From Actinomycetaceae bacterium (lineage in GTDB: Bacteria; Actinomycetota; Actinomycetes; Actinomycetales; Actinomycetaceae), in assembly GCA_028724905.1 (NCBI GenBank), contig JAQYTG010000019.1, forward strand, positions 1-64,000: 64,000 bases of DNA. Reading direction: 5' to 3'. The notes below the pieces were generated by a model, which was not told where the DNA came from, did no database searches, and saw only the letters and a list, made by a program, of their open reading frames with translations. The position numbers and the translations under genes were made by a program. Shown here in pieces: positions 1 through 64,000 of the stretch; position 1 is the first letter of the stretch, and the number at the start of each line of letters is the position of its first letter.

Positions 1-511
1 ATTGATGCTTTTCCTGTTTTTCGTTGCTGTGGCGGGGTTTCCTGTGTGAAAAGTCGTTTCGACTCGAGTTTTTGGTTGGACATAAGTTATTGATTTCGTT
101 CCGGTTTTCGCGCGTGGTGACGGGGAAAAGTAGTGATGAAAGTCGGTTTCATACTGGTGGGTATGAGATCGAATAAGAAGCGTTACCCCGTGTGTGGGGC
201 TGGCATGGTGAGAAATGGGAAAGATAAGTGCGGCCATCAACGCTGAGGCGCAGCAATCGACTGGAACGAGCCACACACCAACACCCTCTACCGCAACGAC
301 TACTAGCCCAAAATAGCGATATAAAATCGGCAGACTGGATATCCCCGCTCTTCCAAAATGGCTACTGATCACAATTGATAGCTTTATCTAATACTCTGAA
401 ACGTGATAGCGGAATTCGATAGAACCTGGCAGAAAACTCGATAAAGAATGTACATTCAAGGTAGTTTTCAAAGTAGTTGTAATAGCCAGTTGATAACAGT
501 TGAGAGACAAA
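1..511. other. Left-edge stretch without a recognisable gene
   Basis: No reading frame here has a convincing start, ribosome site and family resemblance. A short open stretch ending in TAG at 304-306 could be the worn 3' end of a former gene, because an upstream stop at 244-246 cuts it off in the same frame, but I cannot name it. The last 150 bases are AT-rich and probably carry the promoter of the glycosyltransferase that follows. Confidence 0.4.
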
Positions 512-1834
512 ATGAAAGCCTTGATCGCTACTAGGATTTTCGCGCCGGAGCCGGCGGCGGCTAGTTTCCGTTTGCGGGCTCTTGCCCGTGAGATCGCAGC
601 GCGCGGAGGTCGTGTGCGGGTAGTGACGACTTCGGCACCTGCAAGCCTCACGCCTACAAGTGTGGCACCTACAAGCGCAATATCCCCAGGCGTGACGGCA
701 GGCGCAGCCGCTCCAGGTAGTGGCGCCGAGTCGCATATTGATGTGCGCAGGATGCCCGTCTTGCGCGATAAAGAGGGCTATGTTCGCGGCTATGTGCAGT
801 ATATGAGCTTTGATATTCCTTTATTTTTCCGGTTACTCACGGCGAAGAAACCTGACGTCATTATATGTGAGCCTCCACCCACTACTGGATTCGTTACGCG
901 TATTGCCGCTGGTATCCGCCGCATCCCATACGTCTATTATGCGGCTGACATCTGGTCTGATGCGGCAGCTGCGTCAGCGCCGCGTCCAATAGTTAAGGTG
1001 CTTCGCTGCGTTGAAATGTGGGCGTTGAAAGGAGCTACAGAGGTACTCACCGTCTCCGATGTGCTGGCCGAGCGGCTTAAGCGCATGGGGGTTGAGCATA
1101 TCACCGTGGCCACGAATGGAATCGACACCGACATTTTTACGGCGGAGAAGGCACCGACGGAGGGCAGGCCGTTGGAGGATACCGAAGATGTACCGGCGGA
1201 AGACGCCCCGACGGCGGATGAGGAGGATGCGGAGGATGCATCTGCCCGTCCGCGCCCTGGAGAACGCTACTTCGTCTATGCCGGCACGGCTTCTGAGTGG
1301 CAAGGTGCTGAGATATTTGCGCAGGCCATGAAAATAGTTCACCAGAGCGAACCAGACGTTAAGCTCTATTACCTCGGTCAGGGCAATAGCACGGGGAAAA
1401 TATCGGCTATAGCAGATAGTTTGCCACAGGGTACTGTGGTGCAAATCGGGCGTGTGGATCAGGCTGAGGCGGCAGCTTGGCAACGCTATGCCGCTGGTGC
1501 TCTGGTCTCTATAAAGCCAGGCATGGGATACGATTTTGCCATCCCGACTAAAGCCTATGCGGCATTATCGACGGGCACACCCGTTATTTATGCAGGTCCT
1601 GGTCCGCTGCGAGAAGCGATCATAAATGAAAATCTTGGTGAAACGGTGGATTACGATCCTGAGGCGGTTGCGCGTGCAATGCTTTCTATGCTGTACACTC
1701 CAAAGACGCCGAGTGAGAGCCGTCGGCTACATCAGTGGGTGGTAGATCATCATTCTCTGCTAACTACTGCATGTGCAGCCTGCAATGGTGTGGAGAAAGC
1801 ATTGGCTAGGTGGAGACAACTACAAGCTGCATAA
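512..1834 (+). CDS. Glycosyltransferase family 4 (GT-B fold)
   Basis: A 440-residue protein that should transfer a sugar from a nucleotide donor to an envelope glycan or lipid acceptor; the exact sugar cannot be read. The N-terminal half opens with the usual GT4 start MKALIATRIFAPEPAAASFR and contains a donor-independent Rossmann domain; the C-terminal half has the GT4 donor-binding region, seen as KAYAALSTGTPVIYAGPG near residue 350. Between the two domains, about residues 212-250, lies an acidic Ala/Glu/Asp/Pro insertion that is not typical of the family. I start at the ATG at 512, with GAGAG five bases upstream, rather than at the in-frame TTG at 500. It stands alone on its strand. The family is certain from the fold pattern; the role in surface polysaccharide is inference. 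Confidence 0.85.
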   Translation: MKALIATRIFAPEPAAASFRLRALAREIAARGGRVRVVTTSAPASLTPTSVAPTSAISPGVTAGAAAPGSGAESHIDVRRMPVLRDKEGYVRGYVQYMSFDIPLFFRLLTAKKPDVIICEPPPTTGFVTRIAAGIRRIPYVYYAADIWSDAAAASAPRPIVKVLRCVEMWALKGATEVLTVSDVLAERLKRMGVEHITVATNGIDTDIFTAEKAPTEGRPLEDTEDVPAEDAPTADEEDAEDASARPRPGERYFVYAGTASEWQGAEIFAQAMKIVHQSEPDVKLYYLGQGNSTGKISAIADSLPQGTVVQIGRVDQAEAAAWQRYAAGALVSIKPGMGYDFAIPTKAYAALSTGTPVIYAGPGPLREAIINENLGETVDYDPEAVARAMLSMLYTPKTPSESRRLHQWVVDHHSLLTTACAACNGVEKALARWRQLQAA

Positions 1835-2184
1835 ACGCTGCGCGTCCTGTGCGCATCCAATGTGCATTCCATACATACCCTGCACACGTCGTATGGATGT
1901 CTCGCGTGCTTGAGGCAATTTTCTCCTTGCTCACGCGAACGCCGTCACAGCTATCGCAATCACAGCACCCCGCGCGCGACCACAGCCCTCTAGGCGTGAC
2001 TACAGTCCCAGCCGCAGCCCTAGCCACAAGCTACAGCCCCAGCCCTAGCCGTAGCCCCGATCATGCCCTCAGTCGTGAGCGGTGGCACATCGGTATCGAG
2101 CGAGTTATCTCCTGCCTGCCGTCACAGCTTCCACAACTACGGGTATGTACGTGCTCGCAGATCTATCCTGTCTATCGCGGACGT
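1835..2184. other. Convergent intergenic region with short imperfect repeats
   Basis: This 350-bp gap separates two convergent genes. It holds a low-complexity run around 2000-2060 made of repeats close to AGCCCCAGCCCTAGCC, and two copies of GCCGTCAC (1941 and 2118), the window-wide motif. Apparent open frames run through it but have no ribosome site and overlap the next gene. Confidence 0.5.
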
Positions 2185-3984
2185 CTATTTGTCCATCACT
2201 GGCAGGAGATAGATCCCCTCATAAGGCGTGCCAATGAAACCGTGTTCGAAATAGGCAGCGCTCAGTTTCTCTGTGGCTATGGCGCGCAGATCCGAGCTGT
2301 AGATGGTGACGCTGTTTTCTCCGGAGCCTTCGTATATGGCACTGGCAATCAGCGAAGCATCACCGCTGATGCCCAATAGCTCAGCATCCTCGATGCGCGT
2401 TTTTTGCGAATAGAGATATACCCCGCTCATCCCTTTATACGCAACAGCATTGCCGGAAGAATCCACCACCGCATTCAATACCTCTTCCTCATCGAGCACT
2501 GCATCGGTGGTGTAGAGCAATCCTGGGTTTTCGCGGCCAATGTACCAATAAGCGAGGCTTGAGATTGTGTCGAGCTGTTTACCTGCGAGATTGTAGACGA
2601 TGCCGTCTGCATTAGCTTCGGGTGCAATAAGCAGGCCGTCCCATAGCCAACGCTCGTTGTACGTTACATTGTCTATGTCTATGTACAATCCCGTCTTCCC
2701 AGAGGAAAGATTAAAGGCCTGATATACCTGTTGGTTGGCTTTATGATGCGCGCAGCCGAGATACCCATTAAGCACCTTACACGAAGGCGGGTAGTCAAAT
2801 TTCACCTCCGCCGTCCATGCAGGCGCAGCCGCTGGCGTCACGGACTGCCAAGAATCCGGATCGGCGCTCCGCTCGCTGTCGAAAGCTAAGGCGACCAGTG
2901 TGCCCTTTGTGGCGTCGTCGGTGTCATCTTCATACACGGAGCTAGCGTCGTTAAATGCATATAGATGGTCGGCGCTCAAGGCTACCGGAGTGAGTCTGTA
3001 GTCCAACCTAGCTGCGGTGTGTGACGGTTCACCGAGCGGGTCTGTCTCAAAGAGGGGAATATACGTCTGTAGGCGCAGATTGAGCACGCCAACGCTAGAT
3101 GCGTTTGTCGCATAGTCTCGGGAGCTGCAGCCGACGAAATCGCCGTATGCGGCGGAGGGTTCGCACCATAAATTATTTGGCACGCTATAGACATCTTTTA
3201 GCGTCACGAGATTTACGATCCGCATCGCCACTTGCTGCATATCGTGGTTTATTACTAGGGCAAATTCACGCTGCGAATCTAGGGCGAGAATTTTTCCGCC
3301 GGCATCCCACCGGCGGATGCCGTCTGCGTAGCGTTCATCGAGCCATGCTTGTGGCTCCGCATGGAACTGTGCGTGAGTGAAATCTGGCGCTCCCACGTCG
3401 CTCGGGTTCACGTCGGTGAGAAATGTTCCATCGTCACTCAGCACGTCCTCATTGGTGGATTCGCTACGGCTAGTTCCTGATGACTCAAAGAATACCCACG
3501 CGATTGCCGCCACTATCAATATCGCGATCCAGCCGACAACGCCCCGCTTAGCAGATTTTTTCTTGGTCTGGCTGCCCGCGCCAGCGGTCTGCACTTTGGT
3601 GATGTAGATGGGGTAGTGACGGCGATCAGCGGTTTCTTGGCTGGAGGTGCTTTGAGCGGTGCCGGCCGCGGCGGTAACTCCGGTAGCTCCTGGTGCATAG
3701 GGGTATTGCCACCTAAGTTCTTGCTGGGGAGAATCGTAGACCGGAAAGCCTGTGCTCGGTGCATTGCTGGGTGCATTGCTGGGCGCATTCCGGCTGATAC
3801 GGGTGGCAGACTGCGTAGTCGGCTGGGAAGAAAGGCGGGACGTGAGGGCTTGTGACGGCGTAGAAAAAGCACTACCGGGCTGCTGGCGCGCATCGTAAGT
3901 AGGGTAGGAGAAGGGGCCACGGCGGCGTCTGCTGCGCCCTGATGAGCGGCGGGATTGGGGAGGTTTTTTCGGCGTTCCGTGCAT
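2185..3984 (-). CDS. Single-pass membrane protein with a large extracellular domain, function unknown
   Basis: The 599-residue product begins with about 140 residues rich in Arg, Ser, Pro and Gln, with short Ala-Pro-Ser-Asn repeats, then KKKSAKRG followed by one strong transmembrane helix (GVVGWIAILIVAAIAWVFF, about residues 150-168). The remaining 430 residues lie outside if the positive-inside rule holds. They show repeated Trp/Tyr/Asp-rich strands separated by loops, as in beta-propeller proteins, and several paired cysteines. I start at the ATG at 3984, which has AAGGAA five bases upstream; an upstream in-frame start at 4020 lacks a site. I do not recognise the family. The basic disordered cytoplasmic tail with an extracellular propeller-like part resembles actinobacterial envelope proteins of unknown role. 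Confidence 0.7.
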   Translation of the reverse strand: MHGTPKKPPQSRRSSGRSRRRRGPFSYPTYDARQQPGSAFSTPSQALTSRLSSQPTTQSATRISRNAPSNAPSNAPSTGFPVYDSPQQELRWQYPYAPGATGVTAAAGTAQSTSSQETADRRHYPIYITKVQTAGAGSQTKKKSAKRGVVGWIAILIVAAIAWVFFESSGTSRSESTNEDVLSDDGTFLTDVNPSDVGAPDFTHAQFHAEPQAWLDERYADGIRRWDAGGKILALDSQREFALVINHDMQQVAMRIVNLVTLKDVYSVPNNLWCEPSAAYGDFVGCSSRDYATNASSVGVLNLRLQTYIPLFETDPLGEPSHTAARLDYRLTPVALSADHLYAFNDASSVYEDDTDDATKGTLVALAFDSERSADPDSWQSVTPAAAPAWTAEVKFDYPPSCKVLNGYLGCAHHKANQQVYQAFNLSSGKTGLYIDIDNVTYNERWLWDGLLIAPEANADGIVYNLAGKQLDTISSLAYWYIGRENPGLLYTTDAVLDEEEVLNAVVDSSGNAVAYKGMSGVYLYSQKTRIEDAELLGISGDASLIASAIYEGSGENSVTIYSSDLRAIATEKLSAAYFEHGFIGTPYEGIYLLPVMDK

Positions 3985-4539
3985 TGTGTTCCTTATCTCA
4001 TCCAGACTTGTGGCTCTCATGCTTATCGTTCTTATCCGTCGATATTATCGTCGGATTTACCCGCGAGCACCATGCTCAATGCTCAGTGCAGTGCGCCGCG
4101 CTACGATTTCTTCTGCTCTATCTGCTCTATCTGAAACGCAATTGTATCCAAAGAGCTGTGAGGTGACGCAACAGGTCAGGGTGACGCAACGGGTTAGAGT
4201 TTCTTGTGCAGCCCGCTCCCGATGCGCGGTGCGCCTCGACGCATAGCCATTCTGACGCCCGACCCGCCTTTTTCCACAGATGATATCTGTTGATGAGATT
4301 GTGATTTTTCGTTGCTATGATGGGGGTTCTGTTGCTGATCAACGGGTCGTGCTGAGAGTTAATTCCGTGCTGGCGGTTTGATAATATCAAGTCCGATAAT
4401 GAAAACAGCTGCTCATCCGCAACCAATCATTTTTTTGTTAGCCCTGTTGGGTTGGCATTCTGCGGTCTGCTGACTTGGCGTTCATAGTGCTGTGTGCTCT
4501 GCGTTTCTGGCTAGTAAGTTTCTACCCACAGCCCCAGCC
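3985..4539. other. Intergenic region, no gene seen
   Basis: A 555-bp gap upstream of the membrane-protein gene and downstream of the phosphatase gene, both on the minus strand. It contains the direct repeat GTGACGCAACRGGTYAG at about 4163-4199, and its minus-strand part next to 3985 should hold the promoter of the membrane protein. Nothing else is supported. Confidence 0.4.
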
Positions 4540-5139
4540 TTATGCCTGTAGCTTTTGCGTCACCGTGCTGATAATCGCCGGCGCTCCCGTTTCGATAATT
4601 CGGAGCGTTGCAATGAAGTCTTCCTGCGAGCCATACCAAGGATCTGGCACGTCGAGTTTTCCGTGTGAGGAATATAGATCGGCAAAATCGTCTGATCTGC
4701 GCGAGCTGATACTTTCACGATCACTCGCCAATGCTCCGCCAGTGCCAAAGACCCCGTGAGGCGCATACGGCACCGTGCCATCGAACTCCCGCCAGAGATG
4801 AATACACGAAAGATCTCCGCCAGCACGTTCCACCATGGGAGCCAAGCGTCGAGCGTGGCCTGCCGTCATGGCCAGAATGAGATCCGCGCCGTGTAGCTCA
4901 GCCTCCGTGGCGCGATGTGCGCGGTGACGCACAGGCACGGAATATCCCGCTGCTGCTAGTACTTTTCGCGCTCGCGGGTCGATATTGTGGCCGTTTTCTT
5001 CCGCCGACACTCCGGCCGACGCAACCTTGATGCCACTGAGGCCAGCTTCTGAAATGCGCTTGCGTAGTACGATTTCTCCCATCGGAGAGCGGCAGATATT
5101 GCCAGTGCACACGGTGAGAATAGTAAATGCATTGCCCAT
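4540..5139 (-). CDS. Low-molecular-weight protein tyrosine phosphatase
   Basis: A 199-residue cytoplasmic phosphatase. The phosphate-binding loop is at the N-terminus as CTGNICRSP (residues 11-19), fitting C-X5-R-S with the nucleophilic cysteine first, and the general acid lies in VPDPWYG near residue 165. Family members are usually about 150-170 residues, so this one has a modest central extension around residues 120-150. In Gram-positive bacteria such enzymes often reverse tyrosine phosphorylation of polysaccharide-export kinases; with a glycosyltransferase 3 kb away that role is plausible, but no kinase lies in this window. The ATG at 5139 is the natural start because the catalytic loop follows directly. 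Confidence 0.9.
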   Translation of the reverse strand: MGNAFTILTVCTGNICRSPMGEIVLRKRISEAGLSGIKVASAGVSAEENGHNIDPRARKVLAAAGYSVPVRHRAHRATEAELHGADLILAMTAGHARRLAPMVERAGGDLSCIHLWREFDGTVPYAPHGVFGTGGALASDRESISSRRSDDFADLYSSHGKLDVPDPWYGSQEDFIATLRIIETGAPAIISTVTQKLQA

Positions 5140-5345
5140 GCGTCTAGGGTAGCAAGGCCTGCAGCGCAGCCCTAGGCGCGGCCTGATGTGGCGTCACGAC
5201 AAGCAATCCGGCATAATCCGGCGCACCGCAATACAATCCGAGGCGCTGCAATCAGCATTGATAATATCGGTGTGGCCAATTTTATCAATGCGGTTTTTAT
5301 CAACACAGCTGCGTGTGAGTTGAAAAATTAATGTGACGGATATTG

Positions 5346-5657
5346 TCAGCTTTCAAGGTATGTTACTGGTTTGCCGTGCGCGCGTGCGTAGGCAATTTCA
5401 GATTGAGTGCTGGAGCCGATATAGCCGCCTACGTTGATCACGAAAATCTCGTCGGCCATGTCGATTTTGCGCTTGTGCATATCGTCGAGCATCTCTTTGA
5501 TGCCCTCATCCCACACTTCTTCATCGCCGCAATGCCCGAAAAGCCCTACGCTTATCACGATATTTCCGGCGAGAGTCAGCTGTTTTTGAGCCTCCAGAAA
5601 AGCATCTTTGAAACGAGTACTTCCACACAGAGTGATTACTCGATATGAGCCTTGCAT
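5346..5657 (-). CDS. Small nucleoside 2-deoxyribosyltransferase-like protein
   Basis: A 103-residue protein with the fold signature of the nucleoside 2-deoxyribosyltransferase superfamily: the early LCGSTRF motif (residues 10-16), then MADEIFVINVGGYIGSST and a Glu in SEIAYARAHGKPV, the region where the catalytic glutamate lies in this superfamily. The ribosome site AGGGG precedes ATG at 5657. Small actinobacterial members like this are usually annotated only by superfamily, and whether it cleaves nucleosides, nucleotides or something else cannot be told. It is a single-gene unit. Confidence 0.75.
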   Translation of the reverse strand: MQGSYRVITLCGSTRFKDAFLEAQKQLTLAGNIVISVGLFGHCGDEEVWDEGIKEMLDDMHKRKIDMADEIFVINVGGYIGSSTQSEIAYARAHGKPVTYLES

Positions 5658-6014
5658 GGCTTTCCCCTAATCTCTTCAAGCTAGGCAGTGCCGCTTACTA
5701 TCATGGCATGATCTCGTTGCTATCTCGGCAGCTCAAACCAGACCTCATTAGGCCAAATTGCACCGGAGCAGCCTGAAAGGCACCGAAGCACGCCAAAATC
5801 AGACCTGATTAGCCTGCAGCACGCCAAAACGCACGCGAGCAAACCGAACTACCTCGAACTGCACCGAGGCACCTCGAATTGCGCCGAACTGCGCACCGCG
5901 ATCTTGCTCCAGCATAGCGAACGATACACGGTCAGAAGAGGAACCAGGGTATGTCAGGATTGCGCCAGGCTAAGGTGTCGCCAGCCAGGTGCGCCAGGTG
6001 GTAGGCGGTTGATC
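5658..6014. other. Intergenic region with degenerate repeats
   Basis: A 357-bp gap. The middle (about 5760-5900) is built from degenerate units resembling GCACCGAANCNCGCCAAA and CTCGAACTGCACCGA. No open frame with a ribosome site is present. It lies downstream of the repressor gene, so it should also contain the end of the persulfide operon. Confidence 0.4.
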
Positions 6015-6287
6015 TCAGGCGAGCGAGAGGAAGAGCTTTTCGAGGCGCTCGATATTCATGTCGTCACGCGTTTTTTCAGCTCCTGTAGCGCCCATGCATT
6101 GCTGCATTCCGGTGGCGATGAGTGTGTAGCCAGCGCGGTCTATCGCTTTCGATACCGCCGAAAGCTGCGTCACCACCTGCTCGCAGTCTGCCCCCTCGTC
6201 AAGCATTCTAATCACGGCCTCTAGCTGACCGCGTGCCCGCTTGAGCCGCGTGGCCGCATTTTTCGTGCTCTTGGGATCAAGTTTCAT
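6015..6287 (-). CDS. cstR: CsoR/FrmR-family repressor, CstR-like persulfide sensor
   Basis: A 90-residue all-helical repressor of the CsoR/RcnR/FrmR family. Copper-sensing CsoR proteins use Cys-His-Cys, with the His four residues before the second Cys. Here the two cysteines are present in DCEQVV (residue 35) and GMQQCM (residue 64), exactly 29 apart as in the Staphylococcus persulfide sensor CstR, but the His position is Gly. That fits a dithiol persulfide sensor rather than a copper sensor. Its ATG overlaps the TGA of the upstream reductase-rhodanese gene by four bases (ATGA), so the two are translationally coupled. Candidate operators lie upstream of the operon at 8807-8854. The family is certain; the ligand is inferred from the residues and the partner gene. 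Confidence 0.88.
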   Translation of the reverse strand: MKLDPKSTKNAATRLKRARGQLEAVIRMLDEGADCEQVVTQLSAVSKAIDRAGYTLIATGMQQCMGATGAEKTRDDMNIERLEKLFLSLA

Positions 6288-7954
6288 TGCACGCCCCTCT
6301 CTTGCGCAGCCTGCCCATATTTCCAGGTGACGTAACCGCCGTCAAGATTAGCAGCGGGAATCCCGAGATTCTCTAGTAGCGTGACGGCGATATGCCCGCG
6401 CATCCCCACCTGGCAGTGTACGATCACGGATTTTCCTTCGAACTGCTGGTAGTTTTCCCGCAGAGTATCGAGTGGCACGTTGATAGCACCTGGAATCTGG
6501 CCGCGTGCATATTCGGCGGGAGTGCGCACATCTACGAGCACCGTGCCTCCCTCTGCTGCGTCACCTGCCGCACTCTTGTTTGCAGCATTTGCATTGCCGT
6601 CAGCACCACCTGCGAGATAATCGGCACCACGTGTGAAATTTCCAGTACTGCCACCCACTAGTTCGGCCACCTCATGCCACTGCACGGTGGCTTCACGATT
6701 GGAGGCAATATAACCAGCGAAATTAATGGGGTCTTTCGCGGAACCAAACTGCGGAGCATACGCCAGCTCCAGAGTGGCAAGCTCGGGAGCTTTCAGCCCA
6801 GCGCGCATGGCGGTAGCCAGCACGTCGATCCGCTTGTCCACGCCCTCAGCGCCCACGATCTGAGCGCCGAGAATCTCATCGGAATTGGCGTCAATCACCA
6901 GCTTGATATGCAGCGTGGAAGCACCAGGATAGTAGCCAGCATGGTTGGCTGGATGCAGATGAATCACCCGCACAGCGTCGGCGCGTTCGCGTCGAGCACG
7001 CCTCTCATTCCATCCCACGCTTGCAGCGCTGAGGCCAAAAACGCCCACAATGGCCGTCCCTAATACCGGTACGTCGTGAGCTGGTTTACCTGCGATCACG
7101 TCAGCCACCAGCCGGCCTTGACGGTTCGCACTCTGGGCAAGAGCTACCAGAATGGGTGCTCCGCTGATGGCATCGCGCTTCTCTACAGCATCTCCCACAG
7201 CGAAAATTGAGGGGTCGGACGTGCGCATCTGATCGTCTACCACGATCCCGCCAAGCTCGCCGATAGCTAGACCGGCCGACTGCGCCAGGCTCACCGAGGG
7301 GCGCACTCCGATTGCGGCAATCGTAAGATCGGCGGCGGGGGCGTGCTCAAGAGAAGCATTGGTGAGAATAGTGATGCCGTGCTCTTCCAGATGCTCGGCC
7401 ACGATTTCAGCCATCTCTGGATCGAGTGGCGTGAGAATTTGCGCCGCACGTTCGACGATGGTGACGGCGAGCCCTCGCCGTGCGAGATTTTCGGCCAGTT
7501 CTAAGCCGATGAACCCGCCGCCGACAATGCGGGCGCTGCTTGCACCCTCAGCGGCAGCAATGATCGCGTCCATATCTTCTACGTTGCGTAACGTGAGTGC
7601 GTCACTATAGGGATTGACGGCATACGCGCCAGGGGAGAGGATGAGCTCGTCATAGTCGATTTCTTCGCCGTCTGCGGTGTGCACAATTTTGCGAGCCGCA
7701 TCAATGGCCACGGCTTCAGTATTCACTCTCACGTCGAGATTAAAGCGTGCTTTCAAAGACTGCGGAGTTTGCAGCAGCAAATCTGAACGTTCAGTGATTG
7801 TGCCGGAGATGTGATAGGGCAAGCCGCAGTTGGCAAAGGAGACGTTGCCAGAGGCTTCGAGCACGATAATCTGGCGAGATTCATCGTTTCGGCGCAGGCG
7901 CGTGGCGGCAGACATTCCGCCAGCTACGCCGCCGATAATGACAGTAGTGGGCAT
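6284..7954 (-). CDS. CoA-disulfide reductase-rhodanese fusion (NAD(P)H persulfide reductase type)
   Basis: A 556-residue flavoprotein in three parts: an FAD domain starting TVIIGGVAGGMSAA, an NAD(P)H-binding domain (ARIVGGGFIGLELAENLAR), a dimerisation domain, and a C-terminal rhodanese domain (about residues 460-550). The redox cysteine is in SFANCGLPYHISG near residue 43, the CoA-disulfide reductase motif. The rhodanese active loop is HCQVGMRG, with its catalytic cysteine intact. Known fusions of this design reduce CoA persulfide or polysulfide and protect against reactive sulfur. The frame stays open to 8209, but the ATG at 7954 is preceded by AGAAAGG and starts directly on the FAD motif. 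It is the middle gene of the minus-strand sulfur operon and overlaps the CstR-like repressor by four bases. Confidence 0.92.
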   Translation of the reverse strand: MPTTVIIGGVAGGMSAATRLRRNDESRQIIVLEASGNVSFANCGLPYHISGTITERSDLLLQTPQSLKARFNLDVRVNTEAVAIDAARKIVHTADGEEIDYDELILSPGAYAVNPYSDALTLRNVEDMDAIIAAAEGASSARIVGGGFIGLELAENLARRGLAVTIVERAAQILTPLDPEMAEIVAEHLEEHGITILTNASLEHAPAADLTIAAIGVRPSVSLAQSAGLAIGELGGIVVDDQMRTSDPSIFAVGDAVEKRDAISGAPILVALAQSANRQGRLVADVIAGKPAHDVPVLGTAIVGVFGLSAASVGWNERRARRERADAVRVIHLHPANHAGYYPGASTLHIKLVIDANSDEILGAQIVGAEGVDKRIDVLATAMRAGLKAPELATLELAYAPQFGSAKDPINFAGYIASNREATVQWHEVAELVGGSTGNFTRGADYLAGGADGNANAANKSAAGDAAEGGTVLVDVRTPAEYARGQIPGAINVPLDTLRENYQQFEGKSVIVHCQVGMRGHIAVTLLENLGIPAANLDGGYVTWKYGQAAQERGVQ

Positions 7955-8414
7955 GGGAAGACCTTTCTGGCTTTGGAGCCTGGCTCCGGAGCTTGACTTT
8001 GAAAGAAACTGGCTTTGAATTGGCAATAAGCTGGCTTGGAAAGAAACCTGGCATCGAAATCCAGCTCTGCATCCTGAGCCGCTTTGGCATCTGAGCCTGG
8101 GCTGGATCGTTACAGTGGAGCATGGGCACTCGGGCACTCGCGTGCTGTGCTCCAAAGTTGTTGGCTGGAAAGCTGCGCTAAAACTTGCTGCTATAGCTGA
8201 AATGCACACGCTGAAAACAAGGCTCAGGCGAGGTCATGGGTAGAGGCAAGGCTCGGGCGTGAGCAAAGCGCAGGCAGGGCAGCGTTTTCGCGGTACTTAT
8301 TTCGCAGAGCTTATTTTGAAGAGCTTATTTTTGAGCGTTATTTTCTGAAAAGGGCAATGCTATTTTCTTGAAAGGAGGTGCACTGTGGTGCACTATTTCC
8401 TGAAAATGGGCGTG
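7955..8414. other. Gap inside the sulfur operon with short repeats
   Basis: A 460-bp spacer between the zinc-ribbon gene and the reductase gene on the minus strand. Three imperfect copies of CTATTTCCTGAAAAGG lie at about 8350-8430, and two of AGAGCTTATTTT near 8295-8335. No gene or clear terminator was seen, so co-transcription across the gap is possible but not proven. Confidence 0.4.
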
Positions 8415-8597
8415 CTATTTCCTGAAAAGGTTTGCGAAAAAGTTTGGCTTAAGCTCTGCGGTAGCAGCGGGTTTGGCTTCGCGCGGGCACGTGCACCACT
8501 GGCTCGCAGGCACGCTGGCTTTCACTTGGGCGATGTGACGCCCGCAGCCGCTCCAGGTGGTCTTTCCGCAGGTGTGGCACTTTACTGCATGGCACAT
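8415..8597 (-). CDS. Small Cys-rich zinc-ribbon-like protein
   Basis: A 60-residue protein too short for most gene finders. It begins MCHAVKCHTCGKTTWSGCG and has cysteines at 2, 7, 10 and 18 and again in SQWCTC near residue 34, with a conserved-looking His at 21. Short actinobacterial proteins of the form MC-X4-C-X2-CGKTTW-X2-CG are common and lack a known function; the pattern suggests a single zinc site. I start at the ATG at 8597, preceded by GGAGAG; the frame upstream of it is low complexity. It would be the first gene read from the promoter carrying the CstR-type operators. A role in metal or sulfur handling is inference from position only. Confidence 0.75.
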   Translation of the reverse strand: MCHAVKCHTCGKTTWSGCGRHIAQVKASVPASQWCTCPREAKPAATAELKPNFFANLFRK

Positions 8598-8806
8598 ATT
8601 CTCTCCATCCCCTCCATTCTCTCCGCCCTCTCCATTCTGGTGGCGCATCTTGATTCTCTGCATTCTCCCTATATCTTGGGGATCTATATCTTGGAATTCT
8701 TTTGAATCTCGGGACTCTTTTGAAACTCTCTCAAATTTTCCCCTCGTAGGTTTTGAGAGTTTCGCATAATTCCGCGAACTCAGCATTCTAAGTGACTCCA
8801 GAAGTG

Positions 8807-8824
8807 TATACCCCTAGGGGTATA
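8807..8824. promoter_or_regulatory. CsoR/CstR-type operator 1
   Basis: A perfect 18-bp palindrome, TATACCCCTAGGGGTATA. The A-T-rich ends around a C-run/G-run core are the known operator form of the CsoR/CstR family. It covers the expected transcription start of the minus-strand sulfur operon and the -10 region of any rightward promoter. Confidence 0.85.
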
Positions 8825-8829
8825 GTTTA

Positions 8830-8858
8830 AGAATGGCATACCCGAGGGGGTATGTCAA
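8830..8858 (-). promoter_or_regulatory. Promoter of the sulfur operon
   Basis: On the minus strand TTGACA (8858-8853) and CATTCT (8835-8830) are 17 bp apart. The -35 box is consensus and the -10 box weak. Operator 2 fills the spacer and operator 1 covers the start point, an arrangement that would give tight repression and autoregulation. Confidence 0.6.
8837..8854. promoter_or_regulatory. CsoR/CstR-type operator 2
   Basis: An inverted repeat with arms CATACCC and GGGTATG around GAGG. Its centre is exactly 30 bp from the centre of operator 1, about three helical turns, so both sites face the same side of the DNA. It lies in the spacer of the leftward promoter. Confidence 0.8.
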
Positions 8859-9239
8859 TTGAAGTGCAGAACTCCTCGTATACAGATGAGCGCGGCATAT
8901 AGCAGCACGCCAGCATATACCTCTACTTTCACCAGCACACTGTCGATGGTGTCTAGTTCTTGGCGCCCAGCAACGTCGTCACACATCGAATCGGTGCCGG
9001 CCAGACTTCAGCGCTCCACGCCCGAGTATCCAGCGCATCACGCCCGATCATCAGCACTAGCCCAATCACCCAACGTGCGCAACTTTCGTCACGCCCTGTT
9101 GGAGTGCCGTCACGCAGTGCCTGAGCCTTTAGGCCGATGGAATACTGACGATAGGCAGACACAATGGAAGGGAAGTTTCGCTGCTTGTATCTGCTGGATA
9201 TTCAACGGTGAATGTCCGTATAAGCCAAGGAGGATTGCT
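8859..9239 (+). other. Long leader of the flavin oxidoreductase gene
   Basis: About 380 bp lie between the operators and the oxidoreductase start. The frame of the next gene is open throughout but has no ribosome site before 9240, and its codon content is unlike a conserved domain. One GCCGTCAC lies near 9112. If the only promoter is at the operators, the mRNA has an unusually long 5' leader; a nearer promoter was not found. Confidence 0.4.
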
Positions 9240-11555
9240 ATGGATGGCAATGTGTATACCGTAAATCAGCCTGACCGGCCACCCCAACCGCTTCAGTCAA
9301 ATCTATCCAGTCGAACCACTCATACCAACCAGAAGGCCCAACCCAACCAAAACAGCCAGCCTAGCCAAACCAACCAAACTAGCGGGCCAGACCGCCTCCC
9401 CTCACCCAACCAGAACAGCGAGCCACACCGACCCTCCACACTCGCCTCACTCAGCCGACCCAGCCAACTCAACCAACCCGATACACCCGACTCACCCAAG
9501 CATCTAGACCCACAGATTGCACCGCTTTTTACACCTTGGAAGATCGGCTCGTGCGAGATCAAAAATCGCATCGTGATGCCCTCGATGGGCGGCACAAATC
9601 TCTTCGGGTGGATGGAAATCAACCACTTTGACCGTGCCGGAGCTGAATTTATTCAAACGGTGGCCGAAAACCATGTGGGGCTGGTATTGCCTGGCTGCCA
9701 GCCGGTACTCAACCCGATGTTTGGGCAGTGGCTGGATAGCAATAAAAAAATGTATCGAGATCTGGCGCGTTGGCTGCCCGATTTTCACGCCACCGGCGCT
9801 AAGCTCTTCGTGCAGCTCACGGCAGGATTTGGGCGCTCGTTTACGATCTCGTCGATGATGGAAAAGCTCTATACGAATCCGGCGCTGCGCAAACTTTCAA
9901 AGCCGGTGATGGATCTGGATCGCATCACTGCCTCGGCCAGCCCGTCGCCGAATAGGTGGAGTGATAAGGTGCCATCCAGGGAACTTACCCGCGATGAAAT
10001 TGCCGACATGATCCAGCATTTTGCGGCTTCGGCGCGGCTGCTTGCAGATGCCGGAGTGGATGGGGTGGAGGTGCACGCCGTCCATGAGGGATACGTGCTC
10101 GATCAGTTCACGTTGCCATACGTCAATAAACGCACCGACAGCTACGGCGGAAGTTTCGAGAATCGCTACCGCTTCGCCGTGGAAATTGTGCAGGCGATCA
10201 AGCGTGCGTGCGGCGACGATTTTCCGGTCTCGCTGCGCTATTCTGCGATTTCCAAAACCAAGGGATTCCGCCAAGGAGCTCTTCCTGGAGAAGACTACAC
10301 AGAAGTGGGACGAGATGCACAGGAGGCACTCAAGGCAGCTCGCTACTTGCAAGACGCTGGCTACGATATGCTCAACTGCGACAACGGCACGTACGACGCC
10401 TGGTATTGGGCGCATCCGCCAATCTATATGCCGCAAAACTGCAATCTACCGGACGTGGCAGCGCTGAAATCGGCTGTGGATATTCCGCTCGTGGTGGCTG
10501 GGCGGATGGATCCGCGCGTGGGAGCGCAGGCCGTGGCGGATGGGCGGATCGACGCCGTGGGTTTTGCTCGCCCGTTCTTGGCCGATCCCCAGTGGGTCAC
10601 AAAACTAATATCGGGGCGCGAAGCGCAGATTCGCCCATGTATCCAGTGCCACAGCGGATGTTTCAATATGTCTCACTACGAGGGGGTGCCCAACGCGCAA
10701 AAGCTCTCAGATAGTTTGCACCTCTCGCGCTGTGCCGTCAATGCTGAGACGATGCAGACGAATAAGCACTACATCAAACGCACGGCGCGCCCCAAAGAGG
10801 TGGCGATCGTCGGTGGCGGCATCGGCGGCATGGAGTGCGCCCGAGTGCTGGCCTTGCGTGGGCATCAGCCAGTGATCTATGAAAAGACCGGAGCGCTCGG
10901 GGGCGTGGCGATTCAGGGAAGTTCGGAAGACTACAAACACAGTATGCGTGATTTCTTGGATTGGATGCGAGGAGAAATGGCGCGCTTGAATGTGCCGGTG
11001 CATCTGAATACCACTATCAGTGCAGATCACGATTTTGGTGACGCCGAGGTGGTAATCGCCACCGGTGCAGTACCAGTGGAGCTCACCTCACTTCCAGGCC
11101 ATGAGCGGGCGATCAGTGCGTTGGATTTCCTCGACGGGAAGCCGGTGGGGCAGCGGGTGGTGGTGATTGGCGGCGGACTCACCGGCTGCGAAATTGCCTA
11201 TGAGCTTGCTTTGCGCGGCAGTGAGCCGATCATCGTGGAGATGCAAAACGATCTCATCAAAGAGCCGGGAGTATGCTTGGCAAACTCCTCTTATCTGCGC
11301 GAGTATTTCGCCCTGCACCGCGTGCCGGTGTACCTCAATTCGCGCGTGACGGCAATAGCTGAGGATGCGGTGACGTACCTGAACGAAACGGGCGCGCAAG
11401 CCGATATTCCTTGTGATTCGGTGATTATCTCAGCGGGATATCGGCCTGCTCCGCTGCGCAAACGCCCGCATGAGCACCTCTTGGGAGACTGCGAGAAAGT
11501 GGGTAATTTCCGCACGGTGATATGGAGTGCCTACGAGCTGGCCATGCGAATCTAA
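9240..11555 (+). CDS. FMN/4Fe-4S/FAD oxidoreductase, 2,4-dienoyl-CoA reductase (BaiH/FadH) type
   Basis: A 771-residue enzyme. After an N-terminal Asn/Gln/Pro/Ser/Thr-rich stretch of about 95 residues comes an old-yellow-enzyme TIM barrel that binds FMN (from IAPLFTPWKIGS, about residues 97-460), then a cysteine cluster for a 4Fe-4S centre (CIQCHSGC and a later SRCAVN), then FAD and NAD(P)H domains (VAIVGGGIGGMECARVLA and VVVIGGGLTGCEIAYELA). This is the layout of dienoyl-CoA reductase, trimethylamine dehydrogenase and bile-acid enoate reductases, which hydrogenate activated C=C bonds; the substrate is unknown. The start at 9240 has a perfect AAGGAGG site. The extension is not a family feature. 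Divergent placement from the CstR operators suggests control by sulfur stress. Confidence 0.88.
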   Translation: MDGNVYTVNQPDRPPQPLQSNLSSRTTHTNQKAQPNQNSQPSQTNQTSGPDRLPSPNQNSEPHRPSTLASLSRPSQLNQPDTPDSPKHLDPQIAPLFTPWKIGSCEIKNRIVMPSMGGTNLFGWMEINHFDRAGAEFIQTVAENHVGLVLPGCQPVLNPMFGQWLDSNKKMYRDLARWLPDFHATGAKLFVQLTAGFGRSFTISSMMEKLYTNPALRKLSKPVMDLDRITASASPSPNRWSDKVPSRELTRDEIADMIQHFAASARLLADAGVDGVEVHAVHEGYVLDQFTLPYVNKRTDSYGGSFENRYRFAVEIVQAIKRACGDDFPVSLRYSAISKTKGFRQGALPGEDYTEVGRDAQEALKAARYLQDAGYDMLNCDNGTYDAWYWAHPPIYMPQNCNLPDVAALKSAVDIPLVVAGRMDPRVGAQAVADGRIDAVGFARPFLADPQWVTKLISGREAQIRPCIQCHSGCFNMSHYEGVPNAQKLSDSLHLSRCAVNAETMQTNKHYIKRTARPKEVAIVGGGIGGMECARVLALRGHQPVIYEKTGALGGVAIQGSSEDYKHSMRDFLDWMRGEMARLNVPVHLNTTISADHDFGDAEVVIATGAVPVELTSLPGHERAISALDFLDGKPVGQRVVVIGGGLTGCEIAYELALRGSEPIIVEMQNDLIKEPGVCLANSSYLREYFALHRVPVYLNSRVTAIAEDAVTYLNETGAQADIPCDSVIISAGYRPAPLRKRPHEHLLGDCEKVGNFRTVIWSAYELAMRI

Positions 11556-11562
11556 ATGCGCT

Positions 11563-11598
11563 GTTGCGGGAGCGATCGCTAGTGACCGTTCCCGCAAC
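11563..11598 (+). terminator. Hairpin after the oxidoreductase gene
   Basis: Perfect 9-bp arms GTTGCGGGA (11563-11571) and TCCCGCAAC (11590-11598) with an 18-base loop, starting seven bases after the stop codon. There is no T-run, so termination efficiency is uncertain. Confidence 0.5.
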
Positions 11599-11652
11599 GT
11601 TGCTCGCACACTGGTATATAGGTGCGGGCGGAGCACGGCGTTGCTCTCGCCG

Positions 11653-11820
11653 TCACGGCTGCGCGCCACGTCCAACGAGCACCATTTGGGTGGTTGCGCC
11701 CCCAAGGCCAGAGGTGAACTCGTAGCGCTTGTCGAATTTCGGATTCGTCCACAGATCTGGCCAGTCTGCGGGGCGGTCGGCGGCTGTGGGAAGTGCGGCA
11801 GTATTGCATACCAATTCATC
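11653..11820 (-). pseudogene. Relic of an iron(III) ABC transporter substrate-binding protein
   Basis: About 50 codons on the minus strand translate to a stretch matching the middle of FbpA-type periplasmic-binding lipoproteins: LVCNTAALP, then DWPDLWTNPKF and LGGATTQMVL, which in intact proteins lie between the two lobes. The similarity starts abruptly near 11820 and stops near 11670; neither the N-terminal lobe and lipobox nor the C-terminal lobe is present in any frame nearby. It is therefore a fragment left by deletion. No permease or ATPase partner is near. Identification rests on motif recognition. Confidence 0.7.
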
Positions 11821-12379
11821 AGTGTGTGACGGCAGGCGGCGATGCCCAGGAGGCGCCAAGAACCTGCGTAACGGCCGAGAAAGCCATGCTGCGTCACAAC
11901 TCTTGCGACGCCAACTGCAAACCCTACAGCACAAGATTAACAGAGCGCGGAGCTGGCTAGCTGTGATTTCTTCTCACTCAGCCGCCAGTCTCGCTTCGCT
12001 CACGCTGGGTGCTTTGCTCATCTGGCAGTTCGCTCAGCTGGCTCTCATAGCAACTGGCGGTTTCGCTGTTGCTGATCAGTAATGGCGGATCAGTAAGTGG
12101 CACCCGATAATAAGGTATGGCAACTGGCCAGGGAAAGTGCAGCGGGAACAATCTTCGCTGGGGGAGCGTTGAGAGGGCAGTGCGCATACTATGCGCATGG
12201 TGAGGGTCGCGCATAGTGAGACGCGATAAATGAATGCGGTACGCGAAAGGTACACACATAATGCAGTGTGCAAATAGTACAATCTGCAAATAATGCAGAA
12301 TTGCACATAGCGAATGAAATGGCACGGTCGCTAAAGTGTCGCGGCGAATTGGATTGATTGGATTGACGAGGAGTATCTC
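11821..12379. other. Intergenic remainder after the relic
   Basis: About 560 bp without a supported gene. It contains one GTGACGGC near 11827, palindromic ATGCGCAT-like words at 12183-12200, and a short repeat of TGCAAATARTNCA at 12265-12300. The 70 bases before 12380 carry the ribosome site GAGGAG of the next gene. Confidence 0.4.
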
Positions 12380-13168
12380 ATGGCTACAACGGTTTCAACG
12401 GTTTCAGAAAAGGCGCATCAGCTTGCACGTCTGCACGAATCAGGCGAGCTGATCGTGATGCCTACAGTGTGGGACGTGTGGAGTGCACAGCTGGCAGTGG
12501 GCTTGGGTTTCAAAGCGCTCACGATCGGTTCACATCCGGTGGCCAACTCCTTAGGCGAGCCAGATGGTGAGCATCAGAATCCAGATCACTATTTTGCTAT
12601 TGCGCAGGCTATAGCAGCCGGCGTGGATGTGCCCGTCAGCTTGGACGTGGAATCTGGCCTTGGTTTGGAGCCTAGTGATTTGGTTGTAAAAGTGCTCGAA
12701 GCTGGGGTGGCTGGTGTGAATATCGAGGATGTGGTGCACTCTGAGAATGATCGCGTGCGCACTCTCGACGAGCAGGCAGACTATATTGCTGCGGTGCGTA
12801 AAGCGGCCGATGAAGCTGGCGTGGAATTAGTGATCAATGGCCGTACGGATGCGATGATTTGGGGTGCGGAGGGAGCCAATAAGGTAGACGAGCCGCTGGC
12901 AGAGGCGGTAGCTCGCTCGCTCGCTATGCAGAAAGCGGGTGCGCGTTCGGTGTATCCGGTAGCCTTGAGTACGCCCGAACAGGTGCGGGCGCTCACGGAA
13001 GCGCTCGATGTGCCAGTGAACGTGACGGCAAACCCCGTGGATGGCCATCCAGCAGGAGCCACGCTGGAGGAACTCAAGGAGCTTGGCGTGCGGCGCGTGA
13101 CGTATGGCCCGCAGTGGCAGATGGCGCTGGAGAAGCCGGCTAAGGAGATGCTCGCAGCCTGGCTGTGA
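12380..13168 (+). CDS. Isocitrate lyase/PEP mutase-family enzyme
   Basis: A 262-residue TIM-barrel protein of the isocitrate lyase/phosphoenolpyruvate mutase superfamily, whose members form or break C-C or C-P bonds in 2-oxo acids. Family marks are the early substrate loop (VWDVWSAQLAVGLGFKALTIGS), VPVSLDVESGLG with a metal-binding acid, VAGVNIEDVVHS, and ELVINGRTDAMIW. It lacks the KKCGH loop of true isocitrate and methylisocitrate lyases, so it belongs to the oxaloacetate-decarboxylase-like or PEP-mutase-like branch of unknown substrate. GAGGAG precedes the ATG. It is monocistronic and is followed by tRNA-Ser. Confidence 0.85.
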   Translation: MATTVSTVSEKAHQLARLHESGELIVMPTVWDVWSAQLAVGLGFKALTIGSHPVANSLGEPDGEHQNPDHYFAIAQAIAAGVDVPVSLDVESGLGLEPSDLVVKVLEAGVAGVNIEDVVHSENDRVRTLDEQADYIAAVRKAADEAGVELVINGRTDAMIWGAEGANKVDEPLAEAVARSLAMQKAGARSVYPVALSTPEQVRALTEALDVPVNVTANPVDGHPAGATLEELKELGVRRVTYGPQWQMALEKPAKEMLAAWL

Positions 13169-13253
13169 GGTTTCGGCTGCCTGAGGGCAGTGGTAGTGAT
13201 GGCTCGGCTGGAGCATTTGCCGATCTGTGCGCAGATTCGCTACGATTGCTCAC

Positions 13254-13341
13254 GGTGACGTGTCCGAGCGGCCGAAGGTGCAGCACTCGAAATGCTGTGT
13301 ACGGTAACCCCGTACCGAGGGTTCAAATCCCTCCGTCACCG
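13254..13341 (+). tRNA. tRNA-Ser (CGA)
   Basis: A class II tRNA with acceptor arms GGTGACG/CGTCACC, a CAGCA/TGCTG anticodon stem around loop CTCGAAA (anticodon CGA), a long variable arm and the T-loop GTTCAAATC. An encoded CCA follows at 13342-13344. Confidence 0.95.
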
Positions 13342-13349
13342 CCACACAA

Positions 13350-13389
13350 AACGCTGGTATAGCAACGAAAAGTGCTAGCCAGCGTTTTT
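13350..13389 (+). terminator. Rho-independent terminator of tRNA-Ser
   Basis: Stem AACGCTGG (13350-13357) and CCAGCGTT (13379-13386) followed by a T-run. It lies directly after the tRNA and faces the convergent gene that ends at 13417. Confidence 0.85.
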
Positions 13390-13416
13390 GGTTACACAGC
13401 CGTGATGCACAATCTA

Positions 13417-14334
13417 CTAGCCTTGGTGCGCTTCTCCTGCCAGCTCAGCGAGCTCATGAATTAATGCGATCCGCTCGAGTGGCTCACCCTCAGTAATAGA
13501 TATCTTGCCGCCGATGTACTCTGGCTCCGCAGCGAGCGCGCTGCGGTATGCTCTGCTTGCCCTCTGGCGCGTGAGCACCGAAGCACTCTGATGCTCATGC
13601 AAGCCAATGTGGGCATCCACCCACGGCCCAAAGCCTCCCGCAGCCTCACTTTGCGCACCCGAGACGATCATCCCACCGAGCAACCCAGCAGCCGCCGCCT
13701 TGTCAATATGTTCCTGAGCCAGCTCCGGCCCGCGCCCCTCAATGGCACTGCGCCCCCAATTGAGTGAAACTTTCACGTGTGCAGCACCGAGTTCTCTGAT
13801 GACGGCGAGCTCATCTGCGAGCTGCAAAAACCCTTTCTCCACGCTGTGAGTATCACTCCAGGCGTCGCAGTGCTCCACCACGATGCCGGCTCCGTCTATC
13901 TCCCACGCCGATATCTCGTCTAAGGAACGGGCAAAAGCTGCCGTATCTCCTAGCGCTTGCGGTGCTGCGTGCAACGCCAGATGGGTGAAGAATCGCCAAC
14001 CTGTGAGGTCATTTACTCGTTGCATAGTATTTGCTGCTTCGCGTAAAAAATCTATCGCAGCGCGCCGGCCATCTTCGTCGGGCGAAGCAATCCCCCACGT
14101 ACGGTCATTTATATGTGCCATGACTCCTGGAATCGGGGTGAGCACGTTGAGCGAAAACCTAGGAGCCATCTGGGCTGCAAACCAGACCGGATCTTCACGC
14201 AATCCGTGCGCCATGTAGGGTACTTCGAGTCCATTCACCCAAGGCTGAGCCCTGAGGGCTTCATAAAACTTTTCTTGCCCAGATAGTTCTCCTGCAGTGG
14301 CGGCGTATGCCCCTACGATAAACGGTATGCTCAT
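13417..14334 (-). CDS. DUF4862-like TIM-barrel protein
   Basis: A 305-residue cytoplasmic protein. It resembles the DUF4862 family, which has a xylose-isomerase/AP-endonuclease-like barrel: it starts IPFIVGAYAA, has VNGLEVPYM after the first strand, FTHLALHAAPQ mid-protein, then IVVEHCDAW and HVKVSLNWGRSAIEGR with the Glu, Asp and His residues that bind metal in related sugar isomerases. The substrate is unknown. Two ATGs occur in a row; AAAGGAG fits the second (14334) better. No operon partner is present. The family call comes from memory of the pattern. Confidence 0.65.
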   Translation of the reverse strand: MSIPFIVGAYAATAGELSGQEKFYEALRAQPWVNGLEVPYMAHGLREDPVWFAAQMAPRFSLNVLTPIPGVMAHINDRTWGIASPDEDGRRAAIDFLREAANTMQRVNDLTGWRFFTHLALHAAPQALGDTAAFARSLDEISAWEIDGAGIVVEHCDAWSDTHSVEKGFLQLADELAVIRELGAAHVKVSLNWGRSAIEGRGPELAQEHIDKAAAAGLLGGMIVSGAQSEAAGGFGPWVDAHIGLHEHQSASVLTRQRASRAYRSALAAEPEYIGGKISITEGEPLERIALIHELAELAGEAHQG

Positions 14335-14450
14335 CATGCTCCTTTGCTTACGCTATTGCCATTTTAGGCATAAGCGTCTGCAAAACATCTGCTTGCCCGA
14401 GAAATCTGTGCCGTTGTACTCACCTCGCACACACTCGTTAGAATGGCCAC

Positions 14451-15542
14451 GTGGAACAACTAGGAGTATCAGCTATTCACCCTACGGCTCCGCAGTTTCT
14501 CCCAGCCGTGTTGCTCTCCCATGAGGAAATCGACCTAGAACGCGGGATTGGACGGCTCAATTCGCTATGGAAAGTGGGAGCTGAGCCAGTGTGGGATCAG
14601 GCCTCCGACGGCTCTGAGTTGCTGCATTTTTCAGTTGCTGGAGCACAAGTGATGCTCACTCAGCTTTCAGGTAGTTTCACGCCACGGCGCGGAGCGCTTC
14701 CGCCGCACTCGTATTACACCGCGATCACGCTTTTTCTCCCAGATTCTGGTGACGATGGCGTCACGCATAACTCTGGTGATCCTAGCGCTCGTGCTTCTGC
14801 ATCTTCTAGTGCTGGCGCTGATGCCGCCGCGCCAGCAGCTCAAGAAAACGCGCACGCCGTAGCGCGCCGGCGGCAGATGGTGACGGCACACATCCTGCTT
14901 ACTCAGCTTGCTGATGCGCTAGGGCGTGCCCCAGGGGTGATTGGTCTCTTCCGTGAAGAACTGGGGGTGGTGCAGCCGCCACAGATGTTTGACCAGCTCG
15001 CCCCGTTGCTTACCCAAGGGCAAGTGCCCTTGCCGCTGTGGGTGAATATCAGAGTGCAACCGTTAGCTGTTGGCAACGCTCCTACAGCTGGTACTGCAGA
15101 TGGTGCTGACACTGCAGCTCTCGCCCGCGCCGACGGCCTAACCAACGAAAATCCAGACGGGCGAAATCTAGGCGGGCACGAGACGGATGCACGCGAGGCG
15201 CGTGGACGAGCGGCAGATGGACGGACTGTAGGCGGGCACAGCACAGATGGAAAGGGTGCAGGTGGGAGGCATGAATCTGGGAGTGACGCCGCACCTGCAC
15301 TCACACTCGGACGCACTTTTGGCCTACCGCTGTTTGGGCACCTCGATCTGCAGGTGAGCGAAAGTGTGCACTCTCCAGAAGAGGTGTATGCCGAATTAGC
15401 CAATATTGCCAGTTATCTGATCACCGGCGATTCCTACTTGCTCCCCGGGCAAACTCTGGGCAGCAGTGCGGGGGAGCAGATTGCACTCACTCAGACGCTT
15501 TCTGAGATCGACCATACGCCGGTGATTGAGGTGCTTTATTAG
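14451..15542 (+). CDS. Uncharacterised protein with a DUF4261-like C-terminus
   Basis: A 363-residue protein starting at GTG. The first 90 residues form a compact domain (LLSHEEIDLERGIGRLNSLW; VMLTQLSGSFTPR). The last 90 (RTFGLPLFGHLDLQVSES through SYLLPGQTLGSS) resemble DUF4261, a domain of unknown function. Between them are two disordered inserts: an Ala/Ser/Gly stretch at about residues 100-140 and a Gly/Ala/Asp/Arg stretch at about 205-280 made of repeats like GRTVGGHSTDG. No catalytic motif is visible and the neighbours give no hint. Confidence 0.6.
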   Translation: MEQLGVSAIHPTAPQFLPAVLLSHEEIDLERGIGRLNSLWKVGAEPVWDQASDGSELLHFSVAGAQVMLTQLSGSFTPRRGALPPHSYYTAITLFLPDSGDDGVTHNSGDPSARASASSSAGADAAAPAAQENAHAVARRRQMVTAHILLTQLADALGRAPGVIGLFREELGVVQPPQMFDQLAPLLTQGQVPLPLWVNIRVQPLAVGNAPTAGTADGADTAALARADGLTNENPDGRNLGGHETDAREARGRAADGRTVGGHSTDGKGAGGRHESGSDAAPALTLGRTFGLPLFGHLDLQVSESVHSPEEVYAELANIASYLITGDSYLLPGQTLGSSAGEQIALTQTLSEIDHTPVIEVLY

Positions 15543-15789
15543 CTCTGCTATCTCATCACTTTATTGCTCTGCTATCTCATCACTCGCCAATGTGCAGTGC
15601 ATCCGATCGCAACCCTAGCGGCGTTTTCGAGGCACAGGCTTCAGTAGCTAGCCTAATATCCCTCTCCGATAGCAAAAGGTGGGTAATCAACTTGCGCATA
15701 GAACTGTTGTGCTGATCTGCTAGTCTGAATCAGGTATAGATTTTTCACAGCCTGCGCGAGTTGCATTGGATTGTATTGGAGGAAGCGCA

Positions 15790-16173
15790 ATGATGCCGAA
15801 CGAACAGCAAACTCAAGCGCATAACCACACGGGACAGCCCAGGCTTGAGGCTGGCCAAGATTATGAAATCGTGCACCATCCGCAGGCCGGCCAATGGGAG
15901 GTGAGGCTCGTCGATCCGCAGGCTGTGAATGGCGAGGATCATGTGGGGCAGGTGATCGGTTATGCTGCGTACGATCTGCTCGATGACGCTATAGCGATCA
16001 CAGCTACTGTCGTGAATAGTGCATACCGTGGTCACGGTATTGCTGGTGAGCTTATGAGCCACGCATTAGACGACATTCGCGCCCAGGGGCTAAAAGTGCT
16101 ACCGCTGTGCTCGTATGCCGCTGCCTACATAGATTCCCACCCCGAATATCACGATCTAAAGGCGAACAGCTAA
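15790..16173 (+). CDS. GNAT-like small acetyltransferase (YjdJ type)
   Basis: A 127-residue protein with the short GNAT fold found in YjdJ-type proteins: VGQVIGYAAYDLLDDAIAITATVVNSAYRG ends in the acetyl-CoA loop RGHGIAGEL, followed by GLKVLPLCSYAAAYIDSHPEY. The ATG at 15790 is preceded by GGAGGAAG. The stop abuts the tgt start (TAAATG), so the two genes are almost certainly co-transcribed. The acceptor substrate is unknown. Confidence 0.8.
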   Translation: MMPNEQQTQAHNHTGQPRLEAGQDYEIVHHPQAGQWEVRLVDPQAVNGEDHVGQVIGYAAYDLLDDAIAITATVVNSAYRGHGIAGELMSHALDDIRAQGLKVLPLCSYAAAYIDSHPEYHDLKANS

Positions 16174-17481
16174 ATGACTTTTACAATAAAGACGCATCTC
16201 GCGCCACGCCCTGATAGCTTTCCTGCCGCGGAGGGTGCATCTAGTACGTCGGATATCGAGCAGCAGGGGCGAGCACTCGGCCGCACTGGCGTCATTCACA
16301 CGCCACATGGTGATATTCACACGCCAGCTTTTATCCCAGTGGGTACGAAAGCCACTGTTAAATCCGTGTTGCCAGAATCTGTGGAAGCCCTCGGGGCTCA
16401 AGCTGTGCTCGCAAATGCCTACCACCTCTATTTGCAGCCTGGTTCAGAGATTCTCGATGCCGCTGGTGGGCTCAGTGCTTTTATGAACTGGGATCACCCC
16501 ACATTTACGGATTCTGGCGGTTTCCAAGTGATGAGCCTCGGCTCGGGTATTAAGAAAGTGCTGAGTGAAGAGTTCTCTGGCGTGACGGCAGATGCGATCA
16601 CACCGCCGAAGCGGCACGGCGAGAGTCTCACAAAAGTGGATGACGACGGCGTCTGGTTTCGTTCGCATCTAGACGGCTCGCGTCACCGTTTTTCACCTGA
16701 AATTTCCATGCGTATTCAACACGAGATCGGCGCGGATATTATTTTTGCGTTCGACGAACTCACCACGCTTCTCGATTCGCGTCAGTATCAAGAGGAATCT
16801 TTGGAACGCACACGCCGCTGGGCACAGCGGTGTTTGGCAGCGCACCAACAGCTCACGCGCGAGCGTGCCCACAAGCCGTATCAGATGCTGATGGGCGTGA
16901 TTCAAGGAGCGCAATATGAGGATTTACGCCGAAAAGCTGCCCGCGATTTGAGCTCTATGGACGTTGCAGGGCAGCGTTTTGACGGCTTTGGCATCGGTGG
17001 GGCGCTTGAAAAAGAGAACCTGGGGCAGATTGTGCGCTGGGTGAATGAAGAGCTGCCCGAAGATCGGCCGCGGCATTTGCTGGGCATCTCCGAGCCGGAT
17101 GATCTTTTTGCCGGTGTGGAAAACGGGATCGACACTTTTGACTGTGTGAATCCCTCCCGTGTGGCTCGCAACGCGGCGATTTACACTCCCGATGGCCGTT
17201 TCAACGTGAATCGCAAACAGTTCCGTGCCGATTTTTCGCCGCTGGTAGAGGGCTGTGCCTGCTATACCTGTACGCACTACACAAAGGCATATCTGCATCA
17301 CGCTTTCAAAGCGAAAGAAATGATTGCTGCGACGCTCGCCACTATCCACAATGAGTACTTCACCGTGCATCTCGTCGACCAGATCAGGGAGGCGATTGAT
17401 GCCGGTACTTATTGGGATTTCAAAGTTGCCTACTTGGGGCGTTTTTATGCCAACGGCGGGCGCCTCAGCCTCAGCGCGTGA
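16174..17481 (+). CDS. tgt: tRNA-guanine transglycosylase
   Basis: A 435-residue Tgt, which exchanges guanine at wobble position 34 of GUN-anticodon tRNAs for a queuine precursor. Diagnostic parts are FTDSGGFQVMSLG, with the first catalytic Asp near residue 113, the TPPKRHGESLT loop, FDCVNPSRVARNA with the nucleophilic Asp, and the zinc site CACYTC followed by His about 30 residues later. The length is slightly above the usual 370-400 because of an N-terminal extension and a loop after SLT. It follows the GNAT gene without a gap. None of the queuosine synthesis genes is in the window. Confidence 0.95.
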   Translation: MTFTIKTHLAPRPDSFPAAEGASSTSDIEQQGRALGRTGVIHTPHGDIHTPAFIPVGTKATVKSVLPESVEALGAQAVLANAYHLYLQPGSEILDAAGGLSAFMNWDHPTFTDSGGFQVMSLGSGIKKVLSEEFSGVTADAITPPKRHGESLTKVDDDGVWFRSHLDGSRHRFSPEISMRIQHEIGADIIFAFDELTTLLDSRQYQEESLERTRRWAQRCLAAHQQLTRERAHKPYQMLMGVIQGAQYEDLRRKAARDLSSMDVAGQRFDGFGIGGALEKENLGQIVRWVNEELPEDRPRHLLGISEPDDLFAGVENGIDTFDCVNPSRVARNAAIYTPDGRFNVNRKQFRADFSPLVEGCACYTCTHYTKAYLHHAFKAKEMIAATLATIHNEYFTVHLVDQIREAIDAGTYWDFKVAYLGRFYANGGRLSLSA

Positions 17482-17941
17482 GCCGTGTCTCTGCGGGCTG
17501 TGCTCCTGTGAGCCGCGCCTCTTTCCTAAGTTGTGCCTCTGTAAGCTGCGATCCTGTAAGTTGCGCCTCTCAGAGAGGGCAGCAGCAGTGACGCCAACTC
17601 GCTAAGCCAAGGCAGGTAGAGCCAGTGAGGTAAAAGGCAGGTGGGGCACTGATTGATCGGCGCATTCGGTGCAGCTTGAGATGCTCCAGCAGCAGTGACG
17701 CCAACTCGCCAAGCCAGGGCACTAAGACCAGTTAGGTTGCCAACTAAGGCCAGGCTGCATTGATGGTGTCTGAGCAGCCCCGCTGATATCTTCGCTGCCA
17801 GTTTGCCGTGCGCACATCGTTGATCTGCCGCACGGCAAACTCCGTGATACCTCGGCACCGGCGGCCACCTAATGAGCCAGTTCGCTTATTTTGCGAGCTG
17901 CCCATTAAAGTAGAGGAATCTCATACTAGATAGGTATTCTT
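17482..17941. repeat. Intergenic direct repeat and large inverted repeat
   Basis: A 34-bp direct repeat (start AGCAGCAGTGACGCCAACTC) lies at 17581-17614 and 17688-17721 with two mismatches. Further on, 12-bp perfect arms GTTTGCCGTGCG (17801-17812) and CGCACGGCAAAC (17829-17840) enclose 16 bases. The hairpin lacks a T-run and could be a terminator or operator. The transporter promoter should lie after it. Confidence 0.6.
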
Positions 17942-19246
17942 ATGGTTCACGAAGACGACATTACTCCGAAGCGTTTCCAACGCATTGCCCATTCACTACT
18001 TTTCTGGGTGCTCCTTGCCATCGTGCTTGGCGCTTTACTCGGGCAGATTTTGCCCACTTGGGCGATCGTTCCTTTTGCCACGTTTAACGATATCTTCGGC
18101 CAGTTCCTCGGGTTTGCCGTGCCGATGATCATTCTCGGCTTGGTGGCGCCGGCCATCTATGAGCTAGGTTCTTCAGGGGGGAAGTGGCTGCTCATCACGG
18201 TGGCTCTGGCTTATGGCTCCACGATGGTGGCTGGTTTCAGCACCTGGGGGCTCGCCTCGCTGATTTTCCCGCATCTGCTCGCCGGCCAAGCAGTCGATGA
18301 GACGCTTGCAGAGCCCGCCAACGCCGTCAGTTCGGTGCTCGCTGGGAATCTGCAACTCAATCCGGTCTTCGACGTGCTCACGGCGTTGGTGTTGGCATTC
18401 GTGCTCGGCCTGGGCATGAGTGCCGTCAAAGCAGAGAAAATGGGTGCAATCCTGCAGGAGTTTCGCTCTCTGATGATGAAAGTGATCACCAAAGTGATCG
18501 TCCCTCTGCTGCCACTGCACATTTTGGGCATCTTTATGAATATGAGCAAATCTGGGCAATTTGTGGCGGTGATTATCACGATGGCGAAAGTGATTGTTTT
18601 CGCGTTTGTGCTCACCGTGGTGATGCTGCTGCTCCAGTATTCCATTGCCGGCATCGTGGCTAAACGCAATCCACTTTCTGCGCTGTGGGGGATGCGTGAT
18701 GCGTATGTGACGGCGTTGGGCACGGCTTCATCGGCTGCCACTATTCCAGTGACTGTGCGCTGCGCACGTAAAAACGGCGTCTCACCAGAGATTTCCGACT
18801 TCGTGATCCCACTGTGCGCCACCATTCATTTGGCTGGCTCAATGATTAAAATTACGGCATTCGCACTAGCTTTGGCGCAGATCATGCATATTGCCGTGAC
18901 GCCAGGGCAGATGGTGGGCTTCATCGTACTTCTCGGCGTCATTATGGTGGCTGCTCCTGGCGTCCCAGGAGGGGCTATCGCAGCTGCCCAAGGTGTGCTA
19001 CAGGGGGTTTTGGCGTTTACTGATCCGATGTACGGAATCATGGTGGCCATGTATGTAGCAGTGGATAGTTTCGGCACGGCTACGAATGTAACCGGCGATG
19101 GGGCTATCGCTATCGTGGTGAACAAGCTAGCTGGCGGATCGCTCGGGGAAAACTCATCTGAAACTGTGGCGATTGCCGATTCTATTGCTACGAACCGCAA
19201 GGAAAAGTATCGCTCGCGCCGCGCGCATACTGTCGAGGGGAAATAG
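17942..19246 (+). CDS. DAACS-family amino acid or dicarboxylate:cation symporter
   Basis: A 434-residue inner-membrane carrier with about eight hydrophobic segments and two re-entrant loops. The family marks are the serine-rich loop GTASSAATIPVTVRCARKNG, the cation/substrate-binding region TIHLAGSMIKITAFALA, and the second loop AAPGVPGGAIAAAQGVL. Members take up glutamate, aspartate, serine/threonine or C4-dicarboxylates with Na+ or H+, and the substrate cannot be fixed from the sequence. GATAGG lies upstream of the ATG. It is a single-gene unit. Confidence 0.88.
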   Translation: MVHEDDITPKRFQRIAHSLLFWVLLAIVLGALLGQILPTWAIVPFATFNDIFGQFLGFAVPMIILGLVAPAIYELGSSGGKWLLITVALAYGSTMVAGFSTWGLASLIFPHLLAGQAVDETLAEPANAVSSVLAGNLQLNPVFDVLTALVLAFVLGLGMSAVKAEKMGAILQEFRSLMMKVITKVIVPLLPLHILGIFMNMSKSGQFVAVIITMAKVIVFAFVLTVVMLLLQYSIAGIVAKRNPLSALWGMRDAYVTALGTASSAATIPVTVRCARKNGVSPEISDFVIPLCATIHLAGSMIKITAFALALAQIMHIAVTPGQMVGFIVLLGVIMVAAPGVPGGAIAAAQGVLQGVLAFTDPMYGIMVAMYVAVDSFGTATNVTGDGAIAIVVNKLAGGSLGENSSETVAIADSIATNRKEKYRSRRAHTVEGK

Positions 19247-19364
19247 GCGAAATAAAGGCTCATGCCAGGCGGCAGACAAGCGGTTCGTCTTAGGCAAACG
19301 GATTTTTAGACAGACGGGCTATAGCACTGCAATAAAGCTGTAGTCACAAATGTATAGAGATACT

Positions 19365-20873
19365 CTAGAACTCTCGGTCGGCCGATTCTATCAGCCGGCC
19401 GAGAGTAGCTTCATCTGGAAATCCCTGCACATTCCAGCGTGATGGCCACGCCATCGGATCGCGGACGATTCCTTGAGGCCAAATTTCCCGAGCCACCTGC
19501 GAGCGAATCGTGATGCGCACACCGTTCGGGTTTTCCCACGGGTGCGGAGACGGCTCGCGGACAAAAGAGATGAAATCGGTATCTGGGATGGATCCTCGCA
19601 CATCCATAGCGTTCCATTCCGTGGCGCTCACCCGCTGCCCTGAATGCATCCGGCGAGGTGTGTAGCTTTTCAGCTCGCCAAAATCGCAATCCGTCCAGCT
19701 GGAGAGTGCCTGAACTTGCTGGGCATAAATCTCCTGGCGAAAACTGTTGCGCAATGCTCCTAGCACCTGCGCAAGCTCAGAATCTGCAAAAGGCACCCAT
19801 TCTTTCCAACCGTCCGCCGTCACGGTATGAGGCAGCGGATAGACGGCCTCGGGGCTACGGCGTTGAGTGAGTAGTATTTTGAAAAAGTCTACCAAGTGGG
19901 GATCTTCGCTAAAGACCACATACAACTTTGTACGGGCAGCAGGCACAAAAAGCGGAATATCGTTCGGGTGGCGTTCATGCAGCCGCTGCGCCACCTGTAT
20001 CATCATCTCCACATCGCAAAACCACGAGAGCTCATAGTTATCAGGAGCAAGAAAAGTGACGACGTCTGCACCAGATATTCTCGAAAGCCCAAGATCCACT
20101 GAGAGCCGCTGATGGCCAACCAACTGGCGCAGGGCATTCACTGATTCAGCGAGCAAACTTCCCACGTCGGATGGTACCTGCTCCATCTGTGAATAGTAGA
20201 TGGGCTGAATTACGTCGGGTCTATCCAGTGCCAGCCCTACCCCCACAAAATCCGTGAGTGGCACATAGACCATCGAATCGTCTCCACGATGGGAATTGAC
20301 GAAGTAATCGGCAGCGCGCACGATCGGCACGATTGTGGGATCTTCCTCCCACATCGGGGCTAGCTCACCGGCTTGAGTTGGTATATCTCCTGGTACATCT
20401 CCTGCGGGATTCTCGCGTGAATCTGCGGCCATATATGCCGCTGCCTCACCGTTGCTGGCGCTACCCCCGCCGTTGCCGTCAGCGCCATTAATGCCGCTAT
20501 CACGGCCATCTCTGCCACGGCCATCGTTACCGCTGGCTGGAGTTGGAGCTGAAGTCATGGCCGCAGCCGAACTTGCATCTGGATCCGCAGTAGAAGCAGC
20601 AGTCGAACCCGCAGTCCCATTGTCGTGTTCACCGCTAGCGCCGGAGAACTTCGCTGCTTTGGCCTGCTCCACTCCAATGCTAATAAGGCGGTAGAGAAGC
20701 TCAGCCCGTTCTACCTCGGGGGCATCCTCCGCGATAAACACTCCTGGGCGAAAGCGGAATGTGCGCCCATCAGGCAAGAGCACGTCGAGGGATTCACCAT
20801 CTGCCGTGACGATAGCGCCCGCAAGATCGGGATGCTCCACAGCTTTGTCGAGTGCCCACTGCACAAAATCCAT
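19365..20873 (-). CDS. Uncharacterised two-part protein with a disordered linker
   Basis: A 502-residue protein of unknown function. The first 80 residues are a compact domain (WALDKAVEHPDLAGAIVTADG). Residues 85-170 are a Gly/Ser/Ala/Asp/Asn linker, and the last 320 residues form a larger domain beginning DPTIVPIVRAADYFV, with VYVPLTDFVGVGLALDRPD and DVVTFLAPDNYELSW. The VPIVR segment faintly recalls YtpQ/DUF1444 proteins, too weakly to assign. No signal or membrane segment is present. ATG at 20873 is used; an upstream GTG at 20912 has no better ribosome site. It follows no obvious operon. Confidence 0.55.
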   Translation of the reverse strand: MDFVQWALDKAVEHPDLAGAIVTADGESLDVLLPDGRTFRFRPGVFIAEDAPEVERAELLYRLISIGVEQAKAAKFSGASGEHDNGTAGSTAASTADPDASSAAAMTSAPTPASGNDGRGRDGRDSGINGADGNGGGSASNGEAAAYMAADSRENPAGDVPGDIPTQAGELAPMWEEDPTIVPIVRAADYFVNSHRGDDSMVYVPLTDFVGVGLALDRPDVIQPIYYSQMEQVPSDVGSLLAESVNALRQLVGHQRLSVDLGLSRISGADVVTFLAPDNYELSWFCDVEMMIQVAQRLHERHPNDIPLFVPAARTKLYVVFSEDPHLVDFFKILLTQRRSPEAVYPLPHTVTADGWKEWVPFADSELAQVLGALRNSFRQEIYAQQVQALSSWTDCDFGELKSYTPRRMHSGQRVSATEWNAMDVRGSIPDTDFISFVREPSPHPWENPNGVRITIRSQVAREIWPQGIVRDPMAWPSRWNVQGFPDEATLGRLIESADREF

Positions 20874-20965
20874 AGCTACATTCTCGCATATTTTGGATGA
20901 AGTGCCACTCACCGCAGAGCGCAGAATCTGCTAAGTACCCGTTAATCCACGATATGTTCCTGAGC

Positions 20966-21739
20966 CTACTCTTCTTCCTCTAGCTCACCCACCATCTCAT
21001 AGAGTTCCCCAGCAGTGAGCTGAGATTTTTCCTCGGCGGAGAAATCGTGCACGATCGCACCGCGGTTGAGCACCAGCATCCGATTGCCCAGCTCCAGAGC
21101 ATCTTTCAAATGGTGCGTAATCATAAAGGCGCTCAAGTGCTTTTGCTCGATGGTCTTTTGGGTAAAATTCAGCACCACCTTGGCGGTCTTCGGATCCAAT
21201 GCCGCCGTGTGCTCATCGAGTAAGAGCAAACGCGGCTCTTTCATCGTCGCCATCAGTAGCGTGATGGCCTGACGCTGCCCACCAGAAAGCACTCCAATGG
21301 CGGTGTCTAAGCGCGATTCTAGCCCTAAGCCTAGCGGCGCCACGAGCTCTCTAAATTCCTGCCGTTTTTGCTCGCTCATAGAGATCCGCAGTCCGCGATT
21401 TTCTCCGCGTTTCTGTGCGAGAGCTAAGTTTTCAGCCACCGTCATTCGCGGAGCTGTGCCCATTTTCGGATCTTGAAATACTCGCCCGATCAGCGCTGCG
21501 CGGTCTTCCTCGGCTCTATCCGTCACGTCGGTACCATCTATGAGCACTCGCCCTGAATCCACGGGGATGGCTCCGGCGATGACGTTGAGCAGCGTAGATT
21601 TGCCCGCTCCATTGCCGCCCACCACCGTGATGAAATCTCCCTCAGCCACCTCCAGGCACACATCTGCGAGTGCTTGAAAGGCATCTGCCGTGCGCTGATG
21701 AAAAGTCTTATTGACGTGTTCGAGAGTTAAAACGTTCAC
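20966..21739 (-). CDS. Tryptophan ABC importer, ATP-binding subunit
   Basis: A 257-residue ABC ATPase with Walker A GGNGAGKST (about residues 41-49), signature LSGGQRQ and Walker B LLLLDEHTAALDPKT. It belongs to the branch paired with PF04392 binding proteins and LivH-like permeases. Its ATG overlaps the permease stop by four bases. It is the third gene of a three-gene operon preceded by a tryptophan leader attenuator, so it should energise tryptophan uptake (TrpZ-like). Confidence 0.85.
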   Translation of the reverse strand: MNVLTLEHVNKTFHQRTADAFQALADVCLEVAEGDFITVVGGNGAGKSTLLNVIAGAIPVDSGRVLIDGTDVTDRAEEDRAALIGRVFQDPKMGTAPRMTVAENLALAQKRGENRGLRISMSEQKRQEFRELVAPLGLGLESRLDTAIGVLSGGQRQAITLLMATMKEPRLLLLDEHTAALDPKTAKVVLNFTQKTIEQKHLSAFMITHHLKDALELGNRMLVLNRGAIVHDFSAEEKSQLTAGELYEMVGELEEEE

Positions 21740-23001
21740 CGCTGCGCTCCTTTTTCGTTGGCACTATTGGCTTTCTCGCCACTATCTGCGGCGCTAGATT
21801 TCTCGCTGACGGCGGTTTCCCCAGAGCTGAGGTTGGTTTCCTCAGAGTTATAGCTCATCGCATCAGCTCCGGAGGATTGTCTGTCCGCGCTAGCCGCGTC
21901 CACCCTGACCGCTCTCCCGTCGCTAACTCTCCTAGTGCCATTGCTGGTCACTCCAATTCCGGCTGCAGCCGGTTGTCCGTCCGCGTTAGCCGCCTCAATT
22001 CCGGCTGGTTGCTCGCCTATGTTGGCCACCTCAGCTCCGTTCGCACTGGCGGAGCTCACCTCAGCACCAGCAGCAACTGCTACCGAGGTCTGCTCAGTGC
22101 GAACGCTGGGATGATGCTGGTTTGCCCGACGTGTTTGCGTGCGCGAGAACCACTGCTGGAGCGCAGGGATGGACAGACACAAGCCCAAGATAACGGCGGA
22201 AAACAGTTTGAAATGATCTGTATTGACGTTGAGCATCAGCACCAGTGCCAGCAATAAACGATAGATCACCGAGCCGAGGAAGATAGCCAGCAGACGCACG
22301 GGTAAACTCACGTTTTTCACCAGCACTTCGCCGATAATAATGGCCGCCAGGCCAATCACGATAGAGCCCACTCCCATAGAGATATCGGCGTATCCGTTAT
22401 CTGTGGCCACCAGATATCCTGAGAGTGCAATCAGACCGTTACCCATCATGTAGCCGAGCATCATCATTTCTGCAGAGGGAATCCCCAGCGCATTTGCCAT
22501 CACGGGGTTGTCTCCCGTGGCGATGAGCGCTTGCCCCATGTCTGTGCGGAAGAAAACGCCCAAGATGGCCACGGCCACGGCGATGACCACCATGCCGATC
22601 AGCAACGTATCCACATTGCGTGGTAGATGCATTCCAGAGATCATTGATTTGAGCGTAAACTGCGAGGATATTGAGATATTCGCCCGCCCGAGGAACACTA
22701 GATTCACCGAATAGAGGCCGGTCATGGTGATAATGCCCGCCAAGAGCGAGTTGATGTGTACGCGGGTGATGAGTAGTGCCGTCACTGCTCCTGCTGCTGC
22801 GCCGATGAGTAACGCTACCAGCCCTGCAAGCAGCGGATGCATCCCCAGTAGCAGCAGCTGTGCGCCGGTGGCAGCTCCGAGGGTAAACGACGATTCTGTG
22901 GTGAGGTCTGCTTCGTTGAGCACCCGAAAGGTGATGTACACTCCGATGCCCATAATCGTCCAAATAGCTCCTTGTGAAAGAGCTGAAAGAAGAATATCCA
23001 C
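21736..23001 (-). CDS. Tryptophan ABC importer, permease subunit with a hydrophilic tail
   Basis: A 421-residue permease. The first 290 residues form about eight to nine helices of the LivH/BPD_transp_2 type, with the coupling-helix region GIPSAEMMMLGYMMGNGLIALSGY. The last 130 residues, after the final helix, are a low-complexity Ala/Gly/Ser/Asp/Asn/Glu tail with repeats around ADGQPA and ADRQSSGAD; related permeases end at about 290-300 residues. The tail would lie in the cytoplasm. Gaps are 28 bp to the binding protein and a 4-base overlap to the ATPase. TrpY-like by context. Confidence 0.85.
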   Translation of the reverse strand: MDILLSALSQGAIWTIMGIGVYITFRVLNEADLTTESSFTLGAATGAQLLLLGMHPLLAGLVALLIGAAAGAVTALLITRVHINSLLAGIITMTGLYSVNLVFLGRANISISSQFTLKSMISGMHLPRNVDTLLIGMVVIAVAVAILGVFFRTDMGQALIATGDNPVMANALGIPSAEMMMLGYMMGNGLIALSGYLVATDNGYADISMGVGSIVIGLAAIIIGEVLVKNVSLPVRLLAIFLGSVIYRLLLALVLMLNVNTDHFKLFSAVILGLCLSIPALQQWFSRTQTRRANQHHPSVRTEQTSVAVAAGAEVSSASANGAEVANIGEQPAGIEAANADGQPAAAGIGVTSNGTRRVSDGRAVRVDAASADRQSSGADAMSYNSEETNLSSGETAVSEKSSAADSGEKANSANEKGAQR

Positions 23002-23029
23002 TGTTGTTCCTCTTCTCTATCTGCGTTAG

Positions 23030-24199
23030 CTATTTCTTCACGGGATTCATATCAATAGCATCAGCGGTGACGGCGGTCGGGATTGTGATCCCCAGAGCTG
23101 CGGCCTGCATGCTGTTGATGAACTTATTGGAGATGGTGCTCACTTTCACTGGATAAGTGCTCACATCGGCACCTTCGATGACGTCGGCTGCCACATCTCC
23201 CGAGTCCGCTCCCCACAAGTACTGGTTGAGCCCTACGGTGGCGAGGCACCCTGCTTCCACCATCGCATCAACGGTAGGGTAGAGCCCTACTTTATGAGCA
23301 GTAGCGGTGGGAACGAGAGTATCAAGCGCTCCAGCGATGGTGTTGTCTTGTGGCAGATAGATGGCATCCACCTGGGTAGCAAGCTGCTCAGCCACTTGTT
23401 TTAAATCGTTTGTGGAGGTAATCGTGGCTTCTTTGAGCGTGAATCCCTCACCTGGGGCGATCTGGCGAATGCTTTGCACTTGCTGCACAGCATTTTGCTC
23501 AGAAGTGTTGTAGAGCACGCCAAGCCGCTGAGCGTCAGGCTGAATCTCTTTAATGAGTTTGAGGGTTTCGGCGTTGCTGTTCGCATACGTGGCACCGCTG
23601 ACGGGTTTGCCAGGATTCTTCAAATCGTTCACCAATCCTGCTCCCACTGGATCGGAGATACCAGCAAACACCACTGGCACCTCTCCTTGAGCGGAGTTCA
23701 TCAGTGCCTGTGCAGCTGGGGTGGCAATGCCGATCAGCAGATCTTTGCCATCAGCCATAAAGTTATCGGCAATGGTTTTCAGCAGATTTTGATCGCCTTG
23801 CCCCTGCTGGTATTCGATCTGCATATTGATGCCGTTCATATATCCGCGTTTAGCTAGTTGATCGAGCAAGCCGTAGCGGATGTCATCCAGCGAGGGGTGC
23901 TCCATAAACTGCAAGATCCCCACTTTCAACACATCCCCATGTTTGAGCAACGGATTGTTGGGATCGAGTTGCTTGACCTGCCCACTGGCCATGATGCGAT
24001 CAGCTCCGATGGGTTTGTAGTTGGTTGGCACGAGATCGCCCCCGAGCGTACCTGCGGCTACCCGCTCAGCACCTGGCTTATTCTGGGCACTTGCACCGGC
24101 CTTTTCTAACTCATTGAGCCGTTGTAGTGACGGCATCACCAGCAGTAACACCAGCAGCGCCCCCACAAGAAATGAACCGATCGCGGTTATTTTCTTCAT
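23030..24199 (-). CDS. Tryptophan ABC importer, substrate-binding protein
   Basis: A 389-residue extracellular binding protein of the ABC_sub_bind family (PF04392), the type of the streptococcal tryptophan/tyrosine protein TrpX. It starts MKKITAIGSFLVGALLVLLLV, a membrane anchor without a lipobox Cys, so it may stay tethered by the uncleaved signal. Family marks are LKVGILQFMEHPSLDDIRYG, VPVVFAGISDPVGAGLV, LGVLYNTSEQNA and DAIYLPQDN. ATG at 24199 has AAAAGGA ten bases upstream and is preferred over the TTG at 24208. The leader peptide upstream argues for tryptophan as substrate. Confidence 0.88.
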   Translation of the reverse strand: MKKITAIGSFLVGALLVLLLVMPSLQRLNELEKAGASAQNKPGAERVAAGTLGGDLVPTNYKPIGADRIMASGQVKQLDPNNPLLKHGDVLKVGILQFMEHPSLDDIRYGLLDQLAKRGYMNGINMQIEYQQGQGDQNLLKTIADNFMADGKDLLIGIATPAAQALMNSAQGEVPVVFAGISDPVGAGLVNDLKNPGKPVSGATYANSNAETLKLIKEIQPDAQRLGVLYNTSEQNAVQQVQSIRQIAPGEGFTLKEATITSTNDLKQVAEQLATQVDAIYLPQDNTIAGALDTLVPTATAHKVGLYPTVDAMVEAGCLATVGLNQYLWGADSGDVAADVIEGADVSTYPVKVSTISNKFINSMQAAALGITIPTAVTADAIDMNPVKK

Positions 24200-24428
24200 C
24201 TTTCTCAATCCTTTTCAACGTGTTATCGACGCCCTAATACTTCGACGTCCTATACTCTGATGCCGCACGGTTTGCTATCCGTTTGCCTGCGGCTTGTAGT
24301 TTTCAGTGGTGATCTTTGGTTTTCATTGCAAACATGATTCATCGCAAGTATTGCCGGCTTTCATCAGTGCCATACAAGTGCTCTACCAAGCACGATGCCA
24401 GTGCAGTGCAGCGTTCGCGGCATGATAA

Positions 24429-24454
24429 AAGCCCTCGCGGTGATCGGAGGGCTT
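24429..24454 (-). terminator. Attenuator terminator of the tryptophan transporter operon
   Basis: On the minus strand AAGCCCTC (24454-24447), a 10-base loop and GAGGGCTT (24436-24429) are followed by further T residues. The stem is perfect for 8 bp. It lies 80 bases after the leader-peptide stop and 230 bases before the first structural gene, where a transcription attenuator belongs. Its loop contains CGATCAC (24446-24440), complementary to GTGATCG at 24497-24491 upstream, which could form the competing antiterminator. Confidence 0.85.
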
Positions 24455-24533
24455 CAAAATTTCCAGTGAATGTGATTCTTCAGCACTGCACGATCACTTG
24501 CTCACGGCGATCTATGCAGCCAGACTGGCTCAG

Positions 24534-24596
24534 CTAGGCAGATCGCCAACCAAACCAGCTACGCCAACGCGCAACCATCGCGCATTCCCGAACCAT
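24534..24596 (-). CDS. trpL: Tryptophan-rich leader peptide (TrpL-like)
   Basis: A 20-residue peptide, MVRECAMVARWRSWFGWRSA, with Trp at positions 11, 14 and 17. The ATG at 24596 is preceded by the strong ribosome site GGAAAGGAAG. Three tryptophans in seven residues is the hallmark of a leader peptide where ribosomes stall when charged tRNA-Trp is scarce. The last Trp codon lies in segment GGCGATCT (24547-24540), which pairs perfectly with AGATCGCC (24513-24506) downstream, so ribosome position would control later folding. Known Trp leaders usually precede trp biosynthesis genes; here the target is a transporter. Confidence 0.85.
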   Translation of the reverse strand: MVRECAMVARWRSWFGWRSA

Positions 24597-24625
24597 ATCG
24601 CTTCCTTTCCTTGTGCTTTAGTAAA

Positions 24626-24654
24626 AACATAGCAGCGGCCTATGAGTGACGCAA
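24626..24654 (-). promoter_or_regulatory. Promoter of the leader-transporter operon
   Basis: On the minus strand TTGCGT (24654-24649) and TATGTT (24631-24626) are separated by exactly 17 bp. Transcription would start near 24619, about 20-25 bases before the leader ATG, a good distance for a leader peptide. Confidence 0.6.
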
Positions 24655-24914
24655 ACACGATCCCCATTGTGAAATAACTGCACTCATTCTGCCCAGATAT
24701 GGCCGAATATCTACGGATAGCTGCTCCGCACTTACGCGCTGCGGGTGCGGGCTCATGCGGAGTATGTACTGTGGAAGCACCTCAGGCGTGCAAGGTTCTC
24801 TCATCTTGTAGGACGCCTCAGCTGTGCGGGGTTCTCCAGTCGTGTGAGCTGCCCAGCCGCCAGAATCTCACTGCGAAAATGCACGATCCAGCTGCGCAAT
24901 AATAAACTAATCCC
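24655..24914. other. Divergent region before the RND gene
   Basis: A 260-bp stretch with two imperfect copies of a unit running GCACCTCAGGCGTGCAAGGT / ACGCCTCAGCTGTGCGGGGT at about 24778-24835. No small gene or clear rightward promoter was seen. Confidence 0.35.
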
Positions 24915-27900
24915 ATGTTTACTATGGCGAAAGTCTCCCTGAAAAATCGCGCTTTTGTGGCGCTTGTCTCCGTGGTGATTGCGGTGCTCGGCGTCTTTGC
25001 CATGAGCACGCTCCGCCAGGAACTCATCCCCAGCGTGCAGCTTCCGCAAATATCGGTGTTGACCACCAGCGTCGGAGCCACGTCCGAGCAGATGAAAGAG
25101 CGCGTGAGCGTGCCGATCGAGCAGGCGGTGAGCACCATTGCGGAGGTGGAGTCCACTCGCACCCAATCGTCGAGTTCATTCTCGTTGGTCAGCATTCAGC
25201 TCGCTTACGGCTCGGACGTGGCGCGCGCCACCAGCAAAGTGGAGCTGGCTATTTCGCGCGTCAAAGATGGTTTTCCGCAGGATGCTGAGCCGCGCGTGAT
25301 GTCTGGGGGAACGTCGAGCATTCCACTGAGCTACGTGGCCGTGACGAGCAGCGGTTCGCCTCTGGACGTGGCACAGCGAATCCGTAGTTCCGTGATCCCA
25401 CAGCTGCAAAAAGTATCTGGCGTCTCCCAGGTGCAAGTGATCGGAGCGCCCGAGCAGGTGGTGCGCATCGGCATTGATACTGAAAAAGTCCGCGAGCGCT
25501 CTATTGATTCACAAGCGATTCAAGATGCCCTTGACAACAACGGCCTAGCGGTGCCGGTGGGAGCACTTGCCGGAGAGGGCGGCAACACCACACTCGACGT
25601 CACCGTTGGGAAGAAATTACTCAGCCTTGAAGAGTTGAAAAATCTGCCTATTGCCGGCCCGACGGAGACGCTACAGCTCCCTGATGGTTCCAGCGTTGAA
25701 CGCCCCTCTGCCACGTACCTGCTGAAAGAGATTGCCAGCGTGGAGCTTGGGGAGGGGAAAAACTCGGTGGTTGGCCGGTTAGATGGCAAAGAGGCTCTGG
25801 CTCTGCTCATCTTTCCCACAGCAAATGCGAATCTCGTGGAAACATCGGCCGCCGTCAATAATAAACTCAGCGAATTAAGTGCCTCGGTAGGGGCGGATAC
25901 CCGTTTCACCTCGCTCTTTGAACAGGCGCCTTATATCACTCAATCCGTGCGCTCACTCGCCGAAGAGGGAGCAATCGGCTTGGGCTTTGCCGTGATAGTG
26001 ATCCTCTTTTTCCTGCTTTCTTTCCGCTCGACACTCGTGACGGCAGTATCCGTGCCGCTCTCGCTGCTGGCGGGCTTTATTGGAATGCTGGTCTTTGGCT
26101 ACACCATCAATATGCTCACTCTGGCGGCGCTCACTCTCACTATCGGACGGGTGGTAGACGATTCCATTGTGGTGATCGAAAATATCAAACGCCACCTCGA
26201 TTATAGCCAACCAAAACTGCGAGCCATTCTTGACGCCGTACGCGAAGTAGCGAGTGCCGTCACGGCTTCTACACTAGTATCTATCATTGTTTTCGTGCCT
26301 ATCGGGCTGGTAGGCGGCATGGTTGGAGAACTGTTCAAGCCTTTTGCTTTCACCGTGGTGTTGGCCTTAGCTGCCTCGCTATTCGTATCTTTGACTATTG
26401 TGCCGGTGCTTGCCTACTGGTTTTTGAAACCCACTAGTGCGGCTGCGAGCGCCGCTCAGGAGGGAGAATCTGCTGCCGCCGCGCTGCGCACCGAGATGGA
26501 AAAGCGCGAAGAGAGATACTGGCTGCGACGTGCATATCGGCCAGCTTTGCTGGGCACTCAAAAGTATCCGCGTATCACGCTGACCGTCGCCGTGGCGCTA
26601 CTGGGCTTTACTGCTGCTTTAGTGCCAGCACTTAAGGTGAATCTGATGGGCACCAGCAATGAAGGCATGGTGATGATCTCCCAACAGGTGCGCCCTGGGG
26701 CAAGTATTGAAGCTAAGAACGCGATGGCCAATGATGTGGAAAAAGCCATACACAGCCTCGATGGGGTGAAGTCTGTGGCCACTATCGCCAGCTCTGGCGG
26801 TGGGAGCATGATGAGCATGGGAGGCAGCTCTAACGCAAGTGATGCCATTAGCTATCTCGTGAGTGTGGATACGTCACTAGATATCACGGCGTTTACCGAC
26901 GATGTGATTGCCAGCGCAGAGAGAGCCGCCGATCAAGCCCAGGGAGCGGCTGCCGCTGCCCGCGCACTCACGCAGACGTCCGCTTTCTCAAGTTCTACCC
27001 AGAATCTGCTGGGCTCGGGCACTGTAGATGTGGCTATTACGGCTCCTACGCAAGCTGATCTGCACAAAGCGAGCAACGCCGTCACCGCTGCTCTCACGGA
27101 TCTTTCTGAAGCAAAAGCAGTGAGTTCAGACTTCAGTGAGCAAATGCCGGCTGTGCAAGTCACCGTACAGCGAGATGCGGCTGCACGCTTGGGGCTCACG
27201 GAGAATGCCGTGGTGGGGATGATTGCTGCGCAGATGGTGGAGCCTGAGATCGGCACAATTACGCTAGATAATATCGACACGTCGATCTATCTTTCGATCG
27301 CGCAGCCGGTGAAGACCGTCTCTGAATTGCGCGAGATGAACATTCTTGGCCAACCAATTACGGCTATTGCCGACATTGAAGAAGTGGAATCGCTCCCCAC
27401 AATTATGACAAACAATGGGCAGACCACAGCTACAGTTTCGGTGACGCCGAAGAATAACGACAATATCGGAGCGCTCACATCCGCTGTGCAGAATAAACTC
27501 GCTGACGTCACGCTGCCAGGTGGCACCGTCACCACTATCGGTGGGGCTGCTGAGCAGATTGCCGATTCTTTCAGCCAGCTCCTGCTGGCAATCGTAGCTG
27601 CCATATTGCTGATTTACGTGGTATTGGTGTGGATTTTCAAGAGCTTACTCCAGCCACTACTGCTACTCATTGCGATTCCGTTCGCGGCCATTGGCTCATT
27701 TGCTGCACTGCTTATCACCGGTACAGCTCTCGATCTCTCGGCGATGGTGGGGATGCTCATGCTCACTGGAATTGTGGTGACGAATGCCGTAGTGCTCATC
27801 GACTTAATCAACCAGTACCGTGTGCGTGGAGATTCGCTGACGCAAGCCATCTACGAGGGCGCCATGCATAGGCTGCGTCCTATCGTGATGACGGCTCTTG

Positions 27901-28082
27901 CCACAGTTGCTGCGATGATTCCGATGGCTCTGGGCTTTAGTTCCAACTCGGGCTTCATTTCTCAGCCGCTCGCTATCACCGTGATCGGCGGCCTTGTGAG
28001 CTCGACAGCGCTCACGTTGGTACTGCTGCCGGTGCTGTATCGGCTTGTGGAAGGAGCGAAAGCTACGCACATCAAACGGTAG
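24915..28082 (+). CDS. RND-family efflux transporter (SwrC/AcrB type)
   Basis: A 1055-residue proton-driven exporter of the HAE/AcrB superfamily, with 12 transmembrane helices in two repeats of one plus five and two large extracellular porter domains (about residues 30-330 and 560-850). Family marks are the N-terminal FRQELIPSV-like ELIPSVQLPQISV, GRVVDDSIVVIENIKR with the paired Asp proton-relay residues of helix 4, and the matching second-half region TGIVVTNAVVLIDLINQYR. Gram-positive relatives such as SwrC act on lipopeptides and detergents. No membrane-fusion adaptor or outer-membrane channel is nearby. The ribosome site is weak; ATG 24924 is an alternative. Substrates are unknown. Confidence 0.9.
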   Translation: MFTMAKVSLKNRAFVALVSVVIAVLGVFAMSTLRQELIPSVQLPQISVLTTSVGATSEQMKERVSVPIEQAVSTIAEVESTRTQSSSSFSLVSIQLAYGSDVARATSKVELAISRVKDGFPQDAEPRVMSGGTSSIPLSYVAVTSSGSPLDVAQRIRSSVIPQLQKVSGVSQVQVIGAPEQVVRIGIDTEKVRERSIDSQAIQDALDNNGLAVPVGALAGEGGNTTLDVTVGKKLLSLEELKNLPIAGPTETLQLPDGSSVERPSATYLLKEIASVELGEGKNSVVGRLDGKEALALLIFPTANANLVETSAAVNNKLSELSASVGADTRFTSLFEQAPYITQSVRSLAEEGAIGLGFAVIVILFFLLSFRSTLVTAVSVPLSLLAGFIGMLVFGYTINMLTLAALTLTIGRVVDDSIVVIENIKRHLDYSQPKLRAILDAVREVASAVTASTLVSIIVFVPIGLVGGMVGELFKPFAFTVVLALAASLFVSLTIVPVLAYWFLKPTSAAASAAQEGESAAAALRTEMEKREERYWLRRAYRPALLGTQKYPRITLTVAVALLGFTAALVPALKVNLMGTSNEGMVMISQQVRPGASIEAKNAMANDVEKAIHSLDGVKSVATIASSGGGSMMSMGGSSNASDAISYLVSVDTSLDITAFTDDVIASAERAADQAQGAAAAARALTQTSAFSSSTQNLLGSGTVDVAITAPTQADLHKASNAVTAALTDLSEAKAVSSDFSEQMPAVQVTVQRDAAARLGLTENAVVGMIAAQMVEPEIGTITLDNIDTSIYLSIAQPVKTVSELREMNILGQPITAIADIEEVESLPTIMTNNGQTTATVSVTPKNNDNIGALTSAVQNKLADVTLPGGTVTTIGGAAEQIADSFSQLLLAIVAAILLIYVVLVWIFKSLLQPLLLLIAIPFAAIGSFAALLITGTALDLSAMVGMLMLTGIVVTNAVVLIDLINQYRVRGDSLTQAIYEGAMHRLRPIVMTALATVAAMIPMALGFSSNSGFISQPLAITVIGGLVSSTALTLVLLPVLYRLVEGAKATHIKR

Positions 28083-28279
28083 CGAGCACCTTTTGATGGG
28101 AGTCGTCAATGTATGGTGAGTTGCCCGTATGTGGTGGGTATCAATATGCGTGATACCCAGGCTCCCGTATGCGGCGGTGTATCAGGATACGGGGAGACAA
28201 GCGCCGACGTATGGGCGTCCGCAACACACGAGAGGTGTACATCTGGGGGGGTGGATGAAATATGTGCGCCTAGAGTACG

Positions 28280-29098
28280 TTGCAAGATACTCGACGTGAG
28301 GGTAAGGATCCAAGAGTACTACTCGGTGACTTGGCGTTAGAGTGCTACCCGTTAGTGCCGTATTATTCGCTTACGGATATTGGCGAATATCTGATGGAAG
28401 ATGCCAGTTGGAAGCTGCGCCAGCTCTATGAGATTGACCCTGGAAGTAACGTGACGGCACCCGAGCCGCGTGCCCCCGAAAAACCTACTTCCGAGCCGCG
28501 TGCCGATGAAAAACTTTCCCCCGACAATAAGATATTGGTAGATGAAAATAAAGGCTCTGCCAGCGCACAGACCGCAGCCGTGGAGTTAAAGAACGAACCG
28601 TCGGCGAGTATGCCGCACGGGCAAAGCTCAGCAAGAACCATATCGGATCTTGCGCTCTTAGTGCGAGATCCACGCATAAGTCCGGCCGATGCGTTGGCCT
28701 ACGCCCAGGAAGCTGCCCAGCTAAACGATGCCTCGCTAAGGGAGGTGCTAGGCGTGTTATCTGCGGCGTTGCAAAAGGCCTACTTTGGTAGTGACGAAAT
28801 GCTTGGCGATGAATGGGCAGAATGCGCTGAATTGATAGAGATGAAGTTTATCTTCAATAGTGACGAAAAAGATCAGGGTGTGTTTGACGCCAGTGCCGAA
28901 CGTCTGGATGCCGTCCCTGCTGCCGTCACTGACACCTCTGACGCCTCTCATGCTGAGGCAGGGGGGAATGGCGAATCTTTACACATTTTACAGGGCGATG
29001 GCGATCCAGAAGTCAGCGCATTTTACGAACTCATCAATTATTATCTTGATGATTCTCGTTTTGATAACCTCACTGGGCGTTGGTACCCGAAAGGCTAG
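28280..29098 (+). CDS. Unrecognised acidic protein
   Basis: A 272-residue open frame beginning at TTG without a clear ribosome site. A first block (VLLGDLALECYPLVPYYSLTD) is followed by a Pro/Glu/Lys linker with two copies of EPRAxEK, then a helical block (LALLVRDPRISPADALAYAQ; AFYELINYYLDDSRF near the end). The coding character is good from about 28320 on, but the beginning is doubtful: a better-looking start with MKYVRLEYVARYS at about 28256 is in another frame and ends at a TGA, so a frameshift may have damaged the 5' end. The TPR gene that follows after 100 bp may be co-transcribed. No function can be given. Confidence 0.5.
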   Translation: MQDTRREGKDPRVLLGDLALECYPLVPYYSLTDIGEYLMEDASWKLRQLYEIDPGSNVTAPEPRAPEKPTSEPRADEKLSPDNKILVDENKGSASAQTAAVELKNEPSASMPHGQSSARTISDLALLVRDPRISPADALAYAQEAAQLNDASLREVLGVLSAALQKAYFGSDEMLGDEWAECAELIEMKFIFNSDEKDQGVFDASAERLDAVPAAVTDTSDASHAEAGGNGESLHILQGDGDPEVSAFYELINYYLDDSRFDNLTGRWYPKG

Positions 29099-29200
29099 GG
29101 ACGAGAGGCGACGAGACGATGGAGGATTGGGTGTGGGCTGTGTTTGTGCGACGTGTGTTGCTCTCCGTGCTTAGGCGTATCTGATAGGGAGTGAATCTAC

Positions 29201-30133
29201 ATGGACGAAGCGATGGCTTTAGCTGTGCGTGGGCAAGAAGAGTTAGAGCAGTTTCACTATCGTGAAGCCGCGCAACTCTTCTCCAGGGCATACGACGCTA
29301 TTGATCCAGATTCTGAAGAGAGTATGGCAGTTGGTGGACGGCTCGTGAGTGCACTTACTAAAAGTGGAGAATTTGATCGAGCTATCAAGGTACAAAAGCA
29401 TTTGCTTGAGCGTCACGTGCGGGCATTGGGAGAAACCCACCCAGATACCCTTATTGCGGTGGCTGATTTAGGGGGTGTGTTTTTTGCGGCAGGGAACTAT
29501 CAAAAGGCACGTGATCTTTACGAATGGGTGCTGCAGGTCAGGATCGCTGATCTAGGAGAAAATCATCCAGACACGTTAAGAGCGGTGAGCAATCTTGCAA
29601 GTGTCTATGCTGCCGCAGGGCAGTATAAACTGGCCAGAATGCTTTACGAACAGGTGGTATCTTCACGTATTCAGTTGATGGGTGAAGACCACCCAGACGT
29701 ACTGGAGGCGCAAAGTAATGTGGCATTTACGTATGCGCAGCTGGGAAGGCTTGATGAAGCAGTACAACTTAATGAGCAGGTGTGCGAAGCAATGGTGAGA
29801 GTGTTCGGAGAAAGCCATCCCAATGCTTTAAATTCCATGAATAATTTAGCTTCGCTCTATGCCCAGCTGAAGGAACCTCAAAAGGCGCTCGGCCTATATC
29901 AGCGTGAGTTAGAGGTACGTATGCGTGTGGCAGGTGATGCGGATCCTAATGTGCTCACGGTGATCAACAATATCTCTGTGAGCTATTATCGCATGGGAGA
30001 TGTTGCTCATGCCGTTGAGTATTGCCAGCGTGGGCGGGATTTAGCTGCAAAGACGCTCGGAGAAGAGCATCAAACTACGAAAGAATTTGCAGCAAATCTG
30101 GCTATGCTGCTAGAGCAACAGGCGAGAGGTTAG
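29201..30133 (+). CDS. Tetratricopeptide protein of the kinesin-light-chain type
   Basis: A 310-residue all-helical protein made of about six 42-residue repeats. Each contains the hinge G(E/D)-x-HP-(D/N)-(T/V)-L, seen as LGETHPDTL, LGENHPDTL, MGEDHPDVL, FGESHPNAL and similar, the mark of TPR_12/kinesin-light-chain repeats. Such proteins are scaffolds for protein-protein contacts; there is no attached enzyme or DNA-binding domain. GGGAGTG precedes the ATG at 29201. It lies 102 bp after the unrecognised gene on the same strand. Confidence 0.85.
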   Translation: MDEAMALAVRGQEELEQFHYREAAQLFSRAYDAIDPDSEESMAVGGRLVSALTKSGEFDRAIKVQKHLLERHVRALGETHPDTLIAVADLGGVFFAAGNYQKARDLYEWVLQVRIADLGENHPDTLRAVSNLASVYAAAGQYKLARMLYEQVVSSRIQLMGEDHPDVLEAQSNVAFTYAQLGRLDEAVQLNEQVCEAMVRVFGESHPNALNSMNNLASLYAQLKEPQKALGLYQRELEVRMRVAGDADPNVLTVINNISVSYYRMGDVAHAVEYCQRGRDLAAKTLGEEHQTTKEFAANLAMLLEQQARG

Positions 30134-30278
30134 GGTTGTACGCCAAGACTTGGCGGAGCATTAGGGCGCTAAGTAGTGAATCTGTGGATATAGCCGTATT
30201 CTTATAACTGTATTTTCCTTTGAACGCCAATCAAAAGTGCTTTCAAGATCAAGCTCCGGAAGCACTTTCTTCTCGCTG

Positions 30279-30352
30279 TGGGCGGTACAGGACTCGAACC
30301 TGCGACCTCTTCCGTGTCAGGGAAACGCGCTAGCCAGCTGCGCCAACCGCCC
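30279..30352 (-). tRNA. tRNA-Val (GAC)
   Basis: Minus-strand cloverleaf with acceptor GGGCGGT/ACCGCCC, anticodon loop CTGACAC (anticodon GAC) and T-loop GTTCGAGTC. CCA is not encoded. Confidence 0.95.
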
Positions 30353-30417
30353 ATATAAAATTAAAACCAGAAGACCCTCTGATCATCTGGCACGACGTAT
30401 TCAAGGTGAAATAGTCG

Positions 30418-30488
30418 AGGTGGGTACGGGATTCGAACCCGTGTATACGGCTTTGCAGGCCGCTGCCTCGCCTCTCGGCCAACCCACC
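30418..30488 (-). tRNA. tRNA-Cys (GCA)
   Basis: Minus-strand cloverleaf with acceptor GGTGGGT/ACCCACC, anticodon loop CTGCAAA (anticodon GCA) and T-loop GTTCGAATC. It is part of the Gly-Cys-Val cluster. Confidence 0.95.
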
Positions 30489-30520
30489 ATGTGGTTGAGC
30501 AGAAAACTGCTTGGCCATCG

Positions 30521-30593
30521 AGCGGATGACGGGACTCGAACCCGCGACCCTCACCTTGGCAAGGTGATGCTCTACCAACTGAGCCACATCCGC
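30521..30593 (-). tRNA. tRNA-Gly (GCC)
   Basis: Minus-strand cloverleaf with acceptor GCGGATG/CATCCGC, anticodon loop TTGCCAA (anticodon GCC) and T-loop GTTCGAGTC. It is the first tRNA of the minus-strand cluster. Confidence 0.95.
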
Positions 30594-30744
30594 ATGATCC
30601 TTCGCGCATTTTCAGCGCTAGCGACGCGTACTAATATAATGTGAAGCTGCGCTGTATGTCCAATCGCAAATACATGAGTTGTGCCACCGCCTCTGGGCTT
30701 GCACAGCCACGTAAAACCGCGCTAACATTCTTTAACGTCACTAC

Positions 30745-30816
<72 letters not shown>

Positions 30817-31308
30817 CAGAACTTGCTTGTGCAGCTGATATGAGTCAGATCGAGGTTAAACCGAGATTTAACTGAGGTTAATTGGTATTCTAGCCGGTTT
30901 GGTGTTGCTGGCTGGCTGATGATTTCAACCATTCGCGTTGTTCGGTCATTTTGGTCAGGTCGTTGGTTATTGGCTGGAGCCTTGTGAGTTCTTTGAACCA
31001 TTTGGGTGTGAGGCAGTCGGTTAGGTTTCGTTGTTCGGATCGGGTTGATACTGCCGGTCAGGCCAATTTTATCGCTACGGCTGCGCCCCGAGTTGATAGA
31101 ACGCTGCAGCTGCACCCTGCGTTGGTGAAACGGTATAGCTGCGCCACAGAGTTTCGATCCTGCGATCGAGAGCACTGAGCCTCCACTGGATGAAACTGGC
31201 GGTCGTCACGATTAACGCAACTGGCGAAACTAGTCGGGTAGGTGTGCTGGTGTGCAAAGTGATTCGCAGACTCATCCGCACAGCGTTCCGCAGCAGCTGG
31301 GAGCGATG
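30817..31308. other. Intergenic region, no gene seen
   Basis: A 490-bp gap between tRNA-Val and the sirtuin. It has a GGTT-rich stretch at 30850-31060 with AGGTTA-like words and no supported open frame; frames reading back through the tRNA are artefacts. Confidence 0.4.
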
Positions 31309-32028
31309 CTAGTTGGGGATAAATTCGCTCAATACCTTTCCGATAGGCTCTCGGATAGTTAGGGTGGCTCCGGTGTCTATGGCGGTTTCGCTCTTGTTGA
31401 TGAGCACGAGGTGTTTCCCGCCAAAATAGTGAATGAGGCCAGCTGCGGGGTAGACGTTCAGGCTCGTACCGCCAATGATCAGCGCATCTGCTTGCGAAAT
31501 GGCCTGTATGGCGTCGCTCATCACAGCCTCATCTAGGGGTTCTTCGTATAAGACGACGTCTGGTTTCACTATGCCACCGCAGCGGGTACACACGGGTACC
31601 GCCTCGGCGTCAAGCACAAATTGCATGGGGTAGAAAGCGCTACACTGTGTGCAATAGTTGCGATGCACAGATCCGTGGAGTTCGGCGACGTGCTGCGAGC
31701 CGGCTGCTTGATGTAATCCATCAATATTCTGCGTGACGACAGCGCTCACTTTACCTGCCGCCTCTAGCGCGGCGAGTGCGCGGTGTGCTGGGTTGGGTTC
31801 GGCGTGCGGAAAGAGCAAGTGTGTGCGGTAGAAAGCGAAAAAATCTTCAGGGTGGTCGATAAAACACGAGTGGCTCACCATGTATTCGGGAGGGTAAGCA
31901 CCGCTGGCGGTGGAGTAGAGGCCGGTGGCTGAGCGAAAATCAGGGATGCCGCTTTCGGTGCTCACGCCGGCACCACCGAAAAAGACGATGTTGTGTGCTG
32001 CGGTGACGATGTCTCTTAGTGAGTTCAT
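31309..32028 (-). CDS. NAD-dependent protein deacylase (sirtuin)
   Basis: A 239-residue Sir2/CobB-type enzyme that removes acyl groups from lysines using NAD. The NAD site is GGAGVSTESGIPDFRSATG (residues 18-36), the catalytic His is in ELHGSVH after TQNIDGLHQAAG, and the zinc site is the pair CTQC and CTRC. The class II/III residues Tyr and Arg of desuccinylases are not evident after the helix, so ordinary deacetylase activity is likely but not certain. It is a single gene with a weak ribosome site. Confidence 0.93.
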   Translation of the reverse strand: MNSLRDIVTAAHNIVFFGGAGVSTESGIPDFRSATGLYSTASGAYPPEYMVSHSCFIDHPEDFFAFYRTHLLFPHAEPNPAHRALAALEAAGKVSAVVTQNIDGLHQAAGSQHVAELHGSVHRNYCTQCSAFYPMQFVLDAEAVPVCTRCGGIVKPDVVLYEEPLDEAVMSDAIQAISQADALIIGGTSLNVYPAAGLIHYFGGKHLVLINKSETAIDTGATLTIREPIGKVLSEFIPN

Positions 32029-32386
32029 ATTTCTATCATGGCACGCTCAGATCGTTTGCGCGTTGATGTGTGTCGATATTTGCAGCGGTGCCGGAGGGAG
32101 CCTCATGCTTAGTGACGGCAGTGCTCGTCCGTGCTAGCTCATGTCGATATTTGCGGCGATCCGCAGCTAGCCTCATGCCGCAGGCAGCCTATGCCTGCTT
32201 TGGAGTCACCAGGAGGGGGGAGGGCTACCTCTATTTAGACAATAGTTTTCTTACATCAATAGGTCTTTCCTGTAATATCACGGAAATACTCGCTCCATAA
32301 GTGTGGGGAGGAATGTGGGGAATCAGCAACTTATTGACTATCTGTAACGATCTATCTTTTGGCTTGATTCTGCGGAAAAATCTTGG
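32029..32386. other. Intergenic region before tRNA-Arg
   Basis: A 358-bp gap with an imperfect duplication: CATGTCGATATTTGCGGCG near 32138 echoes GTGTCGATATTTGCAGCG near 32067, each followed by GNAGCCTCATGC. One GTGACGGC lies near 32112. No gene was seen. Confidence 0.4.
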
Positions 32387-32459
32387 TGCCCCAGACAGGA
32401 TTCGAACCTGCGACCTTTCGCTCCGGAGGCGAACGCTCTATCCCCTGAGCTACTGGGGC
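32387..32459 (-). tRNA. tRNA-Arg (CCG)
   Basis: Minus-strand cloverleaf with acceptor GCCCCAG/CTGGGGC, anticodon loop CTCCGGA (anticodon CCG) and T-loop GTTCGAATC. Confidence 0.95.
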
Positions 32460-33234
32460 TCACGGACATCTAGATTCTAGTTGTTGAGGCACGGCTGAGC
32501 AAAAGCGCGCGGTGAAAGTATGACATACGCGAGGTGTGGTATACGAGAAATATGGAATGGTGCAGAAATTCTGCCCGTGTGGAGCATCAGCGTTCCTCTG
32601 GCTCTATCGTGTAAAAACGTCCTCATCAATCACATACCTCGCCGATCACATACCCCACCGATCGCCTACCTTACTAATCGTGTACCTCACCAATCGCAAC
32701 CTCACCATCATCCGCCTTAGTAATTACCTAGGAGAATCGCGTTGAGCATTGAAGGGCTCAAACATGGAGACCCCTTCAATCATCTGCCTTACTCATCACC
32801 TGGGGGAATTACTTGGGGGAATTACTTGGGGGAATCACTTGGGAAAATCACCTAGAGGTCTGCCTGCCTGTACTACACTGCGCACCCCATCGTCGCGCCT
32901 ATCGTCGTCCCCTCACCGATCACTTAGTGACGCCGGTGCCGGTTATCGTCGGCGAGTACTTAGTGATGCTGGTCGCCAGGCATCGAGCCGCAAGATATCT
33001 TCGACGAGCGCTTAGTTTTAACGAGTACCTAGCTTCAACGAGTACTTAGTTTCGTCACAATGGGCGCGCCAGCATCATTGTATTAACTAATCAGTACAAA
33101 AAAGGATTATAGTCCTCGCACTAACAATCCATCTCGTACTACAGATTTAACTATCTGGATGGTACATAAGGTGAGTGCCACAGATGCCTGTTCACTGCGA
33201 AGCGTTGAGTGGCAAAACATCAAAGGAGATGCGC
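32460..33234. repeat. Repeat-rich intergenic region with a 13-bp tandem array
   Basis: Four head-to-tail copies of the 13-mer ACYTGGGGGAATY occupy 32798-32849, with a degenerate fifth. Upstream (32635-32720) are variants of CACATACCTCGCCGATCAC, and downstream (32915-33055) about five variants of GAGTACTTAGTTTCAAC. No open frame has a ribosome site except the one that begins at 33235. The last 100 bases are AT-rich and may hold the promoter of the pseudogene. Confidence 0.7.
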
Positions 33235-33950
33235 ATGATCACTGAAAACCAAAGAACGAAGAGGAGTTTCACCGCTACCTCATGGAAATCCGTGAGTTGG
33301 TGGAGGGGCCATTCGATCAAATGTAAAACGAAATCGAGGTGACGAATAAGTTCCCCGATGAATTCTATGAGCTGGCTAAGAAGCACAACCTCTACCGCTT
33401 CTATATGCCTGAAGAGTACGGCGGGTGGGGATTTAGCACTCTCGAAATTATGAAAGTGCAAGAAGAGTTTTCTCGCGGCCCAAACGTGTTCATCGGATAT
33501 CTCAACCAGCCTGAACTCACGCAGCAGGTGCTCGATTCGGATGGTTGGTATTACAGCGGCGATCTGGCGGTAATGGACGAAGAGGGGTATATCAAGATCA
33601 CTGGTCGCAGCCGTGACACGATCATTCGGGGTGGAGAGAATATCAGTGCCGCAGAAATTGAGCGGGTGCTGATGGAACATCCGGCGGTGTTGCAAGCTGC
33701 CGTGGTGGCTATGCCGGATCGGCGGCTAGGGGAGCGAGTCTGTGCTTTTCTTGTGGCTCGATCTGGCGCTTTGCATTTAAGCCTTGAGGAGATCACGCAC
33801 TATTTCAATCGAGTGGGAGTGGCGAAATATAAAATCCCCGAACGGGTGGAGTATCTAGAAGCTATGCCAGCGACGAGTTCTGGAAAGATCGCTAAAGGCT
33901 GCTTACGCGCCCTTGTGCAGGAGCGGGGATATCGCGCTGTGCGTGAATGA
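33235..33950 (+). pseudogene. Deletion-fused relic: acyl-CoA dehydrogenase N-terminus joined to an acyl-CoA ligase C-terminus
   Basis: The start is still good (AAGGAG, ATG at 33235), but three lesions follow. An A-run indel near 33250 shifts the frame after MITENQ. The restored frame, with an acyl-CoA dehydrogenase N-terminus (EEEFHRYLMEIRELVEGPF), meets TAA at 33324-33326. It then continues as NKFPDEFYELAKKHNLYRF and MPEEYGGWGFSTLEIMKVQ. At EEFSRGP (about 33480) it changes abruptly to the C-terminal third of an AMP-forming ligase: NVFIGYLNQPE, DGWYYSGDLAVMDEEG, GRSRDTIIRGGENIS and the catalytic-lysine region SSGKIAKG. Both families occur side by side in carnitine-type catabolic clusters. A GTG at 33339 could still give a 203-residue chimera without either active site. 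Confidence 0.85.
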
Positions 33951-34385
33951 GTATATATAGGTTTCCTCGCGCGAGTCTGGGCAGTATCCTCCTATGCTGT
34001 GTGATTCGCGCGAGGGTCGTCGTTGCGACAAGCCCGTATTGGCGGGAGCGGTCAAAAGGCGGCACATCGGCGGGGGTCAATTAATAGCCAAGCAATCGGC
34101 AGCTGCTGATCAAAACACGGGAACCAGCGGGAGCTACTGGGGTCACTGCAGTCACGAGAGCCAGTGGAACTAGAGCTACTGCAGCCATTGAGTCGCTGAA
34201 ATTTACTGAAGCACTGGAGGCACGAGGGCACTGGAGTCATTGGGGACGAGAGTCGCGAGGTGGATGATGTGGTGACGACGGGCGCAACGGCCAGTTGGAA
34301 CTGGAGTCACGAAAGTTACTGGAACTGGAGACACTGGGACTAGTGTCACTGAGAGGATAAGAGCCACGAGAGCCAGTGGAGTCCA
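33951..34385. repeat. Low-complexity intergenic region
   Basis: From about 34110 to 34385 the DNA consists of degenerate words GGAGTCACTGG, GAACTGGAG and CACGAGAGCCAGTGGA (the last at about 34153 and 34371). It separates the pseudogene from the convergent TetR gene. No gene was seen. Confidence 0.55.
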
Positions 34386-35060
34386 TCAATACGGCAGCTG
34401 GCTCAGATCGGCTCCGAGCATCCCGAGAGTGGTTCGAGTGATGATGTTAGTCTGTTCATCGGGCGTTTTATCGTGGAGTAGATCGCGGTCGAAAGCGATA
34501 TTGAACGAATACTGATCCGTAATGCGGAAGAAAATGAGCGCAGTAATCACGGCGTGCACGTCGATGGCGTCGATCTTGTGCGGATCGTAATGGAAAATGC
34601 CGGCTTCTAGCCCTTTGTGCATGATCTCAGAAATGAGCTCAACAATCGTCTGATTGGCGGCGTGCATATCCTTTTGCTGTTCGAGCACTTTACCTTTCAT
34701 CAGGATGTTTTCCAGCACCACGATCTGCACCAGTTCGGGGTTTGCATCGTAGTGCTCAAGAGTGCTTTTGACCAGCAGGTGAATTGCCTGTACCGGATCG
34801 AGTTTTTCCAGATCAAACCCCGCTTCTAGGCTGCGGATATGGCGATAATTCTGGCGAAGCACCTCTGAATATAGCCCAGCTTTGGAGTTGAAATAGTAGT
34901 AGATCATCCGTTTTGATGTGTGCGTCTCTTCAGCAATTCGATCCACACGCGCACCGGCCATGCCGTAACGGGCAAAGTGCTGGGTTGCCACTCGAACGAT
35001 ATCTGCCTTTGTTCGTTCGGCATCGCGTGTTCCGGTTTTATCAGAGTCAGTCTTCATCAT
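34386..35060 (-). CDS. TetR-family transcriptional regulator
   Basis: A 224-residue repressor. The N-terminal helix-turn-helix is typical: ADIVRVATQHFARYGMAGAR, then VDRIAEETHTSKRMIYYYFNSKAGLY. The C-terminal ligand domain (about residues 75-220) has the TetR_C form seen in regulators of aromatic or acyl-CoA catabolism, including FFRITDQYSFNI. ATG at 35060 has AAAGGTG upstream. The palindrome TAACAATTGTTA at 35139-35150 lies in its promoter region and may be its operator. The genes on both sides are deletion relics, so its original target pathway is probably gone. Confidence 0.88.
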   Translation of the reverse strand: MMKTDSDKTGTRDAERTKADIVRVATQHFARYGMAGARVDRIAEETHTSKRMIYYYFNSKAGLYSEVLRQNYRHIRSLEAGFDLEKLDPVQAIHLLVKSTLEHYDANPELVQIVVLENILMKGKVLEQQKDMHAANQTIVELISEIMHKGLEAGIFHYDPHKIDAIDVHAVITALIFFRITDQYSFNIAFDRDLLHDKTPDEQTNIITRTTLGMLGADLSQLPY

Positions 35061-35138
35061 CGCACCTTTATGCCCGATACTGCTTGAAGCGTCAGTAAGA
35101 GTATAATTTTTGGGCGGAAAGCGGATGCAAATGGCAAT

Positions 35139-35150
35139 TAACAATTGTTA
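35139..35150. promoter_or_regulatory. Candidate TetR operator
   Basis: A perfect 12-bp palindrome TAACAATTGTTA in an AT-rich stretch 79-90 bp upstream of the TetR start. A leftward TATACT lies closer to the gene. Self-regulation is inferred from position. Confidence 0.45.
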
Positions 35151-35214
35151 TATAAGTCATTGTTTTTATGTTAAACTTAGCATTTTTTGAGCTTGTATCT
35201 ATCTTTGTATCTAT

Positions 35215-35682
35215 CTATCTATGAACTGCCGCTATCGCCATTGCTCCGCTCGGGCATTCCTGCACGCATATACCGCATCCTTTACAATAGTCGGTTTTTA
35301 CGGCGTAGTGGCCAGTGGATATTTTAGCGATGGCGTTATCGGGGCATAGCCCGTAGCAGTTGTCGCATCCGATGCAGGATCCGCATCCCATGCATCGGAG
35401 TGCTTCTTTAGCTAAAGACGGCGTATTCACCTGCGGTTGTAGCTGCGGCGCCCACGCGGGGTTTCCAGACTCTGAGTTGCCCCAGGTGCGGCTGATGTGT
35501 GGTGCCTGGACTGCGTAATACCAGGTGTTGAGAGATTCACGGGTGACGACGGGGTGGGAATCGTAGGAATTGTAGGAATAACGTGAATCTCGTGAATCTT
35601 TTGAATAGCGTGAATCAAGAGAATCGCTGCCGCTCTCAAAGTTTGGTGAAGATGCGGATGCCCGCGCCGATCGCGCGCCTGC
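35215..35682 (-). pseudogene. C-terminal relic of a glutamate-synthase-like FAD/NAD(P) oxidoreductase with ferredoxin domain
   Basis: The last 71 codons encode a two-cluster ferredoxin domain: ALRCMGCGSCIGCDNC, YGLCPDNAI, then YCKGCGICVQECPSGAM. The same frame is open upstream to a TGA at 35685-35683 and encodes SLNTWYYAVQAPHISRTW, the segment that in NADPH-glutamate-synthase-like proteins precedes this ferredoxin tail. There is no start or ribosome site for it, and the FAD and NAD(P) domains are missing. The region upstream is the 5' half of a TauE gene in another frame, so a deletion fused the two. A GTG at 35430 could still give the 71-residue ferredoxin, overlapping the TauE stop by four bases (GTGA), so production of that piece is possible. 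Confidence 0.75.
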
Positions 35683-36083
35683 TCATGGCCAAATTCAGGT
35701 CTGACGATAAGGAAAATGCCTACAGCCGTGATGGCCACCAGAATAATGGGGCGTAATATGGCCGGATTGATCTGCATCGCCGCACAAGCTCCGAATGCAC
35801 TGCAGAGCGCCGCGGGGGTGCAGAGCATGGCCAACTGTTTTCTCGGCGAGGGGAGCTGCTTCTGGTAGCTGATGGCGGCACTGAATGTACCGAAAAATGC
35901 CGCGAACTTGTTGGTGGCGAGCGCTACCGTGGGAGGAGTGGCTGGCAAGGCGAGCATCAGTGCTGGAATGAGAATCAGGCCGCCGCCTCCCACGACGGCA
36001 TCCACGAATCCGGCGAACATGGCGGCGGTGAACAGCGCAGCGATGATTAGTGGATCGTGAAGAGCGGTTAAAAGAACGTCCAT
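35427..36083 (-). pseudogene. Truncated TauE/SafE-family membrane transporter
   Basis: The first 130 residues are the N-terminal half of a TauE/SafE (YfcA) anion exporter: AAMFAGFVDAVVGGGGLILI with the family Gly-rich motif, PPTVALATNKFAAFFGTFSA and two further helices up to VGIFLIVRPEFGH. Complete members have about 250 residues and seven to eight helices. Here the remaining 85 residues, rich in His, Ile, Pro and Thr, are read out of frame from the neighbouring oxidoreductase relic. The ATG at 36083 is preferred to a TTG at 36101. Loss of the second half makes it almost certainly inactive. Confidence 0.75.
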
Positions 36084-36101
36084 GCGCAGCCTATTTTTCA
36101 A

Positions 36102-36378
36102 TCCGTATGCCGACTTTTAGTTGCTGTGTTTAGTTGCTGTGTTGCAGCGCGCCAGATGCTGAACTTTCCGGTACATCGCGCTTCTCAGCGTACCTTGCTT
36201 CTCTAAGTTTTCCGCGTTTTCAGCGCTCTTCAGTGTGCAAGGCTTTGTGTTAGACATTTCAGCGCGCCAGATGCTGTACTCTGAGTGCTGTATCTGGCGG
36301 TACGTTGAAGTCTCTCGATGCACTGCAAGATCTCTATACATAAGAAAAACCTTCTGTTGGCGTCACGAGATGGCGTAA
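36102..36378. repeat. Intergenic region with a 17-bp direct repeat
   Basis: CAGCGCGCCAGATGCTG occurs at 36145-36161 and 36260-36276, each followed by NACT. TTGCTGTGTTTAG is also duplicated at the left end. No gene was seen. Confidence 0.5.
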
Positions 36379-36466
36379 TAATCATTTTTATGATTAAAAA
36401 ATCATATTTTAATCCATCTTAATGAGCAATAATGAGAAAGTATTTTAATCACTAAAATAGTTAGTG
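36379..36466. promoter_or_regulatory. AT-rich control region upstream of aspA with ordered half-sites
   Basis: Half-sites AATCAT (36380-36385), ATGATT (36390-36395) and AATCAT (36400-36405) are spaced exactly 10 bp apart, forming two overlapping palindromes. A second inverted repeat, CACTAA-AATAG-TTAGTG, lies at 36450-36466. The stretch is strongly AT-rich compared with its surroundings. A regulator that binds one face of the helix is likely, but its identity is unknown. Confidence 0.5.
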
Positions 36467-36715
36467 AATGTAACAGTATCATTGCAGGTAAGGAAGAGCT
36501 GGGAGCGTCAGATGTAGGGTCACCTCCTTTCTGGAACTTTCGTCTGCGGATTCCGCATGGTGTGAGTTCTCAACAATTCTGCATAAGAGCGACCAGCTCT
36601 TCCGGCTCACTACGTGCCAGTACAAGGAGGTGCGGGCACGCATCCACGAGTAGAGACAAACACAGATAGATGCCGGCAAATCGGCAGACCTGAATCGGCA
36701 AGTTCAGAAAGTGGC

Positions 36716-38161
36716 ATGAGGATGGCTGAGCGTATTGAAGTAGATCTTCTCGGCGAAAAAGCAGTACCGGCAGATGCATACTATGGCGTGCAAACGCAGC
36801 GAGCCATTGAAAACTTTCATATCTCCGGCAAAAAAATACAAGATGTGCCAGCGTTCGTGACGGCGATGGTGCAAGTGAAGAAAGCTGTGGCGCTGGCCAA
36901 TGAGGAGCTTCATGTGCTCCCTCACGATATTGCCCAGGCGATTGTGGCAGGTTGCGACGAGATACTCATCAAAGGGCGTTGCATGGATGAATTTCCGATA
37001 GACGTCTTCCAGGGTGGGGCAGGCACGTCGGTCAATATGAACGCCAATGAAGTGGTGGCAAATCTTGCCCTTGAGCTGCTCGGATATGAAAAGGGGCGCT
37101 ACGACGTGATCAACCCCAATGATCACGTCAATAAATGCCAGAGTACAAACGATGCTTATCCCACAGGGTTCAGAGTGGCGACGTTTGCCATGCTACAAGA
37201 CGTCAAGCGGGCAGTGCGCGATCTTGCGCGGTCTTTTGCCAGAAAGGGTGAAGAATTCCACGACATCCTAAAAATGGGGCGCACTCAGCTCCAAGATGCT
37301 GTGCCGATGAGCCTCGGGCAGGAATTTCAGGGCTTTGCCGTAAACGTGAATGAAGAAATTGCGCGCCTTGATACCGCAGGCGACTTGTTGCTTGAAGTGA
37401 ACTTAGGCGCCACAGCTATTGGCACGGGTCTGAACTCTCCCCACGGCTACCCTCAGGTGGCGGCTCGCTGGCTGGCTGACGTCACGGGCTTTGAGATCGT
37501 TTCGGCAGCCAACCTGCTTGAAGCGACCTCTGATAATGGCGCATATCTGGCTGTGCACGCAGCGCTCAAACGTCTGGCCACGAAACTCTCGAAAATCTGT
37601 GACGATCTGCGGCTGCTCTCCTCAGGGCCGCGAGCTGGCTTGAACGAGATTAATCTCCCGCAATTGCAGCCAGGATCGTCGATTATGCCCGCCAAAGTGA
37701 ACCCTGTGATACCTGAAGTGGTGAATCAGGTCTGTTTCAAGGTGATGGGCAATGACGTCACCGTCACTCATGCAGCCGGAGCAGGGCAACTGCAGTTGAA
37801 CGTGATGGAACCAGTGCTTGCGCAATGTATGTTTGAATCTCTTGAGCTGCTCACTCGCGCTATGGATACGCTGCGTGAATTGTGCGTAGACGGCATCACG
37901 GCTAATCCAGAGGTGTGTGAGGCATACGTGATGCATTCAATTGGTATCGTCACGTACCTCAACGACATTATTGGCCACCACAACGGGGATCTCGTTGGGA
38001 AAGAAGCTGCCCGCACTGGAAAATCGGTGAAAGAGATAGTGGTGCAGATGGGGCTGATGACGGCAGAAGAAGTGGATGCCACGCTCACGGCTGAGAAGTT
38101 CTTGCATCCGGTGTACAACGGCAAAATCTACTCAGATTCAGATAGGGGGCTGCCGCAGTAG
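36716..38161 (+). CDS. aspA: Aspartate ammonia-lyase
   Basis: A 481-residue fumarase/aspartase-superfamily enzyme that converts L-aspartate to fumarate and ammonia. It begins [20 protein letters not shown], as aspartases do, contains the substrate-binding [19 protein letters not shown] and the signature loop [15 protein letters not shown] with the catalytic Ser. Fumarases share the fold, but the N-terminal wording and the Dcu carrier that follows favour aspartase. The start at 36716 fits GAAAG; an open frame extends upstream to 36614 without a site. With the carrier downstream (240 bp away) it would supply fumarate as electron acceptor and exchange aspartate for succinate. Confidence 0.93.
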
Positions 38162-38198
38162 GTGTAGCTGAGGAGCTCCTTATGCGGCTGCGGTACCT

Positions 38199-38264
38199 GT
38201 GTGCGAAAACCCCATGTGTGAAACCCCGTGTGTGAAACTCCATGTGCGAAAACCCATGTGTGAG
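38199..38264. repeat. Short tandem repeat between aspA and the Dcu gene
   Basis: Five imperfect units of about 14-17 bp, near ATGTGTGAAACCCC. The preceding AGGAGCTCCT (38172-38181) is a 10-bp palindrome. Whether the array affects expression of the carrier is unknown. Confidence 0.6.
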
Positions 38265-38401
38265 AACTTTCCTCCTGCAGCGGGTGGTGTACGTGAGAGT
38301 TGCGGTATGCGCGCGTGACGGCGAGTGCGCACCAATCGCGTCCATCAAAGCGCGCATGAACCAGGGCGCGCATCAATAAAGTATGAAGAGAAGATGTGTA
38401 T

Positions 38402-39859
38402 ATGGATTGGATTCTATTTACTGAGCTGGCTGTGATGCTGGTCTGCATCTGGCTGGGATCTCGCAGCGGAGGAATTTCACTCGGTTTCTGGGGAGGGGTA
38501 GGCCTAGTCGTCTTGGCGTTCGTATTTCGGGAAGCGCCAGCCGAGCCTCCGATCGACGTCATGCTCATTATTCTGGCCGTCACGTGTGCGACGGCCACGA
38601 TGCAGGCAGCTGGCGGTATTGATTTTCTGGTGACAATCGCACAGGCGATTATCAAGAAATATCCCTCGCGGATTACGTTCGTAGCGCCACTAGTTTCCTA
38701 TATTTTCACATTTGCAGCTGGCACAGGGCACATTCTATATCCACTACTGCCGGTGATCCACGATACTGCTTTACGCAATGGCATCCGCCCAGAACGGCCG
38801 ATGACGGTGTCCGTCGTAGCATCGTTGCAAGGAATTACGGCGAGCCCAGTTTCAGCAGCAATGGCTGCACTCATCGTGATCGTCGAGCCACTTGGCTTCT
38901 CGCTTCACCATATTCTTATGATCGCCGTGCCGTCTACGATTATCGGGGTGCTGGCATCGGCCGCCGTGATGATGAAATGGGGTAAAGAACTGGAAGACGA
39001 TCCTGAATTCCAGCGGCGCGTGGCCAGCGGCGAGGTGGAAGACATCCCAGCCCTCGTGAAAATTCAGAGGCTTTCCAAGCGCGAAAAGATCTCTATGGAT
39101 GAGGCGATGGGGAGGCTCGGCATTGATCCTAGTGTGCTGAGCGCCGCGGTTGCTGAGGGGCACGCGAAAGCTAGCGCGGTATCAGACGCAGTGGCCAGAG
39201 AAAATGGGGCTCGCGCAGGTTCAGGAAAAATGACGACTTTTATTTTCCTGTTCTCGGTGGTGCTCGTTGTGGTTTTGGCGGCAGTGCCCTCGTGGCGGCC
39301 CCTCGATGCTGACGGGAAACCAATTTCAGTGGCCATCACTATCCAGTTCATTATGCTCTCAGCAGCGGCGCTCATGTGCGTGCTGACCAAAGTAAAAGTC
39401 AAAGCAATTGTGGATAGCGCCATCGCCAAGACTGGCCTTGTGGCATTGGTGGGAATTTTTGGTTTGGCCTGGCTAGGGCTCACCGTGATTGAAGCGAATG
39501 AAGAGACGATTGTGGCGGGCTTGAAAGAAATGGTAACGGTGTATCCCTGGACGTTCGCCATTGCCGTTTTTGCCTGCTCCATTTTGCTTTTCTCGCAAGC
39601 ATCCACCACCCGCACGCTCTTCCCGCTGGGCGTGACTCTCGGCCTCGGGGCGCCGGCCCTCACTGCTATGTGGCCTGCGGTCAATGGCGCGTTCTTCCTG
39701 CCCACCTACGGCACAATCGTGGCTGCGCTCAACTTCGACCGCACCGGAACGACGAAGATCGGAAAACTCGTGCTGAACCATTCGTTCATGGTGCCAGGGC
39801 TGGTGGCTGTTGTCGCTGCCGTTACGGCTGGTTTTGGCATCTCGGCCTGGGTTGGCTAG
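38402..39859 (+). CDS. Anaerobic C4-dicarboxylate carrier, DcuA/DcuB family
   Basis: A 485-residue inner-membrane antiporter with about ten helices. It closely follows the DcuA/DcuB pattern: CIWLGSRSGGISLGFWGG, VFREAPAEPPIDVMLIILAV, TFAAGTGHILYPLLPVIHD and NGIRPERPMTVSVVA. A central cytoplasmic loop of about 90 residues (EDDPEFQRRVASGEVED to RENGARAGSG) matches the long loop of the family. Such carriers exchange fumarate, malate or aspartate for succinate during anaerobic growth. ATG at 38402 is preferred over GTG at 38396 because of AAGAGAAG upstream. It acts with aspA. Confidence 0.92.
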   Translation: MDWILFTELAVMLVCIWLGSRSGGISLGFWGGVGLVVLAFVFREAPAEPPIDVMLIILAVTCATATMQAAGGIDFLVTIAQAIIKKYPSRITFVAPLVSYIFTFAAGTGHILYPLLPVIHDTALRNGIRPERPMTVSVVASLQGITASPVSAAMAALIVIVEPLGFSLHHILMIAVPSTIIGVLASAAVMMKWGKELEDDPEFQRRVASGEVEDIPALVKIQRLSKREKISMDEAMGRLGIDPSVLSAAVAEGHAKASAVSDAVARENGARAGSGKMTTFIFLFSVVLVVVLAAVPSWRPLDADGKPISVAITIQFIMLSAAALMCVLTKVKVKAIVDSAIAKTGLVALVGIFGLAWLGLTVIEANEETIVAGLKEMVTVYPWTFAIAVFACSILLFSQASTTRTLFPLGVTLGLGAPALTAMWPAVNGAFFLPTYGTIVAALNFDRTGTTKIGKLVLNHSFMVPGLVAVVAAVTAGFGISAWVG

Positions 39860-40290
39860 ATGTGCGAGCATCAACTAGCGGTGACGGCGTTTGGATGGGA
39901 TTTTGACTTGGTGTTTGGATGGTTTCTGAACCGCTGTTTGCGGATGGCCTCTGAACCGCCGCGTTGGTAGCGGGTGGGTAACTAACCCAGTGACAGCACA
40001 AAAGCAGACTGAAGCGAATGGGTATCCACCGGTGGCGTCACAAAAAAGATTCTGAACATATCCGAAGCAGACTGGCAGCATCACGCACTAGGGAGGGTCA
40101 CTGGCAACTGTGCGTGACTTCAGGTATGGAAGCACGCCAACGGTGCGCTAGCGAAACCGGCACTAGCAGTTGAAGCAGCTACAGGCGCCTATGTAAATAA
40201 GCACAAAACGTTGAATGTGGCGATCGCAGAGCGGTCAAAACGAGCATATAACGATTGCAATTTAGATAATGACGATCAAAGGAGCTCACA
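39860..40290. other. Intergenic region after the Dcu gene
   Basis: A 430-bp gap with GTGACGGC near 39882 and a short duplication (TTTGGATGG and TCTGAACCGC) at 39890-39960. A likely -10 element TAGATAATG lies near 40264, followed by the ribosome site AAAGGAG of the next gene. Confidence 0.45.
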
Positions 40291-41649
40291 ATGAGTACCG
40301 ATATTGATATTTCATCTCAGCCAGTTCCCCCGTTTTCGGGGTATTCTCAGCACTTGGCAAAGCGCACCGATGAGCTGCGGCAAACGAGTAGGTTTGAGAT
40401 GATCGAGCGCCAGGGCGCGCCTGAGGAACTGGTGGCTGAACTGGAAGAATGCGTGGATGCTCTAAGCTCGGAGATCACCGAGATGTCGCATTTCCTCCAT
40501 GAGAATCCGGAACTCGGCTTTGAAGAATACAAGGCACTGGAGCAGTTTCAAGCCCATCTTCAAGAGCATGGCATCGCGGTGAAGACCGGCGTCTACGGCG
40601 TCACTACAGCATTTGAAGCCCAGGTGGGTGACGGCACTGGCCCTGCTATCGCCATTCTCTCCGAATATGATGCTCTGCCGGAAATTGGCCATGCGTGTGG
40701 GCATTGCGTGATGGGATCTGCGGGCATGGGAGCTTTCCTCGCTTTGGCTCAGCTGCTCGAAAAGAATCCTCAGGCTTTTCAGGGCACGGTGAAGTTTATT
40801 GGTACTCCGGCAGAAGAGGGGAAATCTGGCAAGGCCGTGATGATACAGGGAGGTGCTTTCGGCCCCGAGGATATGGATGCGGCCATTATGTTTCACTCCT
40901 ATGGGTACGATTTGGCAAATCAGACATGGCTCGGGCGGCGTACCCTCACTGTGCATTTTCATGGAGTGGCGGCGCACGCATCGTCGCAGCCGTGGATGGG
41001 GCGCAATGCTCTCGATGCCGCCGTTTTGGCATATCAAGGCCTCGCCGCGTTGCGCCAACAAATGCCGCCAGAGGATCGCATCCACGAAATCATTACCGAA
41101 GGTGGTACGCGCCAGTCGATTATCACCGAGCATTCCACGATGAAGTTCTATATACGTTCGAAATTCCCAGACACTTTGCGGGATCTTTCCCTCAGGGTGG
41201 AAAACGTGATGAAAGGCGCGGCCTTGATGACGGGCTGTGGCGTGGAGGTGCTGTGGGATGAGAGTCCGGCGACTCTGCCAGTGCGCTCAAACCACGAGCT
41301 GGAATCGCGGTGGGTGAAAGCGCAGCGGCGGCGCGGGCGCGATCCGTTGCCGCACGGAATTGTGTCGGAGACGCTCGCGGCATCCACTGATTTTGGCAAC
41401 GTCTCCTATCGGGTGCCAGGGATCCAGCCGCTCGTCAAAGTGAGCGCTGAGGATGTGGCTCTGCATACGCGCGCTATGGCGCAGGCGGCAGGCTCCACTC
41501 AAGGAGATATAGCCGCTATTGACGGTGCCTTTGGGCTGGCTGCTGTAGCTCTCGATTTCTTGTGTGACGCCGAGCTCAGGCAGGCTGTGCGCGAAGAGTT
41601 TGAGGCTGACGGCGGCTACATGGATGCGCAGGAGCTTCTGGCTGCCTAG
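40291..41649 (+). CDS. M20-family amidohydrolase (AbgB/M20D2 type)
   Basis: A 452-residue zinc-dependent hydrolase. Metal-site marks are SEYDALPEIGHACGH, with Asp and His ligands and the Cys variant of the family, GTPAEEGKSGK with the catalytic Glu pair, and a late His in the LVKVSAEDVALHTRA region. The dimerisation domain (HFHGVAAHASSQPWMGRNALDA) is intact. Relatives split p-aminobenzoyl-glutamate or dipeptides with basic residues. AAAGGAG precedes the ATG. The semialdehyde dehydrogenase 260 bp downstream on the same strand may act on a released amine or acid, but no pathway can be named. Confidence 0.85.
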   Translation: MSTDIDISSQPVPPFSGYSQHLAKRTDELRQTSRFEMIERQGAPEELVAELEECVDALSSEITEMSHFLHENPELGFEEYKALEQFQAHLQEHGIAVKTGVYGVTTAFEAQVGDGTGPAIAILSEYDALPEIGHACGHCVMGSAGMGAFLALAQLLEKNPQAFQGTVKFIGTPAEEGKSGKAVMIQGGAFGPEDMDAAIMFHSYGYDLANQTWLGRRTLTVHFHGVAAHASSQPWMGRNALDAAVLAYQGLAALRQQMPPEDRIHEIITEGGTRQSIITEHSTMKFYIRSKFPDTLRDLSLRVENVMKGAALMTGCGVEVLWDESPATLPVRSNHELESRWVKAQRRRGRDPLPHGIVSETLAASTDFGNVSYRVPGIQPLVKVSAEDVALHTRAMAQAAGSTQGDIAAIDGAFGLAAVALDFLCDAELRQAVREEFEADGGYMDAQELLAA

Positions 41650-41717
41650 CAAAACTAGCTGCTTGCTAGCAAAGTTAGCCGCCCGTCGGTATCAACCAGA
41701 CCGGCAAAATTGGCCAC

Positions 41718-41758
41718 CCGATAGTATTAACCTCCCCAAGCAGGATTGATACTATCGG
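41718..41758. promoter_or_regulatory. Inverted repeat between amidohydrolase and dehydrogenase genes
   Basis: Perfect 10-bp arms CCGATAGTAT (41718-41727) and ATACTATCGG (41749-41758) with a 21-base loop. The absence of a T-run makes it as likely an operator of the dehydrogenase gene as a terminator. Confidence 0.5.
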
Positions 41759-41908
41759 CGGCGGCTGCCGCAAACGGCTGATATGATCGGTAGCTAGCAC
41801 TCCTTGTGATAATGCAAAGAAGCAGCTCAGATAAATGCAAGGGATCCGCGAGTTTCCTGGAGAATACCACGGCGTAAACAATATGGCGGATATGAGAGAG
41901 ATGAGGGC

Positions 41909-43390
41909 ATGATGGCGATCAACATTCCATCAGCGGCGCGTGATGTATTGGAGCGCTTAGATCCTACACACGGACTGTGGATTAACGGCGAGCAGCGGGC
42001 AGCGAGCAATGGTGAGACATTCGCCGTCTTCGACCCAGCCACTGAAGAAGAAATTACTCAGGTTTCCAGCGCCTCTGTCGAAGATGCCACAGCCGCGGTG
42101 GATGCGGCTGCGGCTGCCTTTGAGAGCTGGCGAGATACGGCACCTCGGGTGCGCGGAGAAATTTTGCGCGCGGCGTGGCGCCTTATGATAGAGCGCCAGG
42201 ACGAGTTGGCGGCTTTGATGAGCTGGGAGAATGGTAAATCTATCAGCGATTCGCTCGCCGAGGTGAGCTACGCTGCCGAGTTTTTCCGGTGGTTTTCTGA
42301 AGAGGCAGTGCGCTCTGAGGGGGATTACGCCATTCCACCGGCGGGTGGAACCCGCACTCTCGTCACCCATCATCCGGTGGGAGTGGCGGCATTGGTGACG
42401 CCGTGGAATTTCCCTGAGGCGATGGCCACCCGCAAAATCGGGCCGGCTCTGGCTGCGGGATGTACAGTGGTGCTCAAACCGGCTTCAGAGACTCCGCTCA
42501 GTGCCCTGGCCGTGATGGCGATTCTCGCTGAGGCGGGCGTGCCAGATGGCGTGGTAAACGTGGTGCCTTCACGCCATTCTGCCGATATCTCCTCTGCATG
42601 GTTGAGTGATGATCGCGTGCGCATGATGAGCTTCACCGGCTCTACGGGTGTGGGAATTTCACTCTTGGAGCAGGCAGCTAAGCGGGTCGTGAATACCGGA
42701 ATGGAGCTCGGCGGCAATGCCCCGTTTATTGTGGGACCCACTGCTGATATCGACGCCGCTATAGACGGTGCGATGGTGGCAAAGTTCCGCAATGGCGGGC
42801 AGGCGTGCACCGCGGCAAACCGTTTCTACGTGCATGAATCGTTGATCGACGAGTTTTTGCGCAAATTTGCCCAGCGGGTGAAAGCCCTGAAAGTGGGCTC
42901 TGCTTTCGTCGAAGGAGCACAGATCGGGCCGGTAGTAAACGCCAAGGCTCGCACGAAGATTAATGCTTTGATCGAGGAGGCGCTCGCTGCGGGTGCTCAG
43001 GTATACGCCCAGGCTGAGCTTCCTGAGGGAGATAGTGGTTTCTTCGTAGCGCCGCAGATCGTGCAGGTGCCGAGCAGTGATTCGCCGCTTTTCACCAACG
43101 AGATTTTTGGGCCGGTGGCTCCAGTGATCTCTTGGGCGGATGACGCCGAGCTGCTCGCCAAGGTGAATCGCACAGAAGCTGGTCTTGCGGGCTACATTTT
43201 CGGCGAGTTGCAGTGGTGTTTGAAACTAGGAGAGAAGATCGAGGTGGGGATGCTCGGCGTCAATCGTGGTCTAGTATCCGATCCGGCGGCGCCATTCGGC
43301 GGCTACAAACAGTCTGGTATTGGGCGTGAGGGCGCCCGAGAGGGAATCCGCGAATTTCAGGAGACGCAGTATTTCTCGGTGGCGTGGTAA
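41909..43390 (+). CDS. NAD(P)-dependent succinate-semialdehyde-type aldehyde dehydrogenase
   Basis: A 493-residue aldehyde dehydrogenase. The nucleotide-binding stretch is VTPWNFPEAMATRKIGPALA with VLKPASETPLSA; the base Glu is in MELGGNAPFIV and the nucleophilic Cys in RNGGQACTAANRF, both in place. The wording is that of the GabD branch, which oxidises succinate semialdehyde to succinate, although related enzymes take glutarate semialdehyde or lactaldehyde. Two adjacent ATGs (41909, 41912) follow GAGAG. It would feed succinate towards the anaerobic C4 metabolism encoded upstream. Confidence 0.88.
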   Translation: MMAINIPSAARDVLERLDPTHGLWINGEQRAASNGETFAVFDPATEEEITQVSSASVEDATAAVDAAAAAFESWRDTAPRVRGEILRAAWRLMIERQDELAALMSWENGKSISDSLAEVSYAAEFFRWFSEEAVRSEGDYAIPPAGGTRTLVTHHPVGVAALVTPWNFPEAMATRKIGPALAAGCTVVLKPASETPLSALAVMAILAEAGVPDGVVNVVPSRHSADISSAWLSDDRVRMMSFTGSTGVGISLLEQAAKRVVNTGMELGGNAPFIVGPTADIDAAIDGAMVAKFRNGGQACTAANRFYVHESLIDEFLRKFAQRVKALKVGSAFVEGAQIGPVVNAKARTKINALIEEALAAGAQVYAQAELPEGDSGFFVAPQIVQVPSSDSPLFTNEIFGPVAPVISWADDAELLAKVNRTEAGLAGYIFGELQWCLKLGEKIEVGMLGVNRGLVSDPAAPFGGYKQSGIGREGAREGIREFQETQYFSVAW

Positions 43391-43552
43391 AACCTAGCTG
43401 CAAACCCAGGCGAATAAAGCAGGTGAGAAACCTAGACGGCTATCGCAGACGGCTCAACCACAGTAAATAACGGCATAGCGGATCACACAGCGAGCAGACG
43501 CCGTAGATTACGCAGCGAGCAGACACCCCACCTCGCTAGTCCGTCTCAGTGG

Positions 43553-44869
43553 TCAGTTGCTGCTCAGATAGCCGATGAGCTCTAGCAGATGAGTGACGTC
43601 GTGGCTGGTGTACTGCTTGCAGGCTTCCGCCACGGAACTCATCTGATCCATTGCGCCGCCCCACTGTTCGATAGCATCGACGATCATAGGAATGAGCGGT
43701 CTGGCATCGAGAGGCATGGTGGGGGCTTGAGCCTGAATGATCGGCGTCATCTGCTTTGGAATGACGATCATGCGCATAGCGGCTTCGATTGAGGCAGCTG
43801 CCTGAGAGAGGAGATTCTGCAGGTTGCTTTGTGAACGCGCCAGTGCCGTCACGCCGTCTTCTAAGGCTTCTCGCAAGAGGCTGATCTCGTCGTGGTTGAG
43901 AGCATGAGCGGCCTCACCGCCGTCAATCACCTCCGCTAAGAACTGGGCGAGCATCGTGGTGTGAAGTCGGCTGAGCGCAATCTGGAAGCGGTTCTGCGCC
44001 ACAGTGAAGCGCAACTCCCGCAGCGAGTGAGCCAGCTCCGCTAGATAAGAGTTGATCATCATCTGCATTTGCTGCCACACATCTACCGTCTGTTTTACTG
44101 TGGCGAGCTCTGGTCGGGTGAGCATAATAGCTAAATCAGCGGGTATGGCATCGCTGGCAGCCTGCTGTTGCAGAGAATCGCTGGCGGCCTGGAGCTGCCC
44201 AGAGAGCTTGGCAAGCTCATCCATGCGCACCATCCAGGAGTTGAGCTCATCGAAGATGAAATGCACTGTGCGCAGCATATTCGCTTCGTCGCCCCAGGCG
44301 TCGTCTCGCCGAGCAATTCCGGCGCTGGCGGCTTCCCTCGCAGCCACCTCTTCAGGCAGCGCTTCATACATGAAGTCGTCGTAGCTGGCGTATCCCGCTC
44401 CGGCCAGCAGTTCCAGGATTGTGTTTGCTCCCACCACCGCGGCATCGTGCCGATTCATACCGTCGTTGCGGGCGAGCAATTCAGCATCGAAAGCCTGAGC
44501 ATAGATAGCGTCGGCGGCGTCAAAAAGCCCCTGCACCATCGGACGAGTGCGCACGGAAAGATATCCGCCGTCACGCATCGGAGTGATAGTGGCGAACACG
44601 TCGTAGCGTGAACCGTCTGCGGCGAGGTTGTGCACGTAGGCAGCAAACGGTTTACCAGCCTCTAAGGTGGCCCACATCGCGTAAAAAGCTCCGCCAGGCA
44701 TCAGCGGATGGCGGATAATGTTGTGTGGCGATCCCACCAGCTGCTCGCGCGAATAGCGAGAGAGACGGGTGAAAACGCTGTTTGAGCGTTCGATCACGCC
44801 TTTGGAATCCGTGGTGGAGAAGAAGAGTTCATCCACACCTACGTCGTGTTGAGCGCCAGTTGGTTCCAT
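43553..44869 (-). CDS. Aer-like PAS sensor protein without output domain
   Basis: A 438-residue soluble protein. Residues 10-110 are a PAS domain very like that of the aerotaxis receptor Aer, which binds FAD: FSTTDSKGVIERSNSVFTRL, then the Aer-type SPHNIIRHPLMPGGAFYAMW and FATITPMRDGGYLSVR. The rest is helical, with a coiled region (LAKLSGQLQAASDSLQQQ) and no transmembrane helix, HAMP, methyl-accepting, kinase or cyclase domain. AGGGGAAATT precedes ATG at 44869; an open frame to 44938 has no site. Its gene follows the nicotinamidase-like gene on the same strand, 152 bp away. A redox- or oxygen-sensing role is inferred from the PAS domain; the output is unknown. Confidence 0.78.
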   Translation of the reverse strand: MEPTGAQHDVGVDELFFSTTDSKGVIERSNSVFTRLSRYSREQLVGSPHNIIRHPLMPGGAFYAMWATLEAGKPFAAYVHNLAADGSRYDVFATITPMRDGGYLSVRTRPMVQGLFDAADAIYAQAFDAELLARNDGMNRHDAAVVGANTILELLAGAGYASYDDFMYEALPEEVAAREAASAGIARRDDAWGDEANMLRTVHFIFDELNSWMVRMDELAKLSGQLQAASDSLQQQAASDAIPADLAIMLTRPELATVKQTVDVWQQMQMMINSYLAELAHSLRELRFTVAQNRFQIALSRLHTTMLAQFLAEVIDGGEAAHALNHDEISLLREALEDGVTALARSQSNLQNLLSQAAASIEAAMRMIVIPKQMTPIIQAQAPTMPLDARPLIPMIVDAIEQWGGAMDQMSSVAEACKQYTSHDVTHLLELIGYLSSN

Positions 44870-45021
44870 AATTTCCCCTGTGTGAGTGGCCGTTCCTCGC
44901 TGCAGGTGCGTAGGTGCAGCGCTGTACAACCCCCTCAAATTCTTGCGTTAATGATGCTAATGATGCTGAGCCTAATGACGCTGAACGGCATTTTCATACA
45001 CGTGTCGCTACATCAAAATGC

Positions 45022-46035
45022 TCATTTAAGCTCATTATCTAGATCAATATCTGAAAAGTCGAAATCGGCCTCGTCTACTTCATCGGAAAAATCAATGCCG
45101 TCGGCTTCGGCCAAAGCGCCGTCCATATCAAAGCCGTCCATATCAAAGTCGTCGATATTAAAGTCGGCATCGTCGTTCCAGCCAGTTCCGGTCACGTCAA
45201 ACGTGGCACCCCTACCGGCGAGGTCGGCACCATCAGCGAGATCACCGCTGCCAGAAAAGTCGTCATCATCTGCCGCTCGAAAATCTTCGGAATCCTCGAA
45301 ATCCTCAAAGCCTGCGGCGTCCTCGAAACTTTCGACGCTGTCGTCAGCGGCATCATCTGCATAATCGGCATCAAAAAAGGAATCCTCAGCATCGGAGCCG
45401 TCGAAATCATCTTCGCCAGGGATTGGCTGATCGTCGGGTTCGTCGTAGAAGCCGAAAGCCTCGGCGCTGGAGAGCTGATCCACGCCAGCCTCATCCATAT
45501 CTCGGCGAGCTTCCACCCCTAGATCTTCGCTCACGGGCACTGTGAGATCAGAGAAAACGCGCACCGGCCAGCCGAGCTTCACGCCGTCCATCGCCGTCTC
45601 TTTGACGCAGTGGCTCTCGGCGATCCCCACGACGTCGAGGGCGTCAATCTCCTGCTCACGCAGCAGCTGTTCGAGCGTTTCGCCGTCTTCATCAGTGCCT
45701 TCAAAACCCGAATAGGCTGCAGCGTACTGGCCTTTTTTCACGGAGGCATCAATCGGCAAGGAAGCGATCGCCTCATGGAGTTCAGCTTCTGGCGTTCCTG
45801 CCACACCGTGCGGTGGCCAGGTATCGACGAAATCGGGATGGTCTGAAAAATGTTTGCCAGGCTTAATATGCCAATCCTGAGTGGTGACGATGAAAGCGTA
45901 TTCGCTGGCATTATCCGTGACGAAATCGGCAATTTTTTCAGCCACGGCATTGCCGCCCTCTACTCCTAGCGCTCCGCCCTCACAAAAAGTAGGCTGTACA
46001 TCCACGATCACCAGTGCGCGATTCTCTTCGTTCAT
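45022..46035 (-). CDS. Nicotinamidase/isochorismatase-family hydrolase with an acidic tail
   Basis: A 337-residue protein. The first 190 residues are a nicotinamidase-like domain: VIVDVQPTFCEGG holds the catalytic Asp, TQDWHIKPGKHFSDHP the metal-binding Asp-X-His and His, VKKGQYAAAYSGFEG the catalytic Lys, and VVGIAESHCVKETAMDG the nucleophilic Cys. It should deamidate nicotinamide in NAD salvage. The remaining 145 residues consist mostly of Asp, Glu, Ala, Gly, Ser and Phe with repeats such as DFDMDGFDMDGA, absent from family members of about 190-200 residues. The frame is open to 46200, but the domain starts at ATG 46035. Confidence 0.88.
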   Translation of the reverse strand: MNEENRALVIVDVQPTFCEGGALGVEGGNAVAEKIADFVTDNASEYAFIVTTQDWHIKPGKHFSDHPDFVDTWPPHGVAGTPEAELHEAIASLPIDASVKKGQYAAAYSGFEGTDEDGETLEQLLREQEIDALDVVGIAESHCVKETAMDGVKLGWPVRVFSDLTVPVSEDLGVEARRDMDEAGVDQLSSAEAFGFYDEPDDQPIPGEDDFDGSDAEDSFFDADYADDAADDSVESFEDAAGFEDFEDSEDFRAADDDDFSGSGDLADGADLAGRGATFDVTGTGWNDDADFNIDDFDMDGFDMDGALAEADGIDFSDEVDEADFDFSDIDLDNELK

Positions 46036-46551
46036 ACCCACAATCTTAACCGCGAACACTGATGTGCGCAGCGCAGTATCGTCAGTTTCTCGGTGCGTTT
46101 GTGCTGAGTGAATAGATGCTGTTTGTGCTGAGCGTAGAGATGTTGTTTGTGCTGAGCGTATATGAGGGTACAGATGCTGGTGCGCGGCGTGCGGATGCAA
46201 GGTTGGCTAACAGGTGCGCGGCGTGCGGATGTAAGGCCTGGCTAGCAGGTGTAAGCGTGACGTGTGGATGCAAGCGCATCCATCAGATGCAGGTAGAGGT
46301 GCGCTGGTTGGGTCACGGCGTTGGATGTAGCTATGTAGATGTTGGGCGTGACGATGGGTGCTGGGTGTCGTCACGGCCTGAGCTATGGCCTGCATAGGGT
46401 TTGTGCTGTAGCGGCTGGCGTAGGAGCTGAGTGATTCCACATACCGATGCTGCTCCTCAGCGAAGATGGTATCGAAAGCCAGCTTGCACAACGTCTTACC
46501 CGATAGCCTGCGCATTCTCGTCTGGAGGGATGCTAGCGATAAGATACCTAC
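46036..46551. repeat. Intergenic region with two tandem arrays
   Basis: Three 24-bp units starting GTTTGTGCTGAG occupy 46097-46168. Directly after them a 34/35-bp unit starting GGTGCGCGGCGTGCGGATG is duplicated in tandem (46179-46212 and 46213-46247). The region lies between the divergent nicotinamidase-like and metG genes, so the arrays sit in or next to both promoters. Confidence 0.8.
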
Positions 46552-48432
46552 ATGGCAAAAGTTCTCTCTGCAGTTGCGTGGCCGTATGCGAATGGCCCGC
46601 GCCACATCGGCCATGTGGCCGGTTTTGGCGTCCCCTCTGATGTGTTTTCCCGCTATATGCGCATGGCGGGGCATGATGTGCTGATGGTATCGGGCACAGA
46701 TGAGCACGGCACCCCCATCATGGTGGCCGCAGATGCAGATGGGATATCCCCGCAGGAAGAAGCGGACAAAAACAATCGCATTATTGTGGAGGATCTGGTA
46801 AAACTTGGCCTCTCCTACGATCTTTTTACGCGTACGACGACGGCGAATCATGAGCACGTGGTGCAGCAGCTCTTTGTGGGGTGCCGAGACAACGGCTATA
46901 TGTTGGTGCAAGAGACGCCAGTGGCTATTGATCCGAAGACGGGCAATACACTTCCTGATCGGTATATCGAGGGGACTTGCCCGATTTGTGGCGCTGCGGG
47001 AGCGCGCGGAGATCAGTGCGACAACTGTGGGAATCAGCTTGATCCGCAAGATCTCATCAATCCGATCTCTAAAATTTCTGGGCAGACGCCCACATTTACC
47101 ACCACGGAGCACTATTTTCTCGATCTTCCAGCGCTTGCAGAACGCCTTGGGGAATGGCTCGACACCGTGGAAGAAGCTGGCCAGTGGCGGCCAAACGTGA
47201 TTGCTTTTTCCAAGCATCTGCTAGAAGACGTGCGCCCGCGCGCGATGAGCCGTGATATTTCGTGGGGGATTCCGGTGCCAGGGTGGGAAGACCAGCCGAA
47301 TAAGCGCCTCTACGTGTGGTTTGACGCCGTGATTGGCTATTTGAGCGCGTCTATCGAGTGGGCACGGCGCCGTGCGGCAGGTGCAGGCGTGACGGCGGGT
47401 TCGACGTCACGAGCACAGGGTGAGAACGGCACAGCGCCCGAGCCAGGAGCTGCGGTGACTCCCTCGCCAGAAGATTGGCGTGACTGGTGGAATGATCCGG
47501 AGGCGCTCACCTACTATTTCATGGGTAAAGACAATATCGTGTTTCACTCCCAGATCTGGCCGGCGGAGTTGCTGGCCTACAACGGTGAGGGCGCACGTGG
47601 CGGTGAACCAGGGGAATTTGGAAAGCTCAATCTGCCTACACAGGTGGTGGCGAGTGAATTTCTGACGATGGAGGGCAAGAAATTTAGCTCGTCGAAAAAC
47701 GTGGTGATCTACGTGCGCGATGTGCTCTCACGCTATCAGCCGGATGCCCTGCGCTATTTCATCTCGATTGCAGGGCCTGAGACTAGCGATTCAGATTTCA
47801 CCTGGGAAGAGTTCGTCCGCCGCAACAATTCAGAGCTGGTGGCTGGCTGGGGTAATCTCGTCAATCGCACAGCGGCTATGATTGCAAAGAATTTCGGTGA
47901 AATTCCGCCCCGAGGGAAGCTAGAGGATATTGATGCGGAGCTGCTGAGTGCCGTCACAGCTGGATTTAGCAAGGTAGGCGAGTTGATCGCTGCCCATCAG
48001 CAGCGCGCTGCTCTTACAGAGATTATGCGCCTCGTAGGCGAAGCCAACACATACGTGAGCCGCACCGAGCCTTTCAAAATGAAAGATCCGGCGTTGCGAG
48101 AGCGGTTGGGCACAGTACTCAATGTGCTGGCACAGGCCGTTTCTGATCTGAACACGATGATGAGCGTCTTCTTGCCGCACTCGTCAAATGCGATCGACAA
48201 GGTGCTCGGCGGTGCAGGGGACATCGCCCCTATGCCGCAGCTCGTTGAGGCGCAAGATCTTGATAGTGGCCATCCCTATCCGATTATCACTGGTGATTAC
48301 TCGCAGGTGCGGGCGTGGGAATCGCGTGAGGTTGTAGCGGGCACGGCCATTGCCAAGCCCAAACCGGTGTTTCAGAAACTCGACGAATCGGTGGTGGCCG
48401 AAGAGCTGGAGCGTCTCGGCCTGGGGGAGTGA
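46552..48432 (+). CDS. metG: Methionyl-tRNA synthetase
   Basis: A 626-residue class I synthetase. The ATP site has the HIGH motif in [11 protein letters not shown] (residues 16-26) and the KMSKS equivalent KFSSSKN near residue 380. The connective domain has the paired zinc ligands CPIC and CDNC. The anticodon domain ends the protein; the optional C-terminal tRNA-binding domain of some bacterial MetRS is absent. A 30-residue Gly/Ala/Thr/Glu insertion near residues 280-310 is unusual for this conserved enzyme. It heads the metG-tatD-rpf-ksgA-ispE order of actinobacteria. The ribosome site is weak. Confidence 0.96.
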
Positions 48433-48873
48433 CCTAGCCTGTATGAGCAGCGTCGGCTTCAGTGGCTTTGGCTTGAGCGTTGTGCCGCCGAGGTGCGTGC
48501 GTCACTCTCGTGATTCTCGGTGCGTGCTCTCGTGAGTCCGTGTGCGTGCTCTCGTGAGTTTCGTCAGTCTTGTCAGACTAGGAGGGGTGACGTCGGTTTG
48601 ACCAGGCGCGTCAGATCAGATGGCGGTAGCGTCAGACTGAAAGGGTGGCATTGCTCTGGCGGATGCCGCGCAGTGTGGTGACGTCACGCCCATCTTGGCG
48701 GCGAGTGGTGGCAGCCTAAGGGTGGTGTCGGTTTGGCTAGTGGTGTCAGATCAGATGGCGGTAGCGTCAGACTGGATGGGGCAGCGCCAGAGTGAAAGAG
48801 TGGCGTCACTCCGACGGGCGTCCACGGCAGGTTGGAGCGTCTGTGGCACCGTGGAAAATTACAGGGAAGAATC
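48433..48873. repeat. Intergenic region with an exact 29-bp repeat
   Basis: TCAGATCAGATGGCGGTAGC plus nine more identical bases occurs at 48611-48639 and 48746-48774, inside a longer imperfect duplication of about 60 bp. CTCGTGATTCTCGGTGCGTG-like words are also repeated at 48508-48560. No gene was seen; TatD translation starts at 48874. Confidence 0.65.
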
Positions 48874-49899
48874 ATGGGGAAAAAGAAAAAGCTCAATGTG
48901 CCAGATATTCCGCCGCGTTTGAGAGTGCCGATCGTCGATAACCACACGCATATCTATCCCGACCCGAAATCGGATAGTGCTGGCGAGTCCGTTCGCCAAT
49001 TGCTCACGGAGGATGGGAAGTGGCGTTTTCCGGTGCTGGAAAGCAACTTGGTGTGGGCGATGGCGCACTCGGGCGTGCGCGCTGCCGTCACCAGTGGCTG
49101 TGAAATTCCGGAATTAGAGCCTGCACTGGTGCTCGCGCATCGGCGGGCAGGCACAATTTTTGCTGCGCTGGCGATTCATCCCAACGAAGCCGTTTTGCAC
49201 GCAGGGGTGCGCGAGGTGGGGCCCGATGGGCTAGAACCGCAGCCTCAGCTATGGCATGAAGAGGTGTCGCTTGCCGAGGCTATAGCGCAGGTGGTGGATC
49301 TCGCCCGTGATGATGCAGTGCTCGCCGTAGGAGAGACGGGCTTGGACTATTTCCGCACTGCGGATGCGGGAAAAGAAGCACAGAAAGAGGCGTTTCGTGC
49401 ACATATCGCGCTTGCGAAAGAACTAGATAAACCCATGCAAATTCACGATCGAGATGCGCACGCAGACGTGGTAGAGGTGCTGCTGAAAGAGGGGGCGCCC
49501 GAGCGTACCGTCTTTCACTGTTTTTCTGGTGACGCCGAGCTGGCGGCAATCTGCGCTCAGCACGGATGGTATGCCAGCTTTGCTGGGCCGCTCACGTACC
49601 ATGCGAACCGCTCGTTGCGTGAGGCTTTTATGGCGATGCCGTCAGAACTAATTTTGGTAGAGACGGATGCCCCTTACCTCACGCCGATGCCTTTCAGAGG
49701 GCATCCAAATACTCCGTGGGGAGCGGTCTATACTGCGCGGTTTATGGCCTGGCTCCGCCTGGATGCGCACGCAGCAGACGTACTGGCAGATGGCACGGCT
49801 ACGCAGGTTCAGGCTGCTGCTGGCAGCGTAGACGAAGATCTAGTGGAGCGGTGGTGTGGGCAGCTCAATGCCAATACGGAGGCCGTCTACGGGATCTAA
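48874..49899 (+). CDS. TatD-family metal-dependent hydrolase
   Basis: A 341-residue TIM-barrel deoxyribonuclease-like hydrolase. The metal ligands are in place: DNHTHIYP (H-X-H, residues 24-31), GETGLDYFR with the bridging Glu, MQIHDRDAHADV, HCFSGDAELA and ETDAPYLTPMPFRGHPNTP. It is longer than the usual 260 residues because of an N-terminal extension and a loop near residues 115-130. GGGAAG precedes ATG 48874; an upstream in-frame ATG (48832) lacks a site. Position between metG and the rpf-like gene is conserved in actinobacteria; TatD proteins act in DNA repair or quality control. Confidence 0.92.
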   Translation: MGKKKKLNVPDIPPRLRVPIVDNHTHIYPDPKSDSAGESVRQLLTEDGKWRFPVLESNLVWAMAHSGVRAAVTSGCEIPELEPALVLAHRRAGTIFAALAIHPNEAVLHAGVREVGPDGLEPQPQLWHEEVSLAEAIAQVVDLARDDAVLAVGETGLDYFRTADAGKEAQKEAFRAHIALAKELDKPMQIHDRDAHADVVEVLLKEGAPERTVFHCFSGDAELAAICAQHGWYASFAGPLTYHANRSLREAFMAMPSELILVETDAPYLTPMPFRGHPNTPWGAVYTARFMAWLRLDAHAADVLADGTATQVQAAAGSVDEDLVERWCGQLNANTEAVYGI

Positions 49900-50258
49900 G
49901 CGCGGCACCAGGGTGCGCAAATGCTGCTCAATGCCATGCTCGGCGTGTGAGCTGTGAGTGCTGCTAGCTGCGAATAGTGTGGGCTATGAATGGTGCGTGC
50001 CGTGGAGGATGCCAGTTGTGAAAGTAGTTGCTCAATCGGTGACGGCGGTCGTGCAGCGTATGAAGATATACACGTGCGGCGGTAGTAGCGTGTGAAAGTA
50101 GACACGAGAGTGCACAGCACTTGGCGCTTTGTAACATTTTGGTTACAATCAATATCGGATTAGATACGGTCGCGCTGTGGAAGTGGATAGTTCGCTTCCG
50201 TAGCACTCCGGCTACGCCTCACGTGCGCAGGCGCAGCGCGAAGATTTTGGGAGAATAC
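49900..50258. promoter_or_regulatory. Upstream region of the rpf-like gene with a TGTAAC palindrome
   Basis: TGTAAC-ATTTTG-GTTACA at 50130-50147 is an inverted repeat with 6-bp arms and a 6-bp spacer, 112 bp upstream of the preferred start. GTAAC-type sites upstream of cell-wall-hydrolase genes are known for MtrA in other actinobacteria, as direct or inverted repeats; GlnR boxes also have a GTNAC element. Which regulator binds cannot be decided. One GTGACGGC lies near 50039. Confidence 0.5.
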
Positions 50259-51575
50259 GTGGGAAAACACAGTGTGCGTGCAGCTGGTGCGAGTCAGGAA
50301 GCAACGAACGAAGCAGCCAAGCTAGCCAACACCCGCGAGAACGTTATTCACACAGAGGTGAGCCCCTCGGCGAGTTCCTCCTATTGCGGCGTTCGTCGCT
50401 CGCTACGTGAGGCGCGCCGACGAGAAGCTGCTGAGCAGATTATCGCCCAGCCAATGCAGCGTGAAGAGAATGCTTCCTGCAAGAACGAGACGTCTGAGAC
50501 GTCTCAGCCTGTGGCAAGTGAGCAGGTGCGCACGCCGATCGTTCCTCCCGTCGTCACGCCCTCTGCTTCTATCTATGGTGTGGCCACGAGCTATGCCGAA
50601 TATATGAATGCCTGTTTTGCTCCTGAGCGGATGGAAGAAGTGACGATTGAGACGCCGAGGCGTTTCACTGGCCTTTTCTCCCGCTCCCGTGTGGCTACGG
50701 CTGCTCTTGTGGTGGCGATGCTGGGCTTTTCCGGTGGGGCTATGGCAGCTACAGGTGAGCCGGTACCGGCCACGAAAACGGCTGCCGTGCAGGCTGATAC
50801 GGATGGAACTGAGACGGGTGAAGCTGCCGCTGGGCAACTCGCTGTGGCGAACGCCGTCACCTTCAACGTCGCGGTGGATGGTGCTACAAAAGTTGTGACG
50901 GCGAAAGAGGGCGAGACCTTAGGGGAGGCTCTGAGCGATGCGGAGATCTATCTCGGGGCGGACGACGAAGTCTCCCTCTCGCTTTCTACGCCGGTGAGCG
51001 CGGGAATGGACGTAAAGATCGCTCGCGTCACTACCAAGACGATCACGGAACCATTCAAGGCTGCGTATGCCACTCGCAAAGAAGAGACCAGCGACCTTGA
51101 GAAAGGCACTACCAAGACGGTGCAAGAGGGCGTCGATGGTGCAGGAATGCGAACCTCCATCGTGTACTACCGCGACGGCAAAGAGTTTAAGCGCGACGTG
51201 CAGCTAGAGACGATCACGCAAGCCCCACAAGACAAGGTGATTCAAGTTGGCACGCGCGCAGAGGTAGCTCCTCCCGCAGCTCCCAGTGGCACAGTCTCAG
51301 GCACAAAGACGGATTGGATGGCCGCCGCTGGTATTCCAGAATCCGATTGGGGCTATGTGGACTACATCGTGAGCCGCGAAGCTGGCTGGAATCCAAGTGC
51401 TTACAACGGATCGTCAGGCGCCTGTGGCCTGGCTCAAGCCTTGCCGTGCTCCAAACTTGGCCCGAACTGGGACGATCCAGTGGTGGCGTTGAAGTGGCAA
51501 TACAACTACGTGAATTCGCGCTACGGCGGGTATGCCGGAGCATATGCTTTCTGGACGGCTAACCATTGGTACTGA
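50259..51575 (+). CDS. G5-domain cell-wall hydrolase, resuscitation-promoting-factor-like
   Basis: A 438-residue protein with an unusual layout. About 145 hydrophilic residues come first, then one membrane helix (VATAALVVAMLGFSGGAMAA), one ubiquitin-like DUF348 domain (FNVAVDGATKVVTAKEGETL), a G5 domain (TITEPFKAAYATRKEETSDL to VIQVGTRAEV), and a C-terminal lysozyme-like domain with the catalytic Glu in VSREAGWNPSAYN and the Cys pair GACGLAQALPCSK. Such proteins cleave peptidoglycan and can wake dormant cells. The gene lies between tatD and ksgA, the RpfB position. The start GTG 50259 follows GGGAGAA; the frame is open to 50121. The long cytoplasmic N-terminus is not typical. Confidence 0.85.
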   Translation: MGKHSVRAAGASQEATNEAAKLANTRENVIHTEVSPSASSSYCGVRRSLREARRREAAEQIIAQPMQREENASCKNETSETSQPVASEQVRTPIVPPVVTPSASIYGVATSYAEYMNACFAPERMEEVTIETPRRFTGLFSRSRVATAALVVAMLGFSGGAMAATGEPVPATKTAAVQADTDGTETGEAAAGQLAVANAVTFNVAVDGATKVVTAKEGETLGEALSDAEIYLGADDEVSLSLSTPVSAGMDVKIARVTTKTITEPFKAAYATRKEETSDLEKGTTKTVQEGVDGAGMRTSIVYYRDGKEFKRDVQLETITQAPQDKVIQVGTRAEVAPPAAPSGTVSGTKTDWMAAAGIPESDWGYVDYIVSREAGWNPSAYNGSSGACGLAQALPCSKLGPNWDDPVVALKWQYNYVNSRYGGYAGAYAFWTANHWY

Positions 51576-51639
51576 TCCCACTGAGTCCCACTGAGATTCA
51601 TTCCATCGGGCTTGAGCCGTTTTATGCGGGACGTTTTGT

Positions 51640-52929
51640 GTGTGTGACGCCATGAAGCGCAGCGATTCTATAAGCCTCGGCGATGTGAGAGATATGGATG
51701 CAGGTGCTGATGCTGATGTGGGCCTGGGCACTGGTATAGGCGCCGACACTCGCCCTCCTGCATCGTTACTCGGGCCGACTGATATTCGAGCGATAGCGCG
51801 CGCCCTGGGGGTAAATCCCACGAAGAAACTGGGGCAGAATTTTGTGCACGATGCCTCTACTGTGCGCAAAATCGTGGCAGAGAGCGGCGTGAGAGCTGGC
51901 GATCGGGTGTTGGAGATAGGTCCAGGCTTAGGCTCGCTCACGCTCGCACTTCTGGAAGTGGGAGCTTTCGTCTCCGCCGTGGAAATTGATCCAGTGCTTG
52001 CCGCAGCTTTGCCGCAGACGGTGATGGCTCACCAAAGCGATGCTGCGTCGCGCTTGGCAGTGCTGAGGGCGGACGCTTTAGATCTCAAGGAGCCGCAGCA
52101 GCTGGCTGTGCCGCCAGCTTGGGCTGCTGGCTCAGCCGACTCAGCTACTTCGGGTGACCCGATTAGTTCGGTTGGCTTGATTGGTTCGGTTGGCTCAGCC
52201 CGCTCAGCTGACTCAGTTAGCTCGGCTGACTCGGCTAATACCGTGGCTGCGGTGGCGGCCTCGGCTGAGGATTCACATACCTCCGCGCATACGCGGGCGA
52301 ATCCCTCCGCTCGTACGTCCGCATCGGTCGATACGATCTTTGAGCCCACGCACGTGGTGGCAAATCTTCCCTACAACGTGGCGGTGCCGATTTTGTTTAC
52401 GCTGCTGGCGGCACTGCCGTCGGTGCGGCGAGTGACGGTGATGGTGCAAGCTGAAGTGGCTGATCGCTTGGCGGCTCAGCCAGGATCGAAAGTTTATGGC
52501 ATTCCGAGTGTAAAGCTCTCCTGGTATGGCAGGGCGCGGCGCGGGGTGAAAATTTCCCGCACGGTATTCTGGCCGGTGCCCAATGTGGATTCTGCCTTGG
52601 TGCACGTGGATGTGATCGGCCGTGGAGGCGCTGCTGCAGAGGTTGCCGGCGCTGACGCGATGAACAGCAGTACCTGCGATCCAGGTAGACATAGCCCAGG
52701 TAGCAACACGGAAGCAGAACGGTATAGAGAAGCGGAACGAGAGCGCGTCTTTGCTCTGATTGATGCCGCTTTTGCGCAGCGGCGAAAGACGCTACGTAGT
52801 GCATTGGCCGGTTGGGCCGGTTCGCCTGCACGGGCGGAGCAAGTGCTGCGGCAGGCAGGCATTGATCCGCGTCTGCGCGGAGAAAACTTGGTGCTAGCTG
52901 ATTTCATTGCAATAGCTCGGGCGCTGTAG
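51640..52929 (+). CDS. ksgA: 16S rRNA (adenine1518/1519-N6)-dimethyltransferase
   Basis: A 429-residue Rossmann-fold methyltransferase that dimethylates two adjacent adenines near the 3' end of 16S rRNA. Marks are [18 protein letters not shown], the SAM loop [28 protein letters not shown] and the catalytic NLPYNVAVP. Family members have about 270-290 residues; the excess is a disordered N-terminus of 45 residues and an 80-residue Ser/Ala/Asp/Val insertion just before the catalytic motif. The insertion is coded by short tandem repeats of GGCTCAGYYGACTCAGYT type near 52130-52260. The start is either GTG 51640 (GGGACG upstream) or ATG 51652. Confidence 0.95.
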
Positions 52930-53120
52930 GTCAGCTCTGGTGCACCTAGGAGTGGGTTGGCGTCACGCCTAACAAGCTGTGAATTTCCTGCCGGAGCTGA
53001 GCGCTTTGAAGATAAATAGAACGGGTTGAACTAAGCAGAGTACTTTGAGGATAAGCAGAATGCTCGAACTGAGCAGAGCGGCTTGCGGATAAGTACGTCT
53101 GCGGCAATTAGACTAGCTAT

Positions 53121-54398
53121 ATGCGATATGTGAGGGCACTAGCTCCGGCGAAAGTGAATCTAGCGCTGCGGGTGGGCGCTGCGCGAAGCGATGGGTTTCA
53201 CCCGCTCGATACAGTTTTTGAAGCCTTGGATATTTGTGAACAGCTTGAGGTGTGGGATGATCCCAGCGGAGATATCACGCTCACCTTTGCCCCAGGGTTG
53301 GGGGAGCACTTGCCCGTCGATGAGCGCAATTTAGCCGTTCGTGCAGCTCTTGAATTACGTCGGCACTGCGGTATCGGTGCCGGTGCTAAGCTGCATATCA
53401 GGAAGCGCATCCCGATTGCGGGAGGGATGGCTGGGGGATCTGCTGATGCGGCGGCTGCCCTAGTTGGTTTAAATGAGCTATGGCAAACGGGGTTGAGTGA
53501 GTCTGAACTGTCCACAATTGGTGCGCGTTTGGGATCGGATGTGCCATTTGCGCTGCTAGGAGGAGTGGCTCATGGCACTGGACGTGGTGAACAGCTCCGC
53601 TCTGTGCCCACGCAAGGAGAGCATGGATTTGTGATGCTCGCCAACCCGCAAGGGCTCTCTACTCCCGCCGTCTTTCGCCAGTTTGACGTCATTAATGTAG
53701 AGGGAGATAGGTGCGCTCGTGCCGGTGAGCCTGCCAGTACGCAGGAGTTGCGAGAGGCACTTGCTGGTGTCGATATGGATGCTGGCGAAACCCGCAAGTC
53801 CGCGCGTGGCGCAGATGTCGGTGCGGATTTCAGTGCAGATCCTGGCAGTGATTCCGGTGCTGATCGGAGTGGGAATTTTAACGGCAACCGCAGCTTAGAT
53901 CTCGGTAGCCACAACAGCGCAGATCCTGATGGTCATCTCAGCGCCATTGGCGCTCTAATGGTGAACGATCTAGAAGCTCCCGCTTTTGCGCTGCGTCCAG
54001 ATTTGGAGCAGATAGTTGGCCAGCTGCGGAATATAGTGAGGGTGAGAGGCAGGCGCAGGCGTGACGCCGAAGGCGCAGCCCGAGACGCCGCTGCAGATAT
54101 ATCTCCTAGTGCGGGGCGCCAAACAGAATTCCACACAGAACACCACCCAGGGTGCTACGCCGAGTGCCAGGCAGAGCGCCAAACTGGTTGGAATACGGCG
54201 AAAACTCAGGGTGAGTTGGGGGCGCCGATGTTTGGCGTCATCCTCTCCGGTTCGGGGCCCACAGTAGCGGTGCTGTGTGCTCCTGTGGATGCCGCCGCTC
54301 TAGCAGCAGAATTATCCGAGCGTTTCCCAGAGCTCATGCCCGTGGCTGCTCATGGGCCAGCCAGCGGGGCTCGGGTGGTAGAGGTGCGTGAAAGCTAG
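53121..54398 (+). CDS. ispE: 4-diphosphocytidyl-2-C-methyl-D-erythritol kinase
   Basis: A 425-residue GHMP kinase of the non-mevalonate isoprenoid pathway. The substrate region is APAKVNLALRVG, the ATP loop is IPIAGGMAGGSADAAAAL (about residues 98-115), and the third GHMP motif is GVILSGSGPTVAVLC. Normal length is about 290-320; the extra 110 residues are two low-complexity inserts, about 215-280 (Asp/Ser/Gly/Asn) and 310-360 (Arg/Ala/Gln/Thr/His), both outside the catalytic core. It follows ksgA by 190 bp in the order common to actinobacteria. Confidence 0.95.
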   Translation: MRYVRALAPAKVNLALRVGAARSDGFHPLDTVFEALDICEQLEVWDDPSGDITLTFAPGLGEHLPVDERNLAVRAALELRRHCGIGAGAKLHIRKRIPIAGGMAGGSADAAAALVGLNELWQTGLSESELSTIGARLGSDVPFALLGGVAHGTGRGEQLRSVPTQGEHGFVMLANPQGLSTPAVFRQFDVINVEGDRCARAGEPASTQELREALAGVDMDAGETRKSARGADVGADFSADPGSDSGADRSGNFNGNRSLDLGSHNSADPDGHLSAIGALMVNDLEAPAFALRPDLEQIVGQLRNIVRVRGRRRRDAEGAARDAAADISPSAGRQTEFHTEHHPGCYAECQAERQTGWNTAKTQGELGAPMFGVILSGSGPTVAVLCAPVDAAALAAELSERFPELMPVAAHGPASGARVVEVRES

Positions 54399-54884
54399 AG
54401 GCGAGTGAAAGTGACGAGTAAGCGGTGAGTAGCCACGGGTAAATGGTGAATGCTGATGCGCAGGTGCTGATGCAGATGTACGGATGTGTAGGATTGTGCG
54501 GCGTTTCGCAGCTGTGCCGATGCTCGTCGTCACCCATGCTATGGCTAAGTCGGCTACCTTCATCGTTTACCTAGCTGATCCCTTAGAGGCTGCCCAGTCT
54601 GCTCCTAGCCAGCTCCCCAGCTGAGTGCCCAGCGAGTACCCAGCTGAGTGCCCAGCCACAGCGTGCTGGTGCATTGGTAGGTGCCGCCTGCCAGCCCAGG
54701 TGCCAGCCATCTCCCCGCCCGAGTGCCCAACTAGCTCCCCAGCCGTCGCTGGCTGGCCAGAATAAGATAGGCACTCTGGCCATAGTAAGCACTCTGGCCA
54801 TAGTAAGATAGACGCTTTTCGTAGCAAATATCTCGAATATGCCGATTTTTCCTGGAGTATCTTGATATCAAGTAGCATAAGAGC
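54399..54884. repeat. Intergenic region with tandem repeats
   Basis: AGCTGAGTGCCC-type 11-12-bp units repeat three times at 54619-54653. A perfect tandem pair of the 18-mer GCACTCTGGCCATAGTAA lies at 54771-54806. Open frames across the region have no ribosome sites and are repeat artefacts. Confidence 0.75.
54861..54872. promoter_or_regulatory. Candidate MarR operator
   Basis: A perfect 12-bp palindrome CTTGATATCAAG, 57 bp before the preferred start of the MarR-family gene. MarR-family operators commonly have TTGATATCAA-like cores, so self-regulation is likely. Confidence 0.65.
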
Positions 54885-54929
54885 GTGAGACGACAACATT
54901 CAGACGGAGACTGGCTGGCAACGGAGCCA

Positions 54930-55469
54930 ATGAAGCGCGATCTTCACAGTACAGTCAGGGCAATTACTGCAGGTGACGACGTAGATACGATCGTGACTGA
55001 GTGGGAGGTGCAGCGCCCAGATTTCGATGCTCGCCCACTAGCGGTCTTTTCGCGTCTCTTGCGACTAGGGCGGCATCTTGACCACCTGCGCCGTACAGTG
55101 TTCGCACATTATGGTCTGGAGAGTTGGCAGTTTGAGATGCTGACGGAGCTGCGGCGGAAAGAAGATTACCAGCTCACTGCTGGCCAGCTGATGCAAAAGA
55201 CGCTCGTATCCTCAGGCACGATCACTAATCGCATTGACCGGCTTGAGCATCAAGGGCTAGTGCAGCGCGTTCGAGATCCGAATGATGGGCGCGTCGTCAT
55301 CGTACAAGCCACAGAAAAGGGAATCTCGATTGCTGATAGAGCAATGGAAGCGTTGCTGGAGAAACAGCGGGAGCTACTTGCCCCCTATGAGCCGCAGGAT
55401 ATTGCTATCGTCACGGCATTTTTACGTTCGATGCTGGCTGATCTGGATGCACAGCAGCAAATACAGTGA
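54930..55469 (+). CDS. MarR-family transcriptional regulator
   Basis: A 179-residue winged-helix regulator. The DNA-binding part is LTAGQLMQKTLVSSGTITNR followed by the wing RLEHQGLVQRVRDPNDGR; flanking helices (LGRHLDHLRRTVFAHYGLES; SIADRAMEALLEKQRELL) form the dimer. ATG 54930 with GGAG just upstream is preferred; a GTG at 54885 would add 15 residues and place the operator too close. It converges on the Nat-type ABC exporter genes, which it may control, although no second operator was found near their promoter. Confidence 0.88.
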   Translation: MKRDLHSTVRAITAGDDVDTIVTEWEVQRPDFDARPLAVFSRLLRLGRHLDHLRRTVFAHYGLESWQFEMLTELRRKEDYQLTAGQLMQKTLVSSGTITNRIDRLEHQGLVQRVRDPNDGRVVIVQATEKGISIADRAMEALLEKQRELLAPYEPQDIAIVTAFLRSMLADLDAQQQIQ

Positions 55470-55799
55470 TACTCACCATTCGTTGTGGGAGCTACATATA
55501 GCGACTACACGTGCCATTGAGTGACGGCATTGAGCACCATTGCCTGTGGGAGAGCTACATATAGCGACTACACATATAGCTAGGGATGCATGGAATGGTG
55601 CTAAGCTGGCAACTGCTGAGCCCAAAGGGCGTTTCCCCGTTGGCTATCCGGTGGCATCGCGGACTTGGCTATCTCAATAGAATGGGTTATCCCAATAGAA
55701 TGGCGGAAAAATGGCGGATCTCGCGCGCAATCTGCAGTGCAGCGGTGCAGTACGGCAGTGCAGCGCGAAAATCCGCCATTTCTAAAATTTTGATATGGA
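55470..55799. terminator. Convergent intergenic region with a long hairpin
   Basis: Arms AAATGGCGGAT (55709-55719) and ATCCGCCATTT (55771-55781) are perfect, and TCGCGC/GCGCGA extend them inward around a 36-base core that itself contains GCAGTGC-type inverted words. The hairpin lies between convergent genes and may stop transcription from both sides. An additional copy of GAGCTACATATAGCGACTACA-like DNA is duplicated at about 55489 and 55552. Confidence 0.6.
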
Positions 55800-57047
55800 T
55801 TAATCTTTGGCTTTTACCCTGCCCAATGCTTGTTTGAACGAGACTCGTTTGCCCATGCGCAAAATCGAGTTCTGATAAATGCGGCCAGCTAAAGCAGCGA
55901 ATGCAGGGATCGCAGCTACTGCCAGCACGAGAGCTAGAGCGAGTTGCCAAGCAGGCACCCCACCGATACCTTGCCGCATTGGCATCATAAAGCTGGAAAA
56001 CCCTGGAATCAACGAAAGAACCGCAGTGTAGATCGAGTCTGGCTGGGCGGGCACTAAGAAGATCGCAAGATAGAACGGTATGAGCATTCCGAAGACCACC
56101 GGACTTTGTACCGCCCCCAGATCCTCCTGCCGAGATACCATAGCAGCCATTCCGCCTATGAGCGTGGCAAAGATGAAAAAGCCGACGATCATCCACACGA
56201 ATGCCCACACGAAGAGCGTGCCAACTTCTACTTTTGGCACCGGCATACCGCTGATCAATACTGCTGCTAGTGCGCACAGTAGCCAGATGAGGAGCTCGGA
56301 TATTACGAATGTGCCGATACCGAGAATCTTTCCTAGCAGCAGTTTGCGCGGGCGCACAGTGCTTACCAAAATTTCCACCACGCGCGAAGACTTTTCCTCC
56401 ACCACGCCTTGCGAGATGGCACTAGTGCCGATCACCACGGCAAAAAACAGCATCATTAGCGCGAATGTCCCCACGAGGTAGCCAATGGGGTTGGCTTCGA
56501 TTGCGCTAGTCTTCCCTGTTTGCACTGGCACAATGGTGGCGTTGAGAGCTTGATCTAGCTGCGCTTGCTGAGCGCTGGTGAGTGTGGCGCCTAGCATTTT
56601 TTCAACGTCAGTTTTTACAATCCCCTGCGAGATAAAATTGCTCCCTGCTCCTGCAAGGGCGGATTCCATCGTGCTCAGGGAGGTGTAGATCAGCGGCGTA
56701 CCAGGTGCCCCTGCGAGAGCTAGAAAAATTGTGTCGTCAGCATCCTCGCTTTCCTTATTTTTCTGCGCGGCCACTTGCTCTTTAATCCACTGCTCACTCT
56801 CACCCTGAGGTATCGCCGTGACGGCAGTAACATCAGCAAAAGCAGAGGAGTATTCGCCCATCTGCTCTTCTACAGCTACTGCCACGCGAGGTGGAGTGGA
56901 TGGGGAATCCACACTTTCCGCTGGGTTCACAATGCGCAGCACGATTCCCGCCACCAGGATCAGAGCTGCAAGCCCGATGACGACAATGCGGTGTGCCTTT
57001 GAATTGAACAGCACTGAGAATTCACGTTTGGCAATAAGGGCAACCAT
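55800..57047 (-). CDS. ABC-2-type exporter permease (NatB-like)
   Basis: A 415-residue membrane protein: one N-terminal helix (VVIGLAALILVAGIVLRIV), an extracellular domain of about 150 residues, then five helices from NPIGYLVGTFALMMLFFAVVI on, with the family motif VEEKSSRVVEILVSTVRPRKLLLGKILG. This is the NatB/ABC2_membrane_3 arrangement. Such exporters move Na+, drugs or peptides. The gene starts two bases after the ATPase stop and is co-transcribed with it. Confidence 0.9.
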   Translation of the reverse strand: MVALIAKREFSVLFNSKAHRIVVIGLAALILVAGIVLRIVNPAESVDSPSTPPRVAVAVEEQMGEYSSAFADVTAVTAIPQGESEQWIKEQVAAQKNKESEDADDTIFLALAGAPGTPLIYTSLSTMESALAGAGSNFISQGIVKTDVEKMLGATLTSAQQAQLDQALNATIVPVQTGKTSAIEANPIGYLVGTFALMMLFFAVVIGTSAISQGVVEEKSSRVVEILVSTVRPRKLLLGKILGIGTFVISELLIWLLCALAAVLISGMPVPKVEVGTLFVWAFVWMIVGFFIFATLIGGMAAMVSRQEDLGAVQSPVVFGMLIPFYLAIFLVPAQPDSIYTAVLSLIPGFSSFMMPMRQGIGGVPAWQLALALVLAVAAIPAFAALAGRIYQNSILRMGKRVSFKQALGRVKAKD

Positions 57048-57049
57048 GT

Positions 57050-58090
57050 CTATGCCTCCTGGCTGGTTGAGAGCGATGGAGTGGTGGCGTGCTTCCCCTT
57101 CAGGAATCGCCGTTTCGGTTTTTTCGTGACGTCGGGCTGAGGGAGCGGCGCAGTGCTGACGACGTTTGCAAAGAGTTCGTTCAGGTGTGGGCGGAAACGT
57201 TCAAAGCCATGTACGGTGCCCACGCTCAGTGCTGCCCGCAAGACGTCTTGATCGCTGACGCCGGCGGAGAGTTTCACTCGCAGTGAGTGTGGGCTGAGGA
57301 TCTGGGTCTCCAAATGGGGCAGTGGCTCGGCGCCGGCGGTGGCGTCATCTGCCCTCAAGGCAGTTCCTGAAAGATAGCCTGCTAGCAGCCGTGAGTCTTC
57401 GCCCGTCGTCACGTCATAATAAATATCTGCTGTGGTGCGCAGTTCATCAATCGTACCTTTTGCTACGATCTTTCCACGCGAGCAAATCCCCACTTCATCG
57501 CACAGCCGTTCCACTAAATCGAGCTGATGAGACGAGAACAGCACGATGGCTCCCTGGGCGACTTGTTCCTTTAAAACGGTGCTCATATCATCTACGGCGA
57601 GCGGATCAAGCCCCGAGAAAGGCTCATCAAGAATCATCACACGCGGTTCGTGAATGAGTGCGGCGGCCAGCTGTACACGCTGCTGATTGCCAAGTGAGAG
57701 CGTCTGCACGGGATCATCTCGCCGCCCAGCCACTCCGAGTCGTTCCGTCCAGAATTCCATCTTTGCGGTGGCGTCCTCTTTGCTCAGGCCATGCAGACGA
57801 GCCAAGTAAATGAGCTGCTCGCCCACTTTCATCTTGGGATAGAGGCCGCGCTCTTCTGGCATATAGCCAAAATGTTGCCGGTCTGCGAAAGTAAGTGGAG
57901 TGCCATCGCGCAGGACTTCGCCAGAATCTGCCTCTAAAACGCCGAGGATAATGCGCATGGTGGTGGTTTTTCCAGCGCCATTCGAGCCGACGAATCCAAA
58001 GAGTTTGCCAGAGTGTACGGTGAAATTCATGCCGTCGAGAGCTTGGGTGGAGCCAAATCGTTTCTGTAGGTTCACCACGTCAATACTCAT
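57050..58090 (-). CDS. ABC exporter ATP-binding protein (NatA-like)
   Basis: A 346-residue ATPase: Walker A GSNGAGKTTTM (about residues 35-45), a signature changed to LSLGNQQRV (usual LSGGQ/LSKGNQQ in this branch), and Walker B VMILDEPFSGLDPLAV. The C-terminal 120 residues are the DUF4162-type extension and a Lys/Arg-rich end. GAGGATGAGAAT precedes the ATG. First gene of the two-gene operon. Confidence 0.9.
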   Translation of the reverse strand: MSIDVVNLQKRFGSTQALDGMNFTVHSGKLFGFVGSNGAGKTTTMRIILGVLEADSGEVLRDGTPLTFADRQHFGYMPEERGLYPKMKVGEQLIYLARLHGLSKEDATAKMEFWTERLGVAGRRDDPVQTLSLGNQQRVQLAAALIHEPRVMILDEPFSGLDPLAVDDMSTVLKEQVAQGAIVLFSSHQLDLVERLCDEVGICSRGKIVAKGTIDELRTTADIYYDVTTGEDSRLLAGYLSGTALRADDATAGAEPLPHLETQILSPHSLRVKLSAGVSDQDVLRAALSVGTVHGFERFRPHLNELFANVVSTAPLPQPDVTKKPKRRFLKGKHATTPSLSTSQEA

Positions 58091-58608
58091 ATTCTCATCC
58101 TCGTCTCATCCCCACAGGCGTCGCCCGTTGTTTTTGCGCTCTATACCGGCTTTTTCATTATACCCCAGTCCAGGGGGGGCAAATGCCTGGGTATGGCTGG
58201 CTTGCTGATGATATCGTTCGCTCACTTGACTGACAGATACTACCGGCTAACGCGCATGGCAAGAGATCGTTAGTGCTTTGATGGAACCTGTCTCGTCAAT
58301 AACTAGAGCCTCTCTGGGCAATATAAATTGCGATTTTCCCGCCTTTTTGACTGTGCGTCAGATCTCGTAATGTTTCCGAGTGGCCGTTCCCTTGAGGTAA
58401 ACTAGGCGTAGTGCCATTGCGGTACTGATGGCAAAGGTTTGAGCATAGTGAGGGGACTAGCTCGCCGTTTCCCTGTTTCGACGAGGAAGCTACAGGAAAG
58501 CGGAGCGGTTGTACTCTGTTTGAGTTTGCGTGCACGTGAGTGCTGTGCGCCGCCTGCTCCGAAACCTTTGTGCATGATCCATAATTGCAATCACAGTAAG
58601 GAGCAAGG
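58091..58608. promoter_or_regulatory. Divergent upstream region of the ABC exporter and GH101 genes
   Basis: A 518-bp region without a supported gene. A C-run/G-run palindrome-like stretch, CCCCAGTCCAGGGGGG, lies near 58163, close to the ABC operon start. TTGACT near 58348 could be a -35 box for GH101, but no well-spaced -10 was found. The GH101 ribosome site AAGGAG is at 58599-58604. Confidence 0.4.
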
Positions 58609-61600
58609 ATGCGTCCAGGAAGATGGAGTGGAGCAGTTGCTGCTTGTACACTCATCTCGCTTGCAGGTATAACGCCTGTGGCGCACGCCGCCATCAACAA
58701 GGAATACACGCCCATTCCGCAGGCGAGTATGACGGCGGTGACAGCTGACTCCGTTGAGACTACTGGTGAAGGAGCGAACGGCCCTATTGCGAAAGTACTC
58801 GACGGTGATAGAACAAGCTATTGGCATACGAAGTGGAGCGGGTCTGTCGATCCTTTGCCTCACTGGTTCGTTATTGACCTTGGTGAAGAAAAAACAGACG
58901 TTGGCCGAGTGACTCTCACCCCACGTCAATCTTCAAATGGTTCTGGCCGCGTGGGTGAATATGCAATCGCCGTCTCGCGTGACGCTGCGTGCGCAGTTGC
59001 CGATACTGCAAACACCGTCGAATATACCGACGTGGCGACTGGCACCATTCCCGCTGGCGCCGCGTATGATGCAGCCAATCTTGCCGATACGGATATCGAG
59101 TTTGATCCCACACCGGCTCGTTGCATCAAAGTAACTTATAAGAGCGCCTGGGGCGGCGATTCCTCCGCTGAGACCGTCGGCTCGCTGGCAGAATTTAATG
59201 CTGCTACGGTGGTCGTCACGGAAGTGCCAGATCCGCCGGTGGCTGATGGTCCGTCTATCACAGTGCCAGATGGCGCCCATGAAATCACTGATGGGCTGCT
59301 CACAGTGCGCACCCATCCTAATTTTCCGCAGGTTGTAGATTATCGTTTCGGTGGTAAACAGCTCGCTGGTAAGTACGGTGACGCTCTCAGCCAGATCACG
59401 ATCAATGGCACTGCCCGCAACGTCACTGTTGGGGCAGGGCAAGTCTCTGGGGATGCCACTAGCGTGAGCTACTCGCTCGCCGTCACCGATCTTCCTGGCG
59501 TCACGATGAATGCTGTGATGTCGGTGAAAGATGGGATTCTCACCTACACGCTTACGCAGATCACTGATCCTGATGCGGTGATCCGCACTATTGCAATCCC
59601 AGGGCTCGATCTCGTCTCGGTGAATGGTAAAGATGCTGCAGCCAGCATTTATGCAGCGCGAATTTCTACAAACCGTGCTGCATCTGGTGATACGGCGATC
59701 AACGTCCGCACTGCTCGCGCCGGCTCTGGCAACGCATTTATGATCACGGCATCAAATTCGGATCTGGCCGCTGGTTTTGAGACGAACGCTATTGCGGATG
59801 CTCGCGGGCTAACCTCTGAGGATGCTCGCTTTACCTACAACGTATCAGCGGTAGAGGGGCAAAACGTCGGCACCGTCTCCCCCGCATGGTGGGTGTACCG
59901 CTCCCCCTCGGTGGCGCAGTACGATGATGGCTCGGGTATCGGCGTCGATCCTGATCCGATGGTGAAAGTCAAAATCGTGGCGGATGCCAACGGGGATTCC
60001 AAGGTGGACTGGCAAGATGGCGCCACTGCTACCCGCAGCGTGCTCACGCCCGCTAATGGCCGTGACGGCGTGAAAAACTACGTAGTGATGAGGATTCCGT
60101 TCAATATCGTCTCTCAGGTCACGCACCCATTCTTGCGCACGCTTGACGATACCAAGCGCATTTCACTAGCTACCGACAATCTCGGCCAGGAAGTACTGCT
60201 CAAAGGCTACCAGGCTGAGGGTCACGATTCTGCGCAGGGCGACTACGGCGGGAACTACAATGAGCGTGCCGGTGGTCTGAAAGATATGCGCACTCTGGTC
60301 TCTGAAGGTAAGAACTGGAATGCCACGTTCGGCATCCACGTGAATGCCACGGAGAGCTACTCGGAAGCAAACTGTTTCGCGGATGCGAACAACATGGAGG
60401 TCTCCGGCGTTGCCGCTCCCTGCGAAATCCCTCTTCCACCTGGTAAAGCGTGGGGTTGGATGAACCAGGCTTACTACATGAATGCAGAGAAAGACCTAGC
60501 TACAGGCAACGTGCTCAAGCGCCTTGAACAGCTCCGCGCAGATTTCCCCGTTGATTCAAACATGAACTGGCTCTATTGGGACGTCTACTACAAGAGTGGT
60601 TGGCAGGCGCAGCGTTTTTCATCTGAAATGCAAAAGCAGGGTTGGCGTCTAGGCTCCGAGTGGGCTTATTCGATGCCGCAGGTGTCTACGTGGTCTCACT
60701 GGGCAACTGACGAAAACTACGGCGGCAGCAGCAATAAAGGCCTCAATTCAAAGCTGATCCGTTACGTTGAAAACTCCTACCGCGATACTTTCAATCCGGA
60801 TCCGATGCTCGGCAATGCCAACATTGTGGACTTCGAGGGCTGGACCGGCCATGTGAACTACAACGACTTCATTAGGAACGTCTGGGAGCGCAACCTCCCG
60901 GTGAAATTCCTCCAGCAGTCGCACATTCGTACCTGGGAAGATGGCGAAATCACCTTTGAAAACGGCACGGCCGTGACGTCGGCACAAACTTCGATTGCAG
61001 GCAACGTCGCTCCAGTGAATCGCACGATCACCTACGATGGGGCGACCGTTTTCAAGAATGGTGGCTCCTATCTGTTGCCGTGGAAAGACGGCGGCACGGA
61101 TCGTCTCTACTACTGGAATCCAGGCAACGGCGCGCAAGACTGGGAGCTGACGGATCGGTTTAAGCAAGCAGGCAGCTTGACGATGTACAAGCTCACCGAT
61201 ACTGGCCGCGAAAAAGTGGCAGATATTGCGGTGAATGATGGCGCCGTCTCGCTTCCGGCGACTGACGCTAGGACGGCTTATGTGCTGTATCCGAACAATG
61301 AGCTGCCCACGGCAAAGGATCCGCAGTGGGGGCAGGCCTCGGGCATTGCCGATCCAGGGTTCTTCTCCGAGAGTCTAGATTTCTACAAGACGACGGGTAC
61401 CGTGACGATTGAGAATTCGGATCGCAACAATGCATTTGCTCAGCTTGGCGCTGGTGCCGCTTCCCTGGAACAGACGATCACCGTCAAGCCTGGCAGCTAT
61501 TCAGCGTGGGCCTGGGTGGAGATTCAGCCTGGGAAAACTCGCACAGTGAATGTATCTGTGAGTGGTGACGGCCTCACCCCAGCACCTGCGCAGGCAGGCG

Positions 61601-63753
61601 AAGCTGGCGAAGCCGTGACGACGATCCACGCATCTTCTGCGCTCAATGCGACGGCTTCGGATGAGAAGATCAGGACGTACTATCAGCGCGTGCCGGTGCA
61701 TTTCACTACTACCGGCACAGCAGTCACATTCAAAGTCGCTGCTGCTGATGGCGATGCTGTAGTTGGTATTGACGATCTGCGGATCATTGAGCGCCCAACT
61801 CCGGCGAATGAAGGCGACGTAGCCGACACGATTTCCTTTGAGGATTTTGAGAATGTCGATACCGGCTACTATCCGTTCGTCACGGGTCGCTCGAATGCCG
61901 GCGGCGATGCCCGCACCCAGCTGGCCAAGCTGCACGCACCGTTCTCGCAGTCTGGCTGGTACGGCATTGTGAACGACTCTGCAAATGGCATCGAGGGGCA
62001 GAAGTACCTGGATAACGTGCTTGATGGGAACTGGTCGCTGCTGGCGCATCAAGAAAACGGTGGCACCATCTTGCGCACCACGGAGGGCACTGTGCCGCTC
62101 AAATACGGTCACACATACAAGCTGAGCTTCGACTATCAGGCGGCCTATGACGGAGATTATGCGATCACCCTTGGTCACGATGAAGCCACAGCCAATGGTT
62201 GGAGTGAAAAGACCGATAAGACCTGGCCGGTGGAAGCCGCTCGCGGCACTGGTTGGGTGAATGGTGACGAGAGAGGCACCGGCACGGCTGTCTTCGAGAA
62301 GTTCTTCGCCGTGACGACAGAGGCTCCGGCATTCATTGGCGTCGTCAAGAGTGGCGGACAGTCGCAGGGAGATCTGGTGATCGACAACTTCCGAGTAGTC
62401 GATCTCGGAGTTCAGCCAGTTGTTTCGCTGGAGGGGACGCCTCAGGTGCTTGCCGGCTCTGACACTGCCACGATGATGCTCACCACGACTGTGACTCTGC
62501 CAGAGGGTACTGCGACCGACGTGAAGCATTCGCTGACTGTGCCGGAGGGCTGGACGCTTGAGCCGGTGACCAAAGCTGGCGATATCGTGAGTGGCTCAAA
62601 AGCTGGCAACGTCGATTCCGTCGCCACCTGGAAGCTGACCATGCCTGCAGGAGCTGCTGCTGCTGACGTCACGTTTACCGCAACCTGGACTAACGCCGCC
62701 GGTGAGCCAGGGGAAGACACTGATACGCTCACAGTCAATCCGGCTAGCTTCCCGCAGCATGACCTCTTCAAAGGGCATGAGGATCTCGAAGTAGTGAGCG
62801 TAGACTCTGAGGAAGCTGGCGGTGAACCAGAGCCGAATGGCTATGCCGCTGCTGCCATCGACGATAACGCCGCTACCTACTGGCATACCGCATGGTCCAC
62901 AGGAAACCCACCTTATCCGCATGAGATCGTTATTAAGGTCAAACCGTGTGACGGTGCTGAATGTGAGCTGAATGGGTTGGAGTACACTCAGCGTCAAGGC
63001 GCGGAGAATGGGCGCGTCAAAGGCTATCGGATCTATGTGTCGCAAGATGGCGAGAACTGGGGCGATCCAGTAGCCGAAGGCAATTTCTCCGCGGCTCCCA
63101 CACCGCAGTTCATTCCATTCGATGCTGTGAATGCCGCGTATGTGAAGCTCGTAGAGACCAGCCCACTCGGCGATGGCAAAGCGTGGGGTGGCGCAGCTGA
63201 GATTCGCATCGGCGGCAAGGTGCTCTCTGCGACAGGCCAAATAGTGGATGCAGTCGTCGCGCCTCAAGCTAGCGATCCCGCTCAATGCGACGTGAAGCCG
63301 TTTGTCACCATTCCGGCAACGGAGGGTGTGGTGTATTACATTGGCGACGAAGCTGTGAGCGCTGGCGTCTTCACCTATGAGTGGGGTGGATCTATGACGG
63401 TGACGGCGAAAGCAGCCGCAGGGTATGCGCTCGCTGAGGGTGTGCAGTCCGTCTGGACATTTGAGGCAGGCGAACGCCCAGCTGACTGCGACGCCTCTGG
63501 GAGTATTCCGTGGACGCCGCTAGTTCCAGCGACGCCAATCCCTGGAGGCTCTGGTGCTGATACCCCTGGCACCCCTGGTGGTACTACTGGAACGCAGATG
63601 CCGCCGAAAGCGCAAGAGCCATCCTTGGATAATCTGCCGCTCGTGGACGACGATTTGCCAGCGACTGGTTCTAGCCTAGCGGTGACGGCGATGCTGTCGA
63701 TAGCACTGATCGGCCTCGGGGCTTTCGCCTTGCGCCGCAAGTATGAGGCATAA
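58609..63753 (+). CDS. Cell-wall-anchored endo-alpha-N-acetylgalactosaminidase (GH101)
   Basis: A 1714-residue surface enzyme that should release the core-1 disaccharide Gal-GalNAc from mucin-type O-glycans. Order: signal peptide (GRWSGAVAACTLISLAGITPVAHAA is cleaved after AHA), an F5/8-type-C sugar-binding module (35-170), a mutarotase-like domain, the GH101 barrel, beta domains, a second F5/8-C module (about 1385-1545) and a sorting signal LPATG (1683) with a helix and RRK tail. The nucleophile is Asp658 in YWDVYY and the acid/base Glu684 in GSEWAY. They are 26 residues apart, against 32-33 in the pneumococcal and bifidobacterial enzymes, so the loop between is shorter. AAGGAG precedes the ATG. 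The gene is monocistronic. Confidence 0.95.
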   Translation: MRPGRWSGAVAACTLISLAGITPVAHAAINKEYTPIPQASMTAVTADSVETTGEGANGPIAKVLDGDRTSYWHTKWSGSVDPLPHWFVIDLGEEKTDVGRVTLTPRQSSNGSGRVGEYAIAVSRDAACAVADTANTVEYTDVATGTIPAGAAYDAANLADTDIEFDPTPARCIKVTYKSAWGGDSSAETVGSLAEFNAATVVVTEVPDPPVADGPSITVPDGAHEITDGLLTVRTHPNFPQVVDYRFGGKQLAGKYGDALSQITINGTARNVTVGAGQVSGDATSVSYSLAVTDLPGVTMNAVMSVKDGILTYTLTQITDPDAVIRTIAIPGLDLVSVNGKDAAASIYAARISTNRAASGDTAINVRTARAGSGNAFMITASNSDLAAGFETNAIADARGLTSEDARFTYNVSAVEGQNVGTVSPAWWVYRSPSVAQYDDGSGIGVDPDPMVKVKIVADANGDSKVDWQDGATATRSVLTPANGRDGVKNYVVMRIPFNIVSQVTHPFLRTLDDTKRISLATDNLGQEVLLKGYQAEGHDSAQGDYGGNYNERAGGLKDMRTLVSEGKNWNATFGIHVNATESYSEANCFADANNMEVSGVAAPCEIPLPPGKAWGWMNQAYYMNAEKDLATGNVLKRLEQLRADFPVDSNMNWLYWDVYYKSGWQAQRFSSEMQKQGWRLGSEWAYSMPQVSTWSHWATDENYGGSSNKGLNSKLIRYVENSYRDTFNPDPMLGNANIVDFEGWTGHVNYNDFIRNVWERNLPVKFLQQSHIRTWEDGEITFENGTAVTSAQTSIAGNVAPVNRTITYDGATVFKNGGSYLLPWKDGGTDRLYYWNPGNGAQDWELTDRFKQAGSLTMYKLTDTGREKVADIAVNDGAVSLPATDARTAYVLYPNNELPTAKDPQWGQASGIADPGFFSESLDFYKTTGTVTIENSDRNNAFAQLGAGAASLEQTITVKPGSYSAWAWVEIQPGKTRTVNVSVSGDGLTPAPAQAGEAGEAVTTIHASSALNATASDEKIRTYYQRVPVHFTTTGTAVTFKVAAADGDAVVGIDDLRIIERPTPANEGDVADTISFEDFENVDTGYYPFVTGRSNAGGDARTQLAKLHAPFSQSGWYGIVNDSANGIEGQKYLDNVLDGNWSLLAHQENGGTILRTTEGTVPLKYGHTYKLSFDYQAAYDGDYAITLGHDEATANGWSEKTDKTWPVEAARGTGWVNGDERGTGTAVFEKFFAVTTEAPAFIGVVKSGGQSQGDLVIDNFRVVDLGVQPVVSLEGTPQVLAGSDTATMMLTTTVTLPEGTATDVKHSLTVPEGWTLEPVTKAGDIVSGSKAGNVDSVATWKLTMPAGAAAADVTFTATWTNAAGEPGEDTDTLTVNPASFPQHDLFKGHEDLEVVSVDSEEAGGEPEPNGYAAAAIDDNAATYWHTAWSTGNPPYPHEIVIKVKPCDGAECELNGLEYTQRQGAENGRVKGYRIYVSQDGENWGDPVAEGNFSAAPTPQFIPFDAVNAAYVKLVETSPLGDGKAWGGAAEIRIGGKVLSATGQIVDAVVAPQASDPAQCDVKPFVTIPATEGVVYYIGDEAVSAGVFTYEWGGSMTVTAKAAAGYALAEGVQSVWTFEAGERPADCDASGSIPWTPLVPATPIPGGSGADTPGTPGGTTGTQMPPKAQEPSLDNLPLVDDDLPATGSSLAVTAMLSIALIGLGAFALRRKYEA

Positions 63754-63789
63754 CCGGTAGGCCGTCAAGTAGACCGTCATACATGGCAC

Positions 63790-63827
63790 AGTGGGGCTCC
63801 GCAACGGAAACGTCGCGGAGCCCCACT
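63790..63827 (+). terminator. Strong hairpin after the GH101 gene
   Basis: Perfect 13-bp arms AGTGGGGCTCCGC and GCGGAGCCCCACT with a 12-base loop, 37 bp after the stop codon. No T-run follows, yet stem strength and position suggest a transcription end. Confidence 0.7.
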
Positions 63828-63965
63828 GGTGTATTGCAGGCTTATTGGGTAGTCGTCGCCGCCAGTGGCCGGTGATGTAGTCGATAGTATCTGTGCCGGT
63901 TGTGTTGCTTCGAGATGCTCATCAGGCATCTAGTGTTGGTGCTTGGCTTGGGGCGGGTGGTTGAT

Positions 63966-64000
63966 CGGGTTTTGCGGCTCGGGTTTTGCGGCTCGGGTTT
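63966..64000. repeat. 14-bp tandem repeat cut by the window edge
   Basis: CGGGTTTTGCGGCT is repeated twice and begins a third time at the last base. The full array size cannot be seen. Confidence 0.7.

What the first reader, a model, noticed from the sequence alone, without database searches (positions are those of the whole stretch)
24429..24654. Tryptophan transporter operon controlled by a Trp-codon leader peptide and attenuator
Seen directly on the minus strand: promoter boxes 17 bp apart, a strong ribosome site, a 20-codon leader with three Trp codons in seven positions, a perfect 8-bp segment 1:2 pair that starts inside the last Trp codon, and a perfect 8-bp terminator stem with a T-run 80 bases later. 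A 7-bp complementarity links the terminator loop to a segment before it. Ribosome-mediated attenuation is well known for trp biosynthesis; here it precedes an ABC importer with a PF04392 binding protein, which fixes the substrate as tryptophan and makes uptake respond to charged tRNA-Trp. The antiterminator would partly use the terminator loop rather than its stem, an unusual geometry.
Basis: partly seen in the sequence, partly recalled or inferred. Interest (0 to 1): 0.85.

Follow-up and report, generated by a model that had tools for sequence, protein, structure and literature searches.

The report
Tryptophan-sensing switch on tryptophan importer
In front of the genes for a likely tryptophan importer in an Arcanobacterium-like bacterium sits a 20-codon mini-gene with three tryptophan codons, followed by mutually complementary RNA segments and a predicted transcription terminator, which together would switch import on when loaded tryptophan tRNA runs short; relatives in two bacterial families carry tryptophan-codon mini-genes in front of the same kind of importer.

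Summary
On the minus strand a 20-codon leader ORF (24596-24534; Trp at codons 11, 14, 17) with a good ribosome site precedes a terminator hairpin (24454-24427) and a trpX-trpY-trpZ-like ABC importer operon. Comparison makes it more than a chance pattern: the same leader, Trp positions, pairing boxes and terminator precede orthologous operons in two further genomes of the genus and one of another Actinomycetaceae genus. Two genomes of a third genus have an unrelated, classic WWW attenuator there, and 12 genomes of a second family have another Trp leader. A strict leader test is met at 14 of 20 loci of this TrpX clade and at 2 of 56 other PF04392 loci. The mechanism is most likely ribosome-mediated transcription attenuation of tryptophan uptake, here apparently as a relay of four boxes, the last being the terminator loop. 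The relay pairs form in 4 of 4 sequences. Folding supports the predicted direction strongly in G148 but weakly in the window's own sequence. There are no expression data. Trp attenuators are known for actinobacterial trp operons and trpS; my ten paper searches listed none on an importer. New variant of a known kind.

The parts
24626..24654 (-). Candidate promoter: TTGCGT (24654-24649), 17 nt, TATGTT (24631-24626)
   Evidence: read from sequence; -10 and spacing kept in G002 and G005; not listed by the consensus scan
24599..24612 (-). Ribosome binding site AAGGAAAGGAAGCG
24534..24596 (-). Leader ORF MVRECAMVARWRSWFGWRSA with UGG at codons 11 (24566-24564), 14 (24557-24555) and 17 (24548-24546)
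   Evidence: same Trp positions in G002, G005 and G148
24532..24551 (-). H0: Trp-codon hairpin GGTTGGC-gatct-GCCtAGCT, predicted to hide box 1 when no ribosome is present
   Evidence: one two-sided change kept
24539..24547 (-). Box 1, GGCGATCTG
   Evidence: pairs with box 2 in 4 of 4 homologues
24506..24520 (-). Box 2 and its 5' extension, GCTGCATAGATCGCC
   Evidence: pairs with box 1 or box 3 in 4 of 4 homologues
24485..24497 (-). Box 3, GTGATCGTGCAGT
   Evidence: pairs with box 2 or box 4 in 4 of 4 homologues
24440..24446 (-). Box 4, CGATCAC, mainly the loop of the terminator hairpin
24427..24454 (-). Terminator hairpin AAGCCCTC-CGATCACCGC-GAGGGCTT with T-run
   Evidence: stem kept by a two-sided change in G148 (by eye)
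23030..24199 (-). trpX-like binding protein (PF04392), likely ATG at 24199
   Evidence: PF04392 E 4.7e-73; nearest NCBIfam model TrpX, below its cut-off
21736..23001 (-). trpY-like permease (PF02653)
20966..21739 (-). trpZ-like ABC ATPase (PF00005)
19365..20912 (-). Possible fourth gene, 515 aa, no Pfam family; also follows trpZ in G002
   Evidence: 87% identity over 333 aa

Best explanation
The minus-strand leader at 24654-24427 is likely a ribosome-mediated transcription attenuator that would raise transcription of the predicted tryptophan-import operon trpX-trpY-trpZ when charged tRNA-Trp is scarce. Shown: the leader ORF, the Trp codons, four complementary boxes (each holds GAUC in G000 and G148), the hairpin with T-run, the operon, and their conservation in four genomes. 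Predicted: with ample tryptophan the ribosome reaches the stop codon and covers box 1, so box 2 pairs with box 3, box 4 stays free and the terminator forms. Without translation, hairpin H0 hides box 1, with the same result. With too little charged tRNA-Trp the ribosome stalls at codon 11 or 14 and leaves box 1 free; box 1 captures box 2, box 3 is released and captures box 4 (the terminator loop) plus part of the terminator's 5' arm before the 3' arm is made, and polymerase reads through. Untested: actual stalling, termination, read-through and the substrate. I give the attenuator reading 0.85 and this particular relay about 0.45.
For: Leader, Trp positions and stop codon conserved in G000, G002, G005 and G148. 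A second, unrelated Trp attenuator (WWW, classic segments) before the orthologous operon in G096 and G103 and Trp leaders before TrpX in 12 of 12 f3 loci. Strict leader test 14 of 20 clade loci, 2 of 56 other PF04392 loci, 0 of 5 tandem second copies. All 35 tested pairs of H0-H3 form in all four sequences, 140 of 140 cells. Conserved stems of 7 bp or more: 5 against a mean of 0.19, 0 of 300 column shuffles. Pairing of the terminator's 5' half with upstream RNA is higher for ribosomes at Trp 11/14 than for none/stop in 4 of 4; mean difference 0.267, 0 of 150 shuffles. G148 gives a clean predicted switch. The upstream neighbour is divergent, so the terminator has no upstream gene on its strand to serve.
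Against: No expression data. The window's own RNA is a poor switch at equilibrium: antiterminator 1.00, 0.96, 0.96, 0.75 for Trp 11, 14, 17 and stop, 0.02 with no ribosome, and its difference (0.08) is reached by 14 of 150 shuffles; without a ribosome its 5' half is already 0.74 paired upstream. G002 shows no box 3:4 pairing at any position and G005 only 0.07-0.10. In full-length RNA the terminator wins at every position in all four, so antitermination must be kinetic. The pair-shuffle control is uninformative with four sequences (500 of 500 for H1+H3, 114 of 500 for H0+H2). The U-tract is short and the -35 box weak; neither scan listed them. G153 and G154 have no clear leader. NCBIfam TrpX cut-off not met. 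Footprint size was assumed.
Confidence: 0.8

Rival explanations
1. A Trp attenuator with another antiterminator: the leader ribosome works as described, but the terminator's 5' arm is captured by a different upstream stretch, and the box 3:4 match is a by-product of repeated GAUC boxes or a loop contact compatible with the terminator.
For: G002 shows stall-dependent pairing of the 5' half (0.38-0.39 against 0.13-0.17) without box 3:4 pairing. Other GAUC boxes can also pair with each other.
Against: Box 3:4 pairs in 4 of 4 with three wobble-type changes, and forms with probability near 1 in G148 and G000 at Trp 11 and 14.
Confidence: 0.3
2. The leader acts mainly through the released short RNA or peptide in trans, as described for rnTrpL and peTrpL of Sinorhizobium, with attenuation secondary.
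For: The leader peptides of the four relay-type genomes are similar in sequence; a trans-acting Trp leader peptide is in print (PMC7298713, listing and start of abstract only).
Against: Box pairing and terminator are conserved with the peptide; G096 and G103 have an unrelated peptide at the same operon.
Confidence: 0.06
3. A chance short ORF in front of a fixed terminator that only lowers expression, with no tryptophan response.
For: The 200-nt fold is not unusually stable and the promoter and terminator scans miss the elements.
Against: Conservation across genera and association with the TrpX clade, and unrelated Trp leaders at the same operon elsewhere.
Confidence: 0.05
4. A T-box or another tRNA-binding leader controls the operon, as in Streptococcus suis.
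For: trpXYZ of S. suis is under a Trp T-box (PMC9382623, passages).
Against: No T-box or other bacterial RNA family in the window at gathering scores, and none in 24380-24700 at E up to 10.
Confidence: 0.01

Closest known systems
Classic trp attenuators of Corynebacterium and Streptomyces trp operons and S. avermitilis trpS2 (PMC1262725, part 1 of 3 and searched passages seen); E. coli trpL (recalled)
   Same: Short leader with clustered UGG codons, competing hairpins, intrinsic terminator; G096 and G103 leaders have this classic layout
   Different: Target is an importer, not biosynthesis or a synthetase; the window type has one relay step more and captures the terminator loop
T-box-controlled trpXYZ of Streptococcus suis (PMC9382623, passages seen)
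   Same: Homologous importer, induced by tryptophan shortage sensed through tRNA-Trp charging, transcription termination
   Different: Direct tRNA binding to RNA, no leader peptide; no T-box found here
BmrB attenuator of the BmrC/BmrD ABC transporter of Bacillus subtilis (PMC4191407, listing and start of abstract only)
   Same: Ribosome-mediated attenuation in front of an ABC transporter operon
   Different: Responds to antibiotics and controls a drug exporter
His attenuators and T-boxes of Firmicutes his and hisZYX genes (PMC9413887, passages seen)
   Same: Leader peptides rich in the codon of the amino acid concerned; the text speaks of T-box and/or attenuator control of the his operon and/or transporter
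   Different: Histidine, Firmicutes; whether any attenuator there sits on the transporter itself was not clear from the passages

Membership tests
Ribosome-mediated (trp-type) transcription attenuator | short translated-looking ORF with clustered codons for one amino acid | tested here: met
   kept in G002, G005, G148
Ribosome-mediated (trp-type) transcription attenuator | intrinsic terminator between leader and first gene | tested here: met
   hairpin with T-run at 24454-24427, stem kept by a two-sided change in G148; not listed by the scan
Ribosome-mediated (trp-type) transcription attenuator | alternative antiterminator that depends on ribosome position | tested here: inconclusive
   pairs conserved 4 of 4; predicted switch clean in G148, leaky in G000, weak in G005, absent for box 3:4 in G002; overall effect 0 of 150 shuffles
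Ribosome-mediated (trp-type) transcription attenuator | read-through rises when the cognate charged tRNA falls | not testable with these tools
   needs expression or in vitro data
Ribosome-mediated (trp-type) transcription attenuator | operon concerns the amino acid of the leader codons | tested here: inconclusive
   nearest NCBIfam model is TrpX, E 6.7e-104, but 347.4 bits against a cut-off of 390
NCBIfam NF041285 TrpX (equivalog) | score at or above the curated cut-off | tested here: not met
   347.4 of 390 bits
T-box riboswitch, Rfam Trp leader and other Rfam families | covariance-model match | tested here: not met
   only tRNAs in the window at gathering scores; at E up to 10 in 24380-24700 only two sub-threshold eukaryotic families

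The most novel reading that the evidence does not exclude
A relay attenuator: four interchangeable GAUC-type boxes pass the ribosome's position down the RNA, so whether box 1 is free or covered decides whether the last box, the terminator's own loop, is captured from inside. Over the same importer, Actinomycetales have at least three dissimilar Trp-leader designs (relay, compact leaderless WWW, and WRGWRS type), putting tryptophan uptake under ribosome sensing where streptococci use a T-box.
Probability: 0.42. Interest if true: 0.66.

Novelty: new variant of a known kind. Interest (0 to 1): 0.52.

Why it matters
Textbook tryptophan attenuation is about synthesis. Here the same signal would govern uptake, in a genus where one leader-bearing relative shows no trpA gene (G005). 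Because this importer carries dissimilar Trp leaders in different genera and a T-box in a streptococcus, it is a natural set for asking how one regulatory demand is met by different RNA sensors. The relay geometry is compact and can be tested with a handful of point changes.

Tried and rejected
T-box or other known RNA family: no credible match. Reinitiation or translational coupling: the leader stop is about 335 nt before the trpX ATG. Terminator of an upstream gene: the neighbour is divergent. A leader at every PF04392 operon: no, 2 of 56 other loci pass the strict test, with unrelated-looking peptides. Two short leader-DNA matches, in G112 (21 bp) and G149 (about 28 bp), lie inside other ORFs with no TrpX match in those genomes's listing and were dropped. 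G154 has only WW inside a longer ORF without a ribosome-site match and G153 only a TTG-started YWYW ORF; counted as unclear. f3 leaders: 10 of the 12 were aligned; the consensus fold has little covariation (term 0.58; 3 of 40 pairs with a two-sided change); a terminator was seen by eye only in G542 and G653, so transcription attenuation is not established there. The trpDCFBA operon: only a one-Trp leader ORF, and no terminator-like site on the coding strand of L072:6300-7100. A sequence-only RNA model was built and not used, because the upstream regions of the eight f1 TrpX-clade loci were read directly. The 56 'other' loci are those for which searches returned DNA, after removing four duplicates (L086, L097, L102, L104); matches listed without a locus and two fragments (L123, L124) were not scanned.

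Full report
What is there. On the minus strand the window reads, in order: weak promoter boxes (24654-24626), a ribosome site, the leader MVRECAMVARWRSWFGWRSA* (24596-24534), about 80 nt, a terminator hairpin (24454-24427), 227 nt, and the genes of an ABC importer: a PF04392 binding protein, a PF02653 permease and an ABC ATPase. The binding protein is nearest to NCBIfam TrpX but below its cut-off (347.4 against 390 bits). Its nearest solved relative by sequence is 3lft (4.9e-62), which I recall as a Streptococcus pneumoniae protein with bound tryptophan. The genome also has a trpA gene, preceded by trpD-, trpC-, trpF- and trpB-like ORFs (named by eye), on the same contig.

Is it more than chance? 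ATG ORFs with a Shine-Dalgarno match and three Trp in seven codons occur twice in the window, against 0.03 per shuffle; with looser rules 24 against 3.97. The fold alone is not striking (z -1.73), and the consensus scans list neither the promoter nor the terminator. The decisive evidence is comparative.

Relatives. A leader-DNA search matched 6 of 213 family genomes: the window's, G002, G005, G148, and two short matches inside unrelated ORFs. In all four the leader precedes an orthologous TrpX gene, with Trp at 11, 14 and 17 and the stop codon at the same place. TrpX of G148 is 54-56% identical to the window's. Codons between its Trp codons differ, yet all three UGG remain.

The TrpX clade. 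Of 213 family genomes 57 have some match to the window's TrpX; a clade at 47% identity or more comprises G000, G002, G005, G148, G153, G154, G096 and G103, and the rest are at 39% or less. G096 and G103 carry a different, compact leader, MTYxNRQWWWLA*, whose ATG lies 7 nt after a TACGCT box that follows TTGACA by 17-18 nt (probably leaderless; by eye). It is followed by segments of the classic kind. With the transcript ending before the terminator's 3' arm, folding gives the antiterminator for a ribosome at any of the three Trp codons and none at the stop codon; in full-length RNA the terminator wins at every position. In a second family (f3, not named by the tool; Bifidobacteriaceae is my guess from genome size and order) 12 of 189 genomes have a TrpX-clade gene. 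All 12 have a leader: 11 with at least two Trp codons, typically ending WRGWRS*, and one with a single Trp (L115 by eye). The strict test (ATG, Shine-Dalgarno, two Trp within four codons) is met at 14 of 20 clade loci, 2 of 56 other PF04392 loci and 0 of 5 tandem second copies. Of the six clade loci that fail it, L038 and L039 have the WWW leader without a ribosome site, L108 has two Trp and a weaker ribosome site, L115 has one Trp, and L036 and L037 (G154, G153) are unclear.

The RNA. In the alignment of the four relay-type leaders, the 35 pairs tested in H0 (Trp hairpin), H1 (box 1:2), H2 (box 2:3) and H3 (box 3:4) form in every sequence, 140 of 140 cells; 14 further pair types occur, 13 of them wobble-type changes on one side and one a two-sided change in H0. 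Sliding the partners by 1-3 columns drops pairing to 14-48%. The shuffle of 3' letters is uninformative with four sequences (500 of 500 for H1+H3; 114 of 500 for H0+H2). Five conserved stems of 7 bp or more occur against a mean of 0.19, and 14 of 6 bp or more against 0.82; 0 of 300 column shuffles reach either (some of these stems are overlapping registers). The terminator stem is kept by a two-sided change in G148 while its loop keeps the complement of box 3 (by eye). GAUC occurs in all four boxes in G000 and G148; in G002 and G005 the variants GGUC and GAUU keep the pairing.

How it would work. Box 1 lies at leader nucleotides 50-58, after Trp 11 and 14 and just before the stop codon at 61. 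A ribosome at the stop codon would cover it; one held at Trp 11 leaves it free, and at Trp 14 nearly so; with no ribosome it can fold into H0. Transcripts ending just before the terminator's 3' arm were folded with an assumed footprint. Antiterminator (H3) probability for Trp 11, Trp 14, Trp 17, stop, none: G148 1.00, 1.00, 0.25, 0.00, 0.00; G000 1.00, 0.96, 0.96, 0.75, 0.02; G005 0.07, 0.10, 0.00, 0.00, 0.00; G002 0.00 throughout. When only box 2 has emerged, a ribosome at Trp 11 gives H1 at 0.99-1.00 in all four. In full-length RNA the terminator is at 0.99-1.00 everywhere, so antitermination has to be kinetic. An unbiased measure, the fraction of the terminator's 5' half paired upstream, is higher for Trp 11/14 than for none/stop in all four (difference 0.08, 0.24, 0.34, 0.41 for G000, G002, G005, G148; reached by 14, 10, 1 and 1 of 150 shuffles; mean 0.267, 0 of 150). 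In G000 that fraction is already 0.74 without a ribosome. The four are related and the footprint is assumed, so these are supports, not proofs, and the window's own sequence is the weakest case.

Known and new. Trp attenuators were predicted in Actinobacteria before trp operons and a trpS gene (PMC1262725, part 1 of 3 read; the words transporter, permease and uptake do not occur in its held text). trpXYZ of S. suis is under a T-box (PMC9382623, passages). Judged from titles, abstract starts and the passages I opened, the ten paper searches listed no Trp attenuator on an importer. A 2015 article by Korolev and colleagues on Trp attenuators in Actinobacteria, cited in PMC4833913, was not available to me and could be prior art. 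So the kind is known; the target, and the relay with capture of the terminator loop, appear to be a new variant.

Noticed in passing
L072:6455-6487 (G000:C19, outside the window) and L073:10248-10210 (G002): In front of the trpDCFBA-like operon both genomes have a short ORF with a strong ribosome site, MQFFYGRWRS* and MQFFDGRWRSYK*, with one Trp codon and the same WRS ending as the importer leaders. Possibly a second Trp leader; no terminator-like site on its strand.
   Followed up: partly
24534-24596; L023; L107-L117; L072:6455-6487: Leader peptides of different operons and two families tend to end in W-R-S or W-R-S-A. Whether this is a peptide or an RNA constraint is open.
   Followed up: no
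L038 and L039 (G103, G096): The WWW leader's ATG lies 7 nt after a -10-like TACGCT with TTGACA 17-18 nt upstream, so the attenuator transcript may be leaderless (by eye).
   Followed up: no
G000:C4:67548-68393 (L014), G002 (L013), G005 (L015), G001 (L009): A second, divergent PF04392 protein (34-35% identity to the window's) without a strict Trp leader.
   Followed up: partly
19365-20912: A 515-aa ORF without a Pfam family follows trpZ and is 87% identical over 333 aa to the ORF that follows trpZ in G002; role unknown.
   Followed up: partly
L118-L122 (G651, G652, G660, G659, G655): Five f3 genomes carry a second TrpX-like gene just downstream of the first, without its own Trp leader.
   Followed up: partly
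24200-24426: About 227 nt between terminator and trpX are not conserved with G002 or G005, except near the trpX ribosome site.
   Followed up: no
33229-33235 onward, plus strand: A second ATG ORF with a Shine-Dalgarno match and three nearby Trp codons; not examined, possibly a chance frame inside a gene.
   Followed up: no
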